Positions 1 through 64,000 of a stretch of 64,000 nucleotides of DNA are shown piece by piece. This DNA is from Halomarina oriensis. GTDB taxonomy: Archaea > Halobacteriota > Halobacteria > Halobacteriales > Haloarculaceae. The stretch covers positions 1 to 64,000 of the forward strand of contig NZ_WSZK01000008.1 of assembly GCF_009791395.1 (NCBI RefSeq). Direction: 5' to 3'. The position numbers were made by a program, and so were the translations under genes. How positions within the stretch are numbered: the first letter of the stretch is position 1; each line of letters opens with the position of its first letter. The notes below the pieces were generated by a model. It was not told where the DNA came from. It worked only from the letters and a program-made list of their open reading frames with translations, and made no database searches.

Positions 1-85
1 ACCGGGCGACGGAGATTCGCTGGTACTGACCCGCCCGGACCACAGGAGACTTATCCACCCGCGCCAGAGGTACAGTCAGGATTTC

Positions 86-994
86 ATGGCATCACCTACG
101 ACCGACCTGCTGGCGTGGCTCGTCGTCGGCCTGTTCACCGGTGGCTCGCTGCTGGTGACCGTCGACCGTCGCCTCGGCCGGTCGCTCTGTGTCCTCGCGT
201 GGGGCGTCTTCGCCGTCTTCTGGGCGCTGCTGGTCCCCCACTTCACCTTCGTCGTCCAGAGCGCCATCGAGGGCGTCGCCGCCGCCGTCGCGGTTCCGGG
301 CTGTCTCTACGCCGGCTACCTCCTCGCTCGCGGCCGTGACTCGTTGCTGGTGCTCTCGCGGGCCGTCGGCGTGATGGGGCTCATCTACCTCCCCTTCCTC
401 ACGAGCGACGCGCTCCGAGGCTGGCTCATCGAGACCGTCGCCGTCCAGACGCAGTGGGGTATCAATCTCCTGGGGTACTCCCCCGAACTGATGACCAGCG
501 AGTCCGGTTACGAGTCGCTGTTCGTCTTCCGGCGTCACGGCCTGGTCAACGCCACCGAAATCGTCCTGATGTGTACCGGTCTTGGGAGCCTCACCATCTT
601 CGGTGGTCTCATCGCGGCCGTCGACGCGCCGCTACGCCGGAAACTACAGGCGGCGGCCGTCTCGATACCGGTCATCTACGCACTCAACCTCGTGCGCAAC
701 GTCTTCATCGCCGTCGCGTTCGGCGACCAGTGGTTCCAGTGGCTCTACGGCCCCGCGAACGCGGTGTTCGCCCTCGACTCCCCCGAACTGGCGTCGTTCT
801 ACGTCGCCGACCGCGTGCTCGCCCAGTCGCTGTCGGTCGTCGCGCTCGTCGCCATCCTCTGGCTGGTCGTCAACCGACTCCCCGAACTGCTCGTCGTCGT
901 CGAGGACGTGCTCTACATCCTCACCCGCCGCGAGTACGACCTCGAACGCGCGTTCGACCTCGACACGACCGAGAACGCCTCGGCCGCGGACTGA
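86..994 (+). CDS. artA: Archaeosortase A, first of two tandem copies
   Basis: Polytopic membrane transpeptidase of 302 aa that processes PGF-CTERM proteins, cutting the C-terminal helix and allowing lipid anchoring to archaeal membrane lipid. Seen: seven to eight hydrophobic segments and the archaeosortase core with Cys163 in CTGLGS, Arg204 in NLVRNVF and Arg243 in VADRV. The Cys-to-Arg-to-Arg spacing (41 and 39) is the same as in the characterised Haloferax volcanii ArtA as I recall it (C173/R214/R253). The next gene, a paralog, starts 6 bases after the stop, so the two are probably cotranscribed. A PGF-CTERM substrate (BtuF-like, 10809-11969) lies in the same window. Family assignment is secure; which copy is the ancestral ArtA is not decided here. 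Confidence 0.93.
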   Translation: MASPTTDLLAWLVVGLFTGGSLLVTVDRRLGRSLCVLAWGVFAVFWALLVPHFTFVVQSAIEGVAAAVAVPGCLYAGYLLARGRDSLLVLSRAVGVMGLIYLPFLTSDALRGWLIETVAVQTQWGINLLGYSPELMTSESGYESLFVFRRHGLVNATEIVLMCTGLGSLTIFGGLIAAVDAPLRRKLQAAAVSIPVIYALNLVRNVFIAVAFGDQWFQWLYGPANAVFALDSPELASFYVADRVLAQSLSVVALVAILWLVVNRLPELLVVVEDVLYILTRREYDLERAFDLDTTENASAAD

Positions 995-1000
995 CCCGCC

Positions 1001-2011
1001 ATGACCGCCCTCCTGCAGACCGGAGACGCACTCCTCGACGCGCTCGCAGCGCTCGGCGTCCTCTCGGACCCGCTGGCGTGGCTGGTCGTCGCCACGTTCC
1101 TCGGCGCGGCGCTCCTCGACGTCGCGGAGCGACGCGAGGCCCGGCCGCTGGCCGTCGTCGGGTGGGTGCTGTTCGGCCTGTTCTGGCTCACATTGGTCCA
1201 CCACTTCGTGGTCGTCCAGAAGAGCATCGTCGAGGGCGTCGGCGTCGCGCTCGCGGTTCCGGGCTGTCTCTACGCCGGCTACCTCCTGGCGAACGGCCGC
1301 GAATCGCTGATGGTCCTCTCGCGGGCCGTCGGCGTGATGGGCCTCGTGTTCTTCCCGATACAGGCTATCGGCCCGGCCCGCCAGTTCCTCATCGAGTCGG
1401 TCACTCAGCAGACCGAGTTCGTCATGGGACTGCTCGGCCAGACCGCGCCGACGGACTTCACCGTCGTCAGCGGGGCGACCGTCGACCCACCGCGCCGTGA
1501 CTACCAGAACACCTTCGAGTTCTACCAGGGCGACCACCGCATCACCTACACCATCCTCGTCGCGTGTACCGGTCTCGGGAGCATGGCTATCTTCGCGGGT
1601 CCCATCCTCGCGGTCCGGGCACCGTGGCGACGCAAACTCCGGGCGCTGGCGGTGAGCATCCCCGTCATCTACGGACTCAACATCGCCCGCAACGTCTTCA
1701 TCGCCATCGCGTTCGGCCAGAGTCGCCTCCAGGTGTTCCCGACCCTCGTCATGGACCTGTTCGGGACGACCGACCCCTACATGGTGTCGTACTACGTCGC
1801 CGACCGACTGCTCGCACAGTTCCTGTCGGTCGTCGCACTCGTCGGCATCACGTGGTTCGTCGTCCGCGAACTGCCCGAAATCGCGGTCGTCCTCGACGAC
1901 GCGCTCTACCTGCTGACCAGGAAGGAGTACGACCTCGCGGCCACGCTCGGGGCGGACCCGTCGGGCGACCGGCCGACCGCGGCGGCGACCGACCGGCCGA
2001 CCGACGACTGA
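1001..2011 (+). CDS. Archaeosortase A paralog, second tandem copy
   Basis: 336-aa membrane protein homologous over its whole length to the preceding gene. The stretch around the first catalytic residue (CTGLGS) and the segment SIPVIYGLN-ARNVFIA are near-identical between the two. The catalytic set is intact: Cys189, Arg230 and Arg269, with the same 41/39 spacing. Differences are an N-terminal extension of about 17 aa and a 10-15 aa longer extracellular loop before the Cys (about 150-180), where substrate recognition could differ. The C-terminus is Asp/Arg/Thr-rich and cytoplasmic. It is likely cotranscribed with the upstream copy. Duplication followed by specialisation is inference; a redundant copy is the alternative. 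Confidence 0.9.
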   Translation: MTALLQTGDALLDALAALGVLSDPLAWLVVATFLGAALLDVAERREARPLAVVGWVLFGLFWLTLVHHFVVVQKSIVEGVGVALAVPGCLYAGYLLANGRESLMVLSRAVGVMGLVFFPIQAIGPARQFLIESVTQQTEFVMGLLGQTAPTDFTVVSGATVDPPRRDYQNTFEFYQGDHRITYTILVACTGLGSMAIFAGPILAVRAPWRRKLRALAVSIPVIYGLNIARNVFIAIAFGQSRLQVFPTLVMDLFGTTDPYMVSYYVADRLLAQFLSVVALVGITWFVVRELPEIAVVLDDALYLLTRKEYDLAATLGADPSGDRPTAAATDRPTDD

Positions 2012-2035
2012 CCCGCGACCGCGTCACACCACCGC

Positions 2036-2923
2036 TCAGACGGTGGACTCCTCGACGAGCGCCGCGGGTGCGTCCGCGAGTTCGCGGAGGGCGTCGGCTT
2101 CGAGCAGGTGGAGGTCGCCGGGAATCACCAGCAGGTGGAGGGGGCCCCCGAACGCCCGGTCGGCGAGGGTGTCGAGTCGGTCGGCGGCGACGAGCGGGTC
2201 GGGGCTCCCGGCACGACAGACCGCCACGGCGAGCGTCTCGGGGAGCGCCCCGCTCAGCAGGTCCGCCGCGTAGTCCGCGGACATGAACTCCTCGTGTTCG
2301 CGTTCGTCGGTCGCCAGTTCGGCGTTGCGGCGGTCGGTCGAACTCCCCCGCACCTTGATATCGAGGAAGACGAGCGTGTGGAGGCCACGTTCGCGGTTGG
2401 CCGCGATGGTGTCGAGGACGCTGTCGGGGACGCCGTCGCCCCCGTCGTCGGAACGCGTCGCGTTCTGGCTGGCACGTGAACCGCGCCGGGATTCACGACT
2501 GTGGACGAACGGGAACGGGAGCGTCGTCGCCTTCCCGAACCGGTAGTTCTGGAGGCCCGTCAGCGAGGAGGCGGCGGCCTCGGCGGTGGTGCCGTGGACG
2601 ACACGCGTCTCGATGCCGCGTGCTTCCGCCCGCATCCGCAGGTCGACGTGTGTCGTCGAGATCATCGTGTCGCCCGCAGTGAAGAAGACGACGTCGACGT
2701 CTTCGGCCGCATCGAGGATGGGGTCGGGGTTCTGTTCGACACCGGCACGGTCCCGAACCTCGACGTCGCAGTCGTGGAACGTCTCCAGTTGGTCGAGCGA
2801 GCTTCCCATCAGCCGCGAGGTGTAGAACTCGGCGAAGACGCGGTCGGCCGCTGCGAGCGTCTCTCGGCCCTCGAGGGTCACCGAGCGCTCGTCCCAGAGT
2901 CCCAGTCCGACGAACGTGAGCAT
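2036..2923 (-). CDS. dphB: Diphthine synthase
   Basis: S-adenosylmethionine-dependent methyltransferase that makes the diphthine intermediate on the conserved His of elongation factor 2. Seen: start MLTFVGLGL with the GLGL SAM-binding loop at residues 6-9, the family segment GDTMISTTH near residue 85 (GDPLVATTH in most members), and the YRFGKATTLPFP block near 127-138. At 295 aa it is longer than the usual roughly 255-265 aa. The excess is a polar low-complexity insert (about residues 142-165) after the SAM-binding half, a type of acidic/Arg/Ser loop common in haloarchaeal proteins. Its 3' end faces the archaeosortase pair and its 5' end is divergent from trm5. Confidence 0.92.
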   Translation of the reverse strand: MLTFVGLGLWDERSVTLEGRETLAAADRVFAEFYTSRLMGSSLDQLETFHDCDVEVRDRAGVEQNPDPILDAAEDVDVVFFTAGDTMISTTHVDLRMRAEARGIETRVVHGTTAEAAASSLTGLQNYRFGKATTLPFPFVHSRESRRGSRASQNATRSDDGGDGVPDSVLDTIAANRERGLHTLVFLDIKVRGSSTDRRNAELATDEREHEEFMSADYAADLLSGALPETLAVAVCRAGSPDPLVAADRLDTLADRAFGGPLHLLVIPGDLHLLEADALRELADAPAALVEESTV

Positions 2924-3026
2924 ACTCCCGGTGGTCGGCGCGGAGGCTTAACCGCGTGGACTCGTCGGCGGCCGGGACGCCACGGCGAAGCGTCACGCTT
3001 AGCCCACCCCGCCCGCGAGAGAGCGT

Positions 3027-4007
3027 ATGGAAGTGCCCTGTGTCCGCGTCCGCCCGCAGGACGGCGAGGCGACGCGGAGTGCCCTCGCCGCCCGTGACCT
3101 GGTCGACGGCGACCACGAGATTACGGTCGAAGAGGGCTGGCTCTACGTCCCCGTCACCGAGGCGAGTGTCGCCGCGAACGCAGGGTACGACGTCGTCGCC
3201 CACGACGTGGCGGCGCGGCGCGGTCAACTGATGCCCGCCGACGTCCTCGGCGAGGAACCCAGCTACGAGCGTCTCGGCGACATCGCCATCGTCGACGAGG
3301 AGGACCCCGACAGGGCACGGGCCGTCGCCGACGCCATCGTCGAGAGCGACCTCCCGGTCGAGAGCGTCCTCAACCGCGCGTCGAAGGTCAAGGGCGAACT
3401 CCGGGTACGAGACTGGGAGGTACTGGCCGGGGACACCCGGACCGTCCACCGCGAGTACGGCTACGAGTACGTCCTCGACCTGGCGACGGTCTACTTCTCG
3501 CCGCGTCTCGCCACCGAACGTCACCGAGTCGCCCGGCAGGTCGACGCGGGCGAACGGGCGTTCGACATGTTCGCCGGCGTCGGCCCGTTCGTGATTCCCT
3601 TCGCGGGACGTGGGGCGACCTGCGTCGGGACGGACCTCAACGGGGCGGCCATCGAGTTCCTGCTGGAGAACGCGGAACGCAACGGCGTCGCCGACCGGGT
3701 CACGGCCGTCGCGAGGGACGTCCGCGAGGTGGCGACCGACTACGAGGCCTGGGCGGACCGACTGGTGATGAACCTCCCACACAGCGCCGACGCGTTCCTC
3801 GATACGGCCGTCGCGCTGGCGGGCGACGACTGCGTGGTTCACTACTACGACATCCAGCACGACGAGGACCCGTTCGGCCCCGGCGAGCGAGCCATCCGCG
3901 ACGCTGCGGGGTCGAGTTACGAGGTGCGCGTCGAGAACCGCCACGTCGTCCGGTCGTACGCACCCCACGAGGAGAACGTCTGTCTGGACGTTCGGCTCAC
4001 GCGGTGA
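3027..4007 (+). CDS. trm5: tRNA (guanine(37)-N1)-methyltransferase Trm5
   Basis: Class I methyltransferase that forms m1G37 next to the anticodon, preventing frameshifting. Seen: an N-terminal D1-like region (residues 1-60), a D2 segment with ASKVKGELRVRDWEVLAGD (about 118-136), the SAM motif I FDMFAGVGPF (about 179-188), acidic motif GTDLNG, and the catalytic NLPH motif at 249-252 (NPPY/NLPR/NLPH type). Length 326 aa is normal for archaeal Trm5. It is divergent from dphB with about 100 bases between them. The first Met after the intergenic region gives the family N-terminus. No wybutosine-specific partner is seen nearby. Confidence 0.93.
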   Translation: MEVPCVRVRPQDGEATRSALAARDLVDGDHEITVEEGWLYVPVTEASVAANAGYDVVAHDVAARRGQLMPADVLGEEPSYERLGDIAIVDEEDPDRARAVADAIVESDLPVESVLNRASKVKGELRVRDWEVLAGDTRTVHREYGYEYVLDLATVYFSPRLATERHRVARQVDAGERAFDMFAGVGPFVIPFAGRGATCVGTDLNGAAIEFLLENAERNGVADRVTAVARDVREVATDYEAWADRLVMNLPHSADAFLDTAVALAGDDCVVHYYDIQHDEDPFGPGERAIRDAAGSSYEVRVENRHVVRSYAPHEENVCLDVRLTR

Positions 4008-4049
4008 GGCTGCGGACCGTCGTCACGGGTCGGGACGGTCGGTCGTCGA

Positions 4050-4283
4050 TTACGGCTTCCACTCCATCGTGACCGTGATGGTCTCGCGGTTGCCCCTGAG
4101 GAGCGAGGAGCGCTCTTTGACGCTGATCTCGTAGGTGACCTCCTCGGACGGCGAGAGTTCGACGGTCTTGTTACCGACGCGGATGCTGCCCGACCCCTCC
4201 CGTATCTCCCGTGCCAGGCCTTCGAGTCGGTCGGCGGCGTCCTCGCGCGAGAGCTTGGCTTCGTCCTGCAGTTTCTCCGCCAT
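4050..4283 (-). CDS. Amphi-Trp domain protein
   Basis: Small protein (77 aa from the Met at 4283; an in-frame Met two codons upstream at 4289 is also possible). Seen: a helical N-terminal half (LSREDAADRLEGLAREI), a short strand region beginning at SIRVGNKTVEL, and an amphipathic C-terminal strand ending in Trp (TVTMEWKP). This is the layout of the amphi-Trp domain family found in haloarchaea and some bacteria. The function is unknown. It is convergent with trm5. Confidence 0.75.
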   Translation of the reverse strand: MAEKLQDEAKLSREDAADRLEGLAREIREGSGSIRVGNKTVELSPSEEVTYEISVKERSSLLRGNRETITVTMEWKP

Positions 4284-4391
4284 GTGCATACGAACGAGAG
4301 GACGCGGGATAAGAGTGCGGCCCTGTATCTGCAAGGAGACCGGTCTGTGAGGCGCTGACGTGGCCGTTCTGCTTCAGTACACTTATACACG

Positions 4392-4688
4392 ATGAGTGGC
4401 GACGTCGAGAAAATGTCCCACTTCCGCCGGTTCGACGAAGCGGCCAGTACGGCCGTCGTCGATGCGGTCGCTTCCGCGGAGGGAGTGCCCCCTCGAAGAC
4501 TCGAACCGCTCTACGACACCATCGACCCGGACGCGCTCGACGCCCTCGTCACCGACGACGCGTCGGTCGACGTCCGGTTCGAGTATGAGTGGTACACGGT
4601 TCGCGTTCACGGAGAAGGCCGTCTCGAACTCCAGTCGAACGTCGCCACGACGGTCACCGACACCGACCCGAGCGCCGCCTCGGACTGA
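4392..4688 (+). CDS. HalOD1 output-domain protein
   Basis: Stand-alone HalOD1 domain, 98 aa. Seen: the family pattern of an N-terminal helix (VVDAVASAEGVPPRRLEPLYDTIDPDALDAL) followed by two beta strands around VDVRFEYEWYTVRVHGEGRLEL. In haloarchaea this domain is often the output module of response regulators; here no receiver domain is attached. A start at the internal Met (residue 8, MSHFRRF) cannot be excluded. The AT-rich stretch TACACTTATACACG just upstream is a plausible TATA element for a leaderless or near-leaderless transcript. Confidence 0.8.
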   Translation: MSGDVEKMSHFRRFDEAASTAVVDAVASAEGVPPRRLEPLYDTIDPDALDALVTDDASVDVRFEYEWYTVRVHGEGRLELQSNVATTVTDTDPSAASD

Positions 4689-4886
4689 GCGCTCGACGTC
4701 GACTCTCGACTCCCGTCGCCGTCCGGCCCGTGAACCCGTCTCTCGTCCCCTCTTCTGGCTCCACACGGTCGTTTCTCGTCGGCCCTGAATCGACCCCTGA
4801 CGACGCTCCTAGCGCCACTGTGACGGTGGTATGGTGTGGCGTATCTCGAAGGTTTTAGGCACGCCAAACACTTAGCGGAAGACACC

Positions 4887-5165
4887 ATGAGAAAACGGGA
4901 GTTGGTCCATTTCCACGCCTTGCTCGACCGTATTCGGTGGTTCGTCGACGAGCGGGGAGACCTCCCCGAGGAGACGCTCGGCGAGTACGACGAACTCGAC
5001 GTCGCCCCCACCGCCGTCTACCGGTCGAAGCAGGCACACGAGGACGCGGTCGTGACCCTCACGGAGTCGCTCGCGGAGACGCTCGGCGACGACAGCCCGG
5101 CCACGAGACGGACCGACGACTCCGACGCCACCGACGAGTCGACGCCGCCGGTCCACAGCGACTGA
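4887..5165 (+). CDS. UPF0058 family protein
   Basis: 92-aa protein starting MRKRELVHFHALL, the characteristic N-terminus of the UPF0058 family (helical, found in archaea). The conserved core (residues 1-65) is followed by an acidic Asp/Thr/Ser-rich tail. Translation could in principle start upstream at 4836, but the family start and the AT-rich TTTTAGGC about 30 bases ahead favour 4887. The molecular function is not known. The gene stands alone on the plus strand. Confidence 0.85.
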   Translation: MRKRELVHFHALLDRIRWFVDERGDLPEETLGEYDELDVAPTAVYRSKQAHEDAVVTLTESLAETLGDDSPATRRTDDSDATDESTPPVHSD

Positions 5166-5249
5166 CCGCGCCTCGCGCCGAGCGCCCGCCGTCGAGGAGT
5201 CGACGGACTCGAAGCTATCGTTAAGTGTCCGGTCACCGTGACGGTTCGC

Positions 5250-5336
5250 ATGGACGGCTCCGACCGGTTCTTCCTGTTCGTCACGGTGCTCATCTTCGTC
5301 GTCATCGTCGCCGGAATCGCGTTCAGCCTCCTCTGA
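5250..5336 (+). CDS. Single-span membrane microprotein
   Basis: A 28-codon reading frame that encodes a charged N-terminus (MDGSDR) followed by one uninterrupted hydrophobic helix (residues 7-28) and ends there. All codons but a few end in G or C, as in real genes here. TTAAG at 5221-5225, about 25 bases before the ATG, is a reasonable TATA-like element for a leaderless message. Small single-helix proteins of this kind are widespread in haloarchaea, but I cannot assign a function. It could be a chance frame, although the clean TM profile argues for a gene. Confidence 0.55.
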   Translation: MDGSDRFFLFVTVLIFVVIVAGIAFSLL

Positions 5337-5386
5337 GGCGGCCGGCGAAGCCCGCACGCCGCGGGTGGTCAGCGAGCGGCGGGTCT

Positions 5387-6535
5387 TCAGACCCGTTCGA
5401 CGATGGTGGCGATACCCTGCCCGAAGCCGATGCACATCGTCGAGAGCGCACGCTCGGCCCCCGTCCGGTCGAGTTCGTGGACGAGTTTCGTCACCAGTGC
5501 GGACCCCGTCGCCCCGAGCGGGTGGCCGTGGGCGATAGCACCGCCGTTGACGTTCGTCTTCGCCCAGTCCGCACCGGTCTCTTCGAGCCACGCGAGCACG
5601 ACGGGTGCGAACGCCTCGTTGACCTCGAAGAGGTCGATGTCGTCGACGGTCAGGTCGGCTCTCTCCAGCACTCTCTCGGTCGCCGGAATCGGTCCCAGCA
5701 ACATCGTGACGGGGTCGACGCCGACGACCTCGGTCTGGACGATGCGGGCTTTCGGCTCCCAGCCGTGCGCTCGGGCCGCCTCCTCGCTGGCGACGACCAT
5801 CGCGCTCGCCCCGTCGACGATGCCCGAGGAGTTACCGGCGTGGAGGACTCCGTCACCCTCCTCGCGGAAGGCGAGCGGCAGGTTCGAGAGGCCCGCCACG
5901 TCCGTCCCCGGTCGTGGGTGGCCGTCCTCGGTGACGGTGACCGACTCGCCGTCGAGTTCGGTGTCGACCGGAACGAGTTGGCTCTCGTAGCGCCCCTCGT
6001 CCCACGCCTCCTTCCAGCGCCGTTGTGACTCGACGGCGAGTTCGTCCACGTCCGACCGGGTCAGGTCGTAGCGCTCGGCGATTCGCTCCGCCCCCTCACC
6101 CTGTGTCGTCAGCTCCTCGAACTGTTCGAAGTACGTCGGCGTGACGTCCGTCCCGTCGGAACTCATCGGGACGCGCGTCATGTGCTCGACGCCACCGGCG
6201 ACGACGACGTCCTGGAAGCCCGCCCGGACCTGCCCTGCGGCGAAGTTGACCGCCTGCTGGCCCGACCCGCACATCCGGTTGAGCTGTACCCCCGGCACCT
6301 GGTCGCCCCACCCCGCCACCATCGGTGCGATGCGGGCGATGTTCCACCCCTGTTCGTCGACGGGCGTCACACAGCCGTAGACGACGTCGTCGACGACGAC
6401 GGGGTCGAACCCCAGTCGCTCTTCGAGCGCCCGGAGCGGGGCCGCAGCGAGGTCCTGTGGGTGTGTGTCGCGGAACTCTCCACCACGCTTCCCGAACGGC
6501 GTCCGTACTGCGTCGACGATGACTGCGTCCTGCAT
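5387..6535 (-). CDS. Thiolase (acetyl-CoA C-acyltransferase)
   Basis: 382-aa thiolase that condenses or cleaves acyl-CoA in beta-oxidation or acetoacetyl-CoA formation. Seen: N-terminus MQDAVIVDAVRTPFGK, the acyl-accepting nucleophile Cys89 in NRMCGSG, the GHPLGATG block with the catalytic His, and the C-terminal base Cys in TMCIGFGQG. Upstream in-frame codons extend far, but the family start at 6535 is unambiguous. No beta-oxidation partner is adjacent, so biosynthetic versus degradative direction is open. A small inverted repeat overlaps the stop (5380-5395, CGGGTC-TTCA-GACCCG). Confidence 0.93.
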   Translation of the reverse strand: MQDAVIVDAVRTPFGKRGGEFRDTHPQDLAAAPLRALEERLGFDPVVVDDVVYGCVTPVDEQGWNIARIAPMVAGWGDQVPGVQLNRMCGSGQQAVNFAAGQVRAGFQDVVVAGGVEHMTRVPMSSDGTDVTPTYFEQFEELTTQGEGAERIAERYDLTRSDVDELAVESQRRWKEAWDEGRYESQLVPVDTELDGESVTVTEDGHPRPGTDVAGLSNLPLAFREEGDGVLHAGNSSGIVDGASAMVVASEEAARAHGWEPKARIVQTEVVGVDPVTMLLGPIPATERVLERADLTVDDIDLFEVNEAFAPVVLAWLEETGADWAKTNVNGGAIAHGHPLGATGSALVTKLVHELDRTGAERALSTMCIGFGQGIATIVERV

Positions 6536-6832
6536 ACGATGGTGGTTGGTGACGAGGGCCAAAGAGCTTCGCCCGCCCTCACGCTCCGGTCGCTCCTCGC
6601 CTCGCTCCGGCCACTGTGGAGGGCGCTCGACGAGACGCCGGCAGGGGACGCCCACGGCCACCAGCACGTGAGGAGGCGGAGACCACCGAGGAGGCGGTTC
6701 GGAGACGTGACAGAACCAGCCAGTCCACGCTCACGAACGGACGCACGGACGTGCCGTCCGTCAGTCCGGCGCACGCACGCCACCACTCCGCAACCCTTAT
6801 CTTTCCGTTGCCACCAGTATCTGGTACACCCC

Positions 6833-6905
6833 GCCGGTGTAGCTCAGCTGGCAGAGCGATTCCTTCGTAAGGAATAGGCCGAGGGTTCAAATCCCTCCAC
6901 CGGCT
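6833..6905 (+). tRNA. tRNA-Thr (anticodon CGT)
   Basis: A 73-nt cloverleaf reads by eye. The acceptor stem GCCGGTG (6833-6839) pairs with CACCGGC (6898-6904), with discriminator T at 6905. D arm AGCTC...; anticodon stem ATTCC/GGAAT with loop TTCGTAA giving anticodon CGT (Thr, ACG codons); T arm GAGGGTTCAAATCCCTC. No intron and no encoded CCA. CTTATCTTTCC (about 6796-6806) lies at TATA distance upstream. No attachment-site duplication or integrase is seen beside it. Confidence 0.95.
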
Positions 6906-7277
6906 CTCTCTGTTCCCACTACTCGACCGCTGAGCCACACGTGTGGCAGCCGTCTCTCTCGATTCTCGGACTCTCTCACGAACGTGACTGTGTGCCGACT
7001 TACGGCGTCGGTATCGGGTACCTGTCGTCCGGAAGCCACAGGATAACAATATCCTCGACTCGTGTCTCTCGGATTGCGGGAGAGCAGTGCCACACGTTCT
7101 CTCGCCGAACGTTGCAAGTCGGACTCGCTCGGTGGCTGGGGGGTCACCGGACGAACCGACGTTCTGAAGCGACGATCTCTCCGACCGGTCAGCGACGGCT
7201 CTCGGTCCGACGACGTCTCCTCGGGGCATATCGTGAGCCCAAAGATTGATTCGGGGCCGATACTGCGGTCCGCTCGA
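6906..7277. other. Intergenic region, no supported gene
   Basis: 372 bases between tRNA-Thr and the DUF3267 gene. Short frames cross it on both strands, but their composition is not coding-like and the reverse-strand ones read through the tRNA. The segment around 7040-7060 (ACAATATCCTCGACTCG) is locally AT-richer, and CCCAAAGATTGATTC near 7240-7255 probably contains the promoter of the downstream gene. No terminal repeat of the tRNA 3' end is found here. Confidence 0.6.
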
Positions 7278-7838
7278 ATGAAGGACGTCGAGTCGCCGGG
7301 TGGGTACGAACCTTACCGACGCTACCCGGTCGGTGGGATGAGCGTCGACTTCGCCGCCATCGGTATCGCCCTCCTCCTCTGGCAGGGGTTGGGAATCGAA
7401 TCGCTCTTCGGCGACCTCGCCGTCGCGGAACTGATCGCGGTACTGTTCGTCGCGGGTCCGGTCGTCGTCGCCCACGAGGGCACCCACTACCTGGCGGGTC
7501 GAGCGCAGGGGCTGACCCCGACGGTCCACTGGGGACTCCCGACACCCTACGCGGTGCCGCTGCGACAGCACGTCCGTCGCGGGCAGAACCTCGTGGTCCT
7601 GTTGGCACCGACGGTGGTTCTCAGCGGCGGTGCCCTCGTCGTCGGCTCACAGGTCGCGTCGCCGCTCGTGCAGTCGGTCTGTGGCTTCGTCGTCCTCGTC
7701 AACACCGCGTGTGCGGCCGGCGACCTGGTCGGTGCGGTGTGGCTGGCGTGGCAACCGCCGGGGACCGTCGTCTACCTCGATACGGCACAGGAGGGAGCGC
7801 ACGAACTGTACGCACGACCGGAGTCACGGCGAGAGTAA
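7278..7838 (+). CDS. DUF3267-type integral membrane zinc protease-like protein
   Basis: 186-aa membrane protein. Seen: a first helix at about 22-40, a second helix carrying HEGTH at residues 66-70 (HExxH zinc-binding motif inside a transmembrane segment), and two further helices at about 108-150. This is the DUF3267 layout, related to site-2-type metalloproteases; the third zinc ligand is not obvious (an Asp or Glu in the later helix GDLVGAVWLAW is a candidate). The chosen start MKDVESPGG gives a short cytoplasmic leader; a frame extends upstream but is low quality. No partner anti-sigma or regulator gene is adjacent, so the substrate is unknown. Confidence 0.75.
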   Translation: MKDVESPGGYEPYRRYPVGGMSVDFAAIGIALLLWQGLGIESLFGDLAVAELIAVLFVAGPVVVAHEGTHYLAGRAQGLTPTVHWGLPTPYAVPLRQHVRRGQNLVVLLAPTVVLSGGALVVGSQVASPLVQSVCGFVVLVNTACAAGDLVGAVWLAWQPPGTVVYLDTAQEGAHELYARPESRRE

Positions 7839-7869
7839 GAGTCGGTCCGTGCTGCCGTCGACAGGTCGC

Positions 7870-8598
7870 TCAGCAGAGGTCGACCGTGGCGTAGACGTAG
7901 CCGTCGTCGGTGACCGTGACACCGACACCGGCCTTCTTCGCGTTCTGCAGGCTCAGCTTCTCCGTGGCCGTCTCGTCGGCCGTCCACTCCGCGAGCAGTT
8001 GGTCGGCGATGACCCGTTCGTTCGGGTCGTCGCCCGTCTCGAGCGTGATGCGGGTGATGACCTCCAGTTCCTCACCGTCGCGGATGCCCCGGTTGTCGTC
8101 GTTCGGGACGCGACAGTGGTTGTAGCGGTCGAACTTCTCGTAGCGAGCACGCGTCGAGAGGCCGTTCGCGGCGTGTGCGGGGTAGCCCTGGTCGGCCATC
8201 GCGTCGCTGTGTGACTGTGCCATCTTCCCGAGAGTCGCTTCGTCGGCGAGCGACCCCAGACCGCTGCGGACCTCCTCGTCGATGGCCACCCGAAGGTGCC
8301 CTTCGACGGCGGTCGTGTTGACCGACGACGCCGAGAAGGTCGGTGTCGGTTCGGGTGTCGCGGTCGGGTCGGGCGTCGACGACGCCGTGGTCGGGTCGGC
8401 CGTCACCGCCGTCGTGGTCGTCGGTGCGGACGTCGCCGGCGTCGTCGACGCCGGTGCCGACTGCCCGGCGGGGGTCGCAGTCACTGCGGGTGTCGTCTCA
8501 CCGACGCTGCCACCGAACTGCATCCCGAGCAGGCCGCCGACCACGAGCGACGCGATGACGACGGCCCCGAGAACCAGAACGAGGACCTTGTTTACCAT
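7870..8598 (-). CDS. Membrane-anchored CAP-domain protein
   Basis: 242 aa. An N-terminal hydrophobic anchor or signal (residues 1-26) is followed by a Thr/Pro/Ala-rich spacer (about 33-95), typical of haloarchaeal cell-surface proteins that are O-glycosylated, then a CAP (SCP/PR1-like) domain from about 105 to the end. Seen in the domain: KMAQSHSDAMADQGYPAH with the conserved SxxMA-type helix and His, and RYNHCR; a C-terminal Cys (residue 242) could pair with the Cys of NHCR. Function within the CAP family is unknown. It is convergent with the DUF3267 gene. Confidence 0.8.
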   Translation of the reverse strand: MVNKVLVLVLGAVVIASLVVGGLLGMQFGGSVGETTPAVTATPAGQSAPASTTPATSAPTTTTAVTADPTTASSTPDPTATPEPTPTFSASSVNTTAVEGHLRVAIDEEVRSGLGSLADEATLGKMAQSHSDAMADQGYPAHAANGLSTRARYEKFDRYNHCRVPNDDNRGIRDGEELEVITRITLETGDDPNERVIADQLLAEWTADETATEKLSLQNAKKAGVGVTVTDDGYVYATVDLC

Positions 8599-8623
8599 GC
8601 GGGGTCGTTAGTCTCGGCATACA

Positions 8624-8636
8624 TCTAACTTTTGGA
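8624..8636 (-). promoter_or_regulatory. Probable TATA element of the CAP-domain gene
   Basis: On the minus strand CCAAAAGTTAG lies about 26-38 bases upstream of the ATG at 8598. That is the distance expected for a TATA box of a leaderless haloarchaeal transcript. It sits in an AT-rich stretch between two GC-rich genes. Inferred from position and composition only. Confidence 0.4.
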
Positions 8637-8704
8637 TACATACATACCGTCGAAACATTCTGTGTGGGGGACTATCCCCTCGAATCGGAGGGCCGACCGA
8701 CGAC

Positions 8705-9616
8705 TCACTCGTCGCCGCCGTCCGGCCGGGCGTCGACCCGGCGGGAGTCCTCGGGGCCGCCGTCGGGTAGCCCCACCGTACCGTCCGCCTCGCCCGTCGT
8801 GTCCGTACTCCGGCGCTCCGCGACGACGTCCTCGAGAGGGGTCTCGTGGTCCGCCAGTGCGGTGACGGTGGGCGTCCCCGTGACGGGGTTGGACCGGACG
8901 GCCGTCCGCGTCCCGAACGCTCGTTCGAGGACCGGTTCGTCGAGCACCTCTTCGGGCGGGCCGGCGGCGAGGACGCGACCGCCGGCGACGACCAGCAACG
9001 CGTCGCAGAACCGCGCGGCGAGGTCGAGGTCGTGGATGGCCGCCAGGGCGGTCTTCCCCTCGTCGACGAGCGACCGGACGAGCGAGAGCGTCCGCACCTG
9101 GTGGTTGATGTCGAGGCTGGCGGTCGGTTCGTCGAGGAGCAAGACGGGCGTCTGCTGGGCCAGCGCACGGGCGAGGAGGACGCGCTGTCGCTCCCCGCCG
9201 CTGACCGCCCCGACCGAGCGGTCGGCGAGTGTGTCGACCTGTGCGCGTTCCAGTGCCGCGTCGACCGCGTCGCGGTCGGCCGTCGTCGCCCGCTCGAACC
9301 GACCACGGTGGGCGGTTCGTCCCATCGCCACCACCTCGCGGACCGGGAAGTCGAACGCGAAACTCGTGTCCTGGGGGACGGTCGCCACGCGACGGGCGAG
9401 CGCCCGTGCGGAGAGCGACGCCACGTCCTCGCCGTCGACGGTCACGGACCCCGAATCGGGTGTCAGGATGCCGTTGACGGTCCTGAGTAGCGTCGTCTTT
9501 CCCGCCCCGTTGGGGCCACAGACGCCGACGAGCGTCCCCGCCGCCACGTCGAACGAGACGTCGTCGAGCACCCGTTCGCCGCCCAGCGATACGCTCACGC
9601 CGTCGCCGTGTATCAC
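8705..9616 (-). CDS. btuD: Cobalamin/heme-type ABC importer ATPase
   Basis: 303-aa ATP-binding subunit of a BtuCDF/FecE-type importer. Seen: Walker A GPNGAGKT at 34-41, Q-loop VPQDTSF, signature SGGERQ at 139-144, Walker B VLLLDEP at 158-164 and the switch His in IHDLD. A C-terminal extension of about 45 aa beyond the ATPase is polar and acidic, ending DARPDGGDE; it is unlike the compact E. coli subunit and of unknown role. The gene overlaps btuC by 4 bases (ATGA), so translation is coupled. Substrate could be cobalamin, heme or siderophore; the BtuF-like binding protein next door favours cobalamin. Confidence 0.88.
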   Translation of the reverse strand: MIHGDGVSVSLGGERVLDDVSFDVAAGTLVGVCGPNGAGKTTLLRTVNGILTPDSGSVTVDGEDVASLSARALARRVATVPQDTSFAFDFPVREVVAMGRTAHRGRFERATTADRDAVDAALERAQVDTLADRSVGAVSGGERQRVLLARALAQQTPVLLLDEPTASLDINHQVRTLSLVRSLVDEGKTALAAIHDLDLAARFCDALLVVAGGRVLAAGPPEEVLDEPVLERAFGTRTAVRSNPVTGTPTVTALADHETPLEDVVAERRSTDTTGEADGTVGLPDGGPEDSRRVDARPDGGDE

Positions 9617-10755
9617 AGTGTCCGCACCTCCCGGCTACGAAGCAGGTAGAGGAAGAACGGTGCGCCGAGCGCGGCGGTGACGATACCGACGGGGAGTTCG
9701 GCGGGTCCCGACCGTGCGACGGCGTCGGTGGCGACGAGGAAGACGCTCCCGGCGAGCGCGCTCGTCGGGAGGAGGAGGCGGTGGTCGGGGCCGACCAGCA
9801 GGCGCATCACGTGCGGGACGACGAGGCCGACGAAGCCGACGACGCCCGCGACGGCCACCGCGGCGGCCGTGACGAGACTCGACACCGCCAGCAGGACGCG
9901 CTTGGTCCGTTCGACCTCGATACCGAGTGCGTGAGCGTCCTCCTCGCCCATCAGGAGGACGTTCAGGTCGCGGCTGTAGACGGCGAGCACGACGAACCCG
10001 ACGAGCGCCAGCGGGAGCGTGACGACGACGTCGTTCCACGAGGCGGCCGAGAGGTGGCCCATGAGCCAGTAGAGCGCCTGTCCGACCGACTCGTCGGCCT
10101 GCAACAGGAGATACGACACGACCGCACCCAGAAGCGTCTGGATAGCGACGCCCGCGAGGAGGAGCGTGGCGACGGGCGTCCGCCCGCCGTCGGTGGCGAC
10201 GAGGTAGACGGTGAACGCCGTCACGAGTGCGCTGGCGAAGGCGAACACCTGGAGGGGACCGACCAGCGGGACCAGCCCCAATAGCGGGATCGCGGCGACG
10301 AAGCCGGGAAAGACGATGGTGGTGACCGCACCGACGGCCGCGCCCGTCGAGACGCCGACGATGGAGGGGTCGGCCATCGGGTTCCGAAAGAACCCCTGCA
10401 TGACCGTCCCGGCGCTGGCGAGTGCGAACCCCACGACGGCGGCCAGCGCGACGCGTGGCGCACGTAACTGGACGACGATGGTCTGGGCCGACGCGGGCAC
10501 CGCGAACCCGAACGGTCGGACGTACTGCAGGTCGACGCCGAGCCACGGAACCTGTCCCACGAGCGGGACGCCGAGCGCACCCCCCGTAACCGAAAGCCCC
10601 GCGGGCACGCTGACGGCGTTCAACATCGCCTTGGCGACGACGACGGGCGAGAGGTCGACGGTGCCGTAGGCGACGCTCCCGAGCGAGACGGCGACCAGCG
10701 CGGCCGCTAACCCGCCACACCACAGGCCGAGTCGTCGCCACGACTGCACGTTCAC
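9613..10755 (-). CDS. btuC: Cobalamin/heme-type ABC importer permease
   Basis: 380-aa FecCD-family permease with about ten hydrophobic segments. Seen: the family blocks LRAPRVALAAVVG, GxVMQGFFRNPMADPSIVGVSTGAA (about 140-165), the cytoplasmic loop GEEDAHALGIEVE that contacts the ATPase, and the PHVMRLLVGPDHR segment. Translation starts at GTG 10755. The 53-base gap to the divergent btuF contains TATTTATCTAA on this strand about 17-27 bases upstream, a likely TATA box for a near-leaderless btuCD message. No B12 riboswitch is visible. Confidence 0.9.
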   Translation of the reverse strand: MNVQSWRRLGLWCGGLAAALVAVSLGSVAYGTVDLSPVVVAKAMLNAVSVPAGLSVTGGALGVPLVGQVPWLGVDLQYVRPFGFAVPASAQTIVVQLRAPRVALAAVVGFALASAGTVMQGFFRNPMADPSIVGVSTGAAVGAVTTIVFPGFVAAIPLLGLVPLVGPLQVFAFASALVTAFTVYLVATDGGRTPVATLLLAGVAIQTLLGAVVSYLLLQADESVGQALYWLMGHLSAASWNDVVVTLPLALVGFVVLAVYSRDLNVLLMGEEDAHALGIEVERTKRVLLAVSSLVTAAAVAVAGVVGFVGLVVPHVMRLLVGPDHRLLLPTSALAGSVFLVATDAVARSGPAELPVGIVTAALGAPFFLYLLRSREVRTL

Positions 10756-10808
10756 AAGCCTGGTTGGATTAGATAAATACTTGTTGCACTGGTGTGCATC
10801 CCGAGTCG
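10756..10808. promoter_or_regulatory. Divergent btuCD/btuF promoter region
   Basis: A 53-base AT-rich gap (GGATTAGATAAATACTTG at its centre) between two divergent transport genes. On the minus strand TATTTATCTAA is a good haloarchaeal TATA element for btuCD. On the plus strand the TAGATAAATA element precedes btuF by about 30 bases. Shared control of importer and binding protein is therefore likely. No protein-binding palindrome stands out. Confidence 0.5.
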
Positions 10809-11969
10809 ATGCGACGAATCACGCTCGCCTTGCTCGTCGTCCTCTCGGTCCTCGCGGGACCGGCGACGGCGATGGGCGCGGCGGCCCCCGAGACGGCCGC
10901 AGTGAGCCAGGAATCGACACAGTGTAGCGACCCGTTCATCGGCACGGACGCGACCGGTACCGAGGTGACCGTCGACGAGGACCCCGAACGCATCGTGACG
11001 CTCGGAGCCGACATCGCCCAGATACTGTGGGAGATAGACGCCGAGGAGAAGGTCGTCGGGATGCCCGTCCGTTCGTACACCGCGTACCTGAACGGTTCCG
11101 ACTCGCGCGAGGACGTCTACACCGAGGACGGCACCGCCGTCGACGTGGAGTCCGTCGTCGCGCTGGAACCGGACCTCGTCGTCGCGCCGGCCATCATCCC
11201 GAACTCGACGGTCGAGCGGTTGCGCGAGACGGGCCTCACGGTCTACCGGACCGGCTTCCCGGCCTCCATCGACGGTATCTACGAGAAGACCGAACTCGTC
11301 GGCCGACTCGTCGGCGAGTGCGAGGCCGCGAACGAGACGGTCACGGAGATGCGCGACCGCGTCGAAGCGGTCGAGACGGCCGTCGAGGGCCGCGAGCGCC
11401 CCGGCGTCCTCTACGTCTCCTTCGGCTTCACCGCCGGGAACGGCACGTTCGTCGACGAGGTACTCACGACGGCGGGCGGGACCAACCTCGCCGCCGAAGC
11501 CGGTGTCACGGGGTTCAAGGAGTTGAACGAGGAGGTCGTCGCCGACACGAACCCGGAGTACGTCGTCTACCCGTCGGGCGGCAGCGTCCCCGAGGGTGAA
11601 CCGTACAGTTCGACGACCGCCGTCCAGCAGAACCAGACGCTCGAAGTCGACGCCAACTACATCAGTCAGGCCGGTCCGCGCGTCGTCATCGCGCTGGAGA
11701 ACGTCGCCGAGACGCTCCACCCCGAGGCGTTCGAGAACGGCACCGAGACGCCGACGGAGCGCCCCACCGGCACCGAGACGAGTGACGGCGAGCCGACCAC
11801 CGCCGGCGACGGTGACCCCGGAGCCACCGCGACGACCCAACCGGTCGCCACCGACGGCGGTGCGACGACGGCCGAGACGACCACCTCCTCCGGAACCGGC
11901 CCCGGCTTCGGTGTCGTCGTCGCACTCGTCGCACTCGTCGCCACGGCGCTGCTCGCCCGCCGCGACTGA
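10809..11969 (+). CDS. btuF: PGF-CTERM-anchored cobalamin-type substrate-binding protein
   Basis: 386-aa periplasmic-binding-protein-like receptor for the adjacent BtuCD. Seen: a Sec signal peptide (residues 1-26, [12 protein letters not shown]...ATA), the two-lobed TroA/BtuF fold (45-305) with [18 protein letters not shown] and LEPDLVVAP, a Thr/Glu/Asp-rich linker (about 310-362), and the tripartite C-terminus PGF (365-367), a hydrophobic helix and LLARRD. This is a PGF-CTERM signal cut and lipid-anchored by archaeosortase A; the two archaeosortases at 86-2011 are the candidates. Start 10809 is preferred over a Met five codons earlier because it opens directly into the signal peptide. Confidence 0.92.
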
Positions 11970-12058
11970 GAGGTCTCGTCTCCTCTCGCTGTCCTCGTCC
12001 GTCGAACGCTCGCCGTGTCCCGAAAGCTAGTTCCCTCGCGCCGGGAGAACGTACGGGT

Positions 12059-12337
12059 ATGGTCGAGAACGTCATCTGGCCCGCCGCGCTCGACGCCAAC
12101 TGCTCGCGCGCGGAGGGCCGCCGGGTCTCGCTGGACCTCGCGGTCCCGGACCCGACCGTCGAGGAGATAGCGAAGGCCGTCCAGCAGGTCGGCTACGACG
12201 CCAGGGTCGAACGCGAGAAACGCTACCCCCGCGAGTACGAGACGCGAGGCCGGGTCATCGTCGAGAACGCCGACGACGCCGGGAAGTCGGACCTCCTCCA
12301 GGCCGTCGCCGCCTACGTCGGCGCACTCCGGACATGA
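12059..12337 (+). CDS. srp19: Signal recognition particle protein SRP19
   Basis: 92-aa RNA-binding subunit that stabilises the archaeal SRP RNA for SRP54 binding. Seen: the diagnostic N-terminus [19 protein letters not shown], the [14 protein letters not shown] helix and the basic [18 protein letters not shown] segment. It overlaps the next gene (GAR1) by 4 bases (ATGA), so the two are an operon. SRP19-GAR1 linkage is common in haloarchaea. Confidence 0.95.
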
Positions 12338-12561
12338 AGCGCGTCGGCGAGGTGGTCCGGACCGCACAGGGACTCGCCGTCGTCCGCGCTCCCGACGAAC
12401 AGTACGCCGACATCGGGACGATGGTGCTCGACGAGAACCTCGACGACGTGGGCCGGGTCGTCGACGTGTTCGGCCCCGCCTCGAAGCCCTACCTCGCGGT
12501 GACGCCCGACGCCGGGGTCCACCTCCCTACTCTCCTCGGGAACGTGCTCTACGCCCGCTGA
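12334..12561 (+). CDS. gar1: H/ACA RNP subunit GAR1
   Basis: 75-aa beta-barrel protein of the H/ACA pseudouridylation complex; it binds Cbf5 and controls substrate turnover. Seen: [19 protein letters not shown], the [28 protein letters not shown] block and the end KPYLAV, all typical of archaeal Gar1. It is translationally coupled to srp19 by a 4-base overlap. Confidence 0.92.
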
Positions 12562-12601
12562 TGGAGACAGTACCTGTCGACGGTCGTGAGCGTTTCGAGC
12601 G

Positions 12602-13063
12602 ATGCCCTCCCGCCGTCGTCTCCTCCGTAACTCGTCGCTCGTCGTCGCCACTTCACTCGCCGGGTGTCTGTCGATGGGCGATTCCCCGTCGGACCCAGTG
12701 GCCGACGACGCCACCGCCTCGAAGTCGTCCGAGACGACCGGTTCGTCTCCGGTCACCGGAGCCTCGCCGTCGGTCCGGGAACGTCGGTACCTCCCCCAGA
12801 CCGTCGAGGAGTTCTCGATGTTCTCCGAAGGCGGCTACCTCTCGTTCCGGTTCCACGGTGTGGCGGACGACACGCTCAGGGTTCGACTCGGGGACGTCGA
12901 CCACACCGTCTCGATACTGCGTGACTGGTTCGACTGTAACGCTCGGAGCGTTGAACTACCGGTACGCGAGACGACGGCGGAGGACCAGCGGATGTCGACG
13001 ATGATGGACTGCCAGGGGACGACGGAACGCAACGCCCAAGCGTGCGGGTCCGAACCTCGGAGT
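12602..13063 (+). other. Lipoprotein-like reading frame fused in frame to the presenilin gene
   Basis: From the ATG at 12602 the frame encodes a Tat/lipoprotein signal (RRRLLRN..., lipobox LAGC with Cys22), a Ser/Thr/Asp-rich spacer and a short globular region (about 60-125). It shows G/C-ending codon use up to about 12930; composition then becomes less coding-like. There is no stop before the ATG of the presenilin-type protease at 13064, so formally a 496-codon frame exists. The likeliest reading is a decayed or truncated lipoprotein gene that has lost its stop, with the protease translated from its own ATG. A genuine lipoprotein-presenilin fusion would be very unusual. See finding. Confidence 0.5.
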
Positions 13064-14092
13064 ATGAGACGGTCCCTCCTCGCCACCGGCGCGACGCTCG
13101 CGCTGTTTCTGGTCGTTCAACTCGGCGCACTCGCGCTCGCCAACCCGTTCGTCGACGCGGGCTACCAGACCGTCGAGGACCCCTCCGACCCGACCAACAG
13201 CGTCGTCTACGTCGTCGCCATCCTCGTCGCCACGGGCGTCATGCTCGCGGCGTTCAAGTACGACGCCGACGTGCTGATTCGGGGCCTCATCGTCTTCTCC
13301 AGCGCGTCGCTGTCGTACTACGCGCTCTCAATCCTCCCCGCCGGAGTCGGTGTCCTGGGCCTCAACGGCGTGGCGCTGGTCGGCGCACTGCTCGTCGCCG
13401 TCGGCCTCGTCGTCTACCCCGAGTGGTACGTCATCGACGCCGCCGGCATCCTGATGGGGATGGGCGGGGCCGCGCTGTTCGGCATCAGTTTCGGCCTCCT
13501 CCCGGCCATCCTCCTGTTGACCGTGCTCGCCGTCTACGACGCCATCAGCGTCTACGGCACCGAACACATGCTCTCGCTGGCGTCGGGCGTGATGGACCTG
13601 AAGGTCCCCGTCGTGCTGGTGATTCCGATGACGTGGTCGTACTCCTACCTCGACGGCGAGACGGCCACCGACGGCGGCGCGGAGCAGGGCGACGAGGCGG
13701 CGACGGGTGACGACGGGACACACGACGACCCCACCGGGGAGTCGACCCCGAGCGGCGACGTGACGGCCGCGGAGCGTCCCGACGCCTCGGAGCGCGACGC
13801 GTTCTACATCGGCCTGGGCGACGCCGTGATGCCCACCGTCCTCGTCGTGAGCGCGGCCGTCTTCCTCGACACGCCGGCGCTCGTCGACGGGACGGTTCTG
13901 ACGCTCCCGGCACTGACCGCGCTCGTCGGAACCCTACTCGGTCTCACGGTACTGGTCCAGTTCGTGATGCGGGGCCGGGCACACGCCGGTCTGCCGCTGC
14001 TCAACGGCGGCGCTATCGGCGGTTACCTCGTCGGTGCGCTCGTCGCGGGGGTCCCGCTACTGGAGGCACTGGGCCTCGCGCCGTATCTCTGA
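13064..14092 (+). CDS. Presenilin-type intramembrane aspartyl protease (PSH)
   Basis: 342-aa archaeal presenilin homolog with about nine membrane helices. Seen: catalytic motifs YD at 158-159 (in LAVYDAISVY) and GLGD at 250-253 (in YIGLGDAVMP), separated by an acidic cytoplasmic loop (about 196-245) rich in Asp/Glu/Thr, and the late-helix PALT motif (LPALTALVG, about 284-287) of presenilins. It cleaves within transmembrane helices; the natural substrates in haloarchaea are unknown. Start at 13064 gives the family N-terminus directly before helix 1. The frame continues upstream into a lipoprotein-like sequence. Confidence 0.9.
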   Translation: MRRSLLATGATLALFLVVQLGALALANPFVDAGYQTVEDPSDPTNSVVYVVAILVATGVMLAAFKYDADVLIRGLIVFSSASLSYYALSILPAGVGVLGLNGVALVGALLVAVGLVVYPEWYVIDAAGILMGMGGAALFGISFGLLPAILLLTVLAVYDAISVYGTEHMLSLASGVMDLKVPVVLVIPMTWSYSYLDGETATDGGAEQGDEAATGDDGTHDDPTGESTPSGDVTAAERPDASERDAFYIGLGDAVMPTVLVVSAAVFLDTPALVDGTVLTLPALTALVGTLLGLTVLVQFVMRGRAHAGLPLLNGGAIGGYLVGALVAGVPLLEALGLAPYL

Positions 14093-14264
14093 CCCACGGT
14101 CGCTCGTCGGACCGCTCGTCGTCTCGTCACGGTGCCACGACAGCCGACGGGACTGTCTCACGTGGGATAGAGTTATGTGGTGTGACGACACAGCATCCGA
14201 TGCTGGTGGCGTGTCCACATCTGACACGGCTCACCAGTCGCCTCATTCCTTTCTGACCCGTCGC

Positions 14265-15254
14265 TCAGCGACCCGTGAGCGCCTCGCTCCCCGGTGCGAT
14301 GTCGAACGTCTCGCCGAGGCCGGCGTCGACGGCCTTCTCGTAGAGCATGTAGGCCGCGGCGACCGTCTCGATACCGGTCCCACCGGAGTCGAACACGGTT
14401 ATCTCGTCGTCGGACTGCCGACCGGGGACGTCGCCCGCGAGCACCGCACCGAGGTCACCGTGGACGTCCGCCTCGGTGACGGCCCCCTCCTCCATCGCCT
14501 GGATGAACGACCCGGCGTCGCTCGTCGCCCGTGCGTGGAGGTCCGGGACGTACGTCGCCCGCTGGACGGTCGTCGTGTCGAGTTCGCGCTTCTCGGGGTC
14601 GTACTGGCCCATCGCGGTGACGTGCGTGCCGGGTTCGAGCACGTCGCCGTCGAACACCGGTTCGGACGCGTTCGTGGCGGTGACGACCACGTCCGCGCCC
14701 TCGATGGCGGCGTCCGAGGAGGCGACGGCCCCGACGCTGGCCTCGACCTCGCCGTTCATCTCGGAGGCGAACGACTCGCGGTGCTCCTTGGTCGGCGAGT
14801 AGACGTTGACCGTCGAGAAGTCGCGGACCTCCATCGCCGCCCGGAGCTGGCCGCGTGCCTGTGCGCCCGACCCGACGATGGCGAGCACGTCGGCGTCACG
14901 GCGGGCGAGTTCGTCGATACCGACGGCACCGGTCGCGCCGGTCTTGAACGGGTTCATGCTCGCGCCGTCGAGCATCGCCAGCGGCTCGCCCGAGTCGGCG
15001 TCGAACAGCGGCGTCATGAAGTGGACGTCCGCGTCGCCGAAGCCGGCGGCGTACGTGTACCCGCCCATCGCCCCCGTCTCCGGCAGGATGGCGATGTAGC
15101 TCGTGAGCATCCCTGGCGGTTCGGCGTTGACGAGTTTCGTCCGTGGTTCGGCCGGCCCTCGCTGGCGATAGCCCTCCCGGACGGCGTCGACGTACTCGGA
15201 CATCTCGGCGAGTCCGGCGAGGTCCTCACTCCGCAGAAACAACGTCTCCGTCAT
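14265..15254 (-). CDS. Ornithine cyclodeaminase / alanine dehydrogenase family protein
   Basis: 329-aa NAD(P)-dependent enzyme of the OCD/mu-crystallin family. Seen: N-terminal substrate domain with the conserved Lys in RTKLVN, the dimer and substrate segment GYTYAAGF, Rossmann motif VGSGAQARGQ (about 127-136) and the later helix VVVTATNASEPV. Members act as ornithine cyclodeaminase, archaeal alanine dehydrogenase, or imine reductases; sequence alone does not decide. The gene is alone on this strand; the 170 bases downstream hold no recognisable feature. Confidence 0.88.
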   Translation of the reverse strand: MTETLFLRSEDLAGLAEMSEYVDAVREGYRQRGPAEPRTKLVNAEPPGMLTSYIAILPETGAMGGYTYAAGFGDADVHFMTPLFDADSGEPLAMLDGASMNPFKTGATGAVGIDELARRDADVLAIVGSGAQARGQLRAAMEVRDFSTVNVYSPTKEHRESFASEMNGEVEASVGAVASSDAAIEGADVVVTATNASEPVFDGDVLEPGTHVTAMGQYDPEKRELDTTTVQRATYVPDLHARATSDAGSFIQAMEEGAVTEADVHGDLGAVLAGDVPGRQSDDEITVFDSGGTGIETVAAAYMLYEKAVDAGLGETFDIAPGSEALTGR

Positions 15255-15344
15255 ACTCCCACCCACCGAGGCGAACGGCTTAGCGTTGGTGGGAGCAGGG
15301 AGCGTCGTCACTCGGAGGCGGGTGGCGTGTGGCGGTGAACAGGC

Positions 15345-15557
15345 TCAGTCCGCGTTGAACGGGCGTGTGTCGGTGGGTACTGGCGTCGAGTCCGTCGGGC
15401 CACGGACGAACAGTGCGTGGCCGATGAGCGTCACGGCGACGAGGCCCGCGAAGCTGACGGCGGTCGGTACGGCGAAACCGGCGGCGTAGAGTCCTCCAGA
15501 GATTCCCAACAGCGCGAGCGGAATGAGACCGAGGACGATATCATAGTATCCAGTCAT
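15345..15557 (-). CDS. Small two-helix membrane protein
   Basis: 70 aa with two hydrophobic segments (about 7-28 and 32-51) and a polar C-terminal tail. G/C-ending codons, a consistent stop and a good TATA-like element (TTTATATCG, minus strand, about 26-35 bases upstream) support a real gene. I do not recognise the family. Confidence 0.6.
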   Translation of the reverse strand: MTGYYDIVLGLIPLALLGISGGLYAAGFAVPTAVSFAGLVAVTLIGHALFVRGPTDSTPVPTDTRPFNAD

Positions 15558-15582
15558 CGTCTATCATCACTTTGTGTTACCT

Positions 15583-15592
15583 ACGATATAAA
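15583..15592 (-). promoter_or_regulatory. TATA element for the small membrane protein gene
   Basis: Minus-strand TTTTATATCG sits 26-35 bases upstream of the ATG at 15557, the spacing of a leaderless transcript in haloarchaea. It lies in an AT-rich divergent intergenic region (15558-15821). Confidence 0.5.
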
Positions 15593-15699
15593 ACCATCGC
15601 CGGTATCGACGTGTATCCTTCATTAGACCCGACTCGTTGCCACAGGATATTCAACTGCTACTATTTCCATAAGTTACTGATTACTTCGGACACAAGAGA

Positions 15700-15706
15700 T
15701 ATATAC
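15700..15706 (+). promoter_or_regulatory. TATA element for the MFS transporter gene
   Basis: GAGATATATACAATCG around 15697-15711 is the best TATA match upstream of the MFS gene. A transcript from about 15728 would carry a leader of about 95 bases that ends with a clear Shine-Dalgarno sequence (GGAGGTG, 15811-15817) before the GTG start. Confidence 0.45.
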
Positions 15707-15821
15707 AATCGATATTCCGGCCGCTGTGGTACTCTCAGAATCCGACAATCACCGGGCGGTCCCCAGGAGGGGAGACTGTCCGAACCGACGAGTTGAAACG
15801 GTCTCTCCGAGGAGGTGTGCT

Positions 15822-17111
15822 GTGAACGAGAACGACCGGGCGATAACCGGGTTGGTGATGCTCGCACACTCGATGGTCCACACCTACGAGTTCGCGTTCC
15901 CGGTGTTCGTCCCGCTGTGGCTCTCACAGTTCGGCACGACCGAGGCCGTCATCGGCGTGGTGCTCACGCTCGGCCTCTCGCTGTTCGGCCTCGGCTCCCT
16001 CCCCGCGGGCGTGCTCGCGGACCGCTACGGCTCGAAGGAGCTCATCGTCCTCTGTCTCGTCGGGATGGGCGGGTCGTTCCTGCTCCTCGGGGCCGCCCCC
16101 GCCGTCGGCGGCCTCCTCGGCGTCGAGTCGCTTCCGGTCGTCGGCGTCGCGCCCGAACTCGGCGTCGTCGCCGTCGCCCTCGTCCTCTGGGGGACCGCCG
16201 CCAGCGTCTACCACCCCGCCGGCCTGTCGCTCATCACCCGTGGCGTCGTCGAGCGTGGCGACGCGTTCGCCTACCACGGCACCGCCGGCAACGTCGGCAC
16301 CGCGCTCGGTCCGTTCGTGACCACCGTCCTCCTGTTCGCGCTGAGCGACAACTGGGAACTCGTCGCCGCGGTGCTCGCGCTCCCCGCTCTCGCGGGGGCG
16401 CTCGCGGCGACCCGCGTCTCCGTCGACGAGATGGCCGCCGTGGCTACCGACGGCGGTGCGGACGGCGCGTCGAAGGCCGACCCCGGCGTCGACTCGCTCG
16501 GCGAGTTCCTCGCCACCTCCCGACAGCTGTTCGTCGGCGCGTTCGTCGTCGTCTTCGCCGTCGTGATGCTCTCGGGACTCTACTACCGCGGTGCACTCAC
16601 CTTCCTGCCCGAACTGTTCGCCGGCTTCGACGCCATCCAACCCGTCGAACTCGCGGGGCGGGAGGTCGAACCGGGTAACTACATCTACACCGGCCTGCTC
16701 GCCGTCGGCGTCGGCGGCCAGTACGCCGGCGGAAAGCTCACCGACCGACTCCCCGTCGAACTCGGCCTCGCCGTCGGCTACGGCACGCTCGGCGTCATCG
16801 CACTCGCTTACCTCCCCGCCGCCGAAGCGGGCCTCGTCCCGTTGCTCGTTCTGAGCGCACTGCTGGGCTTTTTCCTCTTCTTCGTCCAGCCGTTCTACCA
16901 GGCGACCGTCGCGGAGTACAGCCCCGCCGAGGCACGCGGTCTCTCCTACGGCTACACGTATCTCGGCGTGTTCGGCGTCGGCGCACTCGGTGCCACCGTC
17001 GCGGGCGTCGCACTCTCGGCGTTCTCACAGGCCGTCCTGTTCGCCATCCTCGCCGGACTGGGCCTGTTCGCGGGCCTGCTCGGGTTCGTGCTCTACGGCC
17101 GCGCTCGGTAG
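15822..17111 (+). CDS. MFS transporter
   Basis: 429-aa major facilitator superfamily permease with twelve predicted helices. Seen: helix 1-2 segment with HSMVHTYEFAFPVF, the loop motif AGVLADRYGSKEL (MFS motif A) near residue 70, YHPAGLSLI, and a second motif-A-like segment QYAGGKLTDRLPVE near residue 305. The start is GTG at 15822 because GGAGGTG lies 4 bases upstream; no earlier codon has such a site. Substrate unknown. The downstream gene is convergent. Confidence 0.87.
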   Translation: MNENDRAITGLVMLAHSMVHTYEFAFPVFVPLWLSQFGTTEAVIGVVLTLGLSLFGLGSLPAGVLADRYGSKELIVLCLVGMGGSFLLLGAAPAVGGLLGVESLPVVGVAPELGVVAVALVLWGTAASVYHPAGLSLITRGVVERGDAFAYHGTAGNVGTALGPFVTTVLLFALSDNWELVAAVLALPALAGALAATRVSVDEMAAVATDGGADGASKADPGVDSLGEFLATSRQLFVGAFVVVFAVVMLSGLYYRGALTFLPELFAGFDAIQPVELAGREVEPGNYIYTGLLAVGVGGQYAGGKLTDRLPVELGLAVGYGTLGVIALAYLPAAEAGLVPLLVLSALLGFFLFFVQPFYQATVAEYSPAEARGLSYGYTYLGVFGVGALGATVAGVALSAFSQAVLFAILAGLGLFAGLLGFVLYGRAR

Positions 17112-17140
17112 GAGGGTCGGACCGCCGCCGAGGGCCCGAT

Positions 17141-17587
17141 TCAGTCGCTCGACGACCGGAACCGTCGCACGGCACGGGGAACGAACGGCAGCAGGTGGAA
17201 GGGCACCAGCAACGCGAGGCCGACGCCGATGGCGACCAGCATGAACGCTACGGCGAACCCGCCGGGGAAGAACGCCGTCGCCCTGAGTGCGAGGCCGACG
17301 AGGGCCGCCCCGACCCACGCCCCGACCACGCGTGTGACGGCGGTCCGTGGCGACTGTCGTGTTCGCGCCGCGTAGACACCGGCGAGCGGGAAGAGGAGTA
17401 GCCATCCGACGTAGAAGGGAGCGGCGACGCCGGCGAACGCGCTCACCTGCTCGGACGCAGCGGTGTCGTGCTGGAGCGTCCCCGCGAAGAGGAACGCCCC
17501 GATGAGCAGCAGGTCGCCCACCACGAACCCGAGCGTCGTCGGTGAGCGGTCGATGCGTCCCCGGAGACCGGCGGTAGCCGTCGCCAT
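17141..17587 (-). CDS. DUF3054 membrane protein
   Basis: 148 aa, four hydrophobic helices (about 20-40, 51-74, 84-103, 110-130) with a basic C-terminus. The pattern GDLLLIGAFLFAGTLQH followed by a short loop and PFYVGWLLLFPLAGVY is that of the DUF3054 family, found in haloarchaea and actinobacteria. Function unknown. The Met at 17587 is the family start; the reading frame continues upstream as an antisense shadow of the GNAT gene. Confidence 0.8.
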   Translation of the reverse strand: MATATAGLRGRIDRSPTTLGFVVGDLLLIGAFLFAGTLQHDTAASEQVSAFAGVAAPFYVGWLLLFPLAGVYAARTRQSPRTAVTRVVGAWVGAALVGLALRATAFFPGGFAVAFMLVAIGVGLALLVPFHLLPFVPRAVRRFRSSSD

Positions 17588-17689
17588 GCCTCGACCTCCG
17601 AGTGCCGTGAACTTCACTCCCGTGCTCGCCACCCGTCGGTACGGGCCGCCGACCAGTCGTCCTATGTCTCCCGCGCCACTGGTCTCGGT

Positions 17690-18241
17690 ATGCACGTCGT
17701 GGTCCTCGACAGCGCGGCCTTCCGCCTCGACCACGAGGCCTACGCCTACGCCGGGAAGTTCGTCGTCCCCGGCGGGAAGGCCGTCGCGCTCCCCGACGAC
17801 ACCGCAGCGGCGTTCCCGGATCCACGTGAGGGGGACGCCGAGGAGGTTCTGGGAGCTATCGCGTTCTCCGAGGACCGCACCGACGACTCGACGGTGTGGC
17901 TCCGGTACGTCACGGTGCGTCGTGACCGCCGTGGCGAGGGAATCGGCACGCGACTCGCCAGCGAGACGACCGCCCGCCTCCACGACAGGGGTTACGAGAC
18001 GGTCCGCATCGCGGTCAACAACCCCTACAGCTACGAGGCGCTCTCGAAGGCCGGCTTCGGGTTCACGGGCCGCGAGACGGGGCTGGCGGAACTCGTCATG
18101 GACCACCCGAGCGACCGGGAACGCTACGACGAGGGTCTCGCACTGTTCGCCGACCGGGACCTGAGCGACGAGGAACTGACGTTCACCCGCGAGAAGCGCG
18201 AACGCGGCCCGCCAGCGGTCGGTGGCCCGCACCACGGCTGA
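17690..18241 (+). CDS. GNAT-family N-acetyltransferase
   Basis: 183 aa. The acetyl-CoA-binding core is clear: strand LRYVTVRRDRRGEGIGTRLASETTARL (about 71-97) with the RxxGxGxxL pyrophosphate loop, then the strand VRIAVNNPYSYEALSKAGFGFTGRE typical of GNAT motif B. The N-terminal 55 aa include an unusual Asp/Pro-rich segment, and the C-terminal 30 aa are charged. Substrate unknown. It is divergent from the DUF3054 gene. Confidence 0.87.
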   Translation: MHVVVLDSAAFRLDHEAYAYAGKFVVPGGKAVALPDDTAAAFPDPREGDAEEVLGAIAFSEDRTDDSTVWLRYVTVRRDRRGEGIGTRLASETTARLHDRGYETVRIAVNNPYSYEALSKAGFGFTGRETGLAELVMDHPSDRERYDEGLALFADRDLSDEELTFTREKRERGPPAVGGPHHG

Positions 18242-18298
18242 CTCGACCCGCCCGCCCCGAACCGGCGCGTTTTCATCCACGCCCCGACGACGCGGCGT

Positions 18299-18616
18299 AT
18301 GAACCCCTGGCTCGTTCTGCTCGTCGCCGGCCTGTTCGAGGTCGTGTGGGCGCTCTCGCTCGCCGCCTCCGACGGCCTCTCGAAGCCCGTACCGACCCTC
18401 GTCACCGTCGTCGCACTGCTCGTCAGCATGGTGTTGCTCGCTCGCGCCGTCCAGGACCTCCCCATCGGCACGGCCTACGCCGTCTGGACCGGTATCGGGG
18501 CGGTCGGTGCCGCAGTCGGCGGCGTCGTGCTGTTCGACGAACCGGCGACGGTGCTCCGTGGCGTGTTCATCGCGGTCGTCCTCGTCGGTATCGTGGGTCT
18601 GGAGACGACGGCCTGA
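18299..18616 (+). CDS. SMR-family exporter, Gdx/SugE type
   Basis: 105-aa, four-helix small multidrug resistance protein working as an antiparallel dimer. Seen: the conserved membrane Glu14 in [14 protein letters not shown], and [17 protein letters not shown] in helix 3, both characteristic of the guanidinium-exporter (Gdx, formerly SugE) subgroup rather than EmrE. No guanidine riboswitch is seen upstream, and archaea are not known to use one. Single gene. Confidence 0.88.
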
Positions 18617-18631
18617 GCGTGCGTCGGGTGG

Positions 18632-18901
18632 TCAGGTCGGGCCGTCACGGAGCGCCGCGAGGTCCAGTCGGAACAGCGACCCAGTCGAGTATCCGGCGAC
18701 GCCGACGACGGCCGCCACGACGATGCCGAGCAACGTCGCGTCCTCCGGCAGGACGACGACACCGCCGGTAACGGTGAACACGTCCACCGCGTCGGCGCCG
18801 AACGAGACGAGGCCAGCGAGGACCACGACTGCGGCGTCCACGAACCGCTCTCGACGACTCACGGACCGGCCGAGGGCGAGCGTGCGTGCGGTAGGGACCA
18901 T
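18632..18901 (-). CDS. Small two-helix membrane protein
   Basis: 89 aa: a basic N-terminus ([15 protein letters not shown]), two hydrophobic segments (about 19-43 and 52-71), and a polar tail. Start at 18901 gives the natural positive-inside N-terminus. It is convergent with the SMR gene (15 bases apart) and divergent from fen. Family not recognised. Confidence 0.6.
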
Positions 18902-18980
18902 ACCGCGCCTCGTGAGTCGACCGACAAGTAGCTGTTCGTCTCTCGGGGGATTCAAGCCCGCCACCCACCACACTCCGGCA

Positions 18981-19955
18981 ATGGGAAACGCGGACCTGCG
19001 CCAGCTCGCGGTCATCGAAGAGGTGTCGTTCGACGACGTCTCGGGCGTCGTCGCCGTCGACGCGCACAACTGGCTCTATCGGTATCTGACGACGACGGTC
19101 CGGTTCACGAACAGCGCGGCCTACACCAAGGACGGACAGGAGGTGGCCAACCTCATCGGCGTCGTGCAGGGCCTGCCGAAGTTCGTCGAACACGACCTGA
19201 CGCCCGTCTTCGTCTTCGACGGCGGCGTCACCGAACTGAAATCCGACGAGGTCGACGAACGGCGCGAACAGCGCGAACGCTACGAGGAACAGCTCGACGA
19301 GGCCCGCGAACGGGGTGACGCCGCCGAGATAGCGACACTCGAATCCCGGACCCAGCGCCTCACGCCGCTCATCGTCGAGACGACGAAGGAGTTGCTCGAA
19401 CTGCTGGACGTGCCCGTCGTCGAAGCGCCCGCCGAGGGCGAGGCACAGGCCAGCTACATGGCCCGGCGTGGCGACGCCGACTACGTCGGGAGCGAGGACT
19501 ACGACGCCCTCCTGCTGGGCGCACCGCGAACCCTCCGGCAACTGACGAGCAAGGGCGACCCCGAGGTGATGGAGTTCCAGGCGACGCTGGACGAACACGA
19601 CCTGACGTGGGAGCAACTGGTCGACGTGGGCATCCTGATGGGGACGGACTTCAACGCCGGACTGTCGGGCGTCGGGCCGAAGACGGCCGTGAAACTGGTC
19701 CACGAACACGGCGACCTGTGGGGCGTGCTGGACGCCCGCGAGGAGTACATCGACGACGCCGACCGCATCCGGTCGCTGTTCCTCAACCCCGCTATCACGG
19801 ACGACTACGACTTCGACACCGACTGCTCGCCGGACGTCGACGCGGCCCGGTCGTTCGTCTGTGAGGAGTGGGCCATCCCCGAGAGCGAAGTCGAACGTGG
19901 CTTCGAGCGCATCGAGGAGGCGCTCACCCAGACCGGACTGGACGACTGGCTCTGA
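18981..19955 (+). CDS. fen: Flap endonuclease 1
   Basis: 324-aa structure-specific 5' nuclease for Okazaki fragment flap removal and repair. Seen: N-terminal MGNADLRQL, metal ligand Asp27 in [18 protein letters not shown] (N-domain second acidic), [12 protein letters not shown] and [10 protein letters not shown] (I-domain ligands), [11 protein letters not shown] and the H2TH region [12 protein letters not shown], and a C-terminal PCNA-binding PIP box QTGLDDWL. Length and motif order are normal for archaeal FEN-1. Confidence 0.96.
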
Positions 19956-20025
19956 GCGCACCGGGGCCCGACGCCGCCGAGTCCGACCCACGCCGCTTAT
20001 TCCGACGCCTGCCCGACCCGACGGT

Positions 20026-20286
20026 ATGACACCCGAGGAAGTCGCCCGACTCATCGAGGACGGTATCGAGGACGCCGAGGCCGACGTGTTCCCGCCGCGG
20101 AACCCCGACGACGACACGCACCTCGCGGCCGTCGTCGTCTCGCCCGCCTTCGAGGGGGAGTCGCTGGTCGCACAGCACCAACTCGTCTACGACGCGCTCG
20201 GCGAACACATGACCCGCGACATCCACGCGCTGGAGCTGAAGACCTACACGCCCGAGGCGTACGAGGAACACGCACGGGACGACTGA
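20026..20286 (+). CDS. BolA-family protein
   Basis: 86 aa. Seen: helix TPEEVARLIEDGIEDAEADVF, the strand HLAAVVVSPAFEGESLVAQHQLVYDAL and the C-terminal block EHMTRDIHALELKTYTPEAY, which matches the BolA signature (DIHALxLKTxTPxE). BolA proteins partner monothiol glutaredoxins in Fe-S handling, or bind nucleic acid; no glutaredoxin is adjacent. The gene is about 70 bases after fen, same strand. Confidence 0.88.
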   Translation: MTPEEVARLIEDGIEDAEADVFPPRNPDDDTHLAAVVVSPAFEGESLVAQHQLVYDALGEHMTRDIHALELKTYTPEAYEEHARDD

Positions 20287-20319
20287 GAAGCGTTCGTAGA
20301 GCCGGACCCCGGTCGCGCT

Positions 20320-21480
20320 TCAGTTGATGGTCGCCTGCGTCTCCACGTCCTCCTCGAGGACGCGGTTGTGCAACGCGTCTCCCGTCGCGGCGTCGAAGAG
20401 GTGAACCGAGTCCTCGGGGATGCGAGCGACGACGGTCGAGTCGCGCTCGACCCGCCTGAGGCCGCCGACGGTGGCGACGAACCGCTGGTCGGGTTCCTCG
20501 TCGCTCGGTTCGTCCCCGAACGAGAGATAGACGTTGTTCTCGTTGCCCATCGGTTCGACCACCTCGACGGTCGTCCGGAAGTCGTGCGCGTCGGTCGCCG
20601 ACTCGACCAGCGAGACGTCCTCCGGGCGGACGCCCAGCACGCAGTCGGTGGTCTCGCCGAGGTCCGACGCGACGTCGCTCGACAGCGGGTACTCGAACCC
20701 GTCGCCGACGAGCGTCCCTCCCTCGTGGCTCACGTCGAAGAAGTTCATCGACGGGTCGCCGATGAACCCCGCGACGAACTGGTTGGCTGGTCGGTGGTAG
20801 AGTTCGAGCGGGGACCCGACCTGCATCAACTCGCCGTCGTCGAGCACCGCGATGCGGTCGCCCATCGTCATCGCCTCGGTCTGGTCGTGGGTGACGTACA
20901 CCGTCGTCACGTCCAGGTCCTCCTGGAGGCGCTGAATCTCGGTGCGCATCCCGGCACGAAGCTTCGCGTCCAGGTTGCTCAGCGGTTCGTCCATCAGGAA
21001 CACCTCCGGGTCGCGGACGATGGCCCGACCCAGCGCGACGCGCTGTTGCTGGCCACCGGAGAGTTCACCCGGCTTCCGGTCGAGCAGGTTCTCGATGCCC
21101 ATCGTCGTGGCGGCGTCGGTGACCGTCTCCCGGATGGTGTCGTCGTCGAGGTCCGTCGACTCCTCCAGTCCGAAGCTCATGTTCTGCCGGACGGTCATGT
21201 GTGGGTAGAGCGCGTAGCTCTGAAACACCATGGCGATGTCCCGCTCCGCGGGCTGTTTCTCGTTGAGACGGCTCCCGCCGAGCCGAATCTCGCCGCTGGA
21301 GATGGTCTCTAACCCCGCGATCATCCGCAGCGTCGTCGACTTCCCACAGCCCGAGGGACCGACGAGGACGAGGAACTCCCCGTCCCCGATGTCGATGTTC
21401 ACGTCGTCCACGGCGACGACCTCGCTGCCGTCACCCTCCTGAAAGACCTTCGTTACCGCGTCGAGTGTCAGTTCTGCCAT
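20320..21480 (-). CDS. CUT1 sugar ABC transporter ATPase
   Basis: 386-aa MalK/UgpC-type ATPase. Seen: Walker A GPSGCGKST at 41-49, Q-loop VFQSYALYPHMTV, signature LSGGQQQRVA at 140-149, Walker B FLMDEPLSNLDAKLR at 161-175, switch VTHDQTEAMT, and a C-terminal TOBE domain (about 240-386) with GVRPEDV. It is the last gene of a four-gene operon on the minus strand (binding protein, two permeases, ATPase). It follows the permease after about 33 bases. Confidence 0.92.
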   Translation of the reverse strand: MAELTLDAVTKVFQEGDGSEVVAVDDVNIDIGDGEFLVLVGPSGCGKSTTLRMIAGLETISSGEIRLGGSRLNEKQPAERDIAMVFQSYALYPHMTVRQNMSFGLEESTDLDDDTIRETVTDAATTMGIENLLDRKPGELSGGQQQRVALGRAIVRDPEVFLMDEPLSNLDAKLRAGMRTEIQRLQEDLDVTTVYVTHDQTEAMTMGDRIAVLDDGELMQVGSPLELYHRPANQFVAGFIGDPSMNFFDVSHEGGTLVGDGFEYPLSSDVASDLGETTDCVLGVRPEDVSLVESATDAHDFRTTVEVVEPMGNENNVYLSFGDEPSDEEPDQRFVATVGGLRRVERDSTVVARIPEDSVHLFDAATGDALHNRVLEEDVETQATIN

Positions 21481-21513
21481 GTGTAATCACCTCTATCTCT
21501 CTCGGTCGTCATC

Positions 21514-22464
21514 CTATGCGGCCACCCCGCGTGCGAACTTGTCGCCGAAGAAGACGTAGACGACCAGCGTCGGCAACGCCGCGACGAGCGCCGCGGCCAT
21601 CCGCAACGGGAAGTTCGTCCCCGACTGTGAGACGCCGATGCCGACCAGTTCCTGCGTGACGACCGCCGCGTCACCGAACTGGACGATGGTGAGCGCGAAC
21701 AGGAGGTCGTTCCAGATCTGTGTGAACTGGTAGATGAACACGACCGCGAACATCGGAATCGACAGCGGCAGGACGATACGTCGGTAGATTCGCGTCACCG
21801 ACGCGCCGTCGAGTCGCGCCGCTTCGAGCATCTCGTCCGAGAGCTTCTTGTAGTGCGCTCGGAACAGCAGCGTGCAGATGGGCAGGCCGTAGGCGACGTG
21901 CGTGACGATGAGCGCCACGAGCTTCCAGTGATACGGTTCGATGATGGGCAGCGCCATCCCGACCGGTTCGAACATCGTCCGCAGCGGGACGACGTTGTAC
22001 CAGAACTGCGTCAACGGGACGAGCACGGCCTGGTACGGGATGAAGATCCCCGCGACGAACAGCATGTAGATGGCCAACTGGCCGCGCCAGTGGACGTTCG
22101 TCAGGCCGTAGGCGGCCATGCTCCCGAGCAGGCCCGAGAGGACCGTCGCCGGAATCACGAGGATCATGCTGTTGAGCAGTCCTTGACTCAGCCCCGAGAC
22201 GGCGTTCTGCCACGGCTGAATCGAGAACTCGCCGGAGTTGGCGACGAGCGGTTCGAGCGGCGGCAGGAACGGTGCTCGACCGGTGTAGCTGGCCGGGTCG
22301 GTGAACGCCGTCATCACTCCCGTCTCGATGGGCACGAGGTAGAACACGCCCATGGCGAGCAGGATGGCGTACAGCACGACCCGTCGGAGACCGTAGCCGC
22401 CGAGCAGTCCCGTCTCTCGGTCGGTCTCGTCGGTGGTGCCCTCCGTGGCGACCTGCTGGCTCAT
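21514..22464 (-). CDS. CUT1 sugar ABC permease (MalG type)
   Basis: 316 aa, six helices. Seen: the EAA loop EAARLDGASVTRIYRRIVLPLS (about 229-250) that docks to the ATPase, and QNAVSGLSQGLLNSMILVIPATVLSGLLGSMAAYGL for helices 2-3. It overlaps the upstream permease by 4 bases, indicating coupled translation. Confidence 0.91.
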   Translation of the reverse strand: MSQQVATEGTTDETDRETGLLGGYGLRRVVLYAILLAMGVFYLVPIETGVMTAFTDPASYTGRAPFLPPLEPLVANSGEFSIQPWQNAVSGLSQGLLNSMILVIPATVLSGLLGSMAAYGLTNVHWRGQLAIYMLFVAGIFIPYQAVLVPLTQFWYNVVPLRTMFEPVGMALPIIEPYHWKLVALIVTHVAYGLPICTLLFRAHYKKLSDEMLEAARLDGASVTRIYRRIVLPLSIPMFAVVFIYQFTQIWNDLLFALTIVQFGDAAVVTQELVGIGVSQSGTNFPLRMAAALVAALPTLVVYVFFGDKFARGVAA

Positions 22465-23456
22465 AGCGCCCCCCGCCGGTACTGCGAGTAGATGTACGGT
22501 GCGACGATGAACAGCGCCATCACGAACAGCACGACGGCGATGGCGGAGCCGTACGCCCAGTTGCTGTTGGCGTACGCCTCACGCACCATCCGGGTGGCGA
22601 GGATATCCGCCGAGGGACCGGGCTGGTAGCCGCTGTACATCGAGAACAGGAAGTCGAACGCCTTCAGCGCGAACACCGTGAGCACGACGAGCGCACTCAC
22701 CGTCGCGGTCCGCAACTGCGGCAGGACGACCCGGCGGTACAGCCGGTAGGTGCTCGCACCGTCGACACGGGCGGCCTCGAAGTGGCTCGTCGGAATCGCC
22801 CGCAGCCCCGCGAGGTAGACGATCATCGCGTAGCCGCTGAACTGCCAGACGAGCGCGAACGCGACCGCCGCCAGTTTCAGGTCGGGGTTCTGGACGATCT
22901 CGACCGGCCCGAACCCGAGCGACGTGATGACGATGTTGACGAGTCCGGTCTCGACGTTGTACATGTAGAGCCAGAACTTCGCCGTGACGACGAACGAGAG
23001 GCTCATCGGGAGCAGGTAGACGGTCCGGAAGGTGTTCTCGAAGCGGATCTCCTGGTCGACGAGAATCGCCAGCAGGAGACCGAGGACGAGACAGAACACC
23101 GTGAACCCGACCATCAGCGCGACGGTGTTGCCCAGCGAGTTCCAGATGGGTTCGACCGAGAGGTCCGACCAACTGGGGGTCCCGCCCGTGAACGCGACGA
23201 CGTAGTTCTCGAAGTCGAGGTTGGTGTAGTCCGGCTCCCCGAGTCCGGTGAAGTCCGTCAGCGACAGGACGATGTTCCAGAGGATGGCCCCGTAGACGAA
23301 CAGGGCGACGAGCAGGAACGGCGGCAGCCAGAACGGTGCCGACCGGACCGACTCGCGCTGGAGGAACGGCGTCCGCTCGGCGGCCGTCCCGCCGTCCGTC
23401 CGAACGTCGTCGCTGTCGGACCAGCGGCGTCTGATGATGGATAGTGGGTTTCGCAT
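22461..23456 (-). CDS. CUT1 sugar ABC permease (MalF type)
   Basis: 331 aa with six helices. Seen: first helix SAPFWLPPFLLVALFVYGAILWNIVLS, periplasmic segment, and the EAA loop EAARVDGASTYRLYRRVVLPQLR (about 236-258). The N-terminal cytoplasmic 40 aa are charged. It lies 21 bases downstream of the substrate-binding gene and overlaps the MalG-type gene. Substrate is inferred to be a monosaccharide or oligosaccharide from context with GfcR. Confidence 0.91.
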   Translation of the reverse strand: MRNPLSIIRRRWSDSDDVRTDGGTAAERTPFLQRESVRSAPFWLPPFLLVALFVYGAILWNIVLSLTDFTGLGEPDYTNLDFENYVVAFTGGTPSWSDLSVEPIWNSLGNTVALMVGFTVFCLVLGLLLAILVDQEIRFENTFRTVYLLPMSLSFVVTAKFWLYMYNVETGLVNIVITSLGFGPVEIVQNPDLKLAAVAFALVWQFSGYAMIVYLAGLRAIPTSHFEAARVDGASTYRLYRRVVLPQLRTATVSALVVLTVFALKAFDFLFSMYSGYQPGPSADILATRMVREAYANSNWAYGSAIAVVLFVMALFIVAPYIYSQYRRGAL

Positions 23457-23477
23457 GCGAGACGGAGTGTGACGGCG

Positions 23478-24804
23478 TTACTGGAACGCGCCGACGAGTT
23501 GTTCGGCGGTCGTCGCCGCGTCGTAGTTCTCCAGGAAGCCGCTGAACGCCGACCCGATGTTGGTCTGAATCGGCGGTGCGACGGCCAGCCCGTGCTGGAT
23601 GGACGGTGGCTGGTTGTCCGCGTTGTTGAAGTCGTCGTACTGGTCCTGCTGGAACTGGCTGAGTTCGGAGACGTCGGCGTCCCCACGGGGGGGGAATCGA
23701 CCCCTTCTCGGCGTTGAACAGGACCTGTCCCTCCGTGGAGCCACAGTAGCTGAGGAACGTCTTCGTCGCCTCGGGCGACGGGTTGTTGGCGAAGTACGGG
23801 AACGAGTCCATGTTCAGCTGGTAGCTCCCCTCCGTGCCGGGGTAGGTGACCTGGTTCCACTGCTCGCCGTAGTTGAAGCTCTCGCTGCTGCGGTAGGCAC
23901 CGGCCGCCCAGTCACCCTGGTGGATGAACGCGGCGTCGCCCTCCATCACCATCGTGTTCGCCTCGGTGAAGCTGATCGAAGAGGAGTCGCCGGGGTAGTA
24001 CTGTTCGAGCTCGACGACGTTCTCCAGAGCGGACTGAACCTGCTGCTGGTCGCCCTCGCCGTTGGTGAACGCCTCGTAGCCGTCGATGCCGGCCTGCCCG
24101 AGGAGGATCGTCTCCCAGAGCTGGACCGTCGACCACGCGCCGCTGGTCTGCTGGGCGAACGGGACGGCGTCCGTCTCGCTGGCGATGGTCTCACACGCGC
24201 TGACCACGTCGGCCGGCGAGGAGAGCGACGTCGGATCGACGCCCGCCTGCTCGACGACCTCGACGTTGTAGAACAGGTTGTTGATGCGGTGGATGTTGAG
24301 CGGCACCGTCACGAACTCGCCGTTCAACTGCGCCTGGGTCCGTGGCCCCTCCAGATAGTTGTTCTTCAGGTCGTCGGTCCAGACGTCGCCGTCGATGCTC
24401 TCGTAGGCCTCCCCGAACTTCTCCAGGGTCTTGCCCGGCCACGTCTGGAACGTGCTGGGTGGCTCGTTGCTCTGGAGACGGTTCGAGACGACCTGGTCGA
24501 GGTTGCCACGGGCGGCCCCGTTGACCGGCTCCTCGGCGAACTCGACGTCCGGGTGAGCCTCCTGGAAGCCGCCGATGAGCGCCTCGATGGCGGCGCTCCC
24601 GTCACCGGACGACCAGGCGTGGAGCAGTTCGAGCTGTTCCATGCTCCCACCGCCGCCCGAGCCGTCGCCACTGCCGTTCCCGCTTCCGTTCCCGTCGCCG
24701 CCGTCTCCCCCGAGACAGCCGGCGAGACCGGCGATACCTGCAGCGCCCGCACCCGCCAACACGCGCCGTCGTGAGACTCCGTCGTCTGTGTGCTGCTTTG
24801 CCAT
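23478..24804 (-). pseudogene. CUT1 sugar-binding lipoprotein with a frameshift in an 8-G run
   Basis: Substrate-binding protein of the operon. Frame 1 encodes a Tat lipoprotein signal (SRRRVLAG..., lipobox LAGC with Cys30), a Gly/Ser/Asp linker, and an extracellular solute-binding fold to about residue 372 (...AEKGSIPP). Coding then continues in another frame from RGDADVSELSQFQ to the stop at 23478. The break coincides with eight consecutive G on the plus strand (23687-23694). With seven, a single 441-aa protein of normal length results. All the rest looks intact, so this is either a sequencing indel, a recent mutation, or a slippage switch. The operon order and 21-base spacing to the permease support the original function. 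Confidence 0.88.
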
Positions 24805-24967
24805 TGTGTTTCCCCTTGTGAAGGTTGTTCGTGCAGTACAGCGCCTCCCACTTAATTATTAGCTCCATTAACTACATTCCGAAGAATATTTTTCGGGACG
24901 CCGGACGGGGAGGCGTCGTCCACGAGGAGCGACCCGATACCGAAGGCGAGCGGTACCGAGCGGCGTC

Positions 24968-25591
24968 TCAGACCCGGATGACCTGAATCAGCGAGTAGAC
25001 CGGGACGCCTTCGACCTCGTCGACACCCTGCTTGTCGACGAGGACGGCACAGGCCACGGGATTCCCGCCGCGTTCCTCGACGGCGGAGATGGTCTCGGTG
25101 AGCGTCGTCCCGCTGGTGACGGTGTCGTCGACGACGATGCAGTCCCTCCCCTCGACGGGCGCGAAGTTCCGCGAGAAACTGCCGCCGAGGTCCTCGATGT
25201 CGCCCTCGTCCCACTGGTGCTTTCGCGGGGTGTAGGTTGCGAGGTCCGATTCGAGGTCTCGCGAGACGACGGTCGCCAGCGGAACGCCCGCCTTCTCGAC
25301 ACCGATGGTGACCTCCGGGACGCCGCTCCGGTCCTGGACCATGTCCGAGATGGCCCTGCCGACGAACTCCAGTCGGTCGCTGTCGGTGCCGACGGCCGAC
25401 CAGTCGACGTGTACGTCGGTCGGTTCCCGCGGTACGTCGTCGGCCGTACCGCCGGTTGAGGTGTCGCCACGCTCGACGAGCCATCGGGCCGTCTCACGGG
25501 AGACGTTCAACTCGTCGGCGATCTCGCCCTTCGAGAGTCCTTTCTGTGCCAGTGCCGTCGCGTTCTCGATGAGGTCGTCTACGTTCTTCAT
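24968..25591 (-). CDS. gfcR: Sugar-catabolism regulator GfcR (PRTase-like)
   Basis: 207-aa transcription regulator combining an N-terminal helix-turn-helix (about 10-40, KGLSKGEIADELNVSRETARWLVE) with an orotate phosphoribosyltransferase-like domain (70-207) carrying the PRPP loop CIVVDDTVTSGTT (151-163). In Haloferax volcanii GfcR activates genes of the semiphosphorylative Entner-Doudoroff pathway and glycolysis. Here it sits directly upstream of a sugar ABC operon and about 6 kb from a gluconate dehydratase-like gene, which fits. Its ATG overlaps the stop of a small upstream frame (25588-25821) by 4 bases. Often misannotated as a PyrE-like enzyme. Confidence 0.92.
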   Translation of the reverse strand: MKNVDDLIENATALAQKGLSKGEIADELNVSRETARWLVERGDTSTGGTADDVPREPTDVHVDWSAVGTDSDRLEFVGRAISDMVQDRSGVPEVTIGVEKAGVPLATVVSRDLESDLATYTPRKHQWDEGDIEDLGGSFSRNFAPVEGRDCIVVDDTVTSGTTLTETISAVEERGGNPVACAVLVDKQGVDEVEGVPVYSLIQVIRV

Positions 25592-25821
25592 AGCGTGCTG
25601 AGTTCGATGGCCGTCTTGATAGTCGAATCGTCGTCGCGGCCGGCGTACCCGCCGTCGTCGGGCGGAACCACGCCGAGCGTCTCGACGACCGGCCCCGAGT
25701 GCGAGGCGTTCGAGTCGACCGACCCGACGGACGACTCGGCCGGTTCGGTGACGGGGCGTGGCCGCTCGACACGTCGAAGGCCGTGACCGTCGCCGTCCCG
25801 GTGTGTCGCTATCGCGTCCAT
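25588..25821 (-). CDS. Small uncharacterised protein coupled to gfcR
   Basis: 77-aa frame whose stop overlaps the gfcR start (ATGA). Codons end mostly in G or C, unlike random shadow frames. The product is polar, rich in Asp, Ser, Val and Gly, with no signal peptide, membrane helix or recognised motif. The coupled arrangement and composition suggest a translated gene; the absence of any family resemblance keeps confidence moderate. It could also be a translated leader of gfcR. Confidence 0.4.
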   Translation of the reverse strand: MDAIATHRDGDGHGLRRVERPRPVTEPAESSVGSVDSNASHSGPVVETLGVVPPDDGGYAGRDDDSTIKTAIELSTL

Positions 25822-25916
25822 GCGGAGTTCTACCGTGTGAAAAGCTGATTCGCTTCCGAGTTAAGCCTTCGTGTCGGGGACGGAACCACGATTCGCCGCT
25901 CGCGGGGAGGCGACGA

Positions 25917-27041
25917 CTACTCGTCGTCGCTCGCTGGCCGGTCGTTCCGGCCGGGGGTGTCGTCGCCGTGGGCCGACGTCGCGTCCGCGGGCGGGTCGTA
26001 GACGTACAGCAGGTCCGGCGTGACGACGTAGTAACTGCCGTCGTCGGGTGACTCGACGACGCCGGTCTTCGAGTCGATGGCGAAGTCCACCAGGTCCGCG
26101 AGCGAGGCGGCGTGCGCACGCTCGCGTGCTCGAACCGACTCCGGCAGGCGAATCGTCGTGATCCACTCGTCGAACTCCGCTCGGTCACCCTGGTGGCGAA
26201 GTCGTTCACGTTCGTCGTCGCTCAGCCGTACCCCCTCCCGCCTCGTCCCGACGAGTACCGCCCCCAACAGGAGCAGTCCGCCCATCGTGAGCATCGGCCC
26301 ACCGAGGGTGAGTAGCGGACTGCGAGCGGTCCGGACCACGGTCGTCTCCATCCGGTCGTGGCGTTCGACGCCGTTCGAGACGTTGCCGACGCGGTACGCC
26401 GTCCCGAGTTCGACGGGCAGGTCGTAGGTCCGCGTTCGGTCGACCTGCTGGCCGTCGACCGTCCCGGTCCGACTCACGACGGTCCGGACGAGCACCTCCG
26501 ACTGTCCGACGCTTCCCCCGAGTCGGTCTTCGATCATCTCGGTCCGGTTCGACACCGCGCTCACGTTCACCGCGAACGGGACCGTGACTCGCTCGCCCGC
26601 GTCCACGCGTTCGACGGCCGGGTCGCTCAGTTGCGTGGTCCGCTGCCAGAGCACCGTCTCGTTCCCGCTCCGGGACTCCTCGACCGCTCTGACGACGAGC
26701 ATCGACTCGACGCTCACCGTCATGTTCCCCTCCGACCCCGTGTAGCCGTAGCTGAACGTTCCGTTGAGCCACGGCGCGATACTGCTGAAGTACGTCGAGC
26801 GGTTGTGGAGCGTCGTCCCCGTCTCGTAGACCGGGTTCGGTTCGACGACGACCGCCGAGTGACTGTAGCCGCCTCGCTCCTCCCACGAGGAGGCGACGAC
26901 CTCCCGAGTGTCGGTCGCCGGTGCTGCGTACCCCGTGTAGGTCAACCAGCCACCAAGCACGACGACGACCACGAGTATCCCGGCGACGAGCGCCGCGTTG
27001 TCCATCACCGCCTGTCTGAGACGAAGTGTCCAGTCCGACAT
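25917..27041 (-). CDS. DUF5305 membrane protein
   Basis: 374 aa. Seen: N-terminal membrane helix (about 17-37), a large extracellular domain (38-250) with several N-x-T/S sequons, a second helix (about 253-276), and a cytoplasmic domain of about 95 aa with acidic tail. This matches the DUF5305 family. Such genes typically lie beside signal peptidase and DUF1102 genes in haloarchaea, as here (45 bases downstream of the peptidase gene, same strand). A scaffold, chaperone or assembly role for the exported DUF1102 proteins is inference. Confidence 0.82.
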   Translation of the reverse strand: MSDWTLRLRQAVMDNAALVAGILVVVVVLGGWLTYTGYAAPATDTREVVASSWEERGGYSHSAVVVEPNPVYETGTTLHNRSTYFSSIAPWLNGTFSYGYTGSEGNMTVSVESMLVVRAVEESRSGNETVLWQRTTQLSDPAVERVDAGERVTVPFAVNVSAVSNRTEMIEDRLGGSVGQSEVLVRTVVSRTGTVDGQQVDRTRTYDLPVELGTAYRVGNVSNGVERHDRMETTVVRTARSPLLTLGGPMLTMGGLLLLGAVLVGTRREGVRLSDDERERLRHQGDRAEFDEWITTIRLPESVRARERAHAASLADLVDFAIDSKTGVVESPDDGSYYVVTPDLLYVYDPPADATSAHGDDTPGRNDRPASDDE

Positions 27042-27086
27042 CTGAGGTAGCGTTCGAGAATGTGAGATTAGTTACCGACCGATTTA

Positions 27087-28250
27087 TCAACCGACCAACC
27101 GCTTGAACCGCCGTGTCACCGTGCCGAGAAGTCCCCCCGTGTTTCGCGTTCGCTTCCGGATGCGTCCGCCGGGCGCGAACGGGAGCGTCAGCGCGAGGAA
27201 CCCACCGGCGAGCAGCGCGTCGATGGCGACGATGGGTGCCCACGGGTGGACCCGGTAGAGCGAGTCGACGACACCCCCCGGCAGGACGGCGAGGTAGCGG
27301 TGCTCGACGAGATACCGCCGGTAGTAGCCGGTCTCCGGTGGGGCGAAGAGGGTGACCGCCGTGCCGACGGTCTGACCGCCGCCGACGTAGAGTCGCTGCT
27401 GACTCACCGCGATACCCTCGCTGGCGGGTTCGACGTACACCTGCTGTGGGACGAGGCCGCCGTTGAACACCTCGTAGCTGTGGGTCTTCGACTCGCCCAT
27501 CGGGACGACGTTGGGCCGTTCGGACTCGAACTCCGCGCTGACGACGCCGTACTGCTGTGTGCCACTCGGTGCGACCATCGCCGCCGTCGCGCCGACGACG
27601 AGGAGCGTGGCGAACCCGACGAGCACGAGACGCATCGAGACGCCGGTGTCGCGCTTGGTGATACGCTTCGCGCGCTCGCGGGTCGCTCCCTCGCGGTACC
27701 AGTCGAACGCGTAGAACAGGAGCGCGCCCGCGAAGAACAGGTACGCGAGCCCCTGTGTTCCCAGTACGGACCCGGTACCGAGGAGGCTGGCGAGCGTCCC
27801 CTGGACCGTCCGGAGGACACTCTGGATGCCCTCGACTGCGGTCCCGAGGTGGGGGATGACGACGACGTTGCCGTTTATCTGCAGGGCTTTGGCGACGATC
27901 TGGGCGTCCTTGACCGGGGGTTCGCGGTCCGATTGGTCGGTGAACGGGTTCGCGTCCCCCTGCGTGATGTAGCCGCGGTCGGTCTCACCGACGATGCGGT
28001 GGGTGGTTATCTCCGCGCCGTTGATCTCCTCTGGTTTGAACACGACCACATCCCCCTCTCTCACACTCCCTGCCACGCTACTAGGAACCGATACGAATCC
28101 GTCACCCGGACTCATCGTCGGTTTCATGCTGCCGGTCTCTACATACCCCAGGAAAAACGGCTGTCCGAGGAGTGAGCCAGTTACGATCAAGACTGTCGCT
28201 AGTATCGTCGCAACGATCGCTAAACGGGAGAGGATCGATCGCACGTTCAT
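27087..28250 (-). CDS. Type I signal peptidase, archaeal/SipW-like
   Basis: 387-aa S26B family signal peptidase. Seen: N-terminal helix (8-30), catalytic Ser41 in VETGSMKPTMSPGD, His84 in ITTHRIV, and acidic residues Asp99 and Asp105 in ITQGDANPFTD, i.e. the ER/archaeal Ser-His-Asp type. Unusually long: beyond the catalytic domain (to about 140) there are more helices (about 165-185, 210-228, 340-358) and an extracellular beta-rich region (230-335). This is not the housekeeping size (about 200-300 aa). The first 77 or so codons are distinctly lower in GC than the rest. It is flanked by DUF1102 and DUF5305 genes, so a dedicated peptidase for those exported proteins is likely. Confidence 0.88.
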   Translation of the reverse strand: MNVRSILSRLAIVATILATVLIVTGSLLGQPFFLGYVETGSMKPTMSPGDGFVSVPSSVAGSVREGDVVVFKPEEINGAEITTHRIVGETDRGYITQGDANPFTDQSDREPPVKDAQIVAKALQINGNVVVIPHLGTAVEGIQSVLRTVQGTLASLLGTGSVLGTQGLAYLFFAGALLFYAFDWYREGATRERAKRITKRDTGVSMRLVLVGFATLLVVGATAAMVAPSGTQQYGVVSAEFESERPNVVPMGESKTHSYEVFNGGLVPQQVYVEPASEGIAVSQQRLYVGGGQTVGTAVTLFAPPETGYYRRYLVEHRYLAVLPGGVVDSLYRVHPWAPIVAIDALLAGGFLALTLPFAPGGRIRKRTRNTGGLLGTVTRRFKRLVG

Positions 28251-28326
28251 TGGCGGCGTCTGTTTCTCATTCGGATGGTTCCAGTCCCGAAGGAACGGTT
28301 TCGGGCCGTGTGCCCGGAGTCACGTA

Positions 28327-28833
28327 TCAGCCCTGCGATTGGTCAGCTTTGATATTGATGGTCCCTGGTAGATCACCACCCATGTTGAATATTATCACGT
28401 TCACGCTGAGACTACTACCTGGGCCCACGGCGGTAGCGTTTCCGGATCCTTCGATCGAGTTCGAGAACCCCGAGCCCGAGTACCACTCGACGTTGTTCGT
28501 GCCGTCCGACTCGTCATCCTCAATCCACACACCCACCGAGTTCTCCCCGGCGTTCGTGATCTCGAAGACGCCAGTGAACGAGTAATCAGAGTTGACGTTG
28601 ATACCACCGCCGTCGGCCGTCGAGTCCCCGTTGAACGTCAGCTTGAGTTGACCGCTCGAATCGTCTGCGTACGCACTCGTTGCGTCCAAAGCGAGAAACG
28701 CGTTCGTGTCGTCGACAACCGCGATACCGGCGTTACGCTCGATGTTTGCGAAGTTGAACGCACCGGTCCCCATTGCAGCTGCCCCCGCGGCAGCGAGCGA
28801 TCCTGCACCAAGTAGGAATTTTCGTCGTTGCAT
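28327..28833 (-). CDS. DUF1102 secreted protein A
   Basis: 168 aa. N-terminus MQRRKFLLGAGSLAAAG with hydrophobic core to GTGAF, then a mature beta-rich domain beginning IERNAGIAVVDDTNAFLAL. The twin Arg and the short signal resemble both Tat signals and SipW-type signals. GC content is only about 52-60 % in most 60-base lines, far below neighbours, suggesting different origin. The start and 33-base leader are shared with the second DUF1102 gene at 29049-29618. Likely a surface or filament subunit; function inferred only. Confidence 0.85.
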   Translation of the reverse strand: MQRRKFLLGAGSLAAAGAAAMGTGAFNFANIERNAGIAVVDDTNAFLALDATSAYADDSSGQLKLTFNGDSTADGGGINVNSDYSFTGVFEITNAGENSVGVWIEDDESDGTNNVEWYSGSGFSNSIEGSGNATAVGPGSSLSVNVIIFNMGGDLPGTINIKADQSQG

Positions 28834-28868
28834 CGGTCTTCACTGCGCGCCGTCGTGGCACGCGTCAC
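28834..28868 (-). promoter_or_regulatory. Leader shared by the two DUF1102 genes (copy A)
   Basis: Minus-strand untranslated leader directly before the ATG of DUF1102 A. It matches the leader of DUF1102 B (29619-29654) at about 30 of 35 positions with one gap, including TGAAGACC next to the start and CGTGCCACG further out. Further upstream, TATTCAGAATA (28890-28900) is a small palindrome at promoter distance. Conservation outside the coding sequence suggests shared control or RNA structure. Confidence 0.5.
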
Positions 28869-29048
28869 CACCACCTGTCGACCATATGCTATTCAGAATA
28901 CACAGCGACGCAACGCCAAGAGGGACTCCGGGGATACGCAAGAGACGGCCCCCGCCGACTCAATAGACACTCTCCACACGCTGTACACCGAGACTTACCG
29001 CGGTACGAACGGCGAGACCAGAACGGTCGGAGGCCTCGTTTCGATCGG

Positions 29049-29618
29049 TCAGGCGTTCGAGTCCGTCCCGTCGGCGGTGATGGTGAGCGTGTCGGGCTTG
29101 GTGAACCCGTTCGGGTTCCCGTCGTTCGGCCCGGTAGCGAAGAGGAAGACGAAGTTGATCTCCACGTACTCACCCGGTCCGAGTTCGACCGACCCACCGT
29201 CGTCGAGTCGGGTCGGACTCCCGCCACCGGAGGGCTGGGCGAAGATCTGGAGCGTGTCCTCGTAGCCGCCGTTCCAGTCGGGCGAGTCGTCGATGGTGAG
29301 CGTCACCGGCGCGCCGGTCGTGTTCTGGACCCGGAACACGTCGTCGAACCGCGAGTCCATGTTCGGGTTCAGGCGGTCGAACGTCACCGCGAGTTGGCTG
29401 ACGCCCTGACCGCCCTCCCAGCCGCCGCTCACGGGTTCTTCACTCGCGTACGGGCTGGTAGGAATCAGGCTCAGGTACGCGCCCGAGTCGCTCTCGAGGT
29501 CGACGGTCATCGACCGGTCGCCGTTGATGTACGCGCCCTCGAACGCACCGGTCCCCATTGCAGCCGTCCCCGCGGCGGCGAGCGATCCAACACCGAGTAG
29601 GAATCTGCGTCGTTCCAT
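29049..29618 (-). CDS. DUF1102 secreted protein B
   Basis: 189 aa, paralog of the 28327-28833 product. Signal MERRRFLLGVGSLAAAG...GTGAF is nearly identical; the mature part begins INGDRSMTVDLESDSGAYLSL and contains the beta-strand pattern LAVTFDRLNPN, FRVQNTTGAPVTLTI and VELGPGEYVEINFVF. Unlike copy A it has normal high GC. Encoded upstream of, and in the same direction as, the signal peptidase. Likely exported and cleaved after the GAF segment by that peptidase. Confidence 0.86.
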   Translation of the reverse strand: MERRRFLLGVGSLAAAGTAAMGTGAFEGAYINGDRSMTVDLESDSGAYLSLIPTSPYASEEPVSGGWEGGQGVSQLAVTFDRLNPNMDSRFDDVFRVQNTTGAPVTLTIDDSPDWNGGYEDTLQIFAQPSGGGSPTRLDDGGSVELGPGEYVEINFVFLFATGPNDGNPNGFTKPDTLTITADGTDSNA

Positions 29619-29654
29619 TGGTCTTCAGGGCGCACCGTCCGTGGCACGCCTCGA
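29619..29654 (-). promoter_or_regulatory. Leader shared by the two DUF1102 genes (copy B)
   Basis: Counterpart of the leader at 28834-28868: minus-strand bases before the ATG read ...GCGTGCCACGGACGGTGCGCCCTGAAGACCA in pieces that align with copy A. Most haloarchaeal genes are leaderless, so a conserved leader of more than 30 bases is notable. Confidence 0.5.
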
Positions 29655-29978
29655 TTCCGACGTGTTTCCGGTCCCGAGTAGGAACATACAGCGGATAGAG
29701 TGACAAACACTGTCGGGACTCTCCAATACGACGTACAGAACGCCCAATACACGTCGAGCGGGGCCTCAACAGCGACTACCTGTTGGCTCAATAGACTGCC
29801 AACGCGAACTGTAAGACCGACTTTACTGGTGGTCGTCACGTAGGACCTGTCCTAACACCGACCTGTCGAGGCACAAATTGTACACGGATACTCACTGATG
29901 CTGGACTCTGTTGGCTCACGACCGTATAACTAACTCCGAATACTCAACCGATTAGCACGACTCGGAGGGAGCTGAGAC
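29655..29978. other. AT-richer divergent promoter region
   Basis: 324 bases without a gene between DUF1102 B (minus) and the DUF7344 gene (plus). GC falls to about 48 % in 29881-29940. TATAACTAACT (about 29924-29934) is a candidate TATA for the plus-strand gene, whose ATG (29979) is preceded by GGAGGGA at 29964-29970. The minus-strand promoter is probably around 29690-29710 (GCGGATAGAGTGACAAACA). No open frame here has coding character. Confidence 0.55.
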
Positions 29979-30561
29979 ATGGCAAACGCGGAGGTCAGTG
30001 CGGCGGGGGGGGACAGTGCGAGAGTTGTCGGAGGACGACGTGTTCGACGTTCTCTCGAACCAGCGACGGCGGTACGCCTATCACTATCTGAAACACGCCG
30101 AGGCGGGCGAACTACCGCTCCGTGAGTTGGTCGACAACGTCGCGGCCTGGGAGTGTGGAAAGGAGGTCAACGCGCTCACCTCCACCGAGCGCAACCGCGT
30201 CTCGACGGCGCTCCACCAGTTCCACCTGCCGAAGATGGACGACTGTGGGTTCGTCGAGTACGACGACCGACGTGGTATCGTCTCGCTCTCCGAACCGGCG
30301 ACGGACCTGGAGGTGTATCTGGACGTGGTCCCCGGGCGGGACATCCCGTGGAGCAGGTACTACCTCGGTCTCGCGGGGGTCAACACGCTCGTCCTCGTCG
30401 GCTGTCTCGTCGGCGTCCCGCCGATGAGTCTGTTGCCCGTCCTCTCGTGGCTGACGTTCGTCGTCGCCTCGTTCCTGCTCTCGGCTGCTGTCCACACGTT
30501 CTACAACCGACGACTTCGTATCGGGTCGACGACCACACCGCCCCCCGAGTTGGACCGATGA
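29979..30561 (+). pseudogene. DUF7344 winged-helix membrane regulator, frame broken in an 8-G run
   Basis: Product when repaired: an N-terminal DUF7344 domain (winged-helix type; ELSEDDVFDVLSNQRRRYAYHYL, then HLPKMDDCGFVEYDD) followed by two membrane helices near the C-terminus. The ATG at 29979 has a good Shine-Dalgarno (GGAGGGA, 8 bases upstream), but eight G at 30005-30012 put it out of frame with the domain. With seven G it reads through to the stop at 30561. As written, the domain is only reachable from GTG at 29998 (187 aa). Probably the local regulator of the DUF1102/signal peptidase locus; it overlaps the next gene by 4 bases. Confidence 0.75.
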
Positions 30562-31208
30562 CCGTCCGCGGCTATCACGTCCTGCTCGTGCTCGCAGCGG
30601 CCTGTCTCGTGGTGGGGTCTGGTGCGTTCTCGTCGGTGTCGGCAGACCGGGGGATGACCGTCGCCATCGTCGACGACGAGAGCGCGTACCTCGGTGTCGA
30701 CGTCCCGGAGGAGGTGTTCGTCACGGGCGGCGAGAAGGTCGACGGGAACGGCGACTCCGTCGGTGAGGGGTCGGGCAACGGCGGTGGACAGGGTGACGGA
30801 GAGGTGGAGAGCGGAGACGAGAACGGCAAGGAGAACGGGAACGGTGGGCAGGCAGGAGACGGACGGGGGAACGGCCAGAACGGTGCCACCGACGAGTCGG
30901 GGCTTCGAGAGACCGACGTGACGCTCATCGAGGTACAGAACCGGTTCGGGTTCGACCTCGACGTGACGGTCACCGTCGACCCGACTGTGGACGGTGACGG
31001 ACGGTTCCCGCAGGTCGGTGAGAGCGAACGAGCGGCCCCCTTCGAGGTGGCGTTCTCGCTCCCGTCGGGCGGCAGCGAGGCGGTCACCGTCCCGGCGACC
31101 TGCCCCGGAAACGGTGAGCAGTCCCGGACGGTCGAACTCGTCGTCGTTGCGACGGGGGAGTCGGGCAGCGTCGAGTTGACCCGTGAAGTCACCGTCACCT
31201 GCTCGTAG
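30558..31208 (+). CDS. Secreted DUF1102-like protein with Gly/Asn/Asp-rich insert
   Basis: 216 aa. Hydrophobic signal (residues 7-24) ending GSGAF, then DRGMTVAIVDDESAYLGV, which aligns with the start of both DUF1102 proteins (G-T/S-GAF ... R-x-M/I-x-V ... AYL). A low-complexity Gly/Asn/Glu/Asp segment (about 61-112) separates it from a C-terminal beta domain (115-216) with two Cys. Lacks the twin Arg. Starts inside the stop codon of the DUF7344 gene (ATGA). I infer a third, variant subunit of the same surface system. Confidence 0.78.
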   Translation: MTVRGYHVLLVLAAACLVVGSGAFSSVSADRGMTVAIVDDESAYLGVDVPEEVFVTGGEKVDGNGDSVGEGSGNGGGQGDGEVESGDENGKENGNGGQAGDGRGNGQNGATDESGLRETDVTLIEVQNRFGFDLDVTVTVDPTVDGDGRFPQVGESERAAPFEVAFSLPSGGSEAVTVPATCPGNGEQSRTVELVVVATGESGSVELTREVTVTCS

Positions 31209-31247
31209 CTCACAACGTTTTACTAAGTTCCGAGTGAATAGCTCGTC

Positions 31248-32483
31248 ATGAGTCGAGACTACGGGTCGCTGCACGACCCGAACGCGGAGTACACGATGCG
31301 AGACCTCTCCTCGGAGTCGATGGGTCTCTCGAACGACCGCGGGCCGCGCGACGTGGAGATCACCGACGTCCAGACGACGATGGTCGACGGCAACTTCCCG
31401 TGGACGCTCGTCCGCGTCTACACCGACGCGGGCGTCACGGGGACCGGCGAGGCGTACTGGGGCGCTGGCGTCCCCGAACTCGTCGAGCGGATGAAACCGT
31501 TCGTCGTCGGGGAGAACCCCCTCGACATCGACCGCCTGTTCGAGCACCTCGTCCAGAAGATGTCCGGCGAGGGCTCTATCGGTGGTGTCACCGTCACCGC
31601 CATCTCCGGTATCGAAGTCGCGCTCCACGACCTCGCGGGGAAACTCCTCGACGTGCCCGCCTACCAGTTGCTCGGCGGGAAGTACCGCGACGAGATGCGG
31701 GTCTACTGTGACTGTCACACTGCCGACGAGGCCGACCCCGAGGCGTGTGCCGACGAGGCCGAACGCGTCGTCGAGGAGCTGGGCTACGACGCGCTCAAGT
31801 TCGACCTCGACGTCCCGTCGGGCCACGAGAAGGACCGTGCGAACCGGCACCTCCGGAACCCCGAAATCGAGCACAAGGCACGTATCGTGGAGGCGGTCAC
31901 CGAACGCGTCGGTGACCGTGCGGACGTCGCGTTCGACTGCCACTGGACGTTCTCCGGTGGCTCGGCGAAGCGCCTCGCCCGCGAACTGGAGGAGTTCGAC
32001 GTCTGGTGGCTCGAAGACCCGGTTCCCCCCGAGAACCACGACGTCCAGCGCGAGGTCACCCAGTCGACGGTGACGCCCATCGCCGTCGGCGAGAACGTCT
32101 ACCGGAAACACGGTCAGCGTCGGCTGCTCGAAGAGCAGGCGTGTGACATCGTCGCCCCCGACCTCCCGAAGGTCGGCGGGATGCGCGAGACGCGGAAGAT
32201 AGCCGACGTGGCCGACACCTACTACGTCCCCGTGGCGATGCACAACGTCGCCTCGCCGGTAGCGACGATGGCCGCTGCCCACGTCGGGACGGCCATCCCG
32301 AACGCGCTCGCCGTCGAGTACCACTCCTACCAGCTGGGCTGGTGGGCGGACCTCGTCGAGGAGACGGTCATCGAGGACGGCTACATCGAGGTTCCCGAGA
32401 AGCCCGGTCTCGGTGTCACGCTCGACATGGACACCGTCGCCGAGCACATGGTCGAGGGTGAGAGTCTGTTCGACGAGGCGTGA
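31248..32483 (+). CDS. gad: Enolase-superfamily sugar-acid dehydratase, probably gluconate dehydratase
   Basis: 411-aa mandelate racemase/muconate lactonising enzyme family member. Seen: N-terminal capping domain, Lys-containing strand ALKFDLDVPSG, metal ligands in AFDCHW, WLEDPVPPEN and IAVGENV, and C-terminal MHNVASPVA with the catalytic His. Length and N-terminus resemble the haloarchaeal gluconate dehydratase of the semiphosphorylative Entner-Doudoroff pathway; galactonate or other sugar-acid substrates are possible. Close to gfcR, whose Haloferax homolog controls this pathway. A hairpin follows the stop. Confidence 0.8.
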   Translation: MSRDYGSLHDPNAEYTMRDLSSESMGLSNDRGPRDVEITDVQTTMVDGNFPWTLVRVYTDAGVTGTGEAYWGAGVPELVERMKPFVVGENPLDIDRLFEHLVQKMSGEGSIGGVTVTAISGIEVALHDLAGKLLDVPAYQLLGGKYRDEMRVYCDCHTADEADPEACADEAERVVEELGYDALKFDLDVPSGHEKDRANRHLRNPEIEHKARIVEAVTERVGDRADVAFDCHWTFSGGSAKRLARELEEFDVWWLEDPVPPENHDVQREVTQSTVTPIAVGENVYRKHGQRRLLEEQACDIVAPDLPKVGGMRETRKIADVADTYYVPVAMHNVASPVATMAAAHVGTAIPNALAVEYHSYQLGWWADLVEETVIEDGYIEVPEKPGLGVTLDMDTVAEHMVEGESLFDEA

Positions 32484-32497
32484 GCCTCGTCGAGCCA

Positions 32498-32514
32498 GTG
32501 GTGCGTAGCACCAC
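32498..32514 (+). terminator. Hairpin after the dehydratase gene
   Basis: GTGGTGC (32498-32504), loop GTA, GCACCAC (32508-32514): a perfect 7-bp stem 14 bases after the stop. No T-run follows, so it may stabilise the 3' end rather than terminate. Confidence 0.4.
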
Positions 32515-32951
32515 GCTGTTCGACCGAGCGAAGCGAGTGCGATAGCGTGGTCTCACTCCACGCCCCCGAGTACCGACCCGAAACCACGTGTCGGAAGCGC
32601 CGAGCACAATCGGAGGGTGGCACCGTGACAGTGGCTTATTTTCACGTCGCTGACGATGAGTAGAACACTGTTCCCGAGCCGTCGAGTTCGATACTGAATG
32701 GTGGACTTCGGTTTGGGTCCCCCTATCACGGTGGTCGCCGTCGAAACTCCGGCGGCGGTTATCGGTGCGCTACTCTCGTCCCCGATTATCGTCAGACCAA
32801 CGTCTGACAGGCGCTGAAACACCGTTGAACTGCTGTTTTGAACAGTCCTGAACCGAGAACGATTCGAACGAACTCGGTGCAACAGGGCGCAACGGTTGCG
32901 ATTCGGCAACGGAGTCACCGGTTTATCCCGGTGACCTTCATGGTGTAGTGT
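32515..32951. other. Intergenic region with a small inverted repeat
   Basis: About 440 bases before the DUF7344 gene. GC is lower than in genes. It contains a perfect inverted repeat GTCAGAC-CAAC-GTCTGAC (32791-32808), an AT-rich segment GGCTTATTTTCACG near 32635-32645, and a TATA-like TTTATCC (about 32922) before the next gene. A 39-codon plus-strand frame at 32698-32817 exists but its codon use is not convincing. Could house a small RNA; nothing firm. Confidence 0.5.
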
Positions 32952-33398
32952 ATGAGTTCACAGCGACTCACGGAGACCCCGTCCGAGACCGCTACCACGC
33001 CTACCGACTACGAGAGCGTCGACCGCGACGATGCCTACCACCTGCTCTCGAACGCGCGGCGACGCGCCGTCATGCGCTACCTCCTCGACGTCGAGGAGAC
33101 GACCGAACTCGGCACGCTCGCCGAGCACGTAGCGGCCATCGAGAACGACTGTGACCCCGACGCGCTGTCGTCGGACGACCGCAAACGCGTCTACATCTCG
33201 CTCTACCAGGGACACATGCCGAAACTCGACCAACACGGTCTGGTCGACTACGACCAGGCGCGGGGGGTGGTGTCCCCGAAACCGCTCGTCGAAGCGTTCG
33301 CGCCGTTCCTCGACGAGAGACCGCTCTCCCGAGAGGAACCGGCGATTCAGGAGCCGAACCGTTCGTCGGGATTCATCTCCTCGCTGTTCGGTCGATAG
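32952..33398 (+). CDS. DUF7344 winged-helix regulator
   Basis: 148-aa soluble protein with one DUF7344 domain (about 22-110): RDDAYHLLSNARRRAVMRYLLDVEETTELGTLAEHVA, then RKRVYISLYQGHMPKLDQHGLVDYDQARGVV. The same family occurs at 29979 and 48796. No membrane helix. A short Ser/Pro tail ends the protein. Target unknown; it is upstream of, and in the same direction as, the TrmB-HAD pair. Confidence 0.85.
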   Translation: MSSQRLTETPSETATTPTDYESVDRDDAYHLLSNARRRAVMRYLLDVEETTELGTLAEHVAAIENDCDPDALSSDDRKRVYISLYQGHMPKLDQHGLVDYDQARGVVSPKPLVEAFAPFLDERPLSREEPAIQEPNRSSGFISSLFGR

Positions 33399-33568
33399 GC
33401 TCGACGCCACCACGCCAGTGCGTGCCGTGCGTTCTCCTCGGTCTTCGCGGCGAACCGCCCCGAGTATCGACTCCACCTCGTGGCCGCACCCGGTGATTGA
33501 CTCGGTTCCGAACGGTGTTGCACTCGAATCGGAGTAAACCCTTTGCCGAGTGGTACTGAAGCCCATCC

Positions 33569-34621
33569 ATGAGTTCGACCGACCTTCGCCGGACGCTGGA
33601 GCGGATGGGTGACCGCTTCGACTTCGGCGAGTACGAAATCGAGGCGTATCTGGCCGTCCTCGACCACGGGGACCTGACGGCCAGTGAGATCGCCGACCAC
33701 ACCGACATCCCGCAGCCACGAGTCTACGACACCGTCCGGAAACTCAGCGACCGCGGGATGGTCGAAGTGCGCGAGTCCCGGCCGATGCGGGTGGTCGCAC
33801 TGGACCCCGACTCGGTGTTCCCCCCGGTACAGGAGTCACTCGACGAACTCGTGACTGACCTCGCCGCCCGCTACACCGCGCCGGCCCGCGAGACCGAGGC
33901 GGTGTCGCTCGTCAAGTCCCGACCGAGCATCGTTCGGTACCTCGAATCCGCCCTCGAGAGTGCGGAGTACGAGTTGGCGTGTTCGCTCACGCCGGACCTG
34001 CTCGACCGGTTCGAGACGGACCTCCGAGCGGCCGTCGACGGCGGCGTCTCCGTCGAACTGCTCGTCACGCCCGCGAGCGACGCTCCGTCGCCCGAGGAGT
34101 TCGACTACGAGGCCGTCGCCACCGAGGTCCGGGCCAGACGCGGCATCACGACGCCCGTGATGGCCGTCGCGGACGGCGAGCGCTCGGTGTACGCCACGCA
34201 GGACGCGCTGACCGACGGCAGCGAGCGCTACGGCGTCATCTTCAACCGCTCGGCGCTGGGCTTTCTCGTCGGTGGCTTCTTCAACACGGTCCTCTGGACG
34301 ACCGGCGAGTCGCTCGTCGCCGGCGGTGCTGGCGGGTTCCCCCGGCGGTACGCGTCGATTCGACGGTGTCTGAAGGATATCGCCGACGCCGACGGGTCGT
34401 TCTCCGTCACCGTCGTCGGCCGTGACGTGGTCGACGGAACCCGGCGGCGCGTCACGGGGTCCGTCGCCGAGTTGAGTCTCGGGTCCTCGGACGAGGTGGC
34501 GACGCTCACGCTCGACACCGACGAGGGGCCGGTGAGCGTCGGTGGCCGGATGGCGGCCTACGAGGACATCGAGGCCCACGAGATTCACGTCGAACGACCG
34601 GCGGACGTGGAGGGAGCGTGA
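33569..34621 (+). CDS. trmB: TrmB-family sugar-sensing transcription regulator
   Basis: 350 aa. An N-terminal winged helix (about 14-80; [45 protein letters not shown] split over two helices) is joined to the TrmB effector-binding domain (105-345). In Halobacterium, TrmB senses sugar and controls gluconeogenesis versus sugar use. Its stop overlaps the GTG of the HAD gene (GTGA), so both are co-expressed. A TATA-like TAAACCCTTT lies 26-35 bases before the ATG. Confidence 0.9.
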
Positions 34622-35832
34622 ACCGCTACGACGCCCTCTATCGACTGTACGACGAGTTCGACGCCGACACGCTCAGGGAGTACCAGGAACTCGCCGACGT
34701 GTTCCCGGCCATCGGATCGCGGGTCGCCCTCGACCAGTGGAAGGAGGTCCGCGACGAGTTGGACCGTCGCAAGACCGCCATCCGCGACGCGTTCCCCGTC
34801 GGCGAGACGTTCGCCGCTATCGCCGCCAACGCTTCCCGGGAGGAAGCGTTCACCGCCCTCGACCTGCTCGGGAAGTACGACCGCGCGGTCAACGTCCTCG
34901 TCCTCGACGTCGACGAGACGCTCCGGTCTGCGGGGCGGACCGACAACGAGATTCCCCGCGAGACGCTCTCACTGCTGACGAAACTGCACGAGGACGGGAT
35001 GCCGCTCGTCATCTGTACGGGACAGACCCTGGAGAACGTCAAGGGGTTCATCACCCAGGGCCTCGGCAACGAACTGGTCCACTCCGAGCGCTTCTCCATC
35101 GTCTACGAGGCGGGCAACGGCGTGTTCACGCCCGGCCACGGGTCGGAGACCAAGCGGTTGCTCTACGACGACCTCGACCCGGAGGTCCGGGGGATGTTCG
35201 ACGAGATTCGGTCACGGGTCCTCCCCGAGGCCCCCGAACGGGTCCACCAGTACTGCCACCTGCAGGGCAACGAGTTCACCGTCACACTGAAACCGAACTT
35301 CCAGACCGGGAGCGACCGGGCCGTCGAGGTCATCGACGAGGCGCTGGTCTACCTGCTGGACCTGCTGGGTGACGCGCTCGACGGCGCGACGGGCGAGCAG
35401 GTGCGCGTCCACTACGCCGCCTCCGACCCGGAGATCCGTGGCATCCTCGAACGCGGTCCGGGCGTTCCCGACGCCGAGGTGCCCGACGACGTCCGGGAAC
35501 GACTCGAACGACTGGAGGTCGGCTACTACGAGGGCGACGCCGCGGAACTCGGGAGCTACGAACTCGACAAGGTCGCGGGCGTCGAGGCCGCACTCGACGT
35601 GCTCGACATCGAAGAACCGTTCTCGCTCGTGATGGGTGACTCGAAGTCCGACCTCCGGGTCATGGAGTGGGCCGCCGCCGAGGACGCGGGCATCGCGGCC
35701 GCGCCGAACCACGCCTCGGAGGTAGTCCTCGACCACGTGCTGGAGACGGACGAACTCGTCTTCGAGCGCGACGGTGCGGCGAGCATGCTCCGGATGGTCT
35801 ACGCCCTGGACCGACTCGCCGGCCTCGAGTAG
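34618..35832 (+). CDS. HAD-family phosphatase linked to TrmB
   Basis: 404-aa protein beginning at GTG. An N-terminal helical region of about 90 aa is followed by a HAD hydrolase with motif [11 protein letters not shown] (Asp97, Asp99), motif II around VICTGQT, and motif [17 protein letters not shown]. The cap type looks like the Cof/trehalose-phosphatase class (IIB). Sugar phosphate is the likely substrate given coupling to TrmB; mannosyl- or trehalose-phosphate phosphatase activity cannot be distinguished. The fused N-terminal helical extension is not seen in ordinary HAD phosphatases. Confidence 0.85.
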
Positions 35833-35922
35833 CGAGCGCGAAGAGACACGTCGAGACGCGGGTCGAACTGCCGCGAGAACGAGACGGGTGGGCAGGGGCG
35901 AACCGGGTCGGTCGTCGGGGAC

Positions 35923-36249
35923 TCAGTTCGAGACCTGGAATCGGATCCGGTCGCCGTGGGCGAGTTCCTCGCTGCCGGGGACCCGCTCCCAGCCCTCGCG
36001 GGTCCGACGGAGGGCGACGGTGTCCTGTCGGAGTCGGCTACCGCTGAGGAGCGCGGGTCGAACCGGGTCGCCGTGTTTGTCGGCGAGTCGGTCGACGGCG
36101 TCGACGACGGTCGCCCCCTCCGGGAGTGCCATCTGTGCCCGTGAGACGCCCGCTCGAACCAGCGAGAGCCCCGTCAGTTCGATACCCACACCGACGGTGG
36201 TCTCGGTGGTCGTCGCCCCGGCGTCCATGCCACCTACTCTCGTACTCAT
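35923..36249 (-). CDS. Ubiquitin-like (MoaD/ThiS-fold) small protein
   Basis: 108 aa. Residues 15-108 follow a beta-grasp pattern: strand-strand (VGVGIELTGL..), helix ATVVDAVDRLADKHG, and final strand DRIRFQVSN. Unlike conjugating MoaD/SAMP proteins it lacks a C-terminal Gly-Gly, so it is probably not a modifier. The region before (MSTRVGGMDAG) may be extra; Met8 is an alternative start. Function unknown. Confidence 0.55.
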   Translation of the reverse strand: MSTRVGGMDAGATTTETTVGVGIELTGLSLVRAGVSRAQMALPEGATVVDAVDRLADKHGDPVRPALLSGSRLRQDTVALRRTREGWERVPGSEELAHGDRIRFQVSN

Positions 36250-36364
36250 AGTACCTCCTTAGACTGTATAGTGAAAAGGTTTACTCACATCCGAAAGAAC
36301 ATTGTCCGGCCGCTGGCGGCGGGTTTCGGTGGGTTTTACGCCGAGGCCGGGCGTCGGCCCAGCC

Positions 36365-37774
36365 ATGACCGACGAGTACCGAACGGAACGCGACAGTCTC
36401 GGTGAGATGCAGGTCCCGGCCGACGCCTACTGGGGTGCCCAGACCCAGCGAGCCGTCGAGAACTTCCCCATCTCGGGTATCACCTTCTCCCGGCGGTTCG
36501 TCCGCGCACTGGGCGTCGTCAAGAAGGGGGCGGCGCAGGCGAACGTCGAACTCGGTCACCTCGACGAGGAAGCGGGGATGGCCGTCGTCGAGGCCGCCGA
36601 CGAGGTCATCGCGGGCGACCACGACGACCAGTTCCCCGTCGACGTGTTCCAGACCGGTTCCGGGACGTCCTCGAACATGAACGCCAACGAGGTCATCGCC
36701 AACCGCGCCGCCGAGATTCTCGGCCACGAAATCGGCTCACGGGAGGTCCACCCGAACGACCACGTCAACTTCGGCCAGTCCTCGAACGACGTCATCCCCA
36801 CGGCGATGCACGTCTCGGCGCTCGAAGCCGTCGAGAAGGACCTGATTCCGGCGCTCGAAACGCTCCGTGACGAACTCGCCGCCAAAGAGCAGGCGTTCGA
36901 CGGTATCGTCAAGACCGGCCGCACGCACCTGCAGGACGCCACGCCCGTCCGTCTCGGGCAGGAGTTCGGCGGCTATCGCGCACAGATAGAGAAGGGTATC
37001 GAGCGCGTCCACCACACCACCGACCACCTCGCGGAACTCGCCCTCGGCGGGACGGCCGTCGGGACGGGGCTGAACACCGACCCCGAGTTCCCCGCCCTCG
37101 CCGCGGAGTACATCGCCGAGGAGACCGGCTTGCCGTTCCGCGAGGCCGACAACCACTTCGAGGCACAGGCCGCTCACGACGCCATGAGCGAGGCTCACGG
37201 CGCGTTGCGCGTCGTCGCCGGGTCGATGAACAAGATAGCCAACGACCTCCGTCTGCTCGCGTCTGGGCCGCGCAACGGCCTCGGTGAACTCGACCAGCCG
37301 GAGAACCAGCCGGGCAGTTCCATCATGCCGGGGAAGATCAACCCCGTCGTCGCCGAAGCCGTGAATCAGGTCCACAAGCAGGTCGTCGGCAACGACGCCG
37401 CCGTCAGTGCGGGCGCTGCGGAGGGCCAGATAGACCTCAACCTCTACAAGCCGGTGCTGGCGCACAACGTCCTCGAATCCACCGAGATGCTCGCCAACAG
37501 CGCCGAGACGTTCGGCGAGAAGTTCGTCGCCAAACTCGAAGCCGACCGCGAGGTCTGTGAGGAGCAGGTCGAGCGCTCGATGGCGCTGGCGACGGCTCTG
37601 AACCCGGCCATCGGCTACGACAGGGCGTCGAAGGTGGCGAAGCAGGCGCTCGCGGAGGACAAGACCGTGAAGCAGGTCGCCGTCGAAGAGGGCCACCTCA
37701 CCGAGGCGGAGGCCGACGAGGTACTCGACCCGATGGCGATGACCGAACCGGGCATCCTCGGCGACGAGGACTGA
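36365..37774 (+). CDS. fumC: Fumarate hydratase, class II
   Basis: 469-aa homotetrameric fumarase of the TCA cycle. Seen: MTDEYRTERDSLGEMQVPADA start, GSGTSSNMNANEV, TxMxxNVL-type region, and the superfamily signature GSSIMPGKINPV. Length is normal. Its own promoter is likely in the AT-rich gap (36250-36290: ACTGTATAGTGAAAAGG). No other TCA gene is adjacent. Confidence 0.95.
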   Translation: MTDEYRTERDSLGEMQVPADAYWGAQTQRAVENFPISGITFSRRFVRALGVVKKGAAQANVELGHLDEEAGMAVVEAADEVIAGDHDDQFPVDVFQTGSGTSSNMNANEVIANRAAEILGHEIGSREVHPNDHVNFGQSSNDVIPTAMHVSALEAVEKDLIPALETLRDELAAKEQAFDGIVKTGRTHLQDATPVRLGQEFGGYRAQIEKGIERVHHTTDHLAELALGGTAVGTGLNTDPEFPALAAEYIAEETGLPFREADNHFEAQAAHDAMSEAHGALRVVAGSMNKIANDLRLLASGPRNGLGELDQPENQPGSSIMPGKINPVVAEAVNQVHKQVVGNDAAVSAGAAEGQIDLNLYKPVLAHNVLESTEMLANSAETFGEKFVAKLEADREVCEEQVERSMALATALNPAIGYDRASKVAKQALAEDKTVKQVAVEEGHLTEAEADEVLDPMAMTEPGILGDED

Positions 37775-37881
37775 CCGCGCGTCGACTATCGAATCGGGGG
37801 ACGACGCTCCGTCTCGCGGTTGTGTGCTCGACCGGACGAGACCGGAACAGCGGTTATACGTCGCCACTGTTGGTGAGAGTG

Positions 37882-38346
37882 ATGGCAACCGTGACGTCTC
37901 GGTCGGACTCGTCGAGCCCCGACCTCGCGCTGGTCGACCCACGTGCACCCCGCTTCGGACAGGCATTGACGGCGACCGGGATGGTGTTGGGACTGGCTCT
38001 CGCCGAACCGCTGTTCGTCTACGCGGTCGCGCTCGCCCTCGGTGTGGCCGTCGTCTCCCGGTGGCGGGTCGACGCCTACGCGACCCTCTGGCGACGCGTC
38101 CTGATACCGGTCGTCGGTCGGCCCGACGAGCGCGAACCCGCCGCCCCACATCGCTTCGCCAGACTCGTCGGCGCGGCGACGACGACGCTCGCCAGCCTCG
38201 CCTTCCTCGCCGGGTTCTCACTGGTCGGCAGCGTCTTGGCCGCCGTCGTCGCCACGCTCGCGGGCCTCGCAGCCGTCACCGGCGTCTGTGTGGGCTGTCG
38301 ATTCTACCGGCAGGTGGCGTTCGTCCGACGGCTCGGCGTGGTCTGA
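37882..38346 (+). CDS. DUF4395 membrane protein
   Basis: 154 aa with hydrophobic segments at about 30-60 and 95-135 and a C-terminal CVGCRFYRQ (Cys-x-x-Cys) next to a basic end. DVDPRAPRFGQ-type N-terminus (LVDPRAPRFGQALTATG) is the DUF4395 hallmark. Function unknown; often near thiol-redox genes elsewhere, none here. Confidence 0.82.
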   Translation: MATVTSRSDSSSPDLALVDPRAPRFGQALTATGMVLGLALAEPLFVYAVALALGVAVVSRWRVDAYATLWRRVLIPVVGRPDEREPAAPHRFARLVGAATTTLASLAFLAGFSLVGSVLAAVVATLAGLAAVTGVCVGCRFYRQVAFVRRLGVV

Positions 38347-38422
38347 GCACGCCACCCGTTGGACGCGCGTCGAGCGACCGCGACTGGCTGGTTTTTTACC
38401 GTCCCGTCGCGGAATCCCGGAC

Positions 38423-40285
38423 ATGACGACCCCGGACTACGACTACGAGGACCTCGGCCTCGTGGCGGGGCTGGAGATTCACCAGCAACTCGACACCGCG
38501 ACGAAGCTCTTCTGTGGCTGTCCGACGACGCGCCGCGACCCCGAGGTGGCGACGCGGACGGTGACGCGCTACCTCCACCCGACGCGCTCGGAACTCGGCG
38601 AGATAGACGACGCGGCGCTCGAAGAGAGCCGCGTGGACCGCGAGTTCGAGTACCTCGCGTTCGACACCACCTGCCTCGTCGAGGAGGACGACGAACCGCC
38701 CCACCGCATCGACGACGAAGCGCTCGACGTCGTCCTCGAAATCGCCGCACTGCTCGACACGACGACCGTCGACCAGGGGCAGATCATGCGCAAACTCGTC
38801 GTCGACGGGTCGAACACCTCCGGGTTCCAGCGCTCGATGCTCGTCGCCACCGACGGCGAGATTCAGACCGACGACGGTCCCGTCGGCGTCGCCGACCTGC
38901 TGCTCGAAGAGGAGTCCGCAGGCCGCGTCGAGGAACGCGAGGACGGCGTCACCTACGCACTCGACCGACTGGGCATCCCGCTCGTCGAAATCGGAACGAA
39001 ACCCGACATCCGCTCGCCCGAGCAGGCCCAGGAGGCGGCGGCACAGATCGGGATGCTCCTGCGCTCGACCGGGCAGGTCAAACGCGGTCTCGGGACCATC
39101 CGCCAGGACGTCAACGTCTCCATCGCCGACGGCGCGCGCGTCGAACTGAAGGGCGTCCAGAGTCTCGCCGACATCGCCGACATCGTCCGCAACGAGGTCG
39201 GCCGACAGGTCGAACTCGTCGAGATCCGCGACGAACTCGCCGACCGCGACGCCAGCGTCGGCGACCCACAGGACGTGACCGACACCTTCGCGGACACCGA
39301 CAGCGGCGTCATCGCGGGTGCGGCGACGGTGATGGCCGTCCCGCTCTCCGGCTTCGACGGCCTCGTCGGTCGGGAGATTCAGCCCGACCGCCGCCTCGGG
39401 ACGGAGCTCTCAGACCACGCCAAACGCTCCGGGGCAGGCGGCATCTTCCACACCGACGAACTGCCCGCCTACGGCGTCACCGAGGCGGAGGTCGACGCCC
39501 TGCGCGACGACGTGGGGGCGAGCGACGACGACGCCGTCGCGCTGGTCGCCGCCGGCGCGTCGGTCGCGGAGAGCGCCATCGACGCCGTCGTCGCCCGCGC
39601 GGAGGCGGCCATCGAGGGCGTCCCCGAGGAGACCCGCGGCGCGAACGACGACGGCACCTCCCGGTACCTCCGGCCGCTGCCCGGCGCGGCCCGGATGTAC
39701 CCCGAGACGGACGTGCCGTCCGTCGACCTCGACCTCGGTGCGGTCGAGACGCCCGAACTGCTCACCGAGCGGGTCGAACGCTACGTCGCGGAGTACGGTC
39801 TCGACGACGGCCTCGCCGAGCAGGTCGCGTACGGCCGGCGGATGCCCGTCTTCGAGACGGCCGTCGAGCAGGGCGTCGACCCGACGCTCGCCGCCGGGAC
39901 GCTCGAATCGACGGTCACCGAACTCCGGCGTGACGACGTGCCCGTCGGGAACCTCCGGGAGGACCACTTCCTCGCCGTCTTCGACCGCGTCGAGTCCGGC
40001 GAGTTGGCGAAAGAGGGTGTCGACCCCGTCCTCCGGACGCTCGCCGAACACCCCGAGATGAGCGTCGAGGAAGCCTCCGAGGAGGCCGGCGTCGCCGGCG
40101 TCGACGAGAGCGAGGTCCGCGAGACCATCGCCGAAGTCGTCGAACGCAACGGCGACCAGGTCGAGGCGGAGGGGATGGGCGCGTTCTCCGGCCTGATGGG
40201 CGAGGCGATGGGCGCACTGCGCGGGAAGGCCGACGGCGAACTCGTCAGCAGCGTCCTCCGCGAGGAGATTCAGAAGCGCGCCTGA
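38423..40285 (+). CDS. gatE: Glutamyl-tRNA(Gln) amidotransferase subunit E
   Basis: 620-aa archaeal GatE, which binds misacylated Glu-tRNA(Gln) and, with GatD, converts it to Gln-tRNA(Gln). Seen: GLEIHQQLDTATKLFCGCPT near the N-terminus, kinase-like cradle with QIMRKLVVDGSNTSGFQR, an AspRS-like insertion (about 280-400), FHTDELPAYGV, RPLPGAARMYPETDVP and a C-terminal YqeY-like helical tail. Length normal. GatD is not in the window. Confidence 0.95.
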   Translation: MTTPDYDYEDLGLVAGLEIHQQLDTATKLFCGCPTTRRDPEVATRTVTRYLHPTRSELGEIDDAALEESRVDREFEYLAFDTTCLVEEDDEPPHRIDDEALDVVLEIAALLDTTTVDQGQIMRKLVVDGSNTSGFQRSMLVATDGEIQTDDGPVGVADLLLEEESAGRVEEREDGVTYALDRLGIPLVEIGTKPDIRSPEQAQEAAAQIGMLLRSTGQVKRGLGTIRQDVNVSIADGARVELKGVQSLADIADIVRNEVGRQVELVEIRDELADRDASVGDPQDVTDTFADTDSGVIAGAATVMAVPLSGFDGLVGREIQPDRRLGTELSDHAKRSGAGGIFHTDELPAYGVTEAEVDALRDDVGASDDDAVALVAAGASVAESAIDAVVARAEAAIEGVPEETRGANDDGTSRYLRPLPGAARMYPETDVPSVDLDLGAVETPELLTERVERYVAEYGLDDGLAEQVAYGRRMPVFETAVEQGVDPTLAAGTLESTVTELRRDDVPVGNLREDHFLAVFDRVESGELAKEGVDPVLRTLAEHPEMSVEEASEEAGVAGVDESEVRETIAEVVERNGDQVEAEGMGAFSGLMGEAMGALRGKADGELVSSVLREEIQKRA

Positions 40286-40344
40286 GCCGGGACCTGTCAC
40301 CGCCGGCAGAGGTTTCAAACGGGAGGGTCGTGTCCGCTCTTCAC

Positions 40345-40647
40345 ATGCCGCTGGAGAAACACGCCACCGTCCACGAGTCCGCCGAGGTCCACCCGACCGC
40401 CCGTATCGAGAAACACGCCACCGTCCGCGCGGACGCCGTCGTCGGTGAGAGCGTACGCATCGGCAAACACGCCACGGTCGGGGCGAACTCGACCGTCGAG
40501 TCGGGGGCGAACGTCGGTAAGCACGTCACCGTCGGCGAACGTGCGGTCGTCGGGTCGAACGCCGTCCTCGACAGACACGCGACGGTCCACCCGAACGTCC
40601 GCGTCACGGCGGGCCAGCGCGTCGGGAAACACGTCGACGTTCGCTGA
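40345..40647 (+). CDS. Minimal hexapeptide-repeat (left-handed beta-helix) protein
   Basis: 100 aa composed almost wholly of hexapeptide repeats with a strikingly uniform EKHATV/GKHVTV/DRHATV unit recurring at about 17-residue steps. Predicted to form a small left-handed beta helix, as in acyltransferase or carbonic anhydrase LbH domains, but without a catalytic domain. Start 40345 (MPLEKHATV) is preferred; a GTG at 40330 is possible. His in each turn could coordinate metal (inference). Function unknown. Confidence 0.7.
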   Translation: MPLEKHATVHESAEVHPTARIEKHATVRADAVVGESVRIGKHATVGANSTVESGANVGKHVTVGERAVVGSNAVLDRHATVHPNVRVTAGQRVGKHVDVR

Positions 40648-40687
40648 GCGAGACGGCCCCGACGCTGACACCGGCCGGTGCGGTCGG

Positions 40688-43309
40688 TCAGCGCCCGAGC
40701 AACCCCCGAAGCCGTGGGAGTCGACCCGGTGGCTCGGCGTCCATCCGCGTCCGGTGTTCGGCGCGTTCCTCGACCCGCCGCCGAGCGACCGGGAACGGCT
40801 TGTAGTCGAACGCCACGTACATCGCCAGTTGGTCCTCCAGCCGGTCGGGGACGTTCCCGCGTGCAACGCCGAGGAGTTCACCGACCGAGACGTGCCCTCC
40901 GTTCGAGGGGGCGAGCACGCCGCGCCCGCGGTCCTCGGCGGGCGAGACGACCTGGTTCCACGACCCACGGTTGACCATCGGAATCTCACAGGCGGGCAGC
41001 GCTCCCATCGGCGAGAAACCGGTGTGTCGGACGTCGCGCCGCCAGTCGCCGGGGTCGTCGCTCTCGAACTCCTCGGCGAGTCGCTCGGCGGCCGCCCGGA
41101 GTGCGGCTTCGACCATCGCGTCACGGCCACCGTCACCGGGAGACGCCCCGTCCCGGTCGTCGTCTGGCGTCTCTCCGTCCTCGGGCACGTCGAACCAGTC
41201 GTGAGCCGTCTGGCCGCGGAGCGCGGCCACGAACGCGACGTCCCGGAGGGTCCGGGCGTGGTCGCCAGCGTGGGTGTCCTCGTCCGCCTCGGGGTGGCTG
41301 TCGAGCGGCGGGTCGAAGACGAGTTCCGGCGTCAGGTCGCCGAGCACCGGTCCGAACACCCGCGCTTGCAGTTCCAGTCTGGTCTCCTCCCAGATGGCCA
41401 TCGCGGCGAAGTCGTATCGGCCGTCACCGTCTGCGCGCCGGCCGTGCCGGCGCGACCTTCCGGCGGCGCTTCGCGCCGCCCAGCCGAACCCGCCGTCGCG
41501 CGAAGGGTCGTCCGAGTCGGTCGCCCCTTCGGCCCACGAGTACCCCGACTCGTGCCAGGCGTCGAACTCCTCGGCGATGGCTCGGAGTTGTGGGTCGTCG
41601 CTCTCGCGGGCGACGTCGGCGAAGACGGGGGCGGAGTGGCGGGCGACCGGGTCGCGGGTCGCCGCCTCCTTCAGGACGACCTCGACGCTGTCCATCGACA
41701 GCGGCCCGTCCGCGAGGTGTTCCTCGACGACCGTCTCCAGCAGGTCGACGCGGTGAACCGACCCCCACTGGCCCTCCTGGTCGCCCGCTCGCCACCCCGT
41801 CGCCGGGGCGTTGTTCCACTGGCAGAAGTATCCACGTTCGGGGTCCGTGCCCGACAGGCCGAGTCCCGCACCGACACGGGTACCGTGCCAGCGGAACTCG
41901 TCGGCCGGCACCGGCAGGCGGGGGTCCACGTCGTCGGGGCGCTCCGGGACCCGACCGGTGTGGAGGTATCGCACCTCCTCGTCGTCGGCGAACAGGAAGT
42001 TGAAACTGAACGGGAACTCCGCGAGGTGGGCTTTTGCCTCCGCCGCCGAGTCCATCGCCCCGAGTTCCGCCCACGACAGCGCCGCCTCCAGTTCCTCGCC
42101 CCGCGTCGTCGTCCGCTGTGCCCACGCGACGCGCTCGGTGGGGTTCCACGCGACGACGGGCATCGTCACCCCGCCTGCCTCGACCCACGCCAACTGCTGG
42201 GTCTCCTTCCCGGCGGGACGCCGGCCGTCGGCGAGCGCACCCAGTCTGGACGGCGCGTGGGTCACCTCCTCGGTACGGAACTCGCGCCAGCGCCCCCGCC
42301 AGTAGTACCGGTCGTCGTCGGTCGGGTGGAGGCGGAGCGCGACGGTGTCGCGCATGTCGTCGTAGCCGCTCGTGACCGACCAGGCGAACTCGGGGGTGCG
42401 TCCGATGACGATGGCTGGCGTCCCGACGACGGCGATACCGGCGCAGTCGAACCCCGCGCCGTGGAGGCCCACCTCGTGGATGACCGGCGGCCGGAAGTAG
42501 CCCATCTGTGGCCCACCGAACATGAGCGGCGACCCGGTCTCGGTGTGTTCGCCCGAGACGGCGAGCGCGTTCGACCCCCACTCGAACCCGGACATCACTC
42601 CACTGGCGCGCTGGAGGCCGAACACCTCCCCCTCGCGTTCGCCCCACGGCACCGCTCCCAGTGCGGCCTCCGCGAGGTCGAACTGCTCGTCGGGCACGTC
42701 GTCGAAACCGAGCAGGTCCTCACCACCGTCGTGCGTGTCGTCGAGCGTCGCGGTGTGGTCGTCGGGGACGCGGAGCCAGTTCAGGTCGCCGTACGCCTCG
42801 TAGGCAGTTGCGCGGTCGCCGAGTGTCTCTTCGAGACGGGCGAAGCGGGCGGCGTTCCCGATTTCGTGGCCGCCGAAGACGCCGAAGACGCCGATCGTGT
42901 ACGCCAGGATGGCGACCGTGTCGACTGGCTTCCACGGTTCGGGGAGGTGACCGAGCGTGAGGAACTCCGCTGGGAGGTCCCGCATCGCCTCCGCCCGTCG
43001 CCGGTTGACGCCGGCGGCGAACCCCTCCAGATGCGCTCTGGCCTCCGGCCGAAGCCCTCGCAACTGCTGTTCGAGTTGTGCTTCGGTGTAGAGGTCACGG
43101 CGGACCTGCCGGTCGGAAGCGACCTGTCCGGGGCCGAGGACGCTCGCGCTGTCGCCGTAGCCGACGTGGCGCAACACGTCCATCTGGAACAGGTGGTCCC
43201 TGGCCTGTGCGTAGCCCTGTCCGTACCCCAGTGCGTACCTCGAGTCGGCGTAGACGTGGCTGACACCGTACTCGTCGGTCAACAGTTCGACGCCCTTCTC
43301 GTCGGTCAT
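40688..43309 (-). CDS. Penicillin acylase family N-terminal nucleophile hydrolase
   Basis: 873-aa Ntn amidohydrolase. Seen: N-terminal alpha part with YGQGYAQARDHLFQMDVLRHVGYG, autocleavage junction and nucleophile Ser246 in EWGSNALAV, and beta-chain features GGPQMGYFRPP, GFDCAGIAVVGTPAIVIGRT and AWSVTSGYDD. Large and without a clear signal peptide, so probably cytoplasmic. Substrate may be acyl-homoserine-lactone-like, penicillin-like or other N-acyl amides. Residues near 610-635 are Arg/Gly-rich and encoded by two perfect GC hairpins (41434-41480). Confidence 0.9.
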   Translation of the reverse strand: MTDEKGVELLTDEYGVSHVYADSRYALGYGQGYAQARDHLFQMDVLRHVGYGDSASVLGPGQVASDRQVRRDLYTEAQLEQQLRGLRPEARAHLEGFAAGVNRRRAEAMRDLPAEFLTLGHLPEPWKPVDTVAILAYTIGVFGVFGGHEIGNAARFARLEETLGDRATAYEAYGDLNWLRVPDDHTATLDDTHDGGEDLLGFDDVPDEQFDLAEAALGAVPWGEREGEVFGLQRASGVMSGFEWGSNALAVSGEHTETGSPLMFGGPQMGYFRPPVIHEVGLHGAGFDCAGIAVVGTPAIVIGRTPEFAWSVTSGYDDMRDTVALRLHPTDDDRYYWRGRWREFRTEEVTHAPSRLGALADGRRPAGKETQQLAWVEAGGVTMPVVAWNPTERVAWAQRTTTRGEELEAALSWAELGAMDSAAEAKAHLAEFPFSFNFLFADDEEVRYLHTGRVPERPDDVDPRLPVPADEFRWHGTRVGAGLGLSGTDPERGYFCQWNNAPATGWRAGDQEGQWGSVHRVDLLETVVEEHLADGPLSMDSVEVVLKEAATRDPVARHSAPVFADVARESDDPQLRAIAEEFDAWHESGYSWAEGATDSDDPSRDGGFGWAARSAAGRSRRHGRRADGDGRYDFAAMAIWEETRLELQARVFGPVLGDLTPELVFDPPLDSHPEADEDTHAGDHARTLRDVAFVAALRGQTAHDWFDVPEDGETPDDDRDGASPGDGGRDAMVEAALRAAAERLAEEFESDDPGDWRRDVRHTGFSPMGALPACEIPMVNRGSWNQVVSPAEDRGRGVLAPSNGGHVSVGELLGVARGNVPDRLEDQLAMYVAFDYKPFPVARRRVEERAEHRTRMDAEPPGRLPRLRGLLGR
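41434..41480. repeat. Two adjacent perfect GC-rich hairpins inside the acylase gene
   Basis: CGCGCCGGC (41434-41442), loop CGT, GCCGGCGCG (41446-41454); then GGCGGCGC (41462-41469), loop TTC, GCGCCGCC (41473-41480). Both stems are perfect. They encode an Arg/Ala/Gly-rich stretch out of character with the enzyme, in a loop region. Likely an inserted short palindromic element. Confidence 0.6.
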
Positions 43310-43396
43310 TGTTCCGGAGTGACACACTCGTGGGACAAGAAGCTATGCGCGGGGCGGCGGGAGAAGACACTTCTCTCGGCGCTCGATATCGAGTGT

Positions 43397-43582
43397 ATGG
43401 TCTCCGGTCTCGTGGACGCCGTCCTCACCCTCGGTCTGCTCGCCGCCTGTTCGCTCGCCCTCGTCGGCGTCACCTACCGGTCGCTCGACGCCGTGGGCGT
43501 CCCGAACCACTACGTTCGGTCGCTGGTGGCGACCCTGGTCGCCGTCGCCGGTGCGTTCCTGCTCCTGGACTTCCTGTTCTGA
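43397..43582 (+). CDS. Small two-helix membrane protein
   Basis: 61 aa: helices at about 4-25 and 41-60 joined by YRSLDAVGVPNHYVR. The next plus-strand frame (43655 on) encodes a close paralog with the same loop. Coding-like codons and its own stop support a gene. Family not recognised. Confidence 0.6.
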   Translation: MVSGLVDAVLTLGLLAACSLALVGVTYRSLDAVGVPNHYVRSLVATLVAVAGAFLLLDFLF

Positions 43583-43654
43583 GCGCTCGATGGCACGGTC
43601 CGCATCCGTCGACCCGTAGACGAGGTACTTGCACCGACCCACCGTGGGTTCGGT

Positions 43655-43846
43655 ATGGTCTCCGATCCCCTCGACGTCGTCCTCACGTGGGGAATCGTCG
43701 TCGCGGGGTTCGTCCTCTCCGGCGTCGTCTACCGACTCCTCGACGCGGCCGGCGTCCCGAACAACCGCGTTCGCTCGGCAGTGAGTGCGGTTCTCGCCGT
43801 TCTCGGTGGTGTCGTCGCCGTCGGGGCCGTCACCAGCGGCCTGTCG
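43655..43846 (+). CDS. Paralogous small membrane protein without its own stop
   Basis: 64 codons shown. Residues MVSDPLDVVLTWGIVVAGF then YRLLDAAGVPNNRVR align with the protein at 43397-43582, about 45 % identical by eye. Instead of stopping after the second helix, the frame continues (GLSSVVAVGM...) antisense through trmJ to 44920. Either the stop has been lost to a frame change near 43846-43855 (TCGTAG lies one base out of frame) or the gene extends into trmJ. End given is only where trmJ begins to overlap. Confidence 0.45.
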
Positions 43847-44575
43847 TCAGTCGTAGCGGTCGGGATGCTCGATACGGTTCTCCGCTCGGCGCAGGATACC
43901 GCGGAGCGTGCTGACCTCGCGCGTCGTCGGATGTGCTCTCCCCATCAGGCGGCGGAACATCCGACGGGTCTGCTGGCGACGTTCCTCGACGATGCCCGCC
44001 GTCTCGACGAACGACGCCCACTGTTCGTGCAGGCCGACGACGTCCGACTGGGGGGCGCGGTCTATCTCGGTCGGGTGCTGGTGGTCCTCGACGGTCAGCG
44101 TCCGCAACTCGTAGAGCACGATGGTCGCGGCCTGCCCGAGGTTGAGGACGGGGTAGTCGGCGCTGGCGGGGATGGTACACACCTCGTCCATCCGTTCGAG
44201 TTCGCTGTTGTGCAGGCCGACACGCTCGCGGCCGAAGACGACGCAGGTGTCCGCCTCGACACCCTCCAGCGAGTCGGCGAGTTCACGCGGCGTTCGGAAC
44301 GGGTAGCGGACGTGACGGCGCTCGTCGTCGTTCGTGATGGCCGTCGTCCCGACGGTGTGGTAGCGTTCGACGAGTTCGTCGAAACTCACCTCCCGAGCGT
44401 TCGGGAGGACGTCCTCGCGTGCCTGTCCGGCGAAGCCGTACGCCTCGCCGTCCTCGTCGAGTTCGGGCGGGTCGACGAGGAGGAGTTCCGAGAGGCCGAA
44501 GTTCTTCATCGCCCGAGCGATGGTTCCGACGTTGCCGGGCGTGCTCGCGTCCACGACGGCGACCGCGATACTCAT
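43847..44575 (-). CDS. trmJ: tRNA 2'-O-methyltransferase TrmJ (SPOUT)
   Basis: 242-aa SPOUT methyltransferase that 2'-O-methylates position 32 in tRNA in archaea/bacteria. Seen: start MSIAVAVVDASTPGNVGTIARAMKNFG with the substrate-binding Asn/Arg, DTCVVFGRERVGL, and the knot motif VLNLGQAATIVLYEL. The Met at 44575 is the natural start; the frame runs slightly upstream. The gene's 3' end overlaps the small membrane gene on the other strand. Confidence 0.9.
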   Translation of the reverse strand: MSIAVAVVDASTPGNVGTIARAMKNFGLSELLLVDPPELDEDGEAYGFAGQAREDVLPNAREVSFDELVERYHTVGTTAITNDDERRHVRYPFRTPRELADSLEGVEADTCVVFGRERVGLHNSELERMDEVCTIPASADYPVLNLGQAATIVLYELRTLTVEDHQHPTEIDRAPQSDVVGLHEQWASFVETAGIVEERRQQTRRMFRRLMGRAHPTTREVSTLRGILRRAENRIEHPDRYD

Positions 44576-44623
44576 TGGTCGGGGTTGCTCGCGGGCGGAC
44601 AAAAGCGGCGTGTTTCCGGGGGA

Positions 44624-45409
44624 CTACTGCCGTCCCGTCTCCTCGGTCGCTACGAGTGTGGCGTCGGTTCGAGCGTCCTCGAACTGCCGCTCCGCCCACT
44701 CCAGTGCGTCGGCCGTGTCGTTCTCGATGACACCTTCGACACTCCGCTCGCCGTAGACGACGACACCGACGTGGCTCTGGTCGGCAATCCAGAGGCCGAA
44801 CGGAATCCCAACCGGCCCTCGGTACAACGAGAGAGACTCGTCGGCCGTCGCCGCCGCCATCCGTTTCGGGTACATCTCCTCGAGACGGTCCAGCACGTGG
44901 TCGTCCGCGACCAGTTCTAACTGTGCCCCGTCGCCCGTGGTCGCCCGCTCGTAGAACGGAAACGCGTGGCCTGCCAGTGCGACCGGTGCGACACCACGCA
45001 CGAGGGTGGCGTCCGCCACCGACTCCAGTAGCACCTGAACGACCTCGTCGGGGACTGCTCGGTCGGTCTGGTGAGTCGACGCACCGACGAGCAGTTCACA
45101 CCCCAGTGACGTGTCGCTCGGAAGCTTACTGACGACGCTCGTCGAGTCTGTGAGCGTCTCCAGGCGTCTACAGTAGTCGTCGAGGACCTCGACAGCACAC
45201 GAACCGAGGACCGTGGCTCGCCACACACCGTCGCTGTACTCGACCAGTTCGAACTCCTCTAGCTCCCGGACGACGTCGTCGAGTGTCGACCGAGGTGTAT
45301 CGAGCGCGTCGACCAGTTCCCGTTTCCCCCGTGGTTCCGAGTGAATCGTGCGAAGGCAGTCTCGTCTCCGATACAACACTGCCGGAAGGTCTCGGCCGAA
45401 GGACGGCAT
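44624..45409 (-). CDS. HTH regulator with FilR1-type C-terminal domain
   Basis: 261 aa. A winged-helix N-terminus (about 15-65; TPRSTLDDVVRELEEFELVEYSDGVWRAT) is followed by the FilR1 middle/C-terminal domain (about 100-250: LLVGASTH-type, FYERATTGDGAQLELVADDHVLDRLEE, LSLYRGPVGIPFGLWIAD). In methanogens FilR1 is a quorum-linked regulator; haloarchaeal relatives are uncharacterised. It is divergent from the secreted protein at 45616, with about 200 AT-richer bases between, so that gene is a candidate target. Confidence 0.82.
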   Translation of the reverse strand: MPSFGRDLPAVLYRRRDCLRTIHSEPRGKRELVDALDTPRSTLDDVVRELEEFELVEYSDGVWRATVLGSCAVEVLDDYCRRLETLTDSTSVVSKLPSDTSLGCELLVGASTHQTDRAVPDEVVQVLLESVADATLVRGVAPVALAGHAFPFYERATTGDGAQLELVADDHVLDRLEEMYPKRMAAATADESLSLYRGPVGIPFGLWIADQSHVGVVVYGERSVEGVIENDTADALEWAERQFEDARTDATLVATEETGRQ

Positions 45410-45615
45410 CGGCGTATAGTTATCCTATCAGGTTATAAAATTTGCAGTGCTACCTTCAGAAATCTACTCTCCGACGAGTTTCGCCACCCTGCGACTCACT
45501 CGCCGGACTGCGAACGAGTGGTCCGGGGTGGCCCGAACTCGCACCCAGTTGTTTCCGAGGACAAAGAGCGAACAAATAGAACGAATGCAGGTCGAACGAA
45601 GGTACCGACTGCATC

Positions 45616-46374
45616 ATGGCACGAGACGATTTCAACCGTCGAACGGTACTGAAATCCACAGGAATCGCCCTCGCCGGCGGAGCGCTGTCGAGCGGCAGCG
45701 TTCTCGGAGCGGCCCGGTCGGAGAGCGAACGCGAGCACCTCCGGAGCGTCGTCCAGCGCGCCCGTGAGATTCACCGCGAGACGGGGAGTCCGAAACGCCA
45801 CGACGAGTACCTCGACGGGACTGACGTCTCCGTCCAGCGCAGTGTCTCGGGGCCCGGCGACGTCACTGCCGACGACGACGGGCCTTCGGTTTCGCCAGCC
45901 GCGGTGAGCGGTGTCTCCAGCACGCTGAACGTCTACTCCAGTGGCGGCAGCGCGAGCGCCTACTACAACGTCGATATCGCCTCACAGTTCGGAGGCGGTG
46001 GCTCCCCGAAGGACAAGGTCGGTATCACGTGGCCGAACTCGGACTACGAACTCCTGCAGAACGGGACGGGGAAGAACAACGCCGCCAACGCCACGCTGCG
46101 CGACTCGGGCTTCGGGGGTGCGGTGTGGGACTTCGCCGACGGTGTCGCCTGTGGTCTGACGTGTAACCTCTCGTTCCAACTGTCGACGGAGATGGACGTC
46201 ATCACGAACGACACCCCCCGAAAGGTCGAAGGGACCTACAAGTCCGTGAGCGGCAGTTGTTCGAGTGCGGGCGTCTCGTTCAACGTCGGCGGTGGGTTCA
46301 CCGTGAGTGGCTCCTCCAGTTCGTGTGACATCGACGTCAAGCAACTCGACAGAAACGTCACCAGCGACTACTGA
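45616..46374 (+). CDS. Tat-exported protein with four Cys, unknown function
   Basis: 252 aa. Twin-Arg signal (FNRRTVLKSTGIALAGGAL, cleavage around residue 32) with no lipobox, a polar helical propeptide-like region (35-95), and a C-terminal beta-rich, Gly/Ser/Asn-rich domain (100-252) holding Cys179, Cys183, Cys215 and Cys237, which could form two disulfides. No match to a family I know. The pro-region plus compact Cys domain resembles secreted toxins, halocins or enzyme inhibitors in layout only. Divergent neighbour: the FilR1-like regulator. Confidence 0.75.
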   Translation: MARDDFNRRTVLKSTGIALAGGALSSGSVLGAARSESEREHLRSVVQRAREIHRETGSPKRHDEYLDGTDVSVQRSVSGPGDVTADDDGPSVSPAAVSGVSSTLNVYSSGGSASAYYNVDIASQFGGGGSPKDKVGITWPNSDYELLQNGTGKNNAANATLRDSGFGGAVWDFADGVACGLTCNLSFQLSTEMDVITNDTPRKVEGTYKSVSGSCSSAGVSFNVGGGFTVSGSSSSCDIDVKQLDRNVTSDY

Positions 46375-46443
46375 GCGTTCCGTCGGCAGGTCCCCGCGCT
46401 CACCACCCTATCGAGACGACCGGTCACTGTCGTCGCTTCTCCA

Positions 46444-46968
46444 CTACAGGTCCAGGTCCGAGAGGTCGATGTTCAACTGGTCGCGCTCCTCCTCGCTCAT
46501 GTTCGACAGTTCGGTCTCCAGGTCGTCGAGTTCGGGGGCCGGGTCCGGTTGGACGAGTTCGTCGGGGTCGGTGTCGACGTGCTCCATCCCGCCGTAGTCC
46601 TCCGGGGCCTCGCCGCCGTCGGCGAACCACTGGTGGAACGCGTTCTGTACGAGACGACTGCCGGCGAGGTCGGCACCGCCCTCCTCGCGGAACCAGTAGA
46701 GGAAGTCGACCTCGTGGTCGTCGCACAGCAGGACCTCGCCGAGCGGTTCGCCGTAGACGACTTGCGCCTGCTTGCAACGCTGTCGCCCCTCCTCGCCGTG
46801 AACCAGCCAGCACGCCTGACACGGCTCCGTCACGAGCGTCGCCAGCCGTGCGATTCGTTCCCGTGGCTCCTCGGGCATCTGTGCGAGCGGCTTCAACGAT
46901 CCGTCGTCGTCGAGGACGGTCGCCTCGTCGAACCGCCAGCCACGAAGGCCGATGGACACCTTGCTCAT
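46444..46968 (-). CDS. Cys-rich haloarchaeal protein, possible zinc binder
   Basis: 174 aa. Central segment EPCQACWL ... RQRCKQ ... LLCDDHEVDF suggests a CxxC...C...C/H metal site (about 50-87). The N-terminus SIGLRGWRFDE and the acidic C-terminus (DLETELSNMSEEERDQLNIDLSDLDL in two parts) are typical of conserved haloarchaeal proteins of unknown function. Start at 46968 chosen because earlier frame is antisense to the next gene's leader. Confidence 0.7.
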   Translation of the reverse strand: MSKVSIGLRGWRFDEATVLDDDGSLKPLAQMPEEPRERIARLATLVTEPCQACWLVHGEEGRQRCKQAQVVYGEPLGEVLLCDDHEVDFLYWFREEGGADLAGSRLVQNAFHQWFADGGEAPEDYGGMEHVDTDPDELVQPDPAPELDDLETELSNMSEEERDQLNIDLSDLDL

Positions 46969-47086
46969 ACCCGTCCTACCCGACGCGGCGAGAAAAACGC
47001 CGTGTTCCACGGATTTGCAAAGCGCAGCCTTTTGGGGACGCTCACCTTGGCTGTTGTAAGCTGGGAAACCGGCGTGAGGCCACAGC

Positions 47087-48730
47087 GTGAGCAACTCAGG
47101 AGACAACGTCGAGACGGAGACCGAGGGCGCGCCCACGACGCGCTCGGTGTTTCGGTCACATCCGCTCGCGAGTGCAAGCTTCGATACCCTGCCGACAGAG
47201 GTCGCCATCCTCGGCGGTGATGGCGAGATCGTCTACACCAACGAGGCGTGGCGAGAGTTCGGCGAGATGAACGACATCCAGGGTGACCCCCACACCATCG
47301 GGGAGAACTACCTCGCAGTGTGCGAGGACGCGGACGACGAGAGCGCGAGGACCGCAGCGGCGGGTCTGAGAGCCGTCCTCGACGGTGAACGCGAGGACTT
47401 CGCCTTCGAGTACCCCTGTCACGCGCCCGACGAGGAACGGTGGTTCACGATGCGGGCGGTCGGGTTCGTCCACGAGGGCGAGCAGTTCGTGCTCGTCCTC
47501 CACCTGAACGTCACCAAGCAGAAACTCGCCGAACGACGTGTCCGCAGTCAGAACACCGAACTGGAGACGACCAACCGGGTCGGCGAGTTGATTCGCGGGC
47601 TGACGCGCACGCTGTTCGACGCCGAGACGCGCGACCAACTCGAACGGGAACTCTGTTCGGGACTGGTCGAGGACGACCTCTACTCGTTCGCGTGGACGAC
47701 CGAACGGGACGTCAACGACGACGGCATCCGACCGCGTGCGTTCGCCGGTGACGACGGCGGCTTCCTCGACGCGGCCGCCGACCTCTCACACGAGGCCCGC
47801 GCCGGGAGCGTCATCGGGAAGGCGACGAGCGAGCGACGCGTCTACCACGAACGGGCACATCCGGAGGCGGACGATCCGCTCTCGCGGGCCGTCTTCGAGG
47901 CCGGCGGGACGGGCTACGTCGTCGTCCCGATGGCGTACAACGAGACGACACACGGCTCACTGGTCGTCCACACCGACCGACCCGACCCGTTCGGTGACGC
48001 CGAGCGAACGGCGCTCGGCCTCCTCGGTGAGACGGTGGGCTACGCCATCACCGCGATGGAGAACCGTCGACTGCTCAACGCCGACAGCGTCGTCGAGGTG
48101 GAACTCGCCGTCGACTCCTCGGCGATCATCGACCTCTCGTCACGGGTCGACTGCCCCGTCGCGCTCGACGGCTTCGTCCCGCTCACCTCGGGGACGGCCA
48201 TCCTCTACGTCACGTTCGACGACTGTGACACGGAGCGCGTCCTCGCGGAAGCGGAGTCCATCCCGGCCATCGACCGCATCTCGGCGGTCGCCGACCGCTC
48301 GGACGGACAGGTGTTCGAGGTCATCGTCGCGGAGGACTCCGCGGTCATCGCGCTGGCGGACGCCGGCGCGAACGTCACGGCCGCGACGGTCGACGACGGC
48401 GTCGGCCGCATCGTCGCCGAAGTCTCTCCCGAGACCGACATCCGGGAGTTCATCACCACCGTCCGCGGGACGTTCCCGGAGGCCGAACTGCTCGCCAAAC
48501 GGAACGTCGAACGCTCGGTCGAGGCACGGCCGGATTCGACTCCGCTCCACGACCTGACCGACAGACAGCGGTCGATTCTCGAAGCGTCGTACCACGCCGG
48601 CTACTTCGAGTGGCCGCGCAACTCCTCGGGCACGGACATCGCCGAGTCGTTCGACATCTCGCCCCCGACGTTCCACCAGCACCTCCAGGTGGGACTGGGC
48701 AAACTCCTCGCGTCGGTCATCGAAGACTGA
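47087..48730 (+). CDS. PAS/GAF bacterio-opsin-activator-type regulator
   Basis: 547 aa beginning at GTG. PAS domain (about 31-150: TEVAILGGDGEIVYTNEAWREFGE...), GAF domain (about 168-330), Bat-like beta module (340-470), and a C-terminal HTH_10 (480-545: LTDRQRSILEASYHAGYFEWPRNSSGTDIAESFDISPPTFHQHLQ in parts). Haloarchaeal one-component sensors of this kind regulate by unknown signals; Bat controls bacteriorhodopsin genes. No rhodopsin gene in the window. No ATG gives the full PAS domain, so GTG is accepted. Confidence 0.88.
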   Translation: MSNSGDNVETETEGAPTTRSVFRSHPLASASFDTLPTEVAILGGDGEIVYTNEAWREFGEMNDIQGDPHTIGENYLAVCEDADDESARTAAAGLRAVLDGEREDFAFEYPCHAPDEERWFTMRAVGFVHEGEQFVLVLHLNVTKQKLAERRVRSQNTELETTNRVGELIRGLTRTLFDAETRDQLERELCSGLVEDDLYSFAWTTERDVNDDGIRPRAFAGDDGGFLDAAADLSHEARAGSVIGKATSERRVYHERAHPEADDPLSRAVFEAGGTGYVVVPMAYNETTHGSLVVHTDRPDPFGDAERTALGLLGETVGYAITAMENRRLLNADSVVEVELAVDSSAIIDLSSRVDCPVALDGFVPLTSGTAILYVTFDDCDTERVLAEAESIPAIDRISAVADRSDGQVFEVIVAEDSAVIALADAGANVTAATVDDGVGRIVAEVSPETDIREFITTVRGTFPEAELLAKRNVERSVEARPDSTPLHDLTDRQRSILEASYHAGYFEWPRNSSGTDIAESFDISPPTFHQHLQVGLGKLLASVIED

Positions 48731-48795
48731 GAGAAGAGGGGTTCACGAACCGATTCGAGAGACGACGGCCACGACGGAGGTCCGAACGGGCCGCG

Positions 48796-49173
48796 TCAGT
48801 GCTCGACGCGCGGGGTGGAGCCATCTTCGGCGACGGCCGCGAGACTGCTCGCCGCTTCCGACAGGTTCTCGCCGGGACCGACGAGTCCCGTCTCGCGGTC
48901 GTACTCGACGATACCGTACTGTGCGAGGCGTGGCAGGTGGTTGTGGTGGAACGCGAGTCGCGTCTCCGAGCGGTCGGTCGTCGTCCCGTGTTCGGCGTGG
49001 AGCGTGTCGACGAACTCCTCGGCCGTCGTCGCCTCGGAACGGGTCGAGAGGGCACGGACCGCACGACGACGCCACTCCGAGGAGAGGACCTCGAACAGGT
49101 CGTCGAGCGAGATGGCGCGGTGTGAAGCCGTCGGCGACTTCACGGTCGCGGCGGAAGGCTGTGGGCGTGTCAT
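48796..49173 (-). CDS. DUF7344 winged-helix regulator
   Basis: 125-aa soluble DUF7344 protein from ATG 49173 (a TTG start at 49188 is possible). Seen: ISLDDLFEVLSSEWRRRAVRAL, HAEHGTTTDRSETRLAFHHNHLPRLAQYGIVEYDRETGLV. Third member of this family in the window. Convergent with the PAS/GAF regulator. Confidence 0.85.
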   Translation of the reverse strand: MTRPQPSAATVKSPTASHRAISLDDLFEVLSSEWRRRAVRALSTRSEATTAEEFVDTLHAEHGTTTDRSETRLAFHHNHLPRLAQYGIVEYDRETGLVGPGENLSEAASSLAAVAEDGSTPRVEH

Positions 49174-49245
49174 CTGTCTGTGTTCCAACCTCCACCGGGT
49201 TAGAACGGCTACCTAAAGGGTTAGGGAAAACACTGTCACTGTCGC

Positions 49246-50277
49246 CTATCTGTCCGTTTTCGGTACTCTCACCCCTTCTTGAGTCCGTTCGAGGGCTCGA
49301 AGCCGGTCGATTCGCTCGTCGGTCGCCGGGTGGGTCGCCAGCACCGGGCGGACGTACCGGTCGTTCACGCGGTGACGGGCCCGTCGGACGGGGAGGCGAA
49401 GCCCCCACAGGACGGGGCGACGTCTCTCCCAGGTGAGCGCCGGTCCCGAGTTCTCGCGCGGTGCGGGGACGACCGACAGCGCGGCGAGTGGGGTCGCTCG
49501 TGCGTCCGTCTCGGGTGTCGACTGGAGGTCCTCGGCCAGCGTGTCGAGCGCGCTGGCCAGCGGCGCGGGGTCGCCGAGCAGCGCCGACGCACCCCGGTCG
49601 GCGGCGAGTTCCCGCGAGCGCGACAGCGACGCGACGAGCGCCCGGCCCAGGCCCCAGAACAGGTACGACCCGGCGGCGACGCCGAGCAGGGCGAAGTGGA
49701 CGCCGCCGCTGTGCTGGAGCATCCGGCCGAGGTTGCGCGCGCTCGACAGTGGGAGTTCGACGAGCGTCATCACCGTCGCGTCACGGTTCTTGACGTGTGC
49801 GAGTTCGTGGGCGACGACCGCGTCGAGTTCCTCGTCGTCAAGCGCGTCCAGGAGGCCCGTCGAGACGACGAGTTTCGCGTCGTCCGTCGAGAGGCCGGTC
49901 GTCATGGCGAACGGCCGGTCGCGGTCGGCGACGTGGACGCTCGGCAGCGGGAGGTCGGCGGCCTGTGCCAGTCGCGCGACAGCGGCGTGGAGGCGGGGGT
50001 ACTCGTCGGGGGCGACCTCGTCGGCGTCGAACGTCTCGGCGGCGTCCTGCTGGAGCGCCCGGTGGAGGACGACGCCCCCACCGACGAGCGTCGTCAGCGC
50101 ACCGAGCGCGTAGAGTGTCGACGTGCCGAGTGCGAGACCGAACACGCCGGAGAGCCACTGCACGCCCCACGCGACGAGCACCGAGAGTCCGGCCCCGAAC
50201 GCGAGCGTCAGCACGCCGAGGGCGAGCAGGGTCACGGCCATCCGCCGCTGGAGGGAGCGGTCGAGGGACCAGTTCAT
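49246..50277 (-). CDS. htpX: HtpX-like M48 membrane metalloprotease
   Basis: 343 aa. Two N-terminal helices (about 14-42, 47-72), then the peptidase domain with VSTGLLDALDDEELDAVVAHELAHVKNRD: zinc motif HELAH at 157-161 and third ligand Glu in SRELAADRGA. A further membrane stretch lies at about 188-210. Membrane protein quality control is the usual role of HtpX. The C-terminal domain after 260 is Arg-rich. Confidence 0.9.
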   Translation of the reverse strand: MNWSLDRSLQRRMAVTLLALGVLTLAFGAGLSVLVAWGVQWLSGVFGLALGTSTLYALGALTTLVGGGVVLHRALQQDAAETFDADEVAPDEYPRLHAAVARLAQAADLPLPSVHVADRDRPFAMTTGLSTDDAKLVVSTGLLDALDDEELDAVVAHELAHVKNRDATVMTLVELPLSSARNLGRMLQHSGGVHFALLGVAAGSYLFWGLGRALVASLSRSRELAADRGASALLGDPAPLASALDTLAEDLQSTPETDARATPLAALSVVPAPRENSGPALTWERRRPVLWGLRLPVRRARHRVNDRYVRPVLATHPATDERIDRLRALERTQEGVRVPKTDR

Positions 50278-50382
50278 GTTCGTTCGTTGGACGGACGCTC
50301 ACATAAGTACCACACCACGTTCTCGCCCGGTGAACACGCCGTTACCGGACCGGCTATGGGGCCGCCGACGCTACGTCGTGGT

Positions 50383-51513
50383 ATGCGAACCGTCGACGCC
50401 GCCGGTCTCGAAATCGGCGACGACCGTCCCCCGCGCATCATGGGTGTGTTGAACGTCTCCAGCGAGTCGCCGTACAAGCCGAGCGTCTTCGACGACCCCG
50501 GCGAGGCCGCCGAGTACGTCGACGAACACCTCGTCGACGAGGGGGCGGACATCGTCGACGTGGGTCTCGAATCGGCCAACAAGAAGTTCGAGGTGCTCTC
50601 CGCACAGGAGGAACTCGACCGCCTCGACACCGCCGTCGAGACCGTCCACTCCGTCTCGGGGGACGCGGTGTTCTCCATCGAGACGCGCTATCACGAGGTC
50701 GCCGCCGAGGCACTCGACCGTGGGTTCGACATGGTCAACGACATCTGTGGGTTCGCCGACCCGGAGATGCCCCGCGTCTGCGACGAACGTGACGCCGCCG
50801 TCGCCAAGATGGCCTCGCCGCCGGACCTCGAACGACCCGGTGCGGTCGAAGCGGTCGACGACATCTACGACGCCCTCGAACTGAACGGGTTGACCGACAA
50901 GACCATCGTCGACCCGGCGTTCGGTGGCTGGTCCGAAGAGAAGACACTCGCACAGGACCGCGAGACGTTCGAGCGCCTCCGCGAGTTCCGGGGCTACGGT
51001 CGACCCATCCTCGTCTCCATCAACCGGAAGAACTTCCTCCGCGACATCGCGGGGCGTGACACCGAGGAAGCGCTGCCGGTCAGCCTCGCGGCCACCTCGA
51101 TGGCCGTCGAGCGCGGCGCTCACGTCGTCCGCACGCACGACGTCGCCGAGACCCGCGACGCGGCACTCGTCGGCCATCGCTTCGCCCGCGACCGGGTCCA
51201 CACGCCGACCGTCGAGGAACTGGACGTGACGACGACCGGCGAGGCCGAGCGTCACGCCGCCGAGTCCGGTGTCGACGCCGACGTCGCCGGACACGCCGCG
51301 GTCCGGACGTTCGCGGTCGAGGGCCTCCCCGAGGACGCCCGCGGGGAACTGGCGACGCTCGCCGCCGAATCCGGGTGCCACTACGCGCGTGGGGAGACGG
51401 CGGACCTGCTGGTCGGCACCGACGCCGCGTTGGCGACGATGGCGTCGACGAGCGACCGGACGGACCCGGCGGCCGGGGGGGCACTCGACGACGTCGCGTC
51501 GGCACTCGACTGA
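50383..51513 (+). CDS. folP: Dihydropteroate synthase
   Basis: 376 aa. TIM-barrel DHPS domain (about 15-260): IMGVLNVSSESPYK, GADIVDVGLESAN, FSIETRYHEVAAEAL, MVNDICGF, VDPAFGGW, and RPILVSINRKNFL, then a C-terminal extension of about 100 aa (VHTPTVEELDVTTTGEA...) of unknown role seen in archaeal homologs. Several motif residues deviate from bacterial FolP (e.g. GVLNVTPDSF). Earlier Met codons (50356) exist; 50383 gives the family start. Followed after 164 bases by mptE, another pterin gene. Confidence 0.85.
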   Translation: MRTVDAAGLEIGDDRPPRIMGVLNVSSESPYKPSVFDDPGEAAEYVDEHLVDEGADIVDVGLESANKKFEVLSAQEELDRLDTAVETVHSVSGDAVFSIETRYHEVAAEALDRGFDMVNDICGFADPEMPRVCDERDAAVAKMASPPDLERPGAVEAVDDIYDALELNGLTDKTIVDPAFGGWSEEKTLAQDRETFERLREFRGYGRPILVSINRKNFLRDIAGRDTEEALPVSLAATSMAVERGAHVVRTHDVAETRDAALVGHRFARDRVHTPTVEELDVTTTGEAERHAAESGVDADVAGHAAVRTFAVEGLPEDARGELATLAAESGCHYARGETADLLVGTDAALATMASTSDRTDPAAGGALDDVASALD

Positions 51514-51677
51514 CGGGGCGTCGTCCGAGGAGAACGTCTGACGCACGTCGTCCGTCGGGCGGACGGCTAAGAGAAAACTTATACCGCCTCCGTAAATATC
51601 GTCGGATGCGAGTCGACCGGCCACGCGGGTAGGGGTACTTGGTGGCCGTTCGACCTTCGGTTTATTACTACACGAGC

Positions 51678-52370
51678 ATGCGCTCCTCCGACTGGATCCC
51701 CGTCTACGAGGCGATTGTACACGAGTTCGGCTACGACCGTACCGGCGACGAACGAGTCAGAGACCGCCTCGCGGCCCTGACGACGCCGTTCGACCACGAC
51801 CGACTGCCCCGGTTCGACGGCGCGACGGTGGCCGTCTGTGGCGCGGCCCCGAACCTGACCGAGGACCTGCCACGCGCGAGCGCCGCGGACGTCGTCGTCG
51901 CCGCCTCCACCGCGGCCGACACCTGTCTCGACCACGGCGTCACCGTCGACTGCATGGTGACCGATCTCGACAAGAACCCCGAGACGGCCGTCGAACTGAC
52001 CCGGACGGGAACGCCCGTCGCCGCACACGCTCACGGGGACAACCTGCCGCTCGTCGAGGCGTACGTCCCACGGATGGCCGCCGAGTGGACCCTCCCGACG
52101 ACGCAGGTCGAACCGGTCGGCCCCGTCGAGAACTTCGGCGGGTTCACCGACGGCGACCGGGCGGCGTTCCTCGCGGACCACTTCGGGGCCGACCGACTGG
52201 TGTTTCCGGGGTGGGAGTTCGATGACCCGTCGGTCGGCCCCGCGAAGCGCCGAAAGCTGGCGTGGGCCGAGCGGCTGCTCTACTGGTTGGAGCGTCACCG
52301 CGGCGAGCGGTTCGGGGTGCTGGACGGTCGTCGGGCGGGAATCGACACGAGCGCGTTGCCCCTCGAGTAG
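51678..52370 (+). CDS. mptE: 6-hydroxymethyl-7,8-dihydropterin pyrophosphokinase MptE
   Basis: 230-aa DUF115-family kinase that makes 6-hydroxymethyl-dihydropterin diphosphate, the substrate of DHPS, in archaeal pterin/folate synthesis. Seen: MRSSDWIPVYEAIVHEFGYDR start, VAVCGAAPNLTEDLP, DCMVTDLDKNPE metal-binding segment, HAHGDNLPLVE, and GWEFDDP. Adjacency to folP on the same strand supports a shared pathway. Confidence 0.92.
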   Translation: MRSSDWIPVYEAIVHEFGYDRTGDERVRDRLAALTTPFDHDRLPRFDGATVAVCGAAPNLTEDLPRASAADVVVAASTAADTCLDHGVTVDCMVTDLDKNPETAVELTRTGTPVAAHAHGDNLPLVEAYVPRMAAEWTLPTTQVEPVGPVENFGGFTDGDRAAFLADHFGADRLVFPGWEFDDPSVGPAKRRKLAWAERLLYWLERHRGERFGVLDGRRAGIDTSALPLE

Positions 52371-52400
52371 TCGGTCGGTCGTCGCGGGCCACGGGACGAC

Positions 52401-52592
52401 TCAGTGGTCGGTCGACCCCGAACCGAACAGGCCGAGCAGGACGAGAAACAGCACGAGAGCGACGCCGACGGCCGACGCCAGCGCGAGCGGCGGGTCGCCG
52501 CTCGTCATCTGGACGGCGACGCCCAGTCCCGCACCCGGTGGCACCGAGAACAGCAGGGCGTAGCCGACGACGGTGCGACTGGTCGAGCGCAC
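52401..52592 (-). CDS. Small two-helix membrane protein
   Basis: 63 aa, helices at about 8-27 and 36-56, short polar ends. It lies 3 bases downstream of the quinone oxidoreductase stop on the same strand, so likely cotranscribed. Family unknown. Confidence 0.55.
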   Translation of the reverse strand: MRSTSRTVVGYALLFSVPPGAGLGVAVQMTSGDPPLALASAVGVALVLFLVLLGLFGSGSTDH

Positions 52593-52595
52593 GGT

Positions 52596-53567
52596 CTACG
52601 GGACGAGGAGGACCTTCCCGCTGGACTCGCGGTTCTCGATGTACTCGTGGGCCTCGGCGGCGTCTTCGAGCGCGAAGGTCTCTCCGACCTGCACTTCGAG
52701 CGCACCGGAGCCGAGCAGCTCCATCAGCGGCGGCATCGCGCTCATCACCTTCTCGGGGGCGCGGTACATCCCCTGTCCGAGGTGGTAGCCGATGACGCGC
52801 TGGTTCGAGAACAGCAGCGAGGCGGTGTCGGGGTGGCCCGGTTCGCCGCTGGCCGCGCCGAAACTGACCATCCGGCCGAAGTGCGACAGGCAGTCGAGGC
52901 TCTGTTGAGTCGTCTCCCCGCCGATACCGTCGAGCACGAGGTCGACGCCCTCGCCGTCCGTCAGGTCGTTCACTTCCTCGGCGAACTCCGTCTCGGTGTA
53001 GTCGATGGCGTGGTCCAGCCCCAGACTGGTGGCGAGGTCACGCTTCTCCTGCGTGCTCGCGGTGCCGAACGTCTCCGCGCCGGCCTCGCGGGCGATCTGG
53101 ACGGCGGCCGTCCCGACGCCGCCCGCCGCAGCGTGGATGAGCACGCGCTCGCCTTCCTCCAGTCCCCCCCACTCGTGGAGGCAGTTGTGCGCGGTGAGAA
53201 ACTGGACGGGGAAGCCGGCGGCCGCCTCGAAGTTCATCCCCTCGGGAACGTCGAACAGTCCCGAGGCGTCGGCGGTCACGTACTCGGCGTAGCCCCCGCC
53301 GTCGACCATGCCGACGACCTCGTCGCCCTCGGAACGACCCACGCCCTCACCGACGGCGTCGACGACGCCCGCGACCTCCATGCCGGGGACGTACGTCGGC
53401 TCCGGCCCGCCCTGGTAGTGGCCACGGCGCTGCATGATGTCCGCGAAGTTGATGCCCGCCGCGCGGACCTCGATGCGAACCTCGCCCTCGCCCGGTTCGG
53501 GGACGTCGCGGTCGGTCACCTGCATCGTGTCGCTTCCGCCGAACTCCGTCACCTCGATGACCTGCAT
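52596..53567 (-). CDS. Zinc-independent quinone oxidoreductase (MDR family)
   Basis: 323-aa NADPH-dependent quinone oxidoreductase/zeta-crystallin type. Seen: GroES-like N-domain with AAGINFADIMQRRGHY, PGMEVAGVVDAVGEGV, Rossmann motif HAAAGGVGTAAVQIA, and C-terminal AAEAHEYIENRESSGKVLL. No structural or catalytic zinc Cys set. Divergent from the GlcD-type gene. Confidence 0.92.
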   Translation of the reverse strand: MQVIEVTEFGGSDTMQVTDRDVPEPGEGEVRIEVRAAGINFADIMQRRGHYQGGPEPTYVPGMEVAGVVDAVGEGVGRSEGDEVVGMVDGGGYAEYVTADASGLFDVPEGMNFEAAAGFPVQFLTAHNCLHEWGGLEEGERVLIHAAAGGVGTAAVQIAREAGAETFGTASTQEKRDLATSLGLDHAIDYTETEFAEEVNDLTDGEGVDLVLDGIGGETTQQSLDCLSHFGRMVSFGAASGEPGHPDTASLLFSNQRVIGYHLGQGMYRAPEKVMSAMPPLMELLGSGALEVQVGETFALEDAAEAHEYIENRESSGKVLLVP

Positions 53568-53696
53568 ATCTCGCACTCCGGGGGCGACCCGCATAAAGCC
53601 GGACGGAACTCCGAACCTACGGTTCCGAGTTTCCGCTCCGATTTCGGCCGACGCCGCCGGGGAACCCTTAACCCCTCAGGCGAGTCACGTCGACCC

Positions 53697-55109
53697 ATGA
53701 CACACGACTGCTCGTTCCTCTCGGACCTCGACGTCGCCGTCTCCTTCGAGGACGGGGACTTAGAGAGCCACGCGGCCGACTGGGGCACACAGGAGACCGA
53801 GAAGGCGACGCTCCCGGACGCCGTCGTCCGTCCCGACTCCACCGAGGAGGTGAGTGCGGTGCTCGCCGCCGCGGACGAGCGTGGCGTCCCCGTCACGCCC
53901 TACGCGGCGGGGACGAGCCTGGAGGGCAACGCCGTCCCCGCTCACGCGGGCATCAGCATGGACCTCATGGCGATGAACGAGGTTCTGGAGGTTCGCCCGG
54001 ACGACTTCCAGATCGACGTGCAACCGGGCGTCATGGGCACGGCAGTGGACGACGCCGTCGCGGAGTACGGCCTGTTCTTCCCGCCGCTCCCCTCCTCGGG
54101 GAACCTCTCGACCATCGGCGGGATGATAGCGAACAGCGCCAGCGGGATGCAGACCGTCAAGTACGGCGAGGTGGGCGACTGGGTGCTCGAACTCGAAGCC
54201 GTCCTCGCCGACGGGAGCGTGGTTCGCTCGGGGAGTCGCGCCATCAAGACCTCAAGCGGCTACGACCTGAGGTCCTTGCTCGTCGGCAGCGAGGGGACGC
54301 TGGCCGTCGTCACCGAGGCGACGCTCTCGCTTCGGGGGCGACCCCAGCAGATTCGGGGTGGCCGGGCCATCTTCCCGACGCTCGACGCCGCCGCGGACGC
54401 GGTGTTCGACGCCGTCCGCTCGGGTGTCGACGTCGCCAAGATAGAACTCATCGACGAGTTGAGCGCCGAGATGGCCAACGACTACCTCGGGAGCGACCTG
54501 CCCGACGCGCCGATGACGTTCCTGGAGTTCCACGCCAACCACGGCGTCGAGGACGAGATAGCCTTCTGCGAGAGCGTCTTCGAGGAACACGGCGTCGAAC
54601 GCTTCGAGATGGCCGAGGAGGAGGAGATGGCCGACCTCTGGGCCGCCCGCCGGGAACTGGCGTTCGCCGCCCGCGCGTGGGACCCCGAGCAACAACCGCT
54701 CCACCCCGGCGACATCACGGTCCCCATCAGCGAGTACCCGGAGATGATTCGGTACGCGAAAAACCTGGAGGCGGAGTACGGCCTCCCGATTCCCTGCTTC
54801 GGCCACGCCGGTGACGGCAACCTCCACTACTCCGTGCTCGTCCCGGACGACCCCGAAGTTCGGGAGGTGGGCGAACAGGTCTACCGCGACATCGTCGAAC
54901 GTGCTATCGAGGTCGGTGGCACCTGCACCGGCGAACACGGTATCGGGATGGGCAAACGCGAGTACATGAATCTGGAACACGGCGAAGCGAGCGTCGACGC
55001 GATGCGCCGCATCAAGCGGGCACTCGACCCCAACGACACGCTCAATCCGGGGAAGATGTTCCCCGAGACACTGGACGGGCGACGGGTCCGTCTCGACGCC
55101 GACGACTGA
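53697..55109 (+). CDS. FAD-binding oxidase, GlcD/D-lactate dehydrogenase type
   Basis: 470 aa. PCMH FAD-binding domain (about 38-215: VPVTPYAAGTSLEGNAVP, GNLSTIGGMIANSASGM) and FAD-linked oxidase C-terminal domain (220-465: CFGHAGDGNLHYSVLV, GTCTGEHGIGMGKREYM). Oxidises a D-2-hydroxy acid such as D-lactate or glycolate. No Fe-S partner domain or GlcF gene is adjacent. Start 53697 fits the family N-terminus. Confidence 0.92.
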   Translation: MTHDCSFLSDLDVAVSFEDGDLESHAADWGTQETEKATLPDAVVRPDSTEEVSAVLAAADERGVPVTPYAAGTSLEGNAVPAHAGISMDLMAMNEVLEVRPDDFQIDVQPGVMGTAVDDAVAEYGLFFPPLPSSGNLSTIGGMIANSASGMQTVKYGEVGDWVLELEAVLADGSVVRSGSRAIKTSSGYDLRSLLVGSEGTLAVVTEATLSLRGRPQQIRGGRAIFPTLDAAADAVFDAVRSGVDVAKIELIDELSAEMANDYLGSDLPDAPMTFLEFHANHGVEDEIAFCESVFEEHGVERFEMAEEEEMADLWAARRELAFAARAWDPEQQPLHPGDITVPISEYPEMIRYAKNLEAEYGLPIPCFGHAGDGNLHYSVLVPDDPEVREVGEQVYRDIVERAIEVGGTCTGEHGIGMGKREYMNLEHGEASVDAMRRIKRALDPNDTLNPGKMFPETLDGRRVRLDADD

Positions 55110-55157
55110 CGGCGGTCGGGCCGGTTCCGCCGACGAGACGGGAGTCCCTTCGGCGAC

Positions 55158-56534
55158 TCAGCGATAGCCGAGCGCCTTCAGACGGTCGTTCACGTCGTCG
55201 GGGACCGCCCGCGGCCCGTCGTCGCCCTCCCCGCCGCCGAGGGTCGCCGCGTGCTCGGTGGCGAGTTCCTCGAATCGGGTCCGGACCTCGGTGAGCGCCG
55301 GTTCGTCCGCGAGGTCGCGCTGTTCGCCCGCGTCGGCCTCCCTGTCGTACAACTCGACGTGTCCCGACTCCGTGTGGTGGATGTAGGTGAACCGGTCGTC
55401 ACGGACGCTGACGAGGAGTTCGCCGTCGTCCAGTCGCCGCGGGATGGGTTGGCTGGTCACCGAGGGGCCGCGAACGGCGACGGAGACCACCGGGGCCGCG
55501 TCGAGCGACGACTCCCCGCGAACCGTCGGCAGGACGCTCTCGCCGTCGAAACCCTCCGTCGGGAGGTCGAACGCGTCACAGACCGTCGGTGGGACGGCGT
55601 CGAGACCGACAGGGTCTTCGACCGTTCGACCGTCGCTCGCTGTCCCCTCGCCGTCCGCTCGTCCGACGACGAACGGGACGTGGACGAGTTCGCGGTAGAG
55701 TTTGGGGTAGTGCGCGAGGTGGCCGTGTTCCTGGAACTCCTCGCCGTGGTCGCCGGCGACGAGGACGGTGGCGTCGCCACGCCCGGCCTCGCGGAGCGTC
55801 TCTACGACACGTCCGATGCTCGCGTCGACCTGGTGGGCCGCGCCGTGGTACAGCGTCCGCAGGTCGTCGAGCGCCCGGTCGTCGACCTCGCGGCCGAGAC
55901 CGGCGTTGACGTGTGCGCGGAGCATCGTTCCGCTGCCCGTTCCGCCGGAGACCGCCCGGACGTGGCGCGGGGCGGGGAGGTACGGCGTGTGGGTGTCCAT
56001 GTAGTGGAGCCAGCAGAACAGCGGCCCGTCGGCGGACCGGATGGCGTCGGCGGCGTGGTCTTCGAGCGCCTTCAGGTGGGAGGTGTCGACGGCGATTCGG
56101 TCGTCGTCGCCTCGGAGTTTCGCTACGGCACGACGACCGGGCGCGGCGAGGAGCTGGATCCAGCCGTTGACCGTCGGGTGAGCGGCGATCCAGCGCGGAC
56201 CGCCGAGGAACGTCTCGAAAGTGTCGAACCCGCGGTCGTAGCCCCAGTGTTCGGTCAGAAACCCGTTGGCGGCGTTGAGACCGACCGTCTCGATACCGAC
56301 GCTCTGGAGGCGTTCGGCGAGCGTCGGGGCCGCGGAGGGGCCGACCCGAGAGCCACCGGTGAACACGGGGTCCGACCCGAGGAGACTCGGGAACGAGAAC
56401 GGCGTCCAGTTGCCACGAGCGTACGCACGAGAGAACGAGGTTCCGTCGGCAGCGAGTCGTTGCAGAGTCGGCATCGCGTGTTGTGCGTCCGCTCGAAGCG
56501 AGTCCACCGTTATCAGCACGAACGTTGCTGCCAC
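55158..56534 (-). CDS. Sulfatase-fold hydrolase lacking the formylglycine Cys
   Basis: 458 aa of the alkaline phosphatase/sulfatase superfamily. Seen: metal-binding VLITVDSLRAD at 6-16, active-site region GNWTPFSFPSLLGS, HYMDTHTPY, and second metal site VLVAGDHGEEFQEHGH. The classical C/S-x-P-S-R formylglycine motif is replaced; Thr44 (WTPFSFP) is the likely nucleophile, as in LTA synthase or phosphoglycerol transferases. It may therefore be a phosphodiesterase rather than a sulfatase. The promoter TTATACTT (56561-56568) lies 27-34 bases upstream. Confidence 0.87.
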   Translation of the reverse strand: MAATFVLITVDSLRADAQHAMPTLQRLAADGTSFSRAYARGNWTPFSFPSLLGSDPVFTGGSRVGPSAAPTLAERLQSVGIETVGLNAANGFLTEHWGYDRGFDTFETFLGGPRWIAAHPTVNGWIQLLAAPGRRAVAKLRGDDDRIAVDTSHLKALEDHAADAIRSADGPLFCWLHYMDTHTPYLPAPRHVRAVSGGTGSGTMLRAHVNAGLGREVDDRALDDLRTLYHGAAHQVDASIGRVVETLREAGRGDATVLVAGDHGEEFQEHGHLAHYPKLYRELVHVPFVVGRADGEGTASDGRTVEDPVGLDAVPPTVCDAFDLPTEGFDGESVLPTVRGESSLDAAPVVSVAVRGPSVTSQPIPRRLDDGELLVSVRDDRFTYIHHTESGHVELYDREADAGEQRDLADEPALTEVRTRFEELATEHAATLGGGEGDDGPRAVPDDVNDRLKALGYR

Positions 56535-56573
56535 TACCTACACGGACGCGGGGCGTCTCCTTATACTTACCAT

Positions 56574-56633
56574 GCGTGCTCGGTAGCACCACGGGGCGCT
56601 CGGGGGTCCGTAGCGACCCCCGAGCCAGCACGC
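56574..56633 (-). terminator. Nested inverted repeat downstream of the ThDP-enzyme gene
   Basis: Inner perfect 11-bp stem GCTCGGGGGTC (56598-56608) / GACCCCCGAGC (56615-56625), outer 7-bp stem GCGTGCT (56574-56580) / AGCACGC (56627-56633). It lies 9 bases after the stop of the ThDP enzyme and before the sulfatase-type gene. Probable terminator or 3'-end stabiliser; could also be a cruciform repeat. The TTATACTT promoter of the sulfatase gene is just beyond it. Confidence 0.5.
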
Positions 56634-56641
56634 TCGGCGTC

Positions 56642-58348
56642 TCAGTCGTGGACGAGCACGTCCAGCACGTACGGGCCGGACGTCGAGAACGCCTCCTCGA
56701 TGGCCGCGTCCAGTTCGTCGGGCGTCTCGGCCTGTCCCGCGCTCGCGCCGTGTGACCGGGCGTTCGCGGGGATGTCGACCGGCGGTTCGAAGTCCATCCC
56801 GACGAAGTCGTGGTCCTCGTCGCTCCCGCCGAACAGTGTGTTCGTGTTGTCCTTCAGGATGCGGTAGTTGCGGTTGTCCGGGATGACGACAGTCATATCG
56901 AGGCCGTGACGTGCGGCGGTGTACATCGCGTTCGGGTAGTAGAGGTACGACCCGTCGCCGATGTAGCCGATGACCTGTCGGGCGTCGCCACCCTCGGCCT
57001 CGCGTTCGCGCTCGGCGAACGCCGCGCCGATGGACGCGGGAAGCCCGTAGCCCAGTCCGCCGCCCTTGTTCGAGAGCATCCCCTCGGCGTCCATCTCCCA
57101 GCGCGTCAGCAGCGGGTACTTCGCCGTGATGCCCTCGTCGACGACGAACGCGTCGGGGGCGGCCGCTTCGAGCGCGTCGACGAGGTCCGCCTTCGACGGT
57201 CGGGTCTCGCCCTCCGGGGTCTCGTCGACGCCCATCGACTCGACGGTGGCGGCGAGTGACTCCTTCATCGCCCGGACCTTCTCCAGTCGGGCGTCGCGCT
57301 CGTCGGCCGCGAGTCGGTCACCCACGCGCTCGGCGAGTTCGGCCATCACCTCGCCGGGGTCACCGAGCACGGCGGCGTCGGCGTGCTGGCGTTTCGCCAA
57401 CTCGTCGGCGTCGTCGCCGACGTGGAGACAGACCGCGTCCTCGCGGACCAGCGGCGAGTCGTGGCGAAGGAGGGTCGTGTTGGTCGAACAGCCGACGAAC
57501 AACAGCGTGTCGGTGTTCATCAGCATCGACGCCAGCCCCTCGTTCGGGGGGATATACGAGAGGAACTGCTCGTGGCCGGTCGGGAAGTTCACCTCGCTGG
57601 CGAGAATCTCGCCGTGGACGCGCGCACCGGTCGCTTCGGCGAGGTCCATCGCGGCCGTGACCGCCTCGTAGCCCGAGCGTGCGACGCCGTCGCCGAGGAC
57701 GAACACCGGGTCGTCGGCCTCACAGAGCAGGTCGGCGACCGACTCGACCTGCGCGGGGTCGCCACGCCCCGCCGTCGGAATCGGGCCGAGCGGTTCCGGG
57801 TCGGCGTCGACTTCGCTCATCATCACGTCCTGTGGCAACCCGAGGAAGACCGGACCGGTCGGTGGCGTCAGCGCGATGCGGAACGCTCGACGGAGCAGTC
57901 CGGGCAGTGCGTCCACGTCCGTCACCTCGGCGTCGAACTTCGTGAACTGCTGGACCATCGCTTGCAGGTCGCCGGTCAGGAGCGGTTCCTCGTGACGGAA
58001 GTCGAGTTCGTGGTTCCCCGCCGTCAACACGAGCGGTGCGCCGGTCCACTTCGAGCCGTAGAGGTTCCCCAGGCCGTGTGCGAGACCGGGCGTGATGTGG
58101 AGGTTGACCACTCCGGCGGGCATCACCGAGTCGTCGTGGTGGGAGTGGTAGCGTCGTGTCTGGGCGTATCCCGCCGCCGCGCCGACCGCCACGTCCTCGT
58201 GGAGTCCCAGCACGTACTCCAGCGAGGAGTCGGCCAGCGACTCCATCACGGCCAGTTCGGTCGTCCCTGGGTTCCCGAAGAGGTGGGTGACACCGTACTG
58301 TTCGAGCGCGTCGACGAACAGATCCGCCCCCGTGTACTGTTCACTCAT
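56642..58348 (-). CDS. Thiamine diphosphate enzyme, acetolactate synthase/benzoylformate decarboxylase type
   Basis: 568 aa. Seen: FGNPGTTELAVMESL, catalytic Glu51 in GLHEDVAVGAAAGYAQ, the middle FAD/ADP-like domain (200-340), and the C-terminal ThDP motif GDGSYLYYPNAMYTAARHG with the distal Asn (IPDNRNY). Closer to benzoylformate/phenylpyruvate decarboxylase style than to IlvB; no small subunit (IlvH) gene nearby. Substrate uncertain. Start 58348. Confidence 0.88.
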   Translation of the reverse strand: MSEQYTGADLFVDALEQYGVTHLFGNPGTTELAVMESLADSSLEYVLGLHEDVAVGAAAGYAQTRRYHSHHDDSVMPAGVVNLHITPGLAHGLGNLYGSKWTGAPLVLTAGNHELDFRHEEPLLTGDLQAMVQQFTKFDAEVTDVDALPGLLRRAFRIALTPPTGPVFLGLPQDVMMSEVDADPEPLGPIPTAGRGDPAQVESVADLLCEADDPVFVLGDGVARSGYEAVTAAMDLAEATGARVHGEILASEVNFPTGHEQFLSYIPPNEGLASMLMNTDTLLFVGCSTNTTLLRHDSPLVREDAVCLHVGDDADELAKRQHADAAVLGDPGEVMAELAERVGDRLAADERDARLEKVRAMKESLAATVESMGVDETPEGETRPSKADLVDALEAAAPDAFVVDEGITAKYPLLTRWEMDAEGMLSNKGGGLGYGLPASIGAAFAEREREAEGGDARQVIGYIGDGSYLYYPNAMYTAARHGLDMTVVIPDNRNYRILKDNTNTLFGGSDEDHDFVGMDFEPPVDIPANARSHGASAGQAETPDELDAAIEEAFSTSGPYVLDVLVHD

Positions 58349-58576
58349 ATCCCGGTGTGTGAGTGGTGGCGTCAAATAGCTACGTGCGACCTGCCCCACC
58401 CGCCGGGTCGGCCGCCGACCCACCGCTCGCCATCGAGTTAATGTACGGAGAAAGACAGTAATTCCCGATTCAGGACCCGAATACGACTCCGGGACCCCGA
58501 CAGAGGGAACGTCCGCGTGTCAGCCTCTCGATGGTTAGCGCTCACCTTCCGGGGCCGACGAGGTCGCGTCCGGGGC

Positions 58577-59584
58577 TCACTCGGGGGCGAGCGCTTCGAT
58601 GGTCGTGTCGATCTCCTCGACCGTCGCGGCTCGCGGGAACGACACCGACACCGCGTCGACGCCGTCCATCGCCGCGAACCCGTCGAGACGCTCGCGGGCC
58701 TCTTCGGGCGTGCCAGCGACGGCCAGTTCGTCGAGCAGGTCGTCGTCGATAGCCGCCAGCGCCTCCTCCCGGTCGCCGTCGTTCCACTCGTCGTAGACGG
58801 TGTTGGCGACCTCCTGGTAGCCCTGTCGGGCGAGGTTGTCGCGGTAGAACGTCCCCATCCCGCCGACGTAGAACGCGCTGTGCTGGCGGACGATGTCGCG
58901 TGCCCGCTCGCGGTCCTCCAGCGCCGCGCAGGTCAACGAGAGCGTCACTCGGACGTCGTCCGGGTCGCGGTCACCCAGCGCTGCACCCCGTTCGAGATCC
59001 GCGAGACGGTCCGCGAGACCCTCCTCGGTCAGCATCAGGGCGTGCCAGCCGTCGGCGAACCGCCCCGCGAGTTCGACCGACTTCGGCCCCATCCCCGCCA
59101 CGTCGATGGACGGTGCGGGGTCCGGAACCGCCGACCGGAGACGGAACCCCGAGAGGTCGACGTACTCGCCGTCGTAGCTCACCTCTTCGCCGGCGAGCAC
59201 CTGCCGGACGACGTCGATGGTCTCGCGCGTGCGCCGGAGCGGGTTCCCGTACTCGACGCCGTGCCAGTTCTCGATGACGATGGGGCCGGACGGGCCGAGG
59301 CCGAGGCGGAACCGGCCGTCGGAGACCTCCTGTACCGTCGCCGCACTCATGCCGATGAGAGCCGGTGACCGCGAGTAGATGGGCGTGATGGAGGTGCCCA
59401 GACCGATATCGCTCGTCCGCTCGGCGATACTCGTCAGCACCATCATCGCGTTGCGCCCCCACGACTCGGGGAGCCACGCCCGGTCGTAGCCCAGCGACTC
59501 CGCCTGCTGGGCCTGTTCGACCAGCGCGTCGACGCTCGGCTGAGCGGCGACCGGGAGGAACACGTCCCGTGCGACGTCGGTCAT
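58577..59584 (-). CDS. F420-dependent LLM-class oxidoreductase (TIGR04024 type)
   Basis: 335 aa of the bacterial luciferase/F420-dependent family. Seen: LGYDRAWLPESWGRNAMM, IGLGTSITPIYSRSPALIGM, DGRFRLGLGPSGPIVIENWHG, and YVGGMGTFYRDNLARQG. The GNP-like and loops suit coenzyme F420. It overlaps the SDR gene by 4 bases (ATGA), so both work together. Confidence 0.9.
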   Translation of the reverse strand: MTDVARDVFLPVAAQPSVDALVEQAQQAESLGYDRAWLPESWGRNAMMVLTSIAERTSDIGLGTSITPIYSRSPALIGMSAATVQEVSDGRFRLGLGPSGPIVIENWHGVEYGNPLRRTRETIDVVRQVLAGEEVSYDGEYVDLSGFRLRSAVPDPAPSIDVAGMGPKSVELAGRFADGWHALMLTEEGLADRLADLERGAALGDRDPDDVRVTLSLTCAALEDRERARDIVRQHSAFYVGGMGTFYRDNLARQGYQEVANTVYDEWNDGDREEALAAIDDDLLDELAVAGTPEEARERLDGFAAMDGVDAVSVSFPRAATVEEIDTTIEALAPE

Positions 59585-60366
59585 GACTGCGGAGTCTCCT
59601 CCATGATGTCGGGGACGCCCGCCGCCGTGAGCGTCTCACCGACGATGTACGAGGAGGCGGGGGTGGCGAGGAACTGGACGATGTCGCTGATCTCCTCGCT
59701 CAGTCCGATGTTCCGGTCGACGCTGTCGCGCTCGATGTCGCCCGCACTGACGCCCATCTGCGTCTCGACACCGGGAGTAGCGACGAACCCCGGCGCGATG
59801 CAGTTCACCCGGATGTCGTGAGCGGCGTACTCGTACGCGAGCGTCTTCGTGAGGTTGACGACGCCCGCTTTCGCCGACCCGTAGTGGCTCATGTACGGCG
59901 ACCCCTTCTGGCCGGCGACGCTGGCGAAGTTGACGATGGCTCCGCCCTCGTCCTGGTCCTGCATCTGCTGGCCGGCGACCTGACAGCAGTGGTAGGTCCC
60001 GTGGAGGTTGATGTCGACGATGGTCTTCCAGCCGTTCTCCGAGATGTCGTCGAAGCCGGCCATGAACGACGCGCCGGCGTTGTTGACCATCGTGTCGAGA
60101 CTCCCGAACTCCTCGACGGTGGCCTCGACGAGCGCCTCCACGGCGTCGCGTTCACGGACGTCACAGGCGACGGCGATGGCCCGGCCGGCGGGGTTCTCGT
60201 CGTTGATCGACTCGGCGACGGCGTCGACCTTCTCCTGGTCCCGCGAGGAGACGACGACGTTCGCACCCTCCTCGACGAACCGGCGTGCGGTCACCTCGCC
60301 GATACCCTGTGACGAACCGGTGACGACGACGGTCTGGTCGGCGACGCTGAACTGCTCGGTGGTCAT
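59581..60366 (-). CDS. Short-chain dehydrogenase/reductase
   Basis: 261 aa classical SDR. Seen: NAD(P) motif TGSSQGIGE at about 16-24, NNAGASF, catalytic Ser-Tyr-Lys in ASVAGQKGSPYMSHYGSAKAG, and C-terminal GETLTAAG. Upstream partner in a two-gene operon with the F420-dependent oxidoreductase; possibly fatty acyl or alcohol oxidation. Substrate unknown. Confidence 0.93.
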   Translation of the reverse strand: MTTEQFSVADQTVVVTGSSQGIGEVTARRFVEEGANVVVSSRDQEKVDAVAESINDENPAGRAIAVACDVRERDAVEALVEATVEEFGSLDTMVNNAGASFMAGFDDISENGWKTIVDINLHGTYHCCQVAGQQMQDQDEGGAIVNFASVAGQKGSPYMSHYGSAKAGVVNLTKTLAYEYAAHDIRVNCIAPGFVATPGVETQMGVSAGDIERDSVDRNIGLSEEISDIVQFLATPASSYIVGETLTAAGVPDIMEETPQS

Positions 60367-60466
60367 CGAGAATCGGCTCCTGGCATGTGTAGCCGTGACA
60401 ACCGACGGCAGGGACTTTACTCCGACGGTCGGCGAAACGGGGGAGAACGAGCGGTCGGTCGGTGGT

Positions 60467-62071
60467 TCAGCTCCAGACGATGTCCGAGGTGAGCCCGCCG
60501 AACTCCTCGCGGTACTGGACGCTGGCGTTCTGTGCGTCCGCCGGTACGGCGAAGATGAGCACGCCGGAGGCCTCCTGCCCCGCGTCGGGGTTGTTCATGC
60601 CGCTGTAGAGCGAGACGTCCGGTTGCGTCGGGTTCGGGCCGGTGTACTGCTGGTAGTTCTGGTCGCCGACCTTCGCTCGGAAGGTGTCCGGCTGCGGCGT
60701 GTTGCCGCCCGCCGCCCCCGCCGTGACCGTGACGTCGATGAACAGGAACTTCCGACCCTCCGGCGGTTCGCGCTGCTTGGTCACCTGCTGTGAGGTGCCG
60801 CCTTCGGTCGATTCGGTCGCGGTGAACCCGTAGGTCCGCATGAACCGCGGGTTGCTGACCGTGACCGTGGAGTTGTCGATGGCCGCGGTCGAGTCGCCGA
60901 ACGAGAGACGCTGGGAGCCACCGGTGATGCGGCGTCGGTGCTCGCTCGCCCCGAACGGGATGACCCGCCAGACGGTCTCCTGGGTGAACGGCCACGACTG
61001 CGTGAAGCTGAACGTCTTCGTCGCCCCGGACTCCACGTCGCCGGTCGGGTACGCCGCGGGCGACCAGCCGCGACCTTTCATGTTGAACTCCGCGAGACCG
61101 GTGAACGTACCGCCGGTCTGACCGACGTTGCGGACCGTGACGGTCCCCTCCAGTCGGCCGCGCTGAGGCCGGTCGGGCATGGTGAAGTCGACGAGCGCGA
61201 ACTCGGCGAGTGCACGGGGCGGGAACGACCAGACCCGGTCGGGGCGGCCACCGCCGCCGGCCTTGAGCGACCAGCCGACGCCGATGCCCTGGTTCAGAAT
61301 CGTCTCGCGGGGGATGCTGGCGAGCACCCACCCGTTGACCGTCTCGCCGGACTCGATGGGCGACCCGAGGAGCGGTTGCCCGTCGAGGCCCTCGATGGTG
61401 CCCAGGGGCTTGCCGTCGATGGTCGCGTGAATCTGCCCACCGTCGACGCTGAACTTCTCGGGGAGGATGCGCGTCGGCTGGGAACCGCTGTTCTTCATCT
61501 TCGCTCTGAAGACGCCGAGGACCGAGTTCCCGCCTCCGCCCGTGAACATGTCTTTGGTGTAGCCCGACTCGGCGACGTAGCGGTAGTAGACGCCCTCGCG
61601 GAACGAGACGTCGGTGAACGTCAGCTGAAGGTTGTTCCCGACGTCGACCATCTGGCCGGGTTCGACCGCTTCGGCGGTGACGGCCACCGACGCGGCGACC
61701 CCTGCCTCTTCGAGTTCGAACCGGTACTCACCGGCACCTCGAACGGGGACGTTGACTTCGACCTCGCCGGTCTGACCGGAGGGGATGTTGCCGATACTGA
61801 TGTCCTGTGCGAAGTCCGAGTCACCGTCGACCGCCACGAGTCGGTCGGTGTAGGTACCGGTCTGCCCGCCGTAGTTGCGGGCGCTGACGGTCATCGACAC
61901 CTCACTGTCGATAGCCGCTTCCTGGGGGGCGTTGATGAGGATGTTGTTGAACTGCGCCGGCCCATCGACCGTCTCCTGGGAGTCCGCTGGGGGGGCGGCG
62001 GTCTGGTTGCAGCCTGCGAGCAGGCCTGCTGCTGCGGTGCCACACACTGCGAGGTACCGTCGACGTTGCAT
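60467..62071 (-). CDS. Secreted lipoprotein with repeated beta-sandwich domains
   Basis: 534 aa. Lipoprotein signal MQRRRYLAVCGTAAAGLLAGC (in two parts; lipobox Cys21), then CARDB/DUF4352-like beta-sandwich domains: NILINAPQEAAIDSEVSMTVSARNYG (about 42-67), a middle region with RVWSFPPRALAEFALVDF, a second CARDB-like unit VTVRNVGQTGGTFTGLAEF, and a C-terminal DUF4352-like unit. Surface-exposed, role unknown. Divergent from the MBL gene. Confidence 0.82.
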   Translation of the reverse strand: MQRRRYLAVCGTAAAGLLAGCNQTAAPPADSQETVDGPAQFNNILINAPQEAAIDSEVSMTVSARNYGGQTGTYTDRLVAVDGDSDFAQDISIGNIPSGQTGEVEVNVPVRGAGEYRFELEEAGVAASVAVTAEAVEPGQMVDVGNNLQLTFTDVSFREGVYYRYVAESGYTKDMFTGGGGNSVLGVFRAKMKNSGSQPTRILPEKFSVDGGQIHATIDGKPLGTIEGLDGQPLLGSPIESGETVNGWVLASIPRETILNQGIGVGWSLKAGGGGRPDRVWSFPPRALAEFALVDFTMPDRPQRGRLEGTVTVRNVGQTGGTFTGLAEFNMKGRGWSPAAYPTGDVESGATKTFSFTQSWPFTQETVWRVIPFGASEHRRRITGGSQRLSFGDSTAAIDNSTVTVSNPRFMRTYGFTATESTEGGTSQQVTKQREPPEGRKFLFIDVTVTAGAAGGNTPQPDTFRAKVGDQNYQQYTGPNPTQPDVSLYSGMNNPDAGQEASGVLIFAVPADAQNASVQYREEFGGLTSDIVWS

Positions 62072-62195
62072 AGGAGCATCATCTTCCCTTCTGGCAATAG
62101 TTAGTCGCATACAACCGCTCGGTAGTGGGTGATTTCCACCGCGTCGGAGACCACATCCCCCGACCTTTTCGCGGTGCGATTCGAGAGGACTGACG

Positions 62196-63161
62196 ATGCA
62201 CACCGGGCGCGTCCACCGTATCGAGAGTCCCGTCGACTGGCCACCGAGACACGTCGCGGCGTACCTCGCCGAGTTCGGCGACGCCCTCGTGCTCGTCGAC
62301 GCCGGGATGCCGGACGCCGAGAGCGAGCGGGCACTCTCCAGGACGCTCGACGACCGCGGCTACGACCTCACGGACGTGACGCACCTCCTGCTCACGCACC
62401 CGCACGTCGACCACGTCGGGCAGGTCGAGACGGTCGTCGACGCCGCGGCTCCGCACGTCCTCGCGCCCGCGGGCGTCAGCGAGCGGTTCGCACGCGACCC
62501 CGACGCCCTCGCCGACACCGTCCGGACCACCGCGACGGAGGCGGGACTGGACGAGCGGAGAGTCGAGCACGCCGTCGAGATGGCCGTCGGGTCGCTCCGG
62601 CGCAACGGCGACCTCCTCCCGGTCGGGCACGTCGACACGTGGCTGGACCACGGCGACCGGTTCGACGTCGGTGACACGACGCTCGAAACCGTCCACACGC
62701 CGGGCCACCAGGCCGACCACTGCTGTTACCTCGCACGCGAGGACGAGGCGCTGTTCGCGGGCGACATGGCCATCGAACCGTTCCGTCCCGTGCTCCTCCA
62801 CGCCGGCCTGGACCGGGCGGTCGACGATGCGGTCGGCGCGTTCTCGACCGCCCTGGACCGTCTCGACGCCCTCGACGTCGACCGTGTCTACCCCGGCCAC
62901 GGCCCGGTCCACGACGCGTTCGCGGAGACGGTCGCACGCGACCGGGCGTCGGTCGACCGGCTGCTCGACCGCAGCGTCGAGAGCGTCGTCGACGGCGCGA
63001 CGACGGCCGTCACGGTCGCGGAACGGCGTTCCGGCGACCGTGCCATCGAGTACATCGTCGCGGAGGTGGTCGCGGCGCTCCGACACCTCGACGCGACCGG
63101 CCGACTGGACAGCACCCTCGTCGACGGCGTCCGGGAGTACCACCCGGCGGACCACCAGTAG
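62196..63161 (+). CDS. Metallo-beta-lactamase-fold hydrolase
   Basis: 321 aa. Seen: VLVDAGMPD, zinc motif THPHVDHVGQ (HxHxDH), third-metal His in TPGHQADHCCYL, GDMAIEP with bridging Asp, and YPGHGPVH. C-terminal 80-aa helical domain as in the glyoxalase II/hydroxyacylglutathione-like group. Substrate unknown. Same strand as the HAD gene 30 bases downstream. Confidence 0.91.
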   Translation: MHTGRVHRIESPVDWPPRHVAAYLAEFGDALVLVDAGMPDAESERALSRTLDDRGYDLTDVTHLLLTHPHVDHVGQVETVVDAAAPHVLAPAGVSERFARDPDALADTVRTTATEAGLDERRVEHAVEMAVGSLRRNGDLLPVGHVDTWLDHGDRFDVGDTTLETVHTPGHQADHCCYLAREDEALFAGDMAIEPFRPVLLHAGLDRAVDDAVGAFSTALDRLDALDVDRVYPGHGPVHDAFAETVARDRASVDRLLDRSVESVVDGATTAVTVAERRSGDRAIEYIVAEVVAALRHLDATGRLDSTLVDGVREYHPADHQ

Positions 63162-63191
63162 AGTCAACCCGGTTCCGCCCCCCGACTCGCC

Positions 63192-63962
63192 ATGGACGAC
63201 CTGGCGTACGAGGGCGTGTTCTTCGACATCGGAGGGGTGCTCCTCGACCTCTCGTCCGTTCGTGCGGGCCACGAGCGGTTCCTCACGCGATTCGCCGAGG
63301 AGAACGGTATCGAGGCCGTCGACGAGTTCGTCGCGGACTGGCGCGCGGCGCTCGGCCACTACTTCTCCAGTCGGGACGGGACGACGTTCCGACCGGCGCT
63401 CGACGGTTACCGACGTGCTATCGCCGTCGCGGTCGCCCTTCAGGAATCAACCGCTCTCGACCGTGAACCGGTCGTCAGTGGGGGGAAAGAGGTGCCTACC
63501 ACGGTCCCCGACGAGGAGTGGCGACCGCTGTTCGACGCGGCGAGCGCCGAGACGCTCCGCCCCTCCCCCGGTACGGGGTCGACGGTCCGCGCCCTCGACG
63601 AGGCGGGGTGCTACCTCGGCATCGTCTCCGACATCGACACGTGGGAGGCCGAGCGGATGCTCTCGACGTTCGACGTTCGGGACTGCTTCGACCGTGTCAC
63701 GACCAGCGAGTCCGTCGGGCGGACGAAACCCGACCCCGCGATGTTCGACGCCGCACTCGACGACGCCCCGGTCGCCCCCGAACGCTCGCTGTACGTCGGC
63801 GACCGGTACGACCACGACATGCGCGGCGGGAAACGCGCCGGCTTCACGACGGTGGCCCACGGTGGCACCGCCGCTGAAAACGCGGCCGAAGACCCCGACG
63901 AAGTGGTCGATTTCGTGGTTTCCGACCTCCGGGAACTGCTCGATATCGTCGGTGTCGTCTGA
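63192..63962 (+). CDS. HAD-family hydrolase
   Basis: 256 aa. Seen: motif I VFFDIGGVLLDL (Asp12; the usual second Asp is Gly-Gly here, DIGG), helical cap 20-120 containing a Ser/Lys-rich segment, motif II GIVSDIDTWEAERM, motif III GRTKPDPAMF and motif IV YVGDRYDHDMRGGKRAG. The D-x-G variant at motif I resembles dehalogenase or phosphonatase-like HADs rather than DxD phosphatases. Ends close to the window edge; the gene is complete. Confidence 0.88.
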   Translation: MDDLAYEGVFFDIGGVLLDLSSVRAGHERFLTRFAEENGIEAVDEFVADWRAALGHYFSSRDGTTFRPALDGYRRAIAVAVALQESTALDREPVVSGGKEVPTTVPDEEWRPLFDAASAETLRPSPGTGSTVRALDEAGCYLGIVSDIDTWEAERMLSTFDVRDCFDRVTTSESVGRTKPDPAMFDAALDDAPVAPERSLYVGDRYDHDMRGGKRAGFTTVAHGGTAAENAAEDPDEVVDFVVSDLRELLDIVGVV

Positions 63963-64000
63963 AGACGAGCGGCGACCGGCGAGTGGTGACCGGTGACCGA

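Follow-up and report, generated by a model that had tools for sequence, protein, structure and literature searches.

Exosortases and archaeosortases are known from cognate pairs in which one enzyme type serves one type of C-terminal signal, among them ArtB with VPXXXP-CTERM. The enzymes of those pairs belong to different families, whereas at the locus described here both enzymes belong to the ArtA family and the two signals are subclasses of PGF-CTERM. The closest described system is that of Haloferax volcanii, for which excerpts of the published work describe one ArtA (HVO_0915), with the residue Cys-173, and a PGF motif (PMC7157517). In contrast, Halomarina oriensis carries two adjacent ArtA types, and the residue preceding the motif falls into two classes. 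The likeness to H. volcanii lies in the membership of both enzymes in TIGR04125, in their conserved Cys and Arg columns, and in the presence of PGF-CTERM substrates and of an S-layer-like protein in the genome.

Two archaeosortase A genes at the start of a contig

The window, the whole stretch of 64,000 nucleotides that was analysed, begins at base 1 of contig C49 in a genome of 4.07 Mb that shares its genus with Halomarina rubra. It opens with two archaeosortase A genes on the plus strand, artA1 (86–994, 302 aa, ArtA1 group in the trees described below) and artA2 (1001–2011, 336 aa, ArtA2 group), separated by 6 bp. Both reading frames are complete and free of internal stops; the proteins share 51% identity across 306 aligned columns and score 325 and 328.5 bits, respectively, against NCBIfam TIGR04125, for which the cut-off is 75 bits. 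On translation, the catalytic cysteine of artA1 is Cys163 (codon 572–574, plus strand), which shares its column with the cysteine of other ArtA proteins, and Arg204 (695–697) and Arg243 (812–814) match the arginine columns in the same way. The artA2 residues are Cys189 (1565–1567), Arg230 (1688–1690) and Arg269 (1805–1807), again on the plus strand and with the same 41/39 spacing. The cysteine and the first arginine are kept in 60/60 aligned ArtA rows and the second arginine in 45/60; in H. volcanii ArtA we take the arginine residues to be Arg214 and Arg253. Judged from their sequences, both genes encode archaeosortase A, with a predicted role in cleaving PGF-CTERM proteins and attaching them to lipid.

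The first-pass annotation of this DNA had claimed two intact tandem archaeosortase A genes, on which the complete frames, the TIGR04125 scores and the shared Cys-Arg-Arg spacing agree, and had given the second copy an N-terminal extension and a longer loop before the cysteine, both of which were confirmed. Within this loop, residues 159–161 of ArtA2 (1475–1483, plus strand) occupy three columns that are filled in 21/21 ArtA2 rows and gapped in 18/18 ArtA1 rows of family f1. This insertion is among the columns that best separate the types, so that the longer loop characterises ArtA2. The types also differ at residues 5–6 ahead of the cysteine, which are Thr/Ser-x in ArtA1 and Tyr-Thr in ArtA2, and at two further positions, Trp216 versus Arg242 and Phe238 versus Tyr264. 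These type-specific residues could perhaps contact the tail of the substrate.

With regard to the upstream side, the first 614 bases of the window recur at the end of contig C37 (L005 4788–5404, plus strand, 99% identity), and C37 is therefore the upstream neighbour. Two further artA matches on C37 suggested a third gene; they are this redundant contig end. The repeat carries small frame-breaking errors, and a count of copies could mistake such an artefact for an extra artA. Upstream on C37, also on the plus strand, lie an open reading frame that we named DIGR, a label coined in this analysis (L005 3836–4816), and the gene of an S-layer-like protein with a QPGFG tail (L005 979–3711). Downstream, artA2 is followed by dph5, encoding diphthine synthase (2036–2923, minus strand; TIGR00522, 233 bits), which usually adjoins ArtA2-type genes in family f1, and by a trm5-like tRNA methyltransferase gene (3027–4007, plus strand) that is part of the conserved neighbourhood. 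The resulting order (S-layer-like PGF-CTERM gene, DIGR, artA1, artA2, dph5, trm5) is found unbroken in H. rubra. The S-layer-like protein carries a PGF-CTERM domain and a signal peptide of the haloarchaeal surface type, and partially matches the model of the ArtA-dependent S-layer glycoprotein (160 bits; cut-off 1100).

Further into the window, an open reading frame on the plus strand (10794–11969) encodes a predicted substrate of ArtA2, a secreted protein whose PGF-CTERM tail (11889–11963; TIGR04126, 45 bits) is of the GPGFG class. In the region 9613–11969 this protein resembles an ABC substrate-binding protein and adjoins a permease-like gene, both names coming from a reading of the sequence.

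Tail classes and enzyme types

There is a second C-terminal signal class, whose occurrence across genomes follows the enzyme type. The first-pass annotation had proposed to count the PGF-CTERM proteins and to look for such a class. In the H. oriensis genome, eight matches lie above the cut-off, one of which (L182) lacks PGF; the S-layer-like protein, encoded two genes ahead of artA1, ends in QPGFG, and the other PGF tails that were read are GPGFG. In genomes with ArtA1 only, 27/27 tails are [Q/L]-x-GF (Q 23, L 4; 11 genomes from two families). The P of PGF is often replaced by A, S, T or H in this class, and the motif is therefore written without it. In genomes with ArtA2 only, a label that for most of them rests on genus and single copy rather than on a tree, 74 of the 79 tails are G-[P/A]-GF, four have S, one has V and none has Q or L (49 genomes). 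Genomes holding both enzymes hold both tail classes: the 57 tails of six ArtA1+ArtA2 genomes comprise G 31, Q 18, S 4, L 2, R 1 and V 1, some of the S rows resembling matches inside a tail, as in SSGFGPGFG, and the 23 tails of nine genomes that combine ArtA1 with a third lineage, B, comprise G 12, Q 9, L 1 and A 1. Lineage B, a separate clade, accompanies G tails, and the G class is therefore not tied to one clade.

The rule was noticed post hoc. When only tails of TIGR04126 matches were considered, Q or L was found in 19/19 tails of ArtA1-only genomes (from 24 matches in five genomes) and G in 32/32 tails of ArtA2-only genomes (from 50 matches in six genomes). A stricter tail pattern gave 16/16 Q/L for ArtA1-only genomes and, among 77 tails of ArtA2-only genomes, 70 G, five S, one V and one unreadable. 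Six ArtA1-only genomes whose loci had been gathered for other purposes before the rule emerged (G108, G111, G261, G326, G334 and G360) provided seven tails, all with Q. Fisher's test gave p = 2e-14 for the TIGR04126-match tails and 4e-25 for all loci, but related genomes do not provide independent tails, and contrasts within a genus therefore weigh more. In Halomarina, Q tails are confined to the two ArtA1-bearing genomes, and the S-layer-like protein beside artA has Q in ArtA1-bearing Halomarina and G (GPGFG) in the ArtA2-only Halomarina G006 and G001. In genus g10, G tails are restricted to genomes that have a second enzyme.

The exceptions to the rule are one S-PGF tail adjoining an ArtA2-type gene (G009) and the R, V, S and A tails of the two-enzyme genomes. 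ArtA2-only genomes have five tails without G, and four of them sit on loci that also hold a divergent ArtA-like gene (L125, L126, L127 and L129), and these genes with S/V-PGF tails are a possible third pairing of enzyme and signal. The divergent genes are unlinked and have Tyr at the second arginine; four of their six loci, those just named, include an S-PGF or V-PGF protein. Around the plasmid-borne artA of named records, neighbouring PGF tails were looked for and none was found.

Our preferred reading, to which we give a probability of roughly 0.7, is that two parallel archaeosortase lines operate: ArtA1 would process proteins with a [Q/L]-x-GF tail, of which the one example read here is the S-layer-like glycoprotein, and ArtA2 those with a G-P-GF tail, namely the other PGF tails read. 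By analogy with what has been proposed for H. volcanii ArtA, each enzyme would cut near its own motif by means of the cysteine thiol and hand the protein to a membrane lipid. The residue before P(x)GF would be read by the enzyme, perhaps through the loop ahead of the cysteine, and each enzyme would handle mainly its own tail class.

If instead the enzymes were redundant and the tail residue tracked ancestry, Q-tailed surface proteins having moved with artA1 as a block and without any enzymatic specificity, it would be natural that the sole Q tail read in the H. oriensis genome lies two genes from artA1, and related genomes do share tails by descent. We nevertheless regard this as unlikely, because ArtA1-only genomes have Q or L on different proteins at unlinked places (7/7 tails in G145 and 5/5 in G016), H. 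rubra holds another Q tail that is unlinked, and g10 genomes lack the G class exactly where they lack the second enzyme.

DIGR, PssD and the lipid question

DIGR has a Tat-like RR start, and C233, H266 or H268, and D291 are invariant in 63/63 rows. Beyond weak Tat-signal matches, no meaningful match was found in Pfam, NCBIfam or PDB sequences, and a single-sequence structure model reached a mean pLDDT of 37.5. The Cys-His-Asp order recalls transglutaminase-like cysteine enzymes, although searches of Pfam, NCBIfam and PDB sequences did not connect DIGR with them; canonical transglutaminase motifs, sought for comparison, were absent from the loci examined, and no DIGR relatives were found among plasmids or viral contigs. 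In the class sample of 391 genomes, DIGR is present in 56, adjoining artA in 21, pssD in 18 and neither in 17. It lies beside artA in 16/16 DIGR-bearing genomes of family f1 (in G148 as a fragment) and in five of f14. The 18 genomes with DIGR beside pssD belong to f6 and f7 and represent 18 of the 40 DIGR genomes outside family f1 (L217–L236, L277–L296); the identity of pssD was confirmed by Pfam at five DIGR-adjacent loci. All 56 DIGR genomes have pssD. As DIGR is linked separately to artA and to pssD, which belong to one pathway, a role in protein lipidation is likely, probably in the anchoring pathway of ArtA1. A strict need for DIGR is countered by G108, in which an ArtA1-type enzyme and a Q tail occur with no DIGR match.

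In the class sample, pssD is present in 338/391 genomes and, by our own count, in 303/306 outside family f1 and 35/85 inside it. It is thus absent from 50/85 genomes of family f1 versus 3/306 elsewhere in the class. PssA-like genes were found in 391/391 genomes, and their survey is uninformative. In the 54-row tree, the rows of family f4, which may include Haloferax, lie nearer to ArtA2 than to ArtA1, with weak support.

These distributions bear on a second alternative, in which the enzymes are split by lipid donor and not by tail, ArtA1 needing the PssD product (archaetidylethanolamine) and ArtA2 another lipid, with the tail residue following indirectly. Within family f1, pssD occurs in 17/17 typed-ArtA1 genomes versus 15/65 taken as ArtA2-only, a comparison that leaves out G107 (no artA) and G110 and G112 (untyped copy), all three of which have pssD; the near-universal presence of pssD outside the family and the adjacency of DIGR, the partner of ArtA1, to pssD in 18/56 genomes are also in keeping with such a split. 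However, the losses of pssD cluster by genus, and the pattern is therefore a lead rather than a result; moreover, ArtA2-only genera with pssD exist (g4, g36 and g13), and PssA-like genes are universal in the sample. In the published excerpts, ArtA-dependent processing in H. volcanii needs PssD (PMC7157517), yet the f4 rows lean towards ArtA2. We therefore consider a split by lipid donor improbable.

A combined scheme adds a lipid difference to the division of labour by tail class: two chemically distinct haloarchaeal anchoring pathways would coexist, ArtA1 with DIGR as a second, unrecognised enzyme joining the Q/L class to a PssD-made lipid, and ArtA2 joining the G class to another lipid, which would permit the loss of pssD. 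We put this forward tentatively and as a rather unlikely extension. Of the two explanations offered at first sight for keeping both enzymes, different substrate sets or different membrane lipids, the former is most likely and draws strong comparative support from the two tail classes, and the latter is suggested only by the distribution of pssD.

Prevalence, age and meaning of the paired genes

At least one TIGR04125 match is present in 390/391 genomes of the class sample and in 139/146 of family f1. Linked artA pairs were found in 9/391 class-sample genomes, all nine within family f1 (own count), and in 20/146 genomes of that family, from five genera. The pair is therefore unusual among haloarchaea, as the first-pass annotation had supposed. 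That annotation had also held that many haloarchaea with the same pair would speak against its reading; the family counts go part of the way towards this, in that the pair is not peculiar to this genome, although they do not speak against a division of labour. Two other kinds of multiple match were seen in the survey. Four f4 genomes (G287, G308, G385 and G422) have a 3'-terminal artA fragment besides the full gene (model positions 182–270, 89.7 bits, 133 aa frame), with near-identical scores, and G442 has two artA matches of equal score and frame length on contigs C3 and C5, representing either an assembly duplicate or a genuine second copy.

For family genomes with a completeness of 90% or more, and with the untyped g37 genomes G109, G110 and G112 excluded, the median PGF-CTERM count is 15 with a pair (n = 14), 6 with ArtA1 only (n = 8) and 8 in the others, mostly with a single ArtA2 (n = 84). 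A larger number of substrates was considered as the reason for two enzymes in Halomarina and was rejected: the two Halomarina genomes with pairs have eight matches each versus four to eight in the five other Halomarina of this set, and these overlapping counts imply that substrate number does not account for the pair here.

Two ArtA trees were calculated, one with 73 of 81 rows (two of G150 and six divergent rows left out) and one with 54 chosen rows including other families, and in both the two copies of the window fall in different groups. In the 54-row tree, the ArtA2 group comprises 21 rows and one f5 row (support 100/98), the ArtA1 group comprises 17 of the 18 labelled rows with modest support (85/78), one f3 row lying outside, and the second copies in genus g10 form lineage B, distinct from both (100/100). 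Genes of lineage B (for example L094 7069–8037) have Gly or Ser at the second catalytic arginine in 10/10 rows and are otherwise intact. Each copy of the window is 78–80% identical to its own H. rubra counterpart, versus about 50% between the copies, and forcing the Halomarina copies into one clade costs 73.9 log units (p-AU 4.3e-6). The pair therefore consists of one gene from each of two old lineages, and the duplication that was to be dated in this lineage did not hold up; an ancient duplication or a transfer may have brought the lineages together, and the tree fits either. A recent tandem duplication retained for dosage, which the head-to-tail arrangement with 6 bp between the genes might suggest, is highly improbable given these identities and the rejection of a Halomarina clade under the model used.

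Among the ArtA papers found, in a search that mostly left subscription papers outside, no title or abstract opening described two ArtA classes, and novelty is not assured. If the division of labour between ArtA1 and ArtA2 is true, the clients of an archaeosortase would be predictable from one tail residue, which would provide a handle on ArtA recognition beyond PGF. DIGR, found through its linkage to artA and pssD, is a candidate new protein of archaeal protein lipidation.

Follow-up and report, generated by a model that had tools for sequence, protein, structure and literature searches.

A cluster of six genes in Halomarina oriensis, at positions 25917-31208 of the window (the whole 64,000-nt stretch of DNA analysed), is very likely responsible for thin fibres of the Tat-fimbriae type on the cell surface. 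With high probability the locus, taken as a fibre system as such, is a Tafi-type (Tat-fimbria) donor-strand filament system, and the surface-filament locus proposed in a preliminary description of this DNA is supported, since its subunits are homologous to a solved Tafi pilin (PDB 9p0a) and the gene set recurs in relatives. The Tafi system itself is already known, having been named and its pilin structure solved; what is new is a second extracytoplasmic domain, predicted in the model of the signal peptidase and shared with its relatives. Six genes of vague function (encoding DUF1102, DUF5305, DUF7344, double-domain peptidase and TafC-like proteins) are thereby placed in one fibre system, which was described only in 2025 and is carried by most of the sampled haloarchaeal genomes (45 of 59).

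Organization of the locus

The six open reading frames and two inverted repeats are as follows:

25917-27041, minus strand: DUF5305 membrane protein gene (374 aa; PF17231, E 2.2e-47)
27087-28250, minus strand: type I signal peptidase gene, Sec11/SipW-like (387 aa; TIGR02228, 60 bits)
28327-28833, minus strand: Tafi-type fimbrial subunit gene, DUF1102/TafE-like (168 aa; homology to 9p0a and model)
28845-28863, minus strand: inverted repeat of 7-bp arms around a 5-nt loop; the ATG of 28327-28833 follows 11 nt downstream
29049-29618, minus strand: second Tafi-type subunit gene, TafE-like (189 aa; NF052522, 48.4 bits)
29629-29650, minus strand: inverted repeat of 8-bp arms around a 6-nt loop; the ATG of 29049-29618 follows 10 nt downstream
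29998-30561, plus strand: DUF7344 winged-helix protein gene (PF24035, E 1.3e-29; start codon uncertain)
30558-31208, plus strand: TafC-like secreted protein gene (216 aa; NF052521 TafC, 50.8 bits)

All six frames are intact. The DUF7344 and TafC-like genes form an arm divergent to the genes for the subunits, peptidase and DUF5305 protein, and the ATG of the TafC-like gene overlaps the DUF7344 stop codon (ATGA). The repeat at 29629-29650 corresponds to a hairpin that relatives conserve ahead of their pilin genes, its z-score being weak in the window itself, while the z-score of the repeat at 28845-28863 was not significant; comparison of the leader hairpin with known RNA families gave no match.

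The fimbrial subunits

The 28327-28833 protein matched, as a single sequence, the pilin of 9p0a ("Structure of Natrinema sp. J7-2 Tafi pilus") with an E-value of 5.6e-10; the 29049-29618 protein, which is included in the family alignment, did so at 0.003. When a profile of 48 subunits was searched against the whole PDB, 9p0a was the sole pilin matched (E 1.3e-33). An AlphaFold (AF2) model of the 28327-28833 protein (mean pLDDT 76), the one subunit model behind our fold comparison, likewise had 9p0a as its top match (Z 10.1, 3.0 Å, 122 residues). The Pyrobaculum bundling pilus 7ueg ranked third over 113 residues at Z 7.9, slightly below the tool's safe level and still the second archaeal filament listed, and Foldseek placed the Sulfolobus thread 7pnb at rank 3. 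TasA was absent among the 50 fold matches listed for this model, and the subunits had no match to the Pfam TasA/camelysin family. The haloarchaeal TasA counterpart envisaged earlier holds as regards the TasA/AbpA class of fold, for which model comparison had been the suggested check; a new, unnamed counterpart is ruled out, as the kind already bears the name Tat-fimbriae.

Both subunits match NCBIfam TafE (E ~1e-12), one of the Taf protein models NF052520-22 (TafA/TafC/TafE). They had been described as two DUF1102 proteins, which applies to 28327-28833, whereas 29049-29618 falls below the Pfam DUF1102 threshold. The curated NCBIfam cut-offs were missed by the window's subunits and TafC-like protein (48, 48, and 51 bits vs. 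155, 155, and 410), and no protein in the genome passed that of TafE or TafA. However, the solved pilin 9p0a is itself below them (TafE, 76 of 155; TafA, 58 of 190), and the TafA cut-off is passed in just 5 of the 59 genomes; therefore, these cut-offs mark a subgroup and not the whole kind.

Lack of a TafA-level match, together with the absence from the window of any subunit of 400-540 aa, could also be read as the mark of a degenerate or silent Tafi locus whose fibres are no longer made because the anchor-like subunit and canonical TafA are gone. We regard this as very improbable, considering that the frames are intact and the peptidase's active-site residues kept, that the compact form is shared by eight neighbours in the peptidase tree, and that subunits of this very lineage are the closest to the solved Natrinema pilin in its mature part.

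Tat signals are present in 28327-28833 (RRKFL) and 29049-29618 (RRRFL), and RR-like pairs occur in 76 of the 79 relatives having the cut motif. From the motif we infer cleavage of both at GTGA/F. The structure library holds 188 of the 215 residues of 9p0a and the aligned range ends at 215, so the filament subunit would start at the Phe of GTGA/FSS, provided there are no internal gaps. Most of the N-terminal 46 residues of the 28327-28833 model have pLDDT values near or under 60, and the unstructured N-terminus of this modelled monomer fits insertion of a strand into a neighbouring subunit.

The TafC-like and DUF7344 proteins

The 30558-31208 protein consists of a signal ending in GSGA/F, a Gly/Asn/Asp-rich linker (~residues 55-115) and a C-terminal beta domain. 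Its signal lacks RR and is Sec-like rather than Tat-like (h-region 2.55 vs. 1.65), suggesting that it is probably exported by Sec. It had been noted to align with the subunits at its N-terminus; they are indeed alike there, but the likeness extends to the mature domains (TafC-like vs. TafE groups, profile-profile hhalign probability 97.7, E 1.4e-12), and the TafC-like profile also matched 9p0a (E 2.5e-8). The protein scores under the NCBIfam TafC cut-off. Its gene adjoins that of DUF7344 both in relatives and in TafA-bearing loci, and the former reading of it as a low-complexity copy of the major subunit gives way to that of a TafC-like protein. A sub-cut-off Pfam match to TrAA12 (E 4e-6) covered the low-complexity stretch and was taken as compositional.

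As previously described, the DUF7344 protein is a winged-helix protein (PF24035) with two membrane helices, predicted at its C-terminus and supported by hydropathy. Its gene is divergent to that of the peptidase in 37 of 55 relatives and occurs also in loci with curated TafA; it probably encodes a local regulator. DUF7344 is not specific to tafi, there being 33 matches in the genome. Other genomic DUF7344 proteins with membrane helices adjoin polysaccharide genes and a photolyase.

Conservation of the gene set

Of 55 related loci, 53 have the peptidase gene next to DUF5305, 50 contain one subunit or more, and 38 include a DUF7344 gene. Since haloarchaea show this gene set repeatedly, the cluster is not due to chance. 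Across 59 genomes, co-occurrence of subunit and peptidase, which had been named as a check on the preliminary reading, was concordant in 58 (both in 45, neither in 13), with subunit only in one (Fisher p 3e-12, for genomes that are not independent). Loci with TafA above the cut-off carry DUF5305, TafE, TafA, DUF7344, TafC, and peptidase. In the peptidase tree the window's lineage is separate from these loci (48 leaves, support 0.91), and three genomes carry both lineages. An anchor-like subunit (400-540 aa), which many relatives have, is absent from the window; the eight tree neighbours also had no separate anchor-like gene (400-540 aa) in the stretch read, so the compact form is shared and not a private loss.

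TafE-like genes also exist as orphans with no peptidase nearby, including in this genome, and 24 of the 94 listed places were >10 kb from a peptidase. Such orphans, and the missing large anchor-like subunit, would suit processed proteins of the surface or matrix that have the Tafi fold and form no filaments, being shown one by one or as a loose coat, with the peptidase serving secretion only. This is improbable, however, as the locus keeps the whole pilus set (two subunits, TafC-like, DUF7344, peptidase, and DUF5305) and the solved relative 9p0a is a filament.

A predicted two-domain signal peptidase and its candidate partner DUF5305

The 27087-28250 protein scores above the TIGR02228 cut-off and matches SEC11A (E 6e-8). 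Ser41, His84, and Asp99, the site assigned to it in the preliminary description, are invariant among 39 relatives, and in its AF2 model (pLDDT 74) the S26 domain aligns with E. coli signal peptidase at Z 11.0. The S26 fold and Ser/His/Asp site identify an archaeal/ER-type type I signal peptidase. The label "SipW-like" is apt for a dedicated type I enzyme, but SipW proper is ruled out (NF046067, 32.4 bits vs. an equivalog cut-off of 190). A search of viruses for the taf-type peptidase gave weak matches to the catalytic core only.

Residues ~222-340 are modelled as a C-terminal extracytoplasmic Ig/PapD-MSP-like domain flanked by membrane helices. It matched VAP-A MSP at Z 8.2 and MSP/PapD-like structures at Z 7-8 (Foldseek E 6e-4), although a Z of ~8 is a level for which a merely common arrangement could account. 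The domain is also present in the peptidase's relatives. By hhalign, sequence comparison of the Ig-like domain with DUF5305, and of either with the subunits, showed no kinship (probability ≤3%).

The DUF5305 protein has an N-terminal membrane helix, an extracytoplasmic part, a second helix, and a cytoplasmic C-terminus, and in almost all of the relatives its gene directly follows that of the peptidase. It is a candidate assembly partner of the peptidase, and if archaeal donor-strand fibres have an assembly machinery, these two proteins appear to be the best candidates for it. The Ig/MSP-like domain and DUF5305 may form a membrane platform that holds and adds cut subunits, a role to which we assign a chance ranging from slim to about even. 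Alternatively, both could be unrelated to assembly, and removal of the signal peptide would be enough for the fibre to assemble spontaneously, a possibility considered for the Sulfolobus thread (PMC9715654); self-complementation is possible for TasA (PMC9674648) and for some of the predicted thread monomers (PMC9715654), and the match of the domain at just Z ~8, with no sequence link to DUF5305 or the subunits, also suits spontaneous assembly. This is a serious contender, somewhat short of an even chance. Against it, every lineage retains the domain and DUF5305, including methanogen-like contigs and compact four-gene loci, a pattern not easily accounted for if the enzyme were an ordinary signal peptidase, and the genome, besides two taf-type peptidases, has a single other signal-peptidase-like ORF, of 264 aa. 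A more specific and rather unlikely form of the platform is that the taf peptidase couples cleavage to a chaperone function, its PapD/MSP-like domain covering the open groove of the subunit at once and handing the subunit to the growing fibre with DUF5305 as partner. If true, archaeal donor-strand filaments would have in this peptidase-chaperone fusion the assembly machine they have so far lacked, unlike both the chaperone-usher and TasA systems.

Proposed mechanism

In the donor-strand fibre that we favour, export would be by Tat for the DUF1102-like subunits and probably by Sec for the TafC-like protein. The membrane peptidase would cut all three after GTGA/GSGA, before Phe, freeing an N-terminal strand that could complete the beta-sandwich of the next subunit, and subunits linked head to tail in this way would build up a thin fibre. 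An adapter or end-piece role may fall to the second Tat subunit and the TafC-like protein; the putative platform would act at the membrane, and the membrane-bound DUF7344 protein might control expression.

Comparison with known systems

The closest system is the Tat-fimbriae (tafi) of haloarchaea (Galeva et al., 2025, iScience 28:111793, as cited in PMC12687288). Alike are the homologous subunits of common fold, the Tat signal peptides, the GTGA/F motif, the coupling of a TafC-like gene to a DUF7344 gene, the dedicated peptidase, and DUF5305. TafA-bearing loci differ in gene order, the window having peptidase-DUF5305 behind the subunits and DUF7344-TafC divergent; unlike them, the window is without proteins at the TafA/TafC/TafE cut-offs and without the 392-540 aa anchor-like subunit, and its TafC-like protein has a Sec-like signal. 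The bundling pili of Pyrobaculum calidifontis (AbpA, 7ueg), a donor-strand system, share the beta-sandwich class of subunit, but identity is 10% and the PDB profile search gave no sequence match to AbpA.

The TasA/TapA/SipW system of Bacillus subtilis comprises a fibre subunit, an accessory subunit, and a dedicated ER-type (Ser-His) signal peptidase, with cleavage before Phe, an overall plan common to the window locus. We know of no counterpart there of the extra Ig-like domain or of DUF5305. The TasA donor strand is residues 28-38 (PMC9674648). The Sulfolobus acidocaldarius thread (Saci_0406, 7pnb) is also an archaeal filament of the donor-strand type, and a class I signal peptidase cuts its subunit; unlike the Tafi-type subunits it is Sec-exported, with no chaperone or usher identified nearby (PMC9715654). 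The regular pairing of an Ig-domain peptidase with DUF5305 provides a concrete handle on how archaeal donor-strand fibres can form with neither a chaperone nor an usher.

Locus layout and family matches

Six ORFs in two divergent arms were found in the window, in agreement with the preliminary description:

25917-27041, minus, DUF5305 protein (Pfam)
27087-28250, minus, peptidase (Peptidase_S26, Pfam)
28327-28833, minus, DUF1102-like protein (TafE match, E about 1e-12)
29049-29618, minus, DUF1102-like protein (TafE match, E about 1e-12)
29998-30561, plus, DUF7344 protein (Pfam)
30558-31208, plus, third secreted protein (TafC match, E 1e-13)

The DUF7344 stop codon is overlapped by the ATG of the gene for the third protein. 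Pfam's DUF1102 matched one of the two small proteins, and the key lead came from NCBIfam, in which the small proteins matched TafE and the third protein TafC, all under the curated cut-offs. Taf proteins belong to Tat-fimbriae (tafi), thin filaments of haloarchaea with Tat-exported components (Galeva et al., iScience 2025, 28:111793, as cited in PMC12687288). At 29979-30015, the DUF7344 gene and the closest ATG upstream (29979) are in different frames and separated by eight consecutive G; either the gene starts with GTG at 29998, or the G run holds an indel through sequencing error or slippage. The locus lies among sugar genes, which encode a phosphoribosyltransferase-type protein resembling GfcR, with an HTH at its N-terminus (24968-25591, minus), an enolase-superfamily dehydratase (31248-32483, plus), a TrmB-type regulator (33569-34621, plus) and another DUF7344 protein, which has no membrane helices (32952-33398, plus). 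In a sugar-binding-type ABC transporter gene (22579-24804, minus), the frame seems to change at about 23690, the natural continuation being ORF 23478-23744, and this appears to be an assembly error or a broken gene.

Subunit fold, processing and export

A subunit profile built from 48 sequences, nearly all from other genomes, matched one pilin in the PDB, 9p0a (E 1.3e-33), entitled "Structure of Natrinema sp. J7-2 Tafi pilus"; as single sequences, 28327-28833 and 29049-29618 reached it with E 5.6e-10 and 0.003, respectively. An AlphaFold model of 28327-28833, built on the subunit alignment (mean pLDDT 76, beta-sandwich mostly >80), also had 9p0a as its best match (Z 10.1, 3.0 A, 122 residues); the Pyrobaculum TasA-like bundling pilus 7ueg scored Z 7.9, and the Sulfolobus thread ranked third by Foldseek. 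The likeness to TasA-like filaments that had earlier been proposed is supported at the level of fold. The third protein's family profile likewise reached 9p0a (E 2.5e-8), and the third protein and the DUF1102-like group match each other in their mature parts.

The 9p0a entry of the structure library comprises 188 residues numbered up to 215, so that, given no internal gap, it begins with the Phe of GTGA/FSS. All three secreted proteins of the window share this motif, and in TasA the donor strand is residues 28-38, the start of the fibre form (PMC9674648). From these observations together, we infer with good reason that the window proteins are cut just before this Phe.

The Tat signals of the DUF1102-like pair follow RRxFL and have cores of low hydrophobicity (1.65); the signal of the third protein is without an RR pair and Sec-like (core 2.55), whereas its Halorubrum relatives have KRR and weak cores. 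The export route therefore seems, from these signals, to have changed within the family and, if so, one peptidase would serve substrates of both the Tat and Sec pathways.

The peptidase

With a score above the TIGR02228 cut-off, the peptidase belongs to the archaeal/ER type; SEC11A is the nearest solved sequence, and Ser41, His84 and Asp99 were invariant across 39 relatives. Besides its two taf-type peptidases, the genome has just one other signal-peptidase-like ORF (264 aa). The model has two extracytoplasmic parts, an S26 domain and a C-terminal beta-sandwich (residues about 222-340). The former matched E. coli signal peptidase (Z 11.0) and SipA (10.9), the signal-peptidase homologue on which Streptococcus depends for pilus polymerisation. 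The latter matched MSP and PapD-like Ig domains at Z up to 8.2, values near 8 being compatible with a merely common arrangement. This C-terminal part could be aligned in every lineage, methanogen-like contigs and compact four-gene loci among them.

Conservation and proposed mechanism

Synteny was compared in 55 loci (53 fetched, plus that of the window and another from the same genome), from a search centred on DUF5305 and biased to complete loci. The peptidase adjoined DUF5305 in 53 of 55, and 50 had at least one subunit; a DUF7344 gene occurred in 38, divergent in 37 of these and encoding at least two helices in 33, and was followed by a subunit gene in 33 of the 55. In an unbiased test on 59 genomes of the class, 45 held both subunit and peptidase, 13 neither and one a subunit only, in agreement with the co-occurrence that the preliminary description had anticipated (p 3e-12, which overstates independence since the genomes are related). 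DUF5305 lay within 6 kb of the peptidase in 64 of 70 cases, and at least one partner in 67 of 70.

The analysis shows the parts of the system and their homology, the fold of one subunit, and that the parts are inherited together. In the mechanism that we propose, subunits would be exported, cleaved by the dedicated peptidase just ahead of Phe and joined by donor-strand chaining, with the peptidase and DUF5305 as a candidate assembly platform and DUF7344 as a putative local regulator.

Upstream hairpins and other features of related loci

Many relatives have a strong hairpin upstream of the gene for their first Tat-type subunit, in most cases 12-26 nt from its ATG, and GAGGT follows the hairpin. 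G+C-rich examples from fetched loci are:

L019:3984-4083
L017:3729-3828
L010:4943-5042
L050:5919-6018
and others

A 23-pair consensus is retained in 17 Halorubrum-type leaders, where two pairs show compensatory, two-sided changes; in several further genera, a hairpin stands at the same place with another sequence. The hairpin may be a structured mRNA leader or an operator. Its counterparts in the window are short inverted repeats (29629-29650 and 28845-28863), not significant by z-score, and the region had no Rfam match. In two genera, GGCGGTTCRATTCCGCC, resembling a tRNA T-arm, stands directly before the second subunit gene (L050, about 6730-6760; L051, about 5290-5320), where ARAGORN found no whole tRNA. 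A multi-pass membrane protein of ~300 aa with HxxGN and GxSG motifs (L019:7731-8636, counterparts in most Halorubrum loci, and L074:951-1514), rhomboid-like by eye and without a Pfam match, lies between a 510 aa subunit and the peptidase; it is absent from the window.

Place within tafi and relation to known systems

TafA exceeded its cut-off in 5 of the 59 genomes. TafA loci (e.g., L074) contain DUF5305, a 392 aa subunit, TafE, TafA, DUF7344, TafC and the peptidase; from this gene order, our guess is that DUF7344 and the peptidase are TafB and TafD. In the peptidase tree, TafA loci are separate from a larger group that includes the window (48 leaves, support 0.91), and compact loci form a third group. 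Loci of the TafA group and of the window's group occur together in three genomes (G055, G006 and G013), so the two are parallel systems. The 9p0a pilin itself scores below the cut-offs of both TafA and TafE, and the subunits closest to its mature part are those of the window's group; scores under the cut-offs are therefore no reason to exclude the window from tafi.

The window's own genome has a compact third-group locus (L007:9782-12995, on contig C45) with DUF5305, a TafC-like protein, a peptidase (327 aa) and a subunit without an RR pair. It adjoins glycosyltransferase-like genes and one integrase-like gene, and loci of this type also occur in Haloferax massiliensis (L059), Halomarina rubra (L060) and Halomicroarcula rubra (L061). 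The genome also has an orphan TafE-like gene (L008:7385-8973, on contig C7) that diverges from a gene for a two-helix DUF7344 protein; the pair lies between a subtilase-like and an SRP54-like gene, with no peptidase nearby.

A 400-540 aa subunit is absent from the window and its nearest tree neighbours. Elsewhere it combines DUF1102 with PGF-pre-PGF and CARDB, ends in a helix and has the look of an anchor or adhesin. A chaperone was not identified in the neighbourhood of the Sulfolobus thread gene (PMC9715654); loci of the window's type offer candidates for the platform role.
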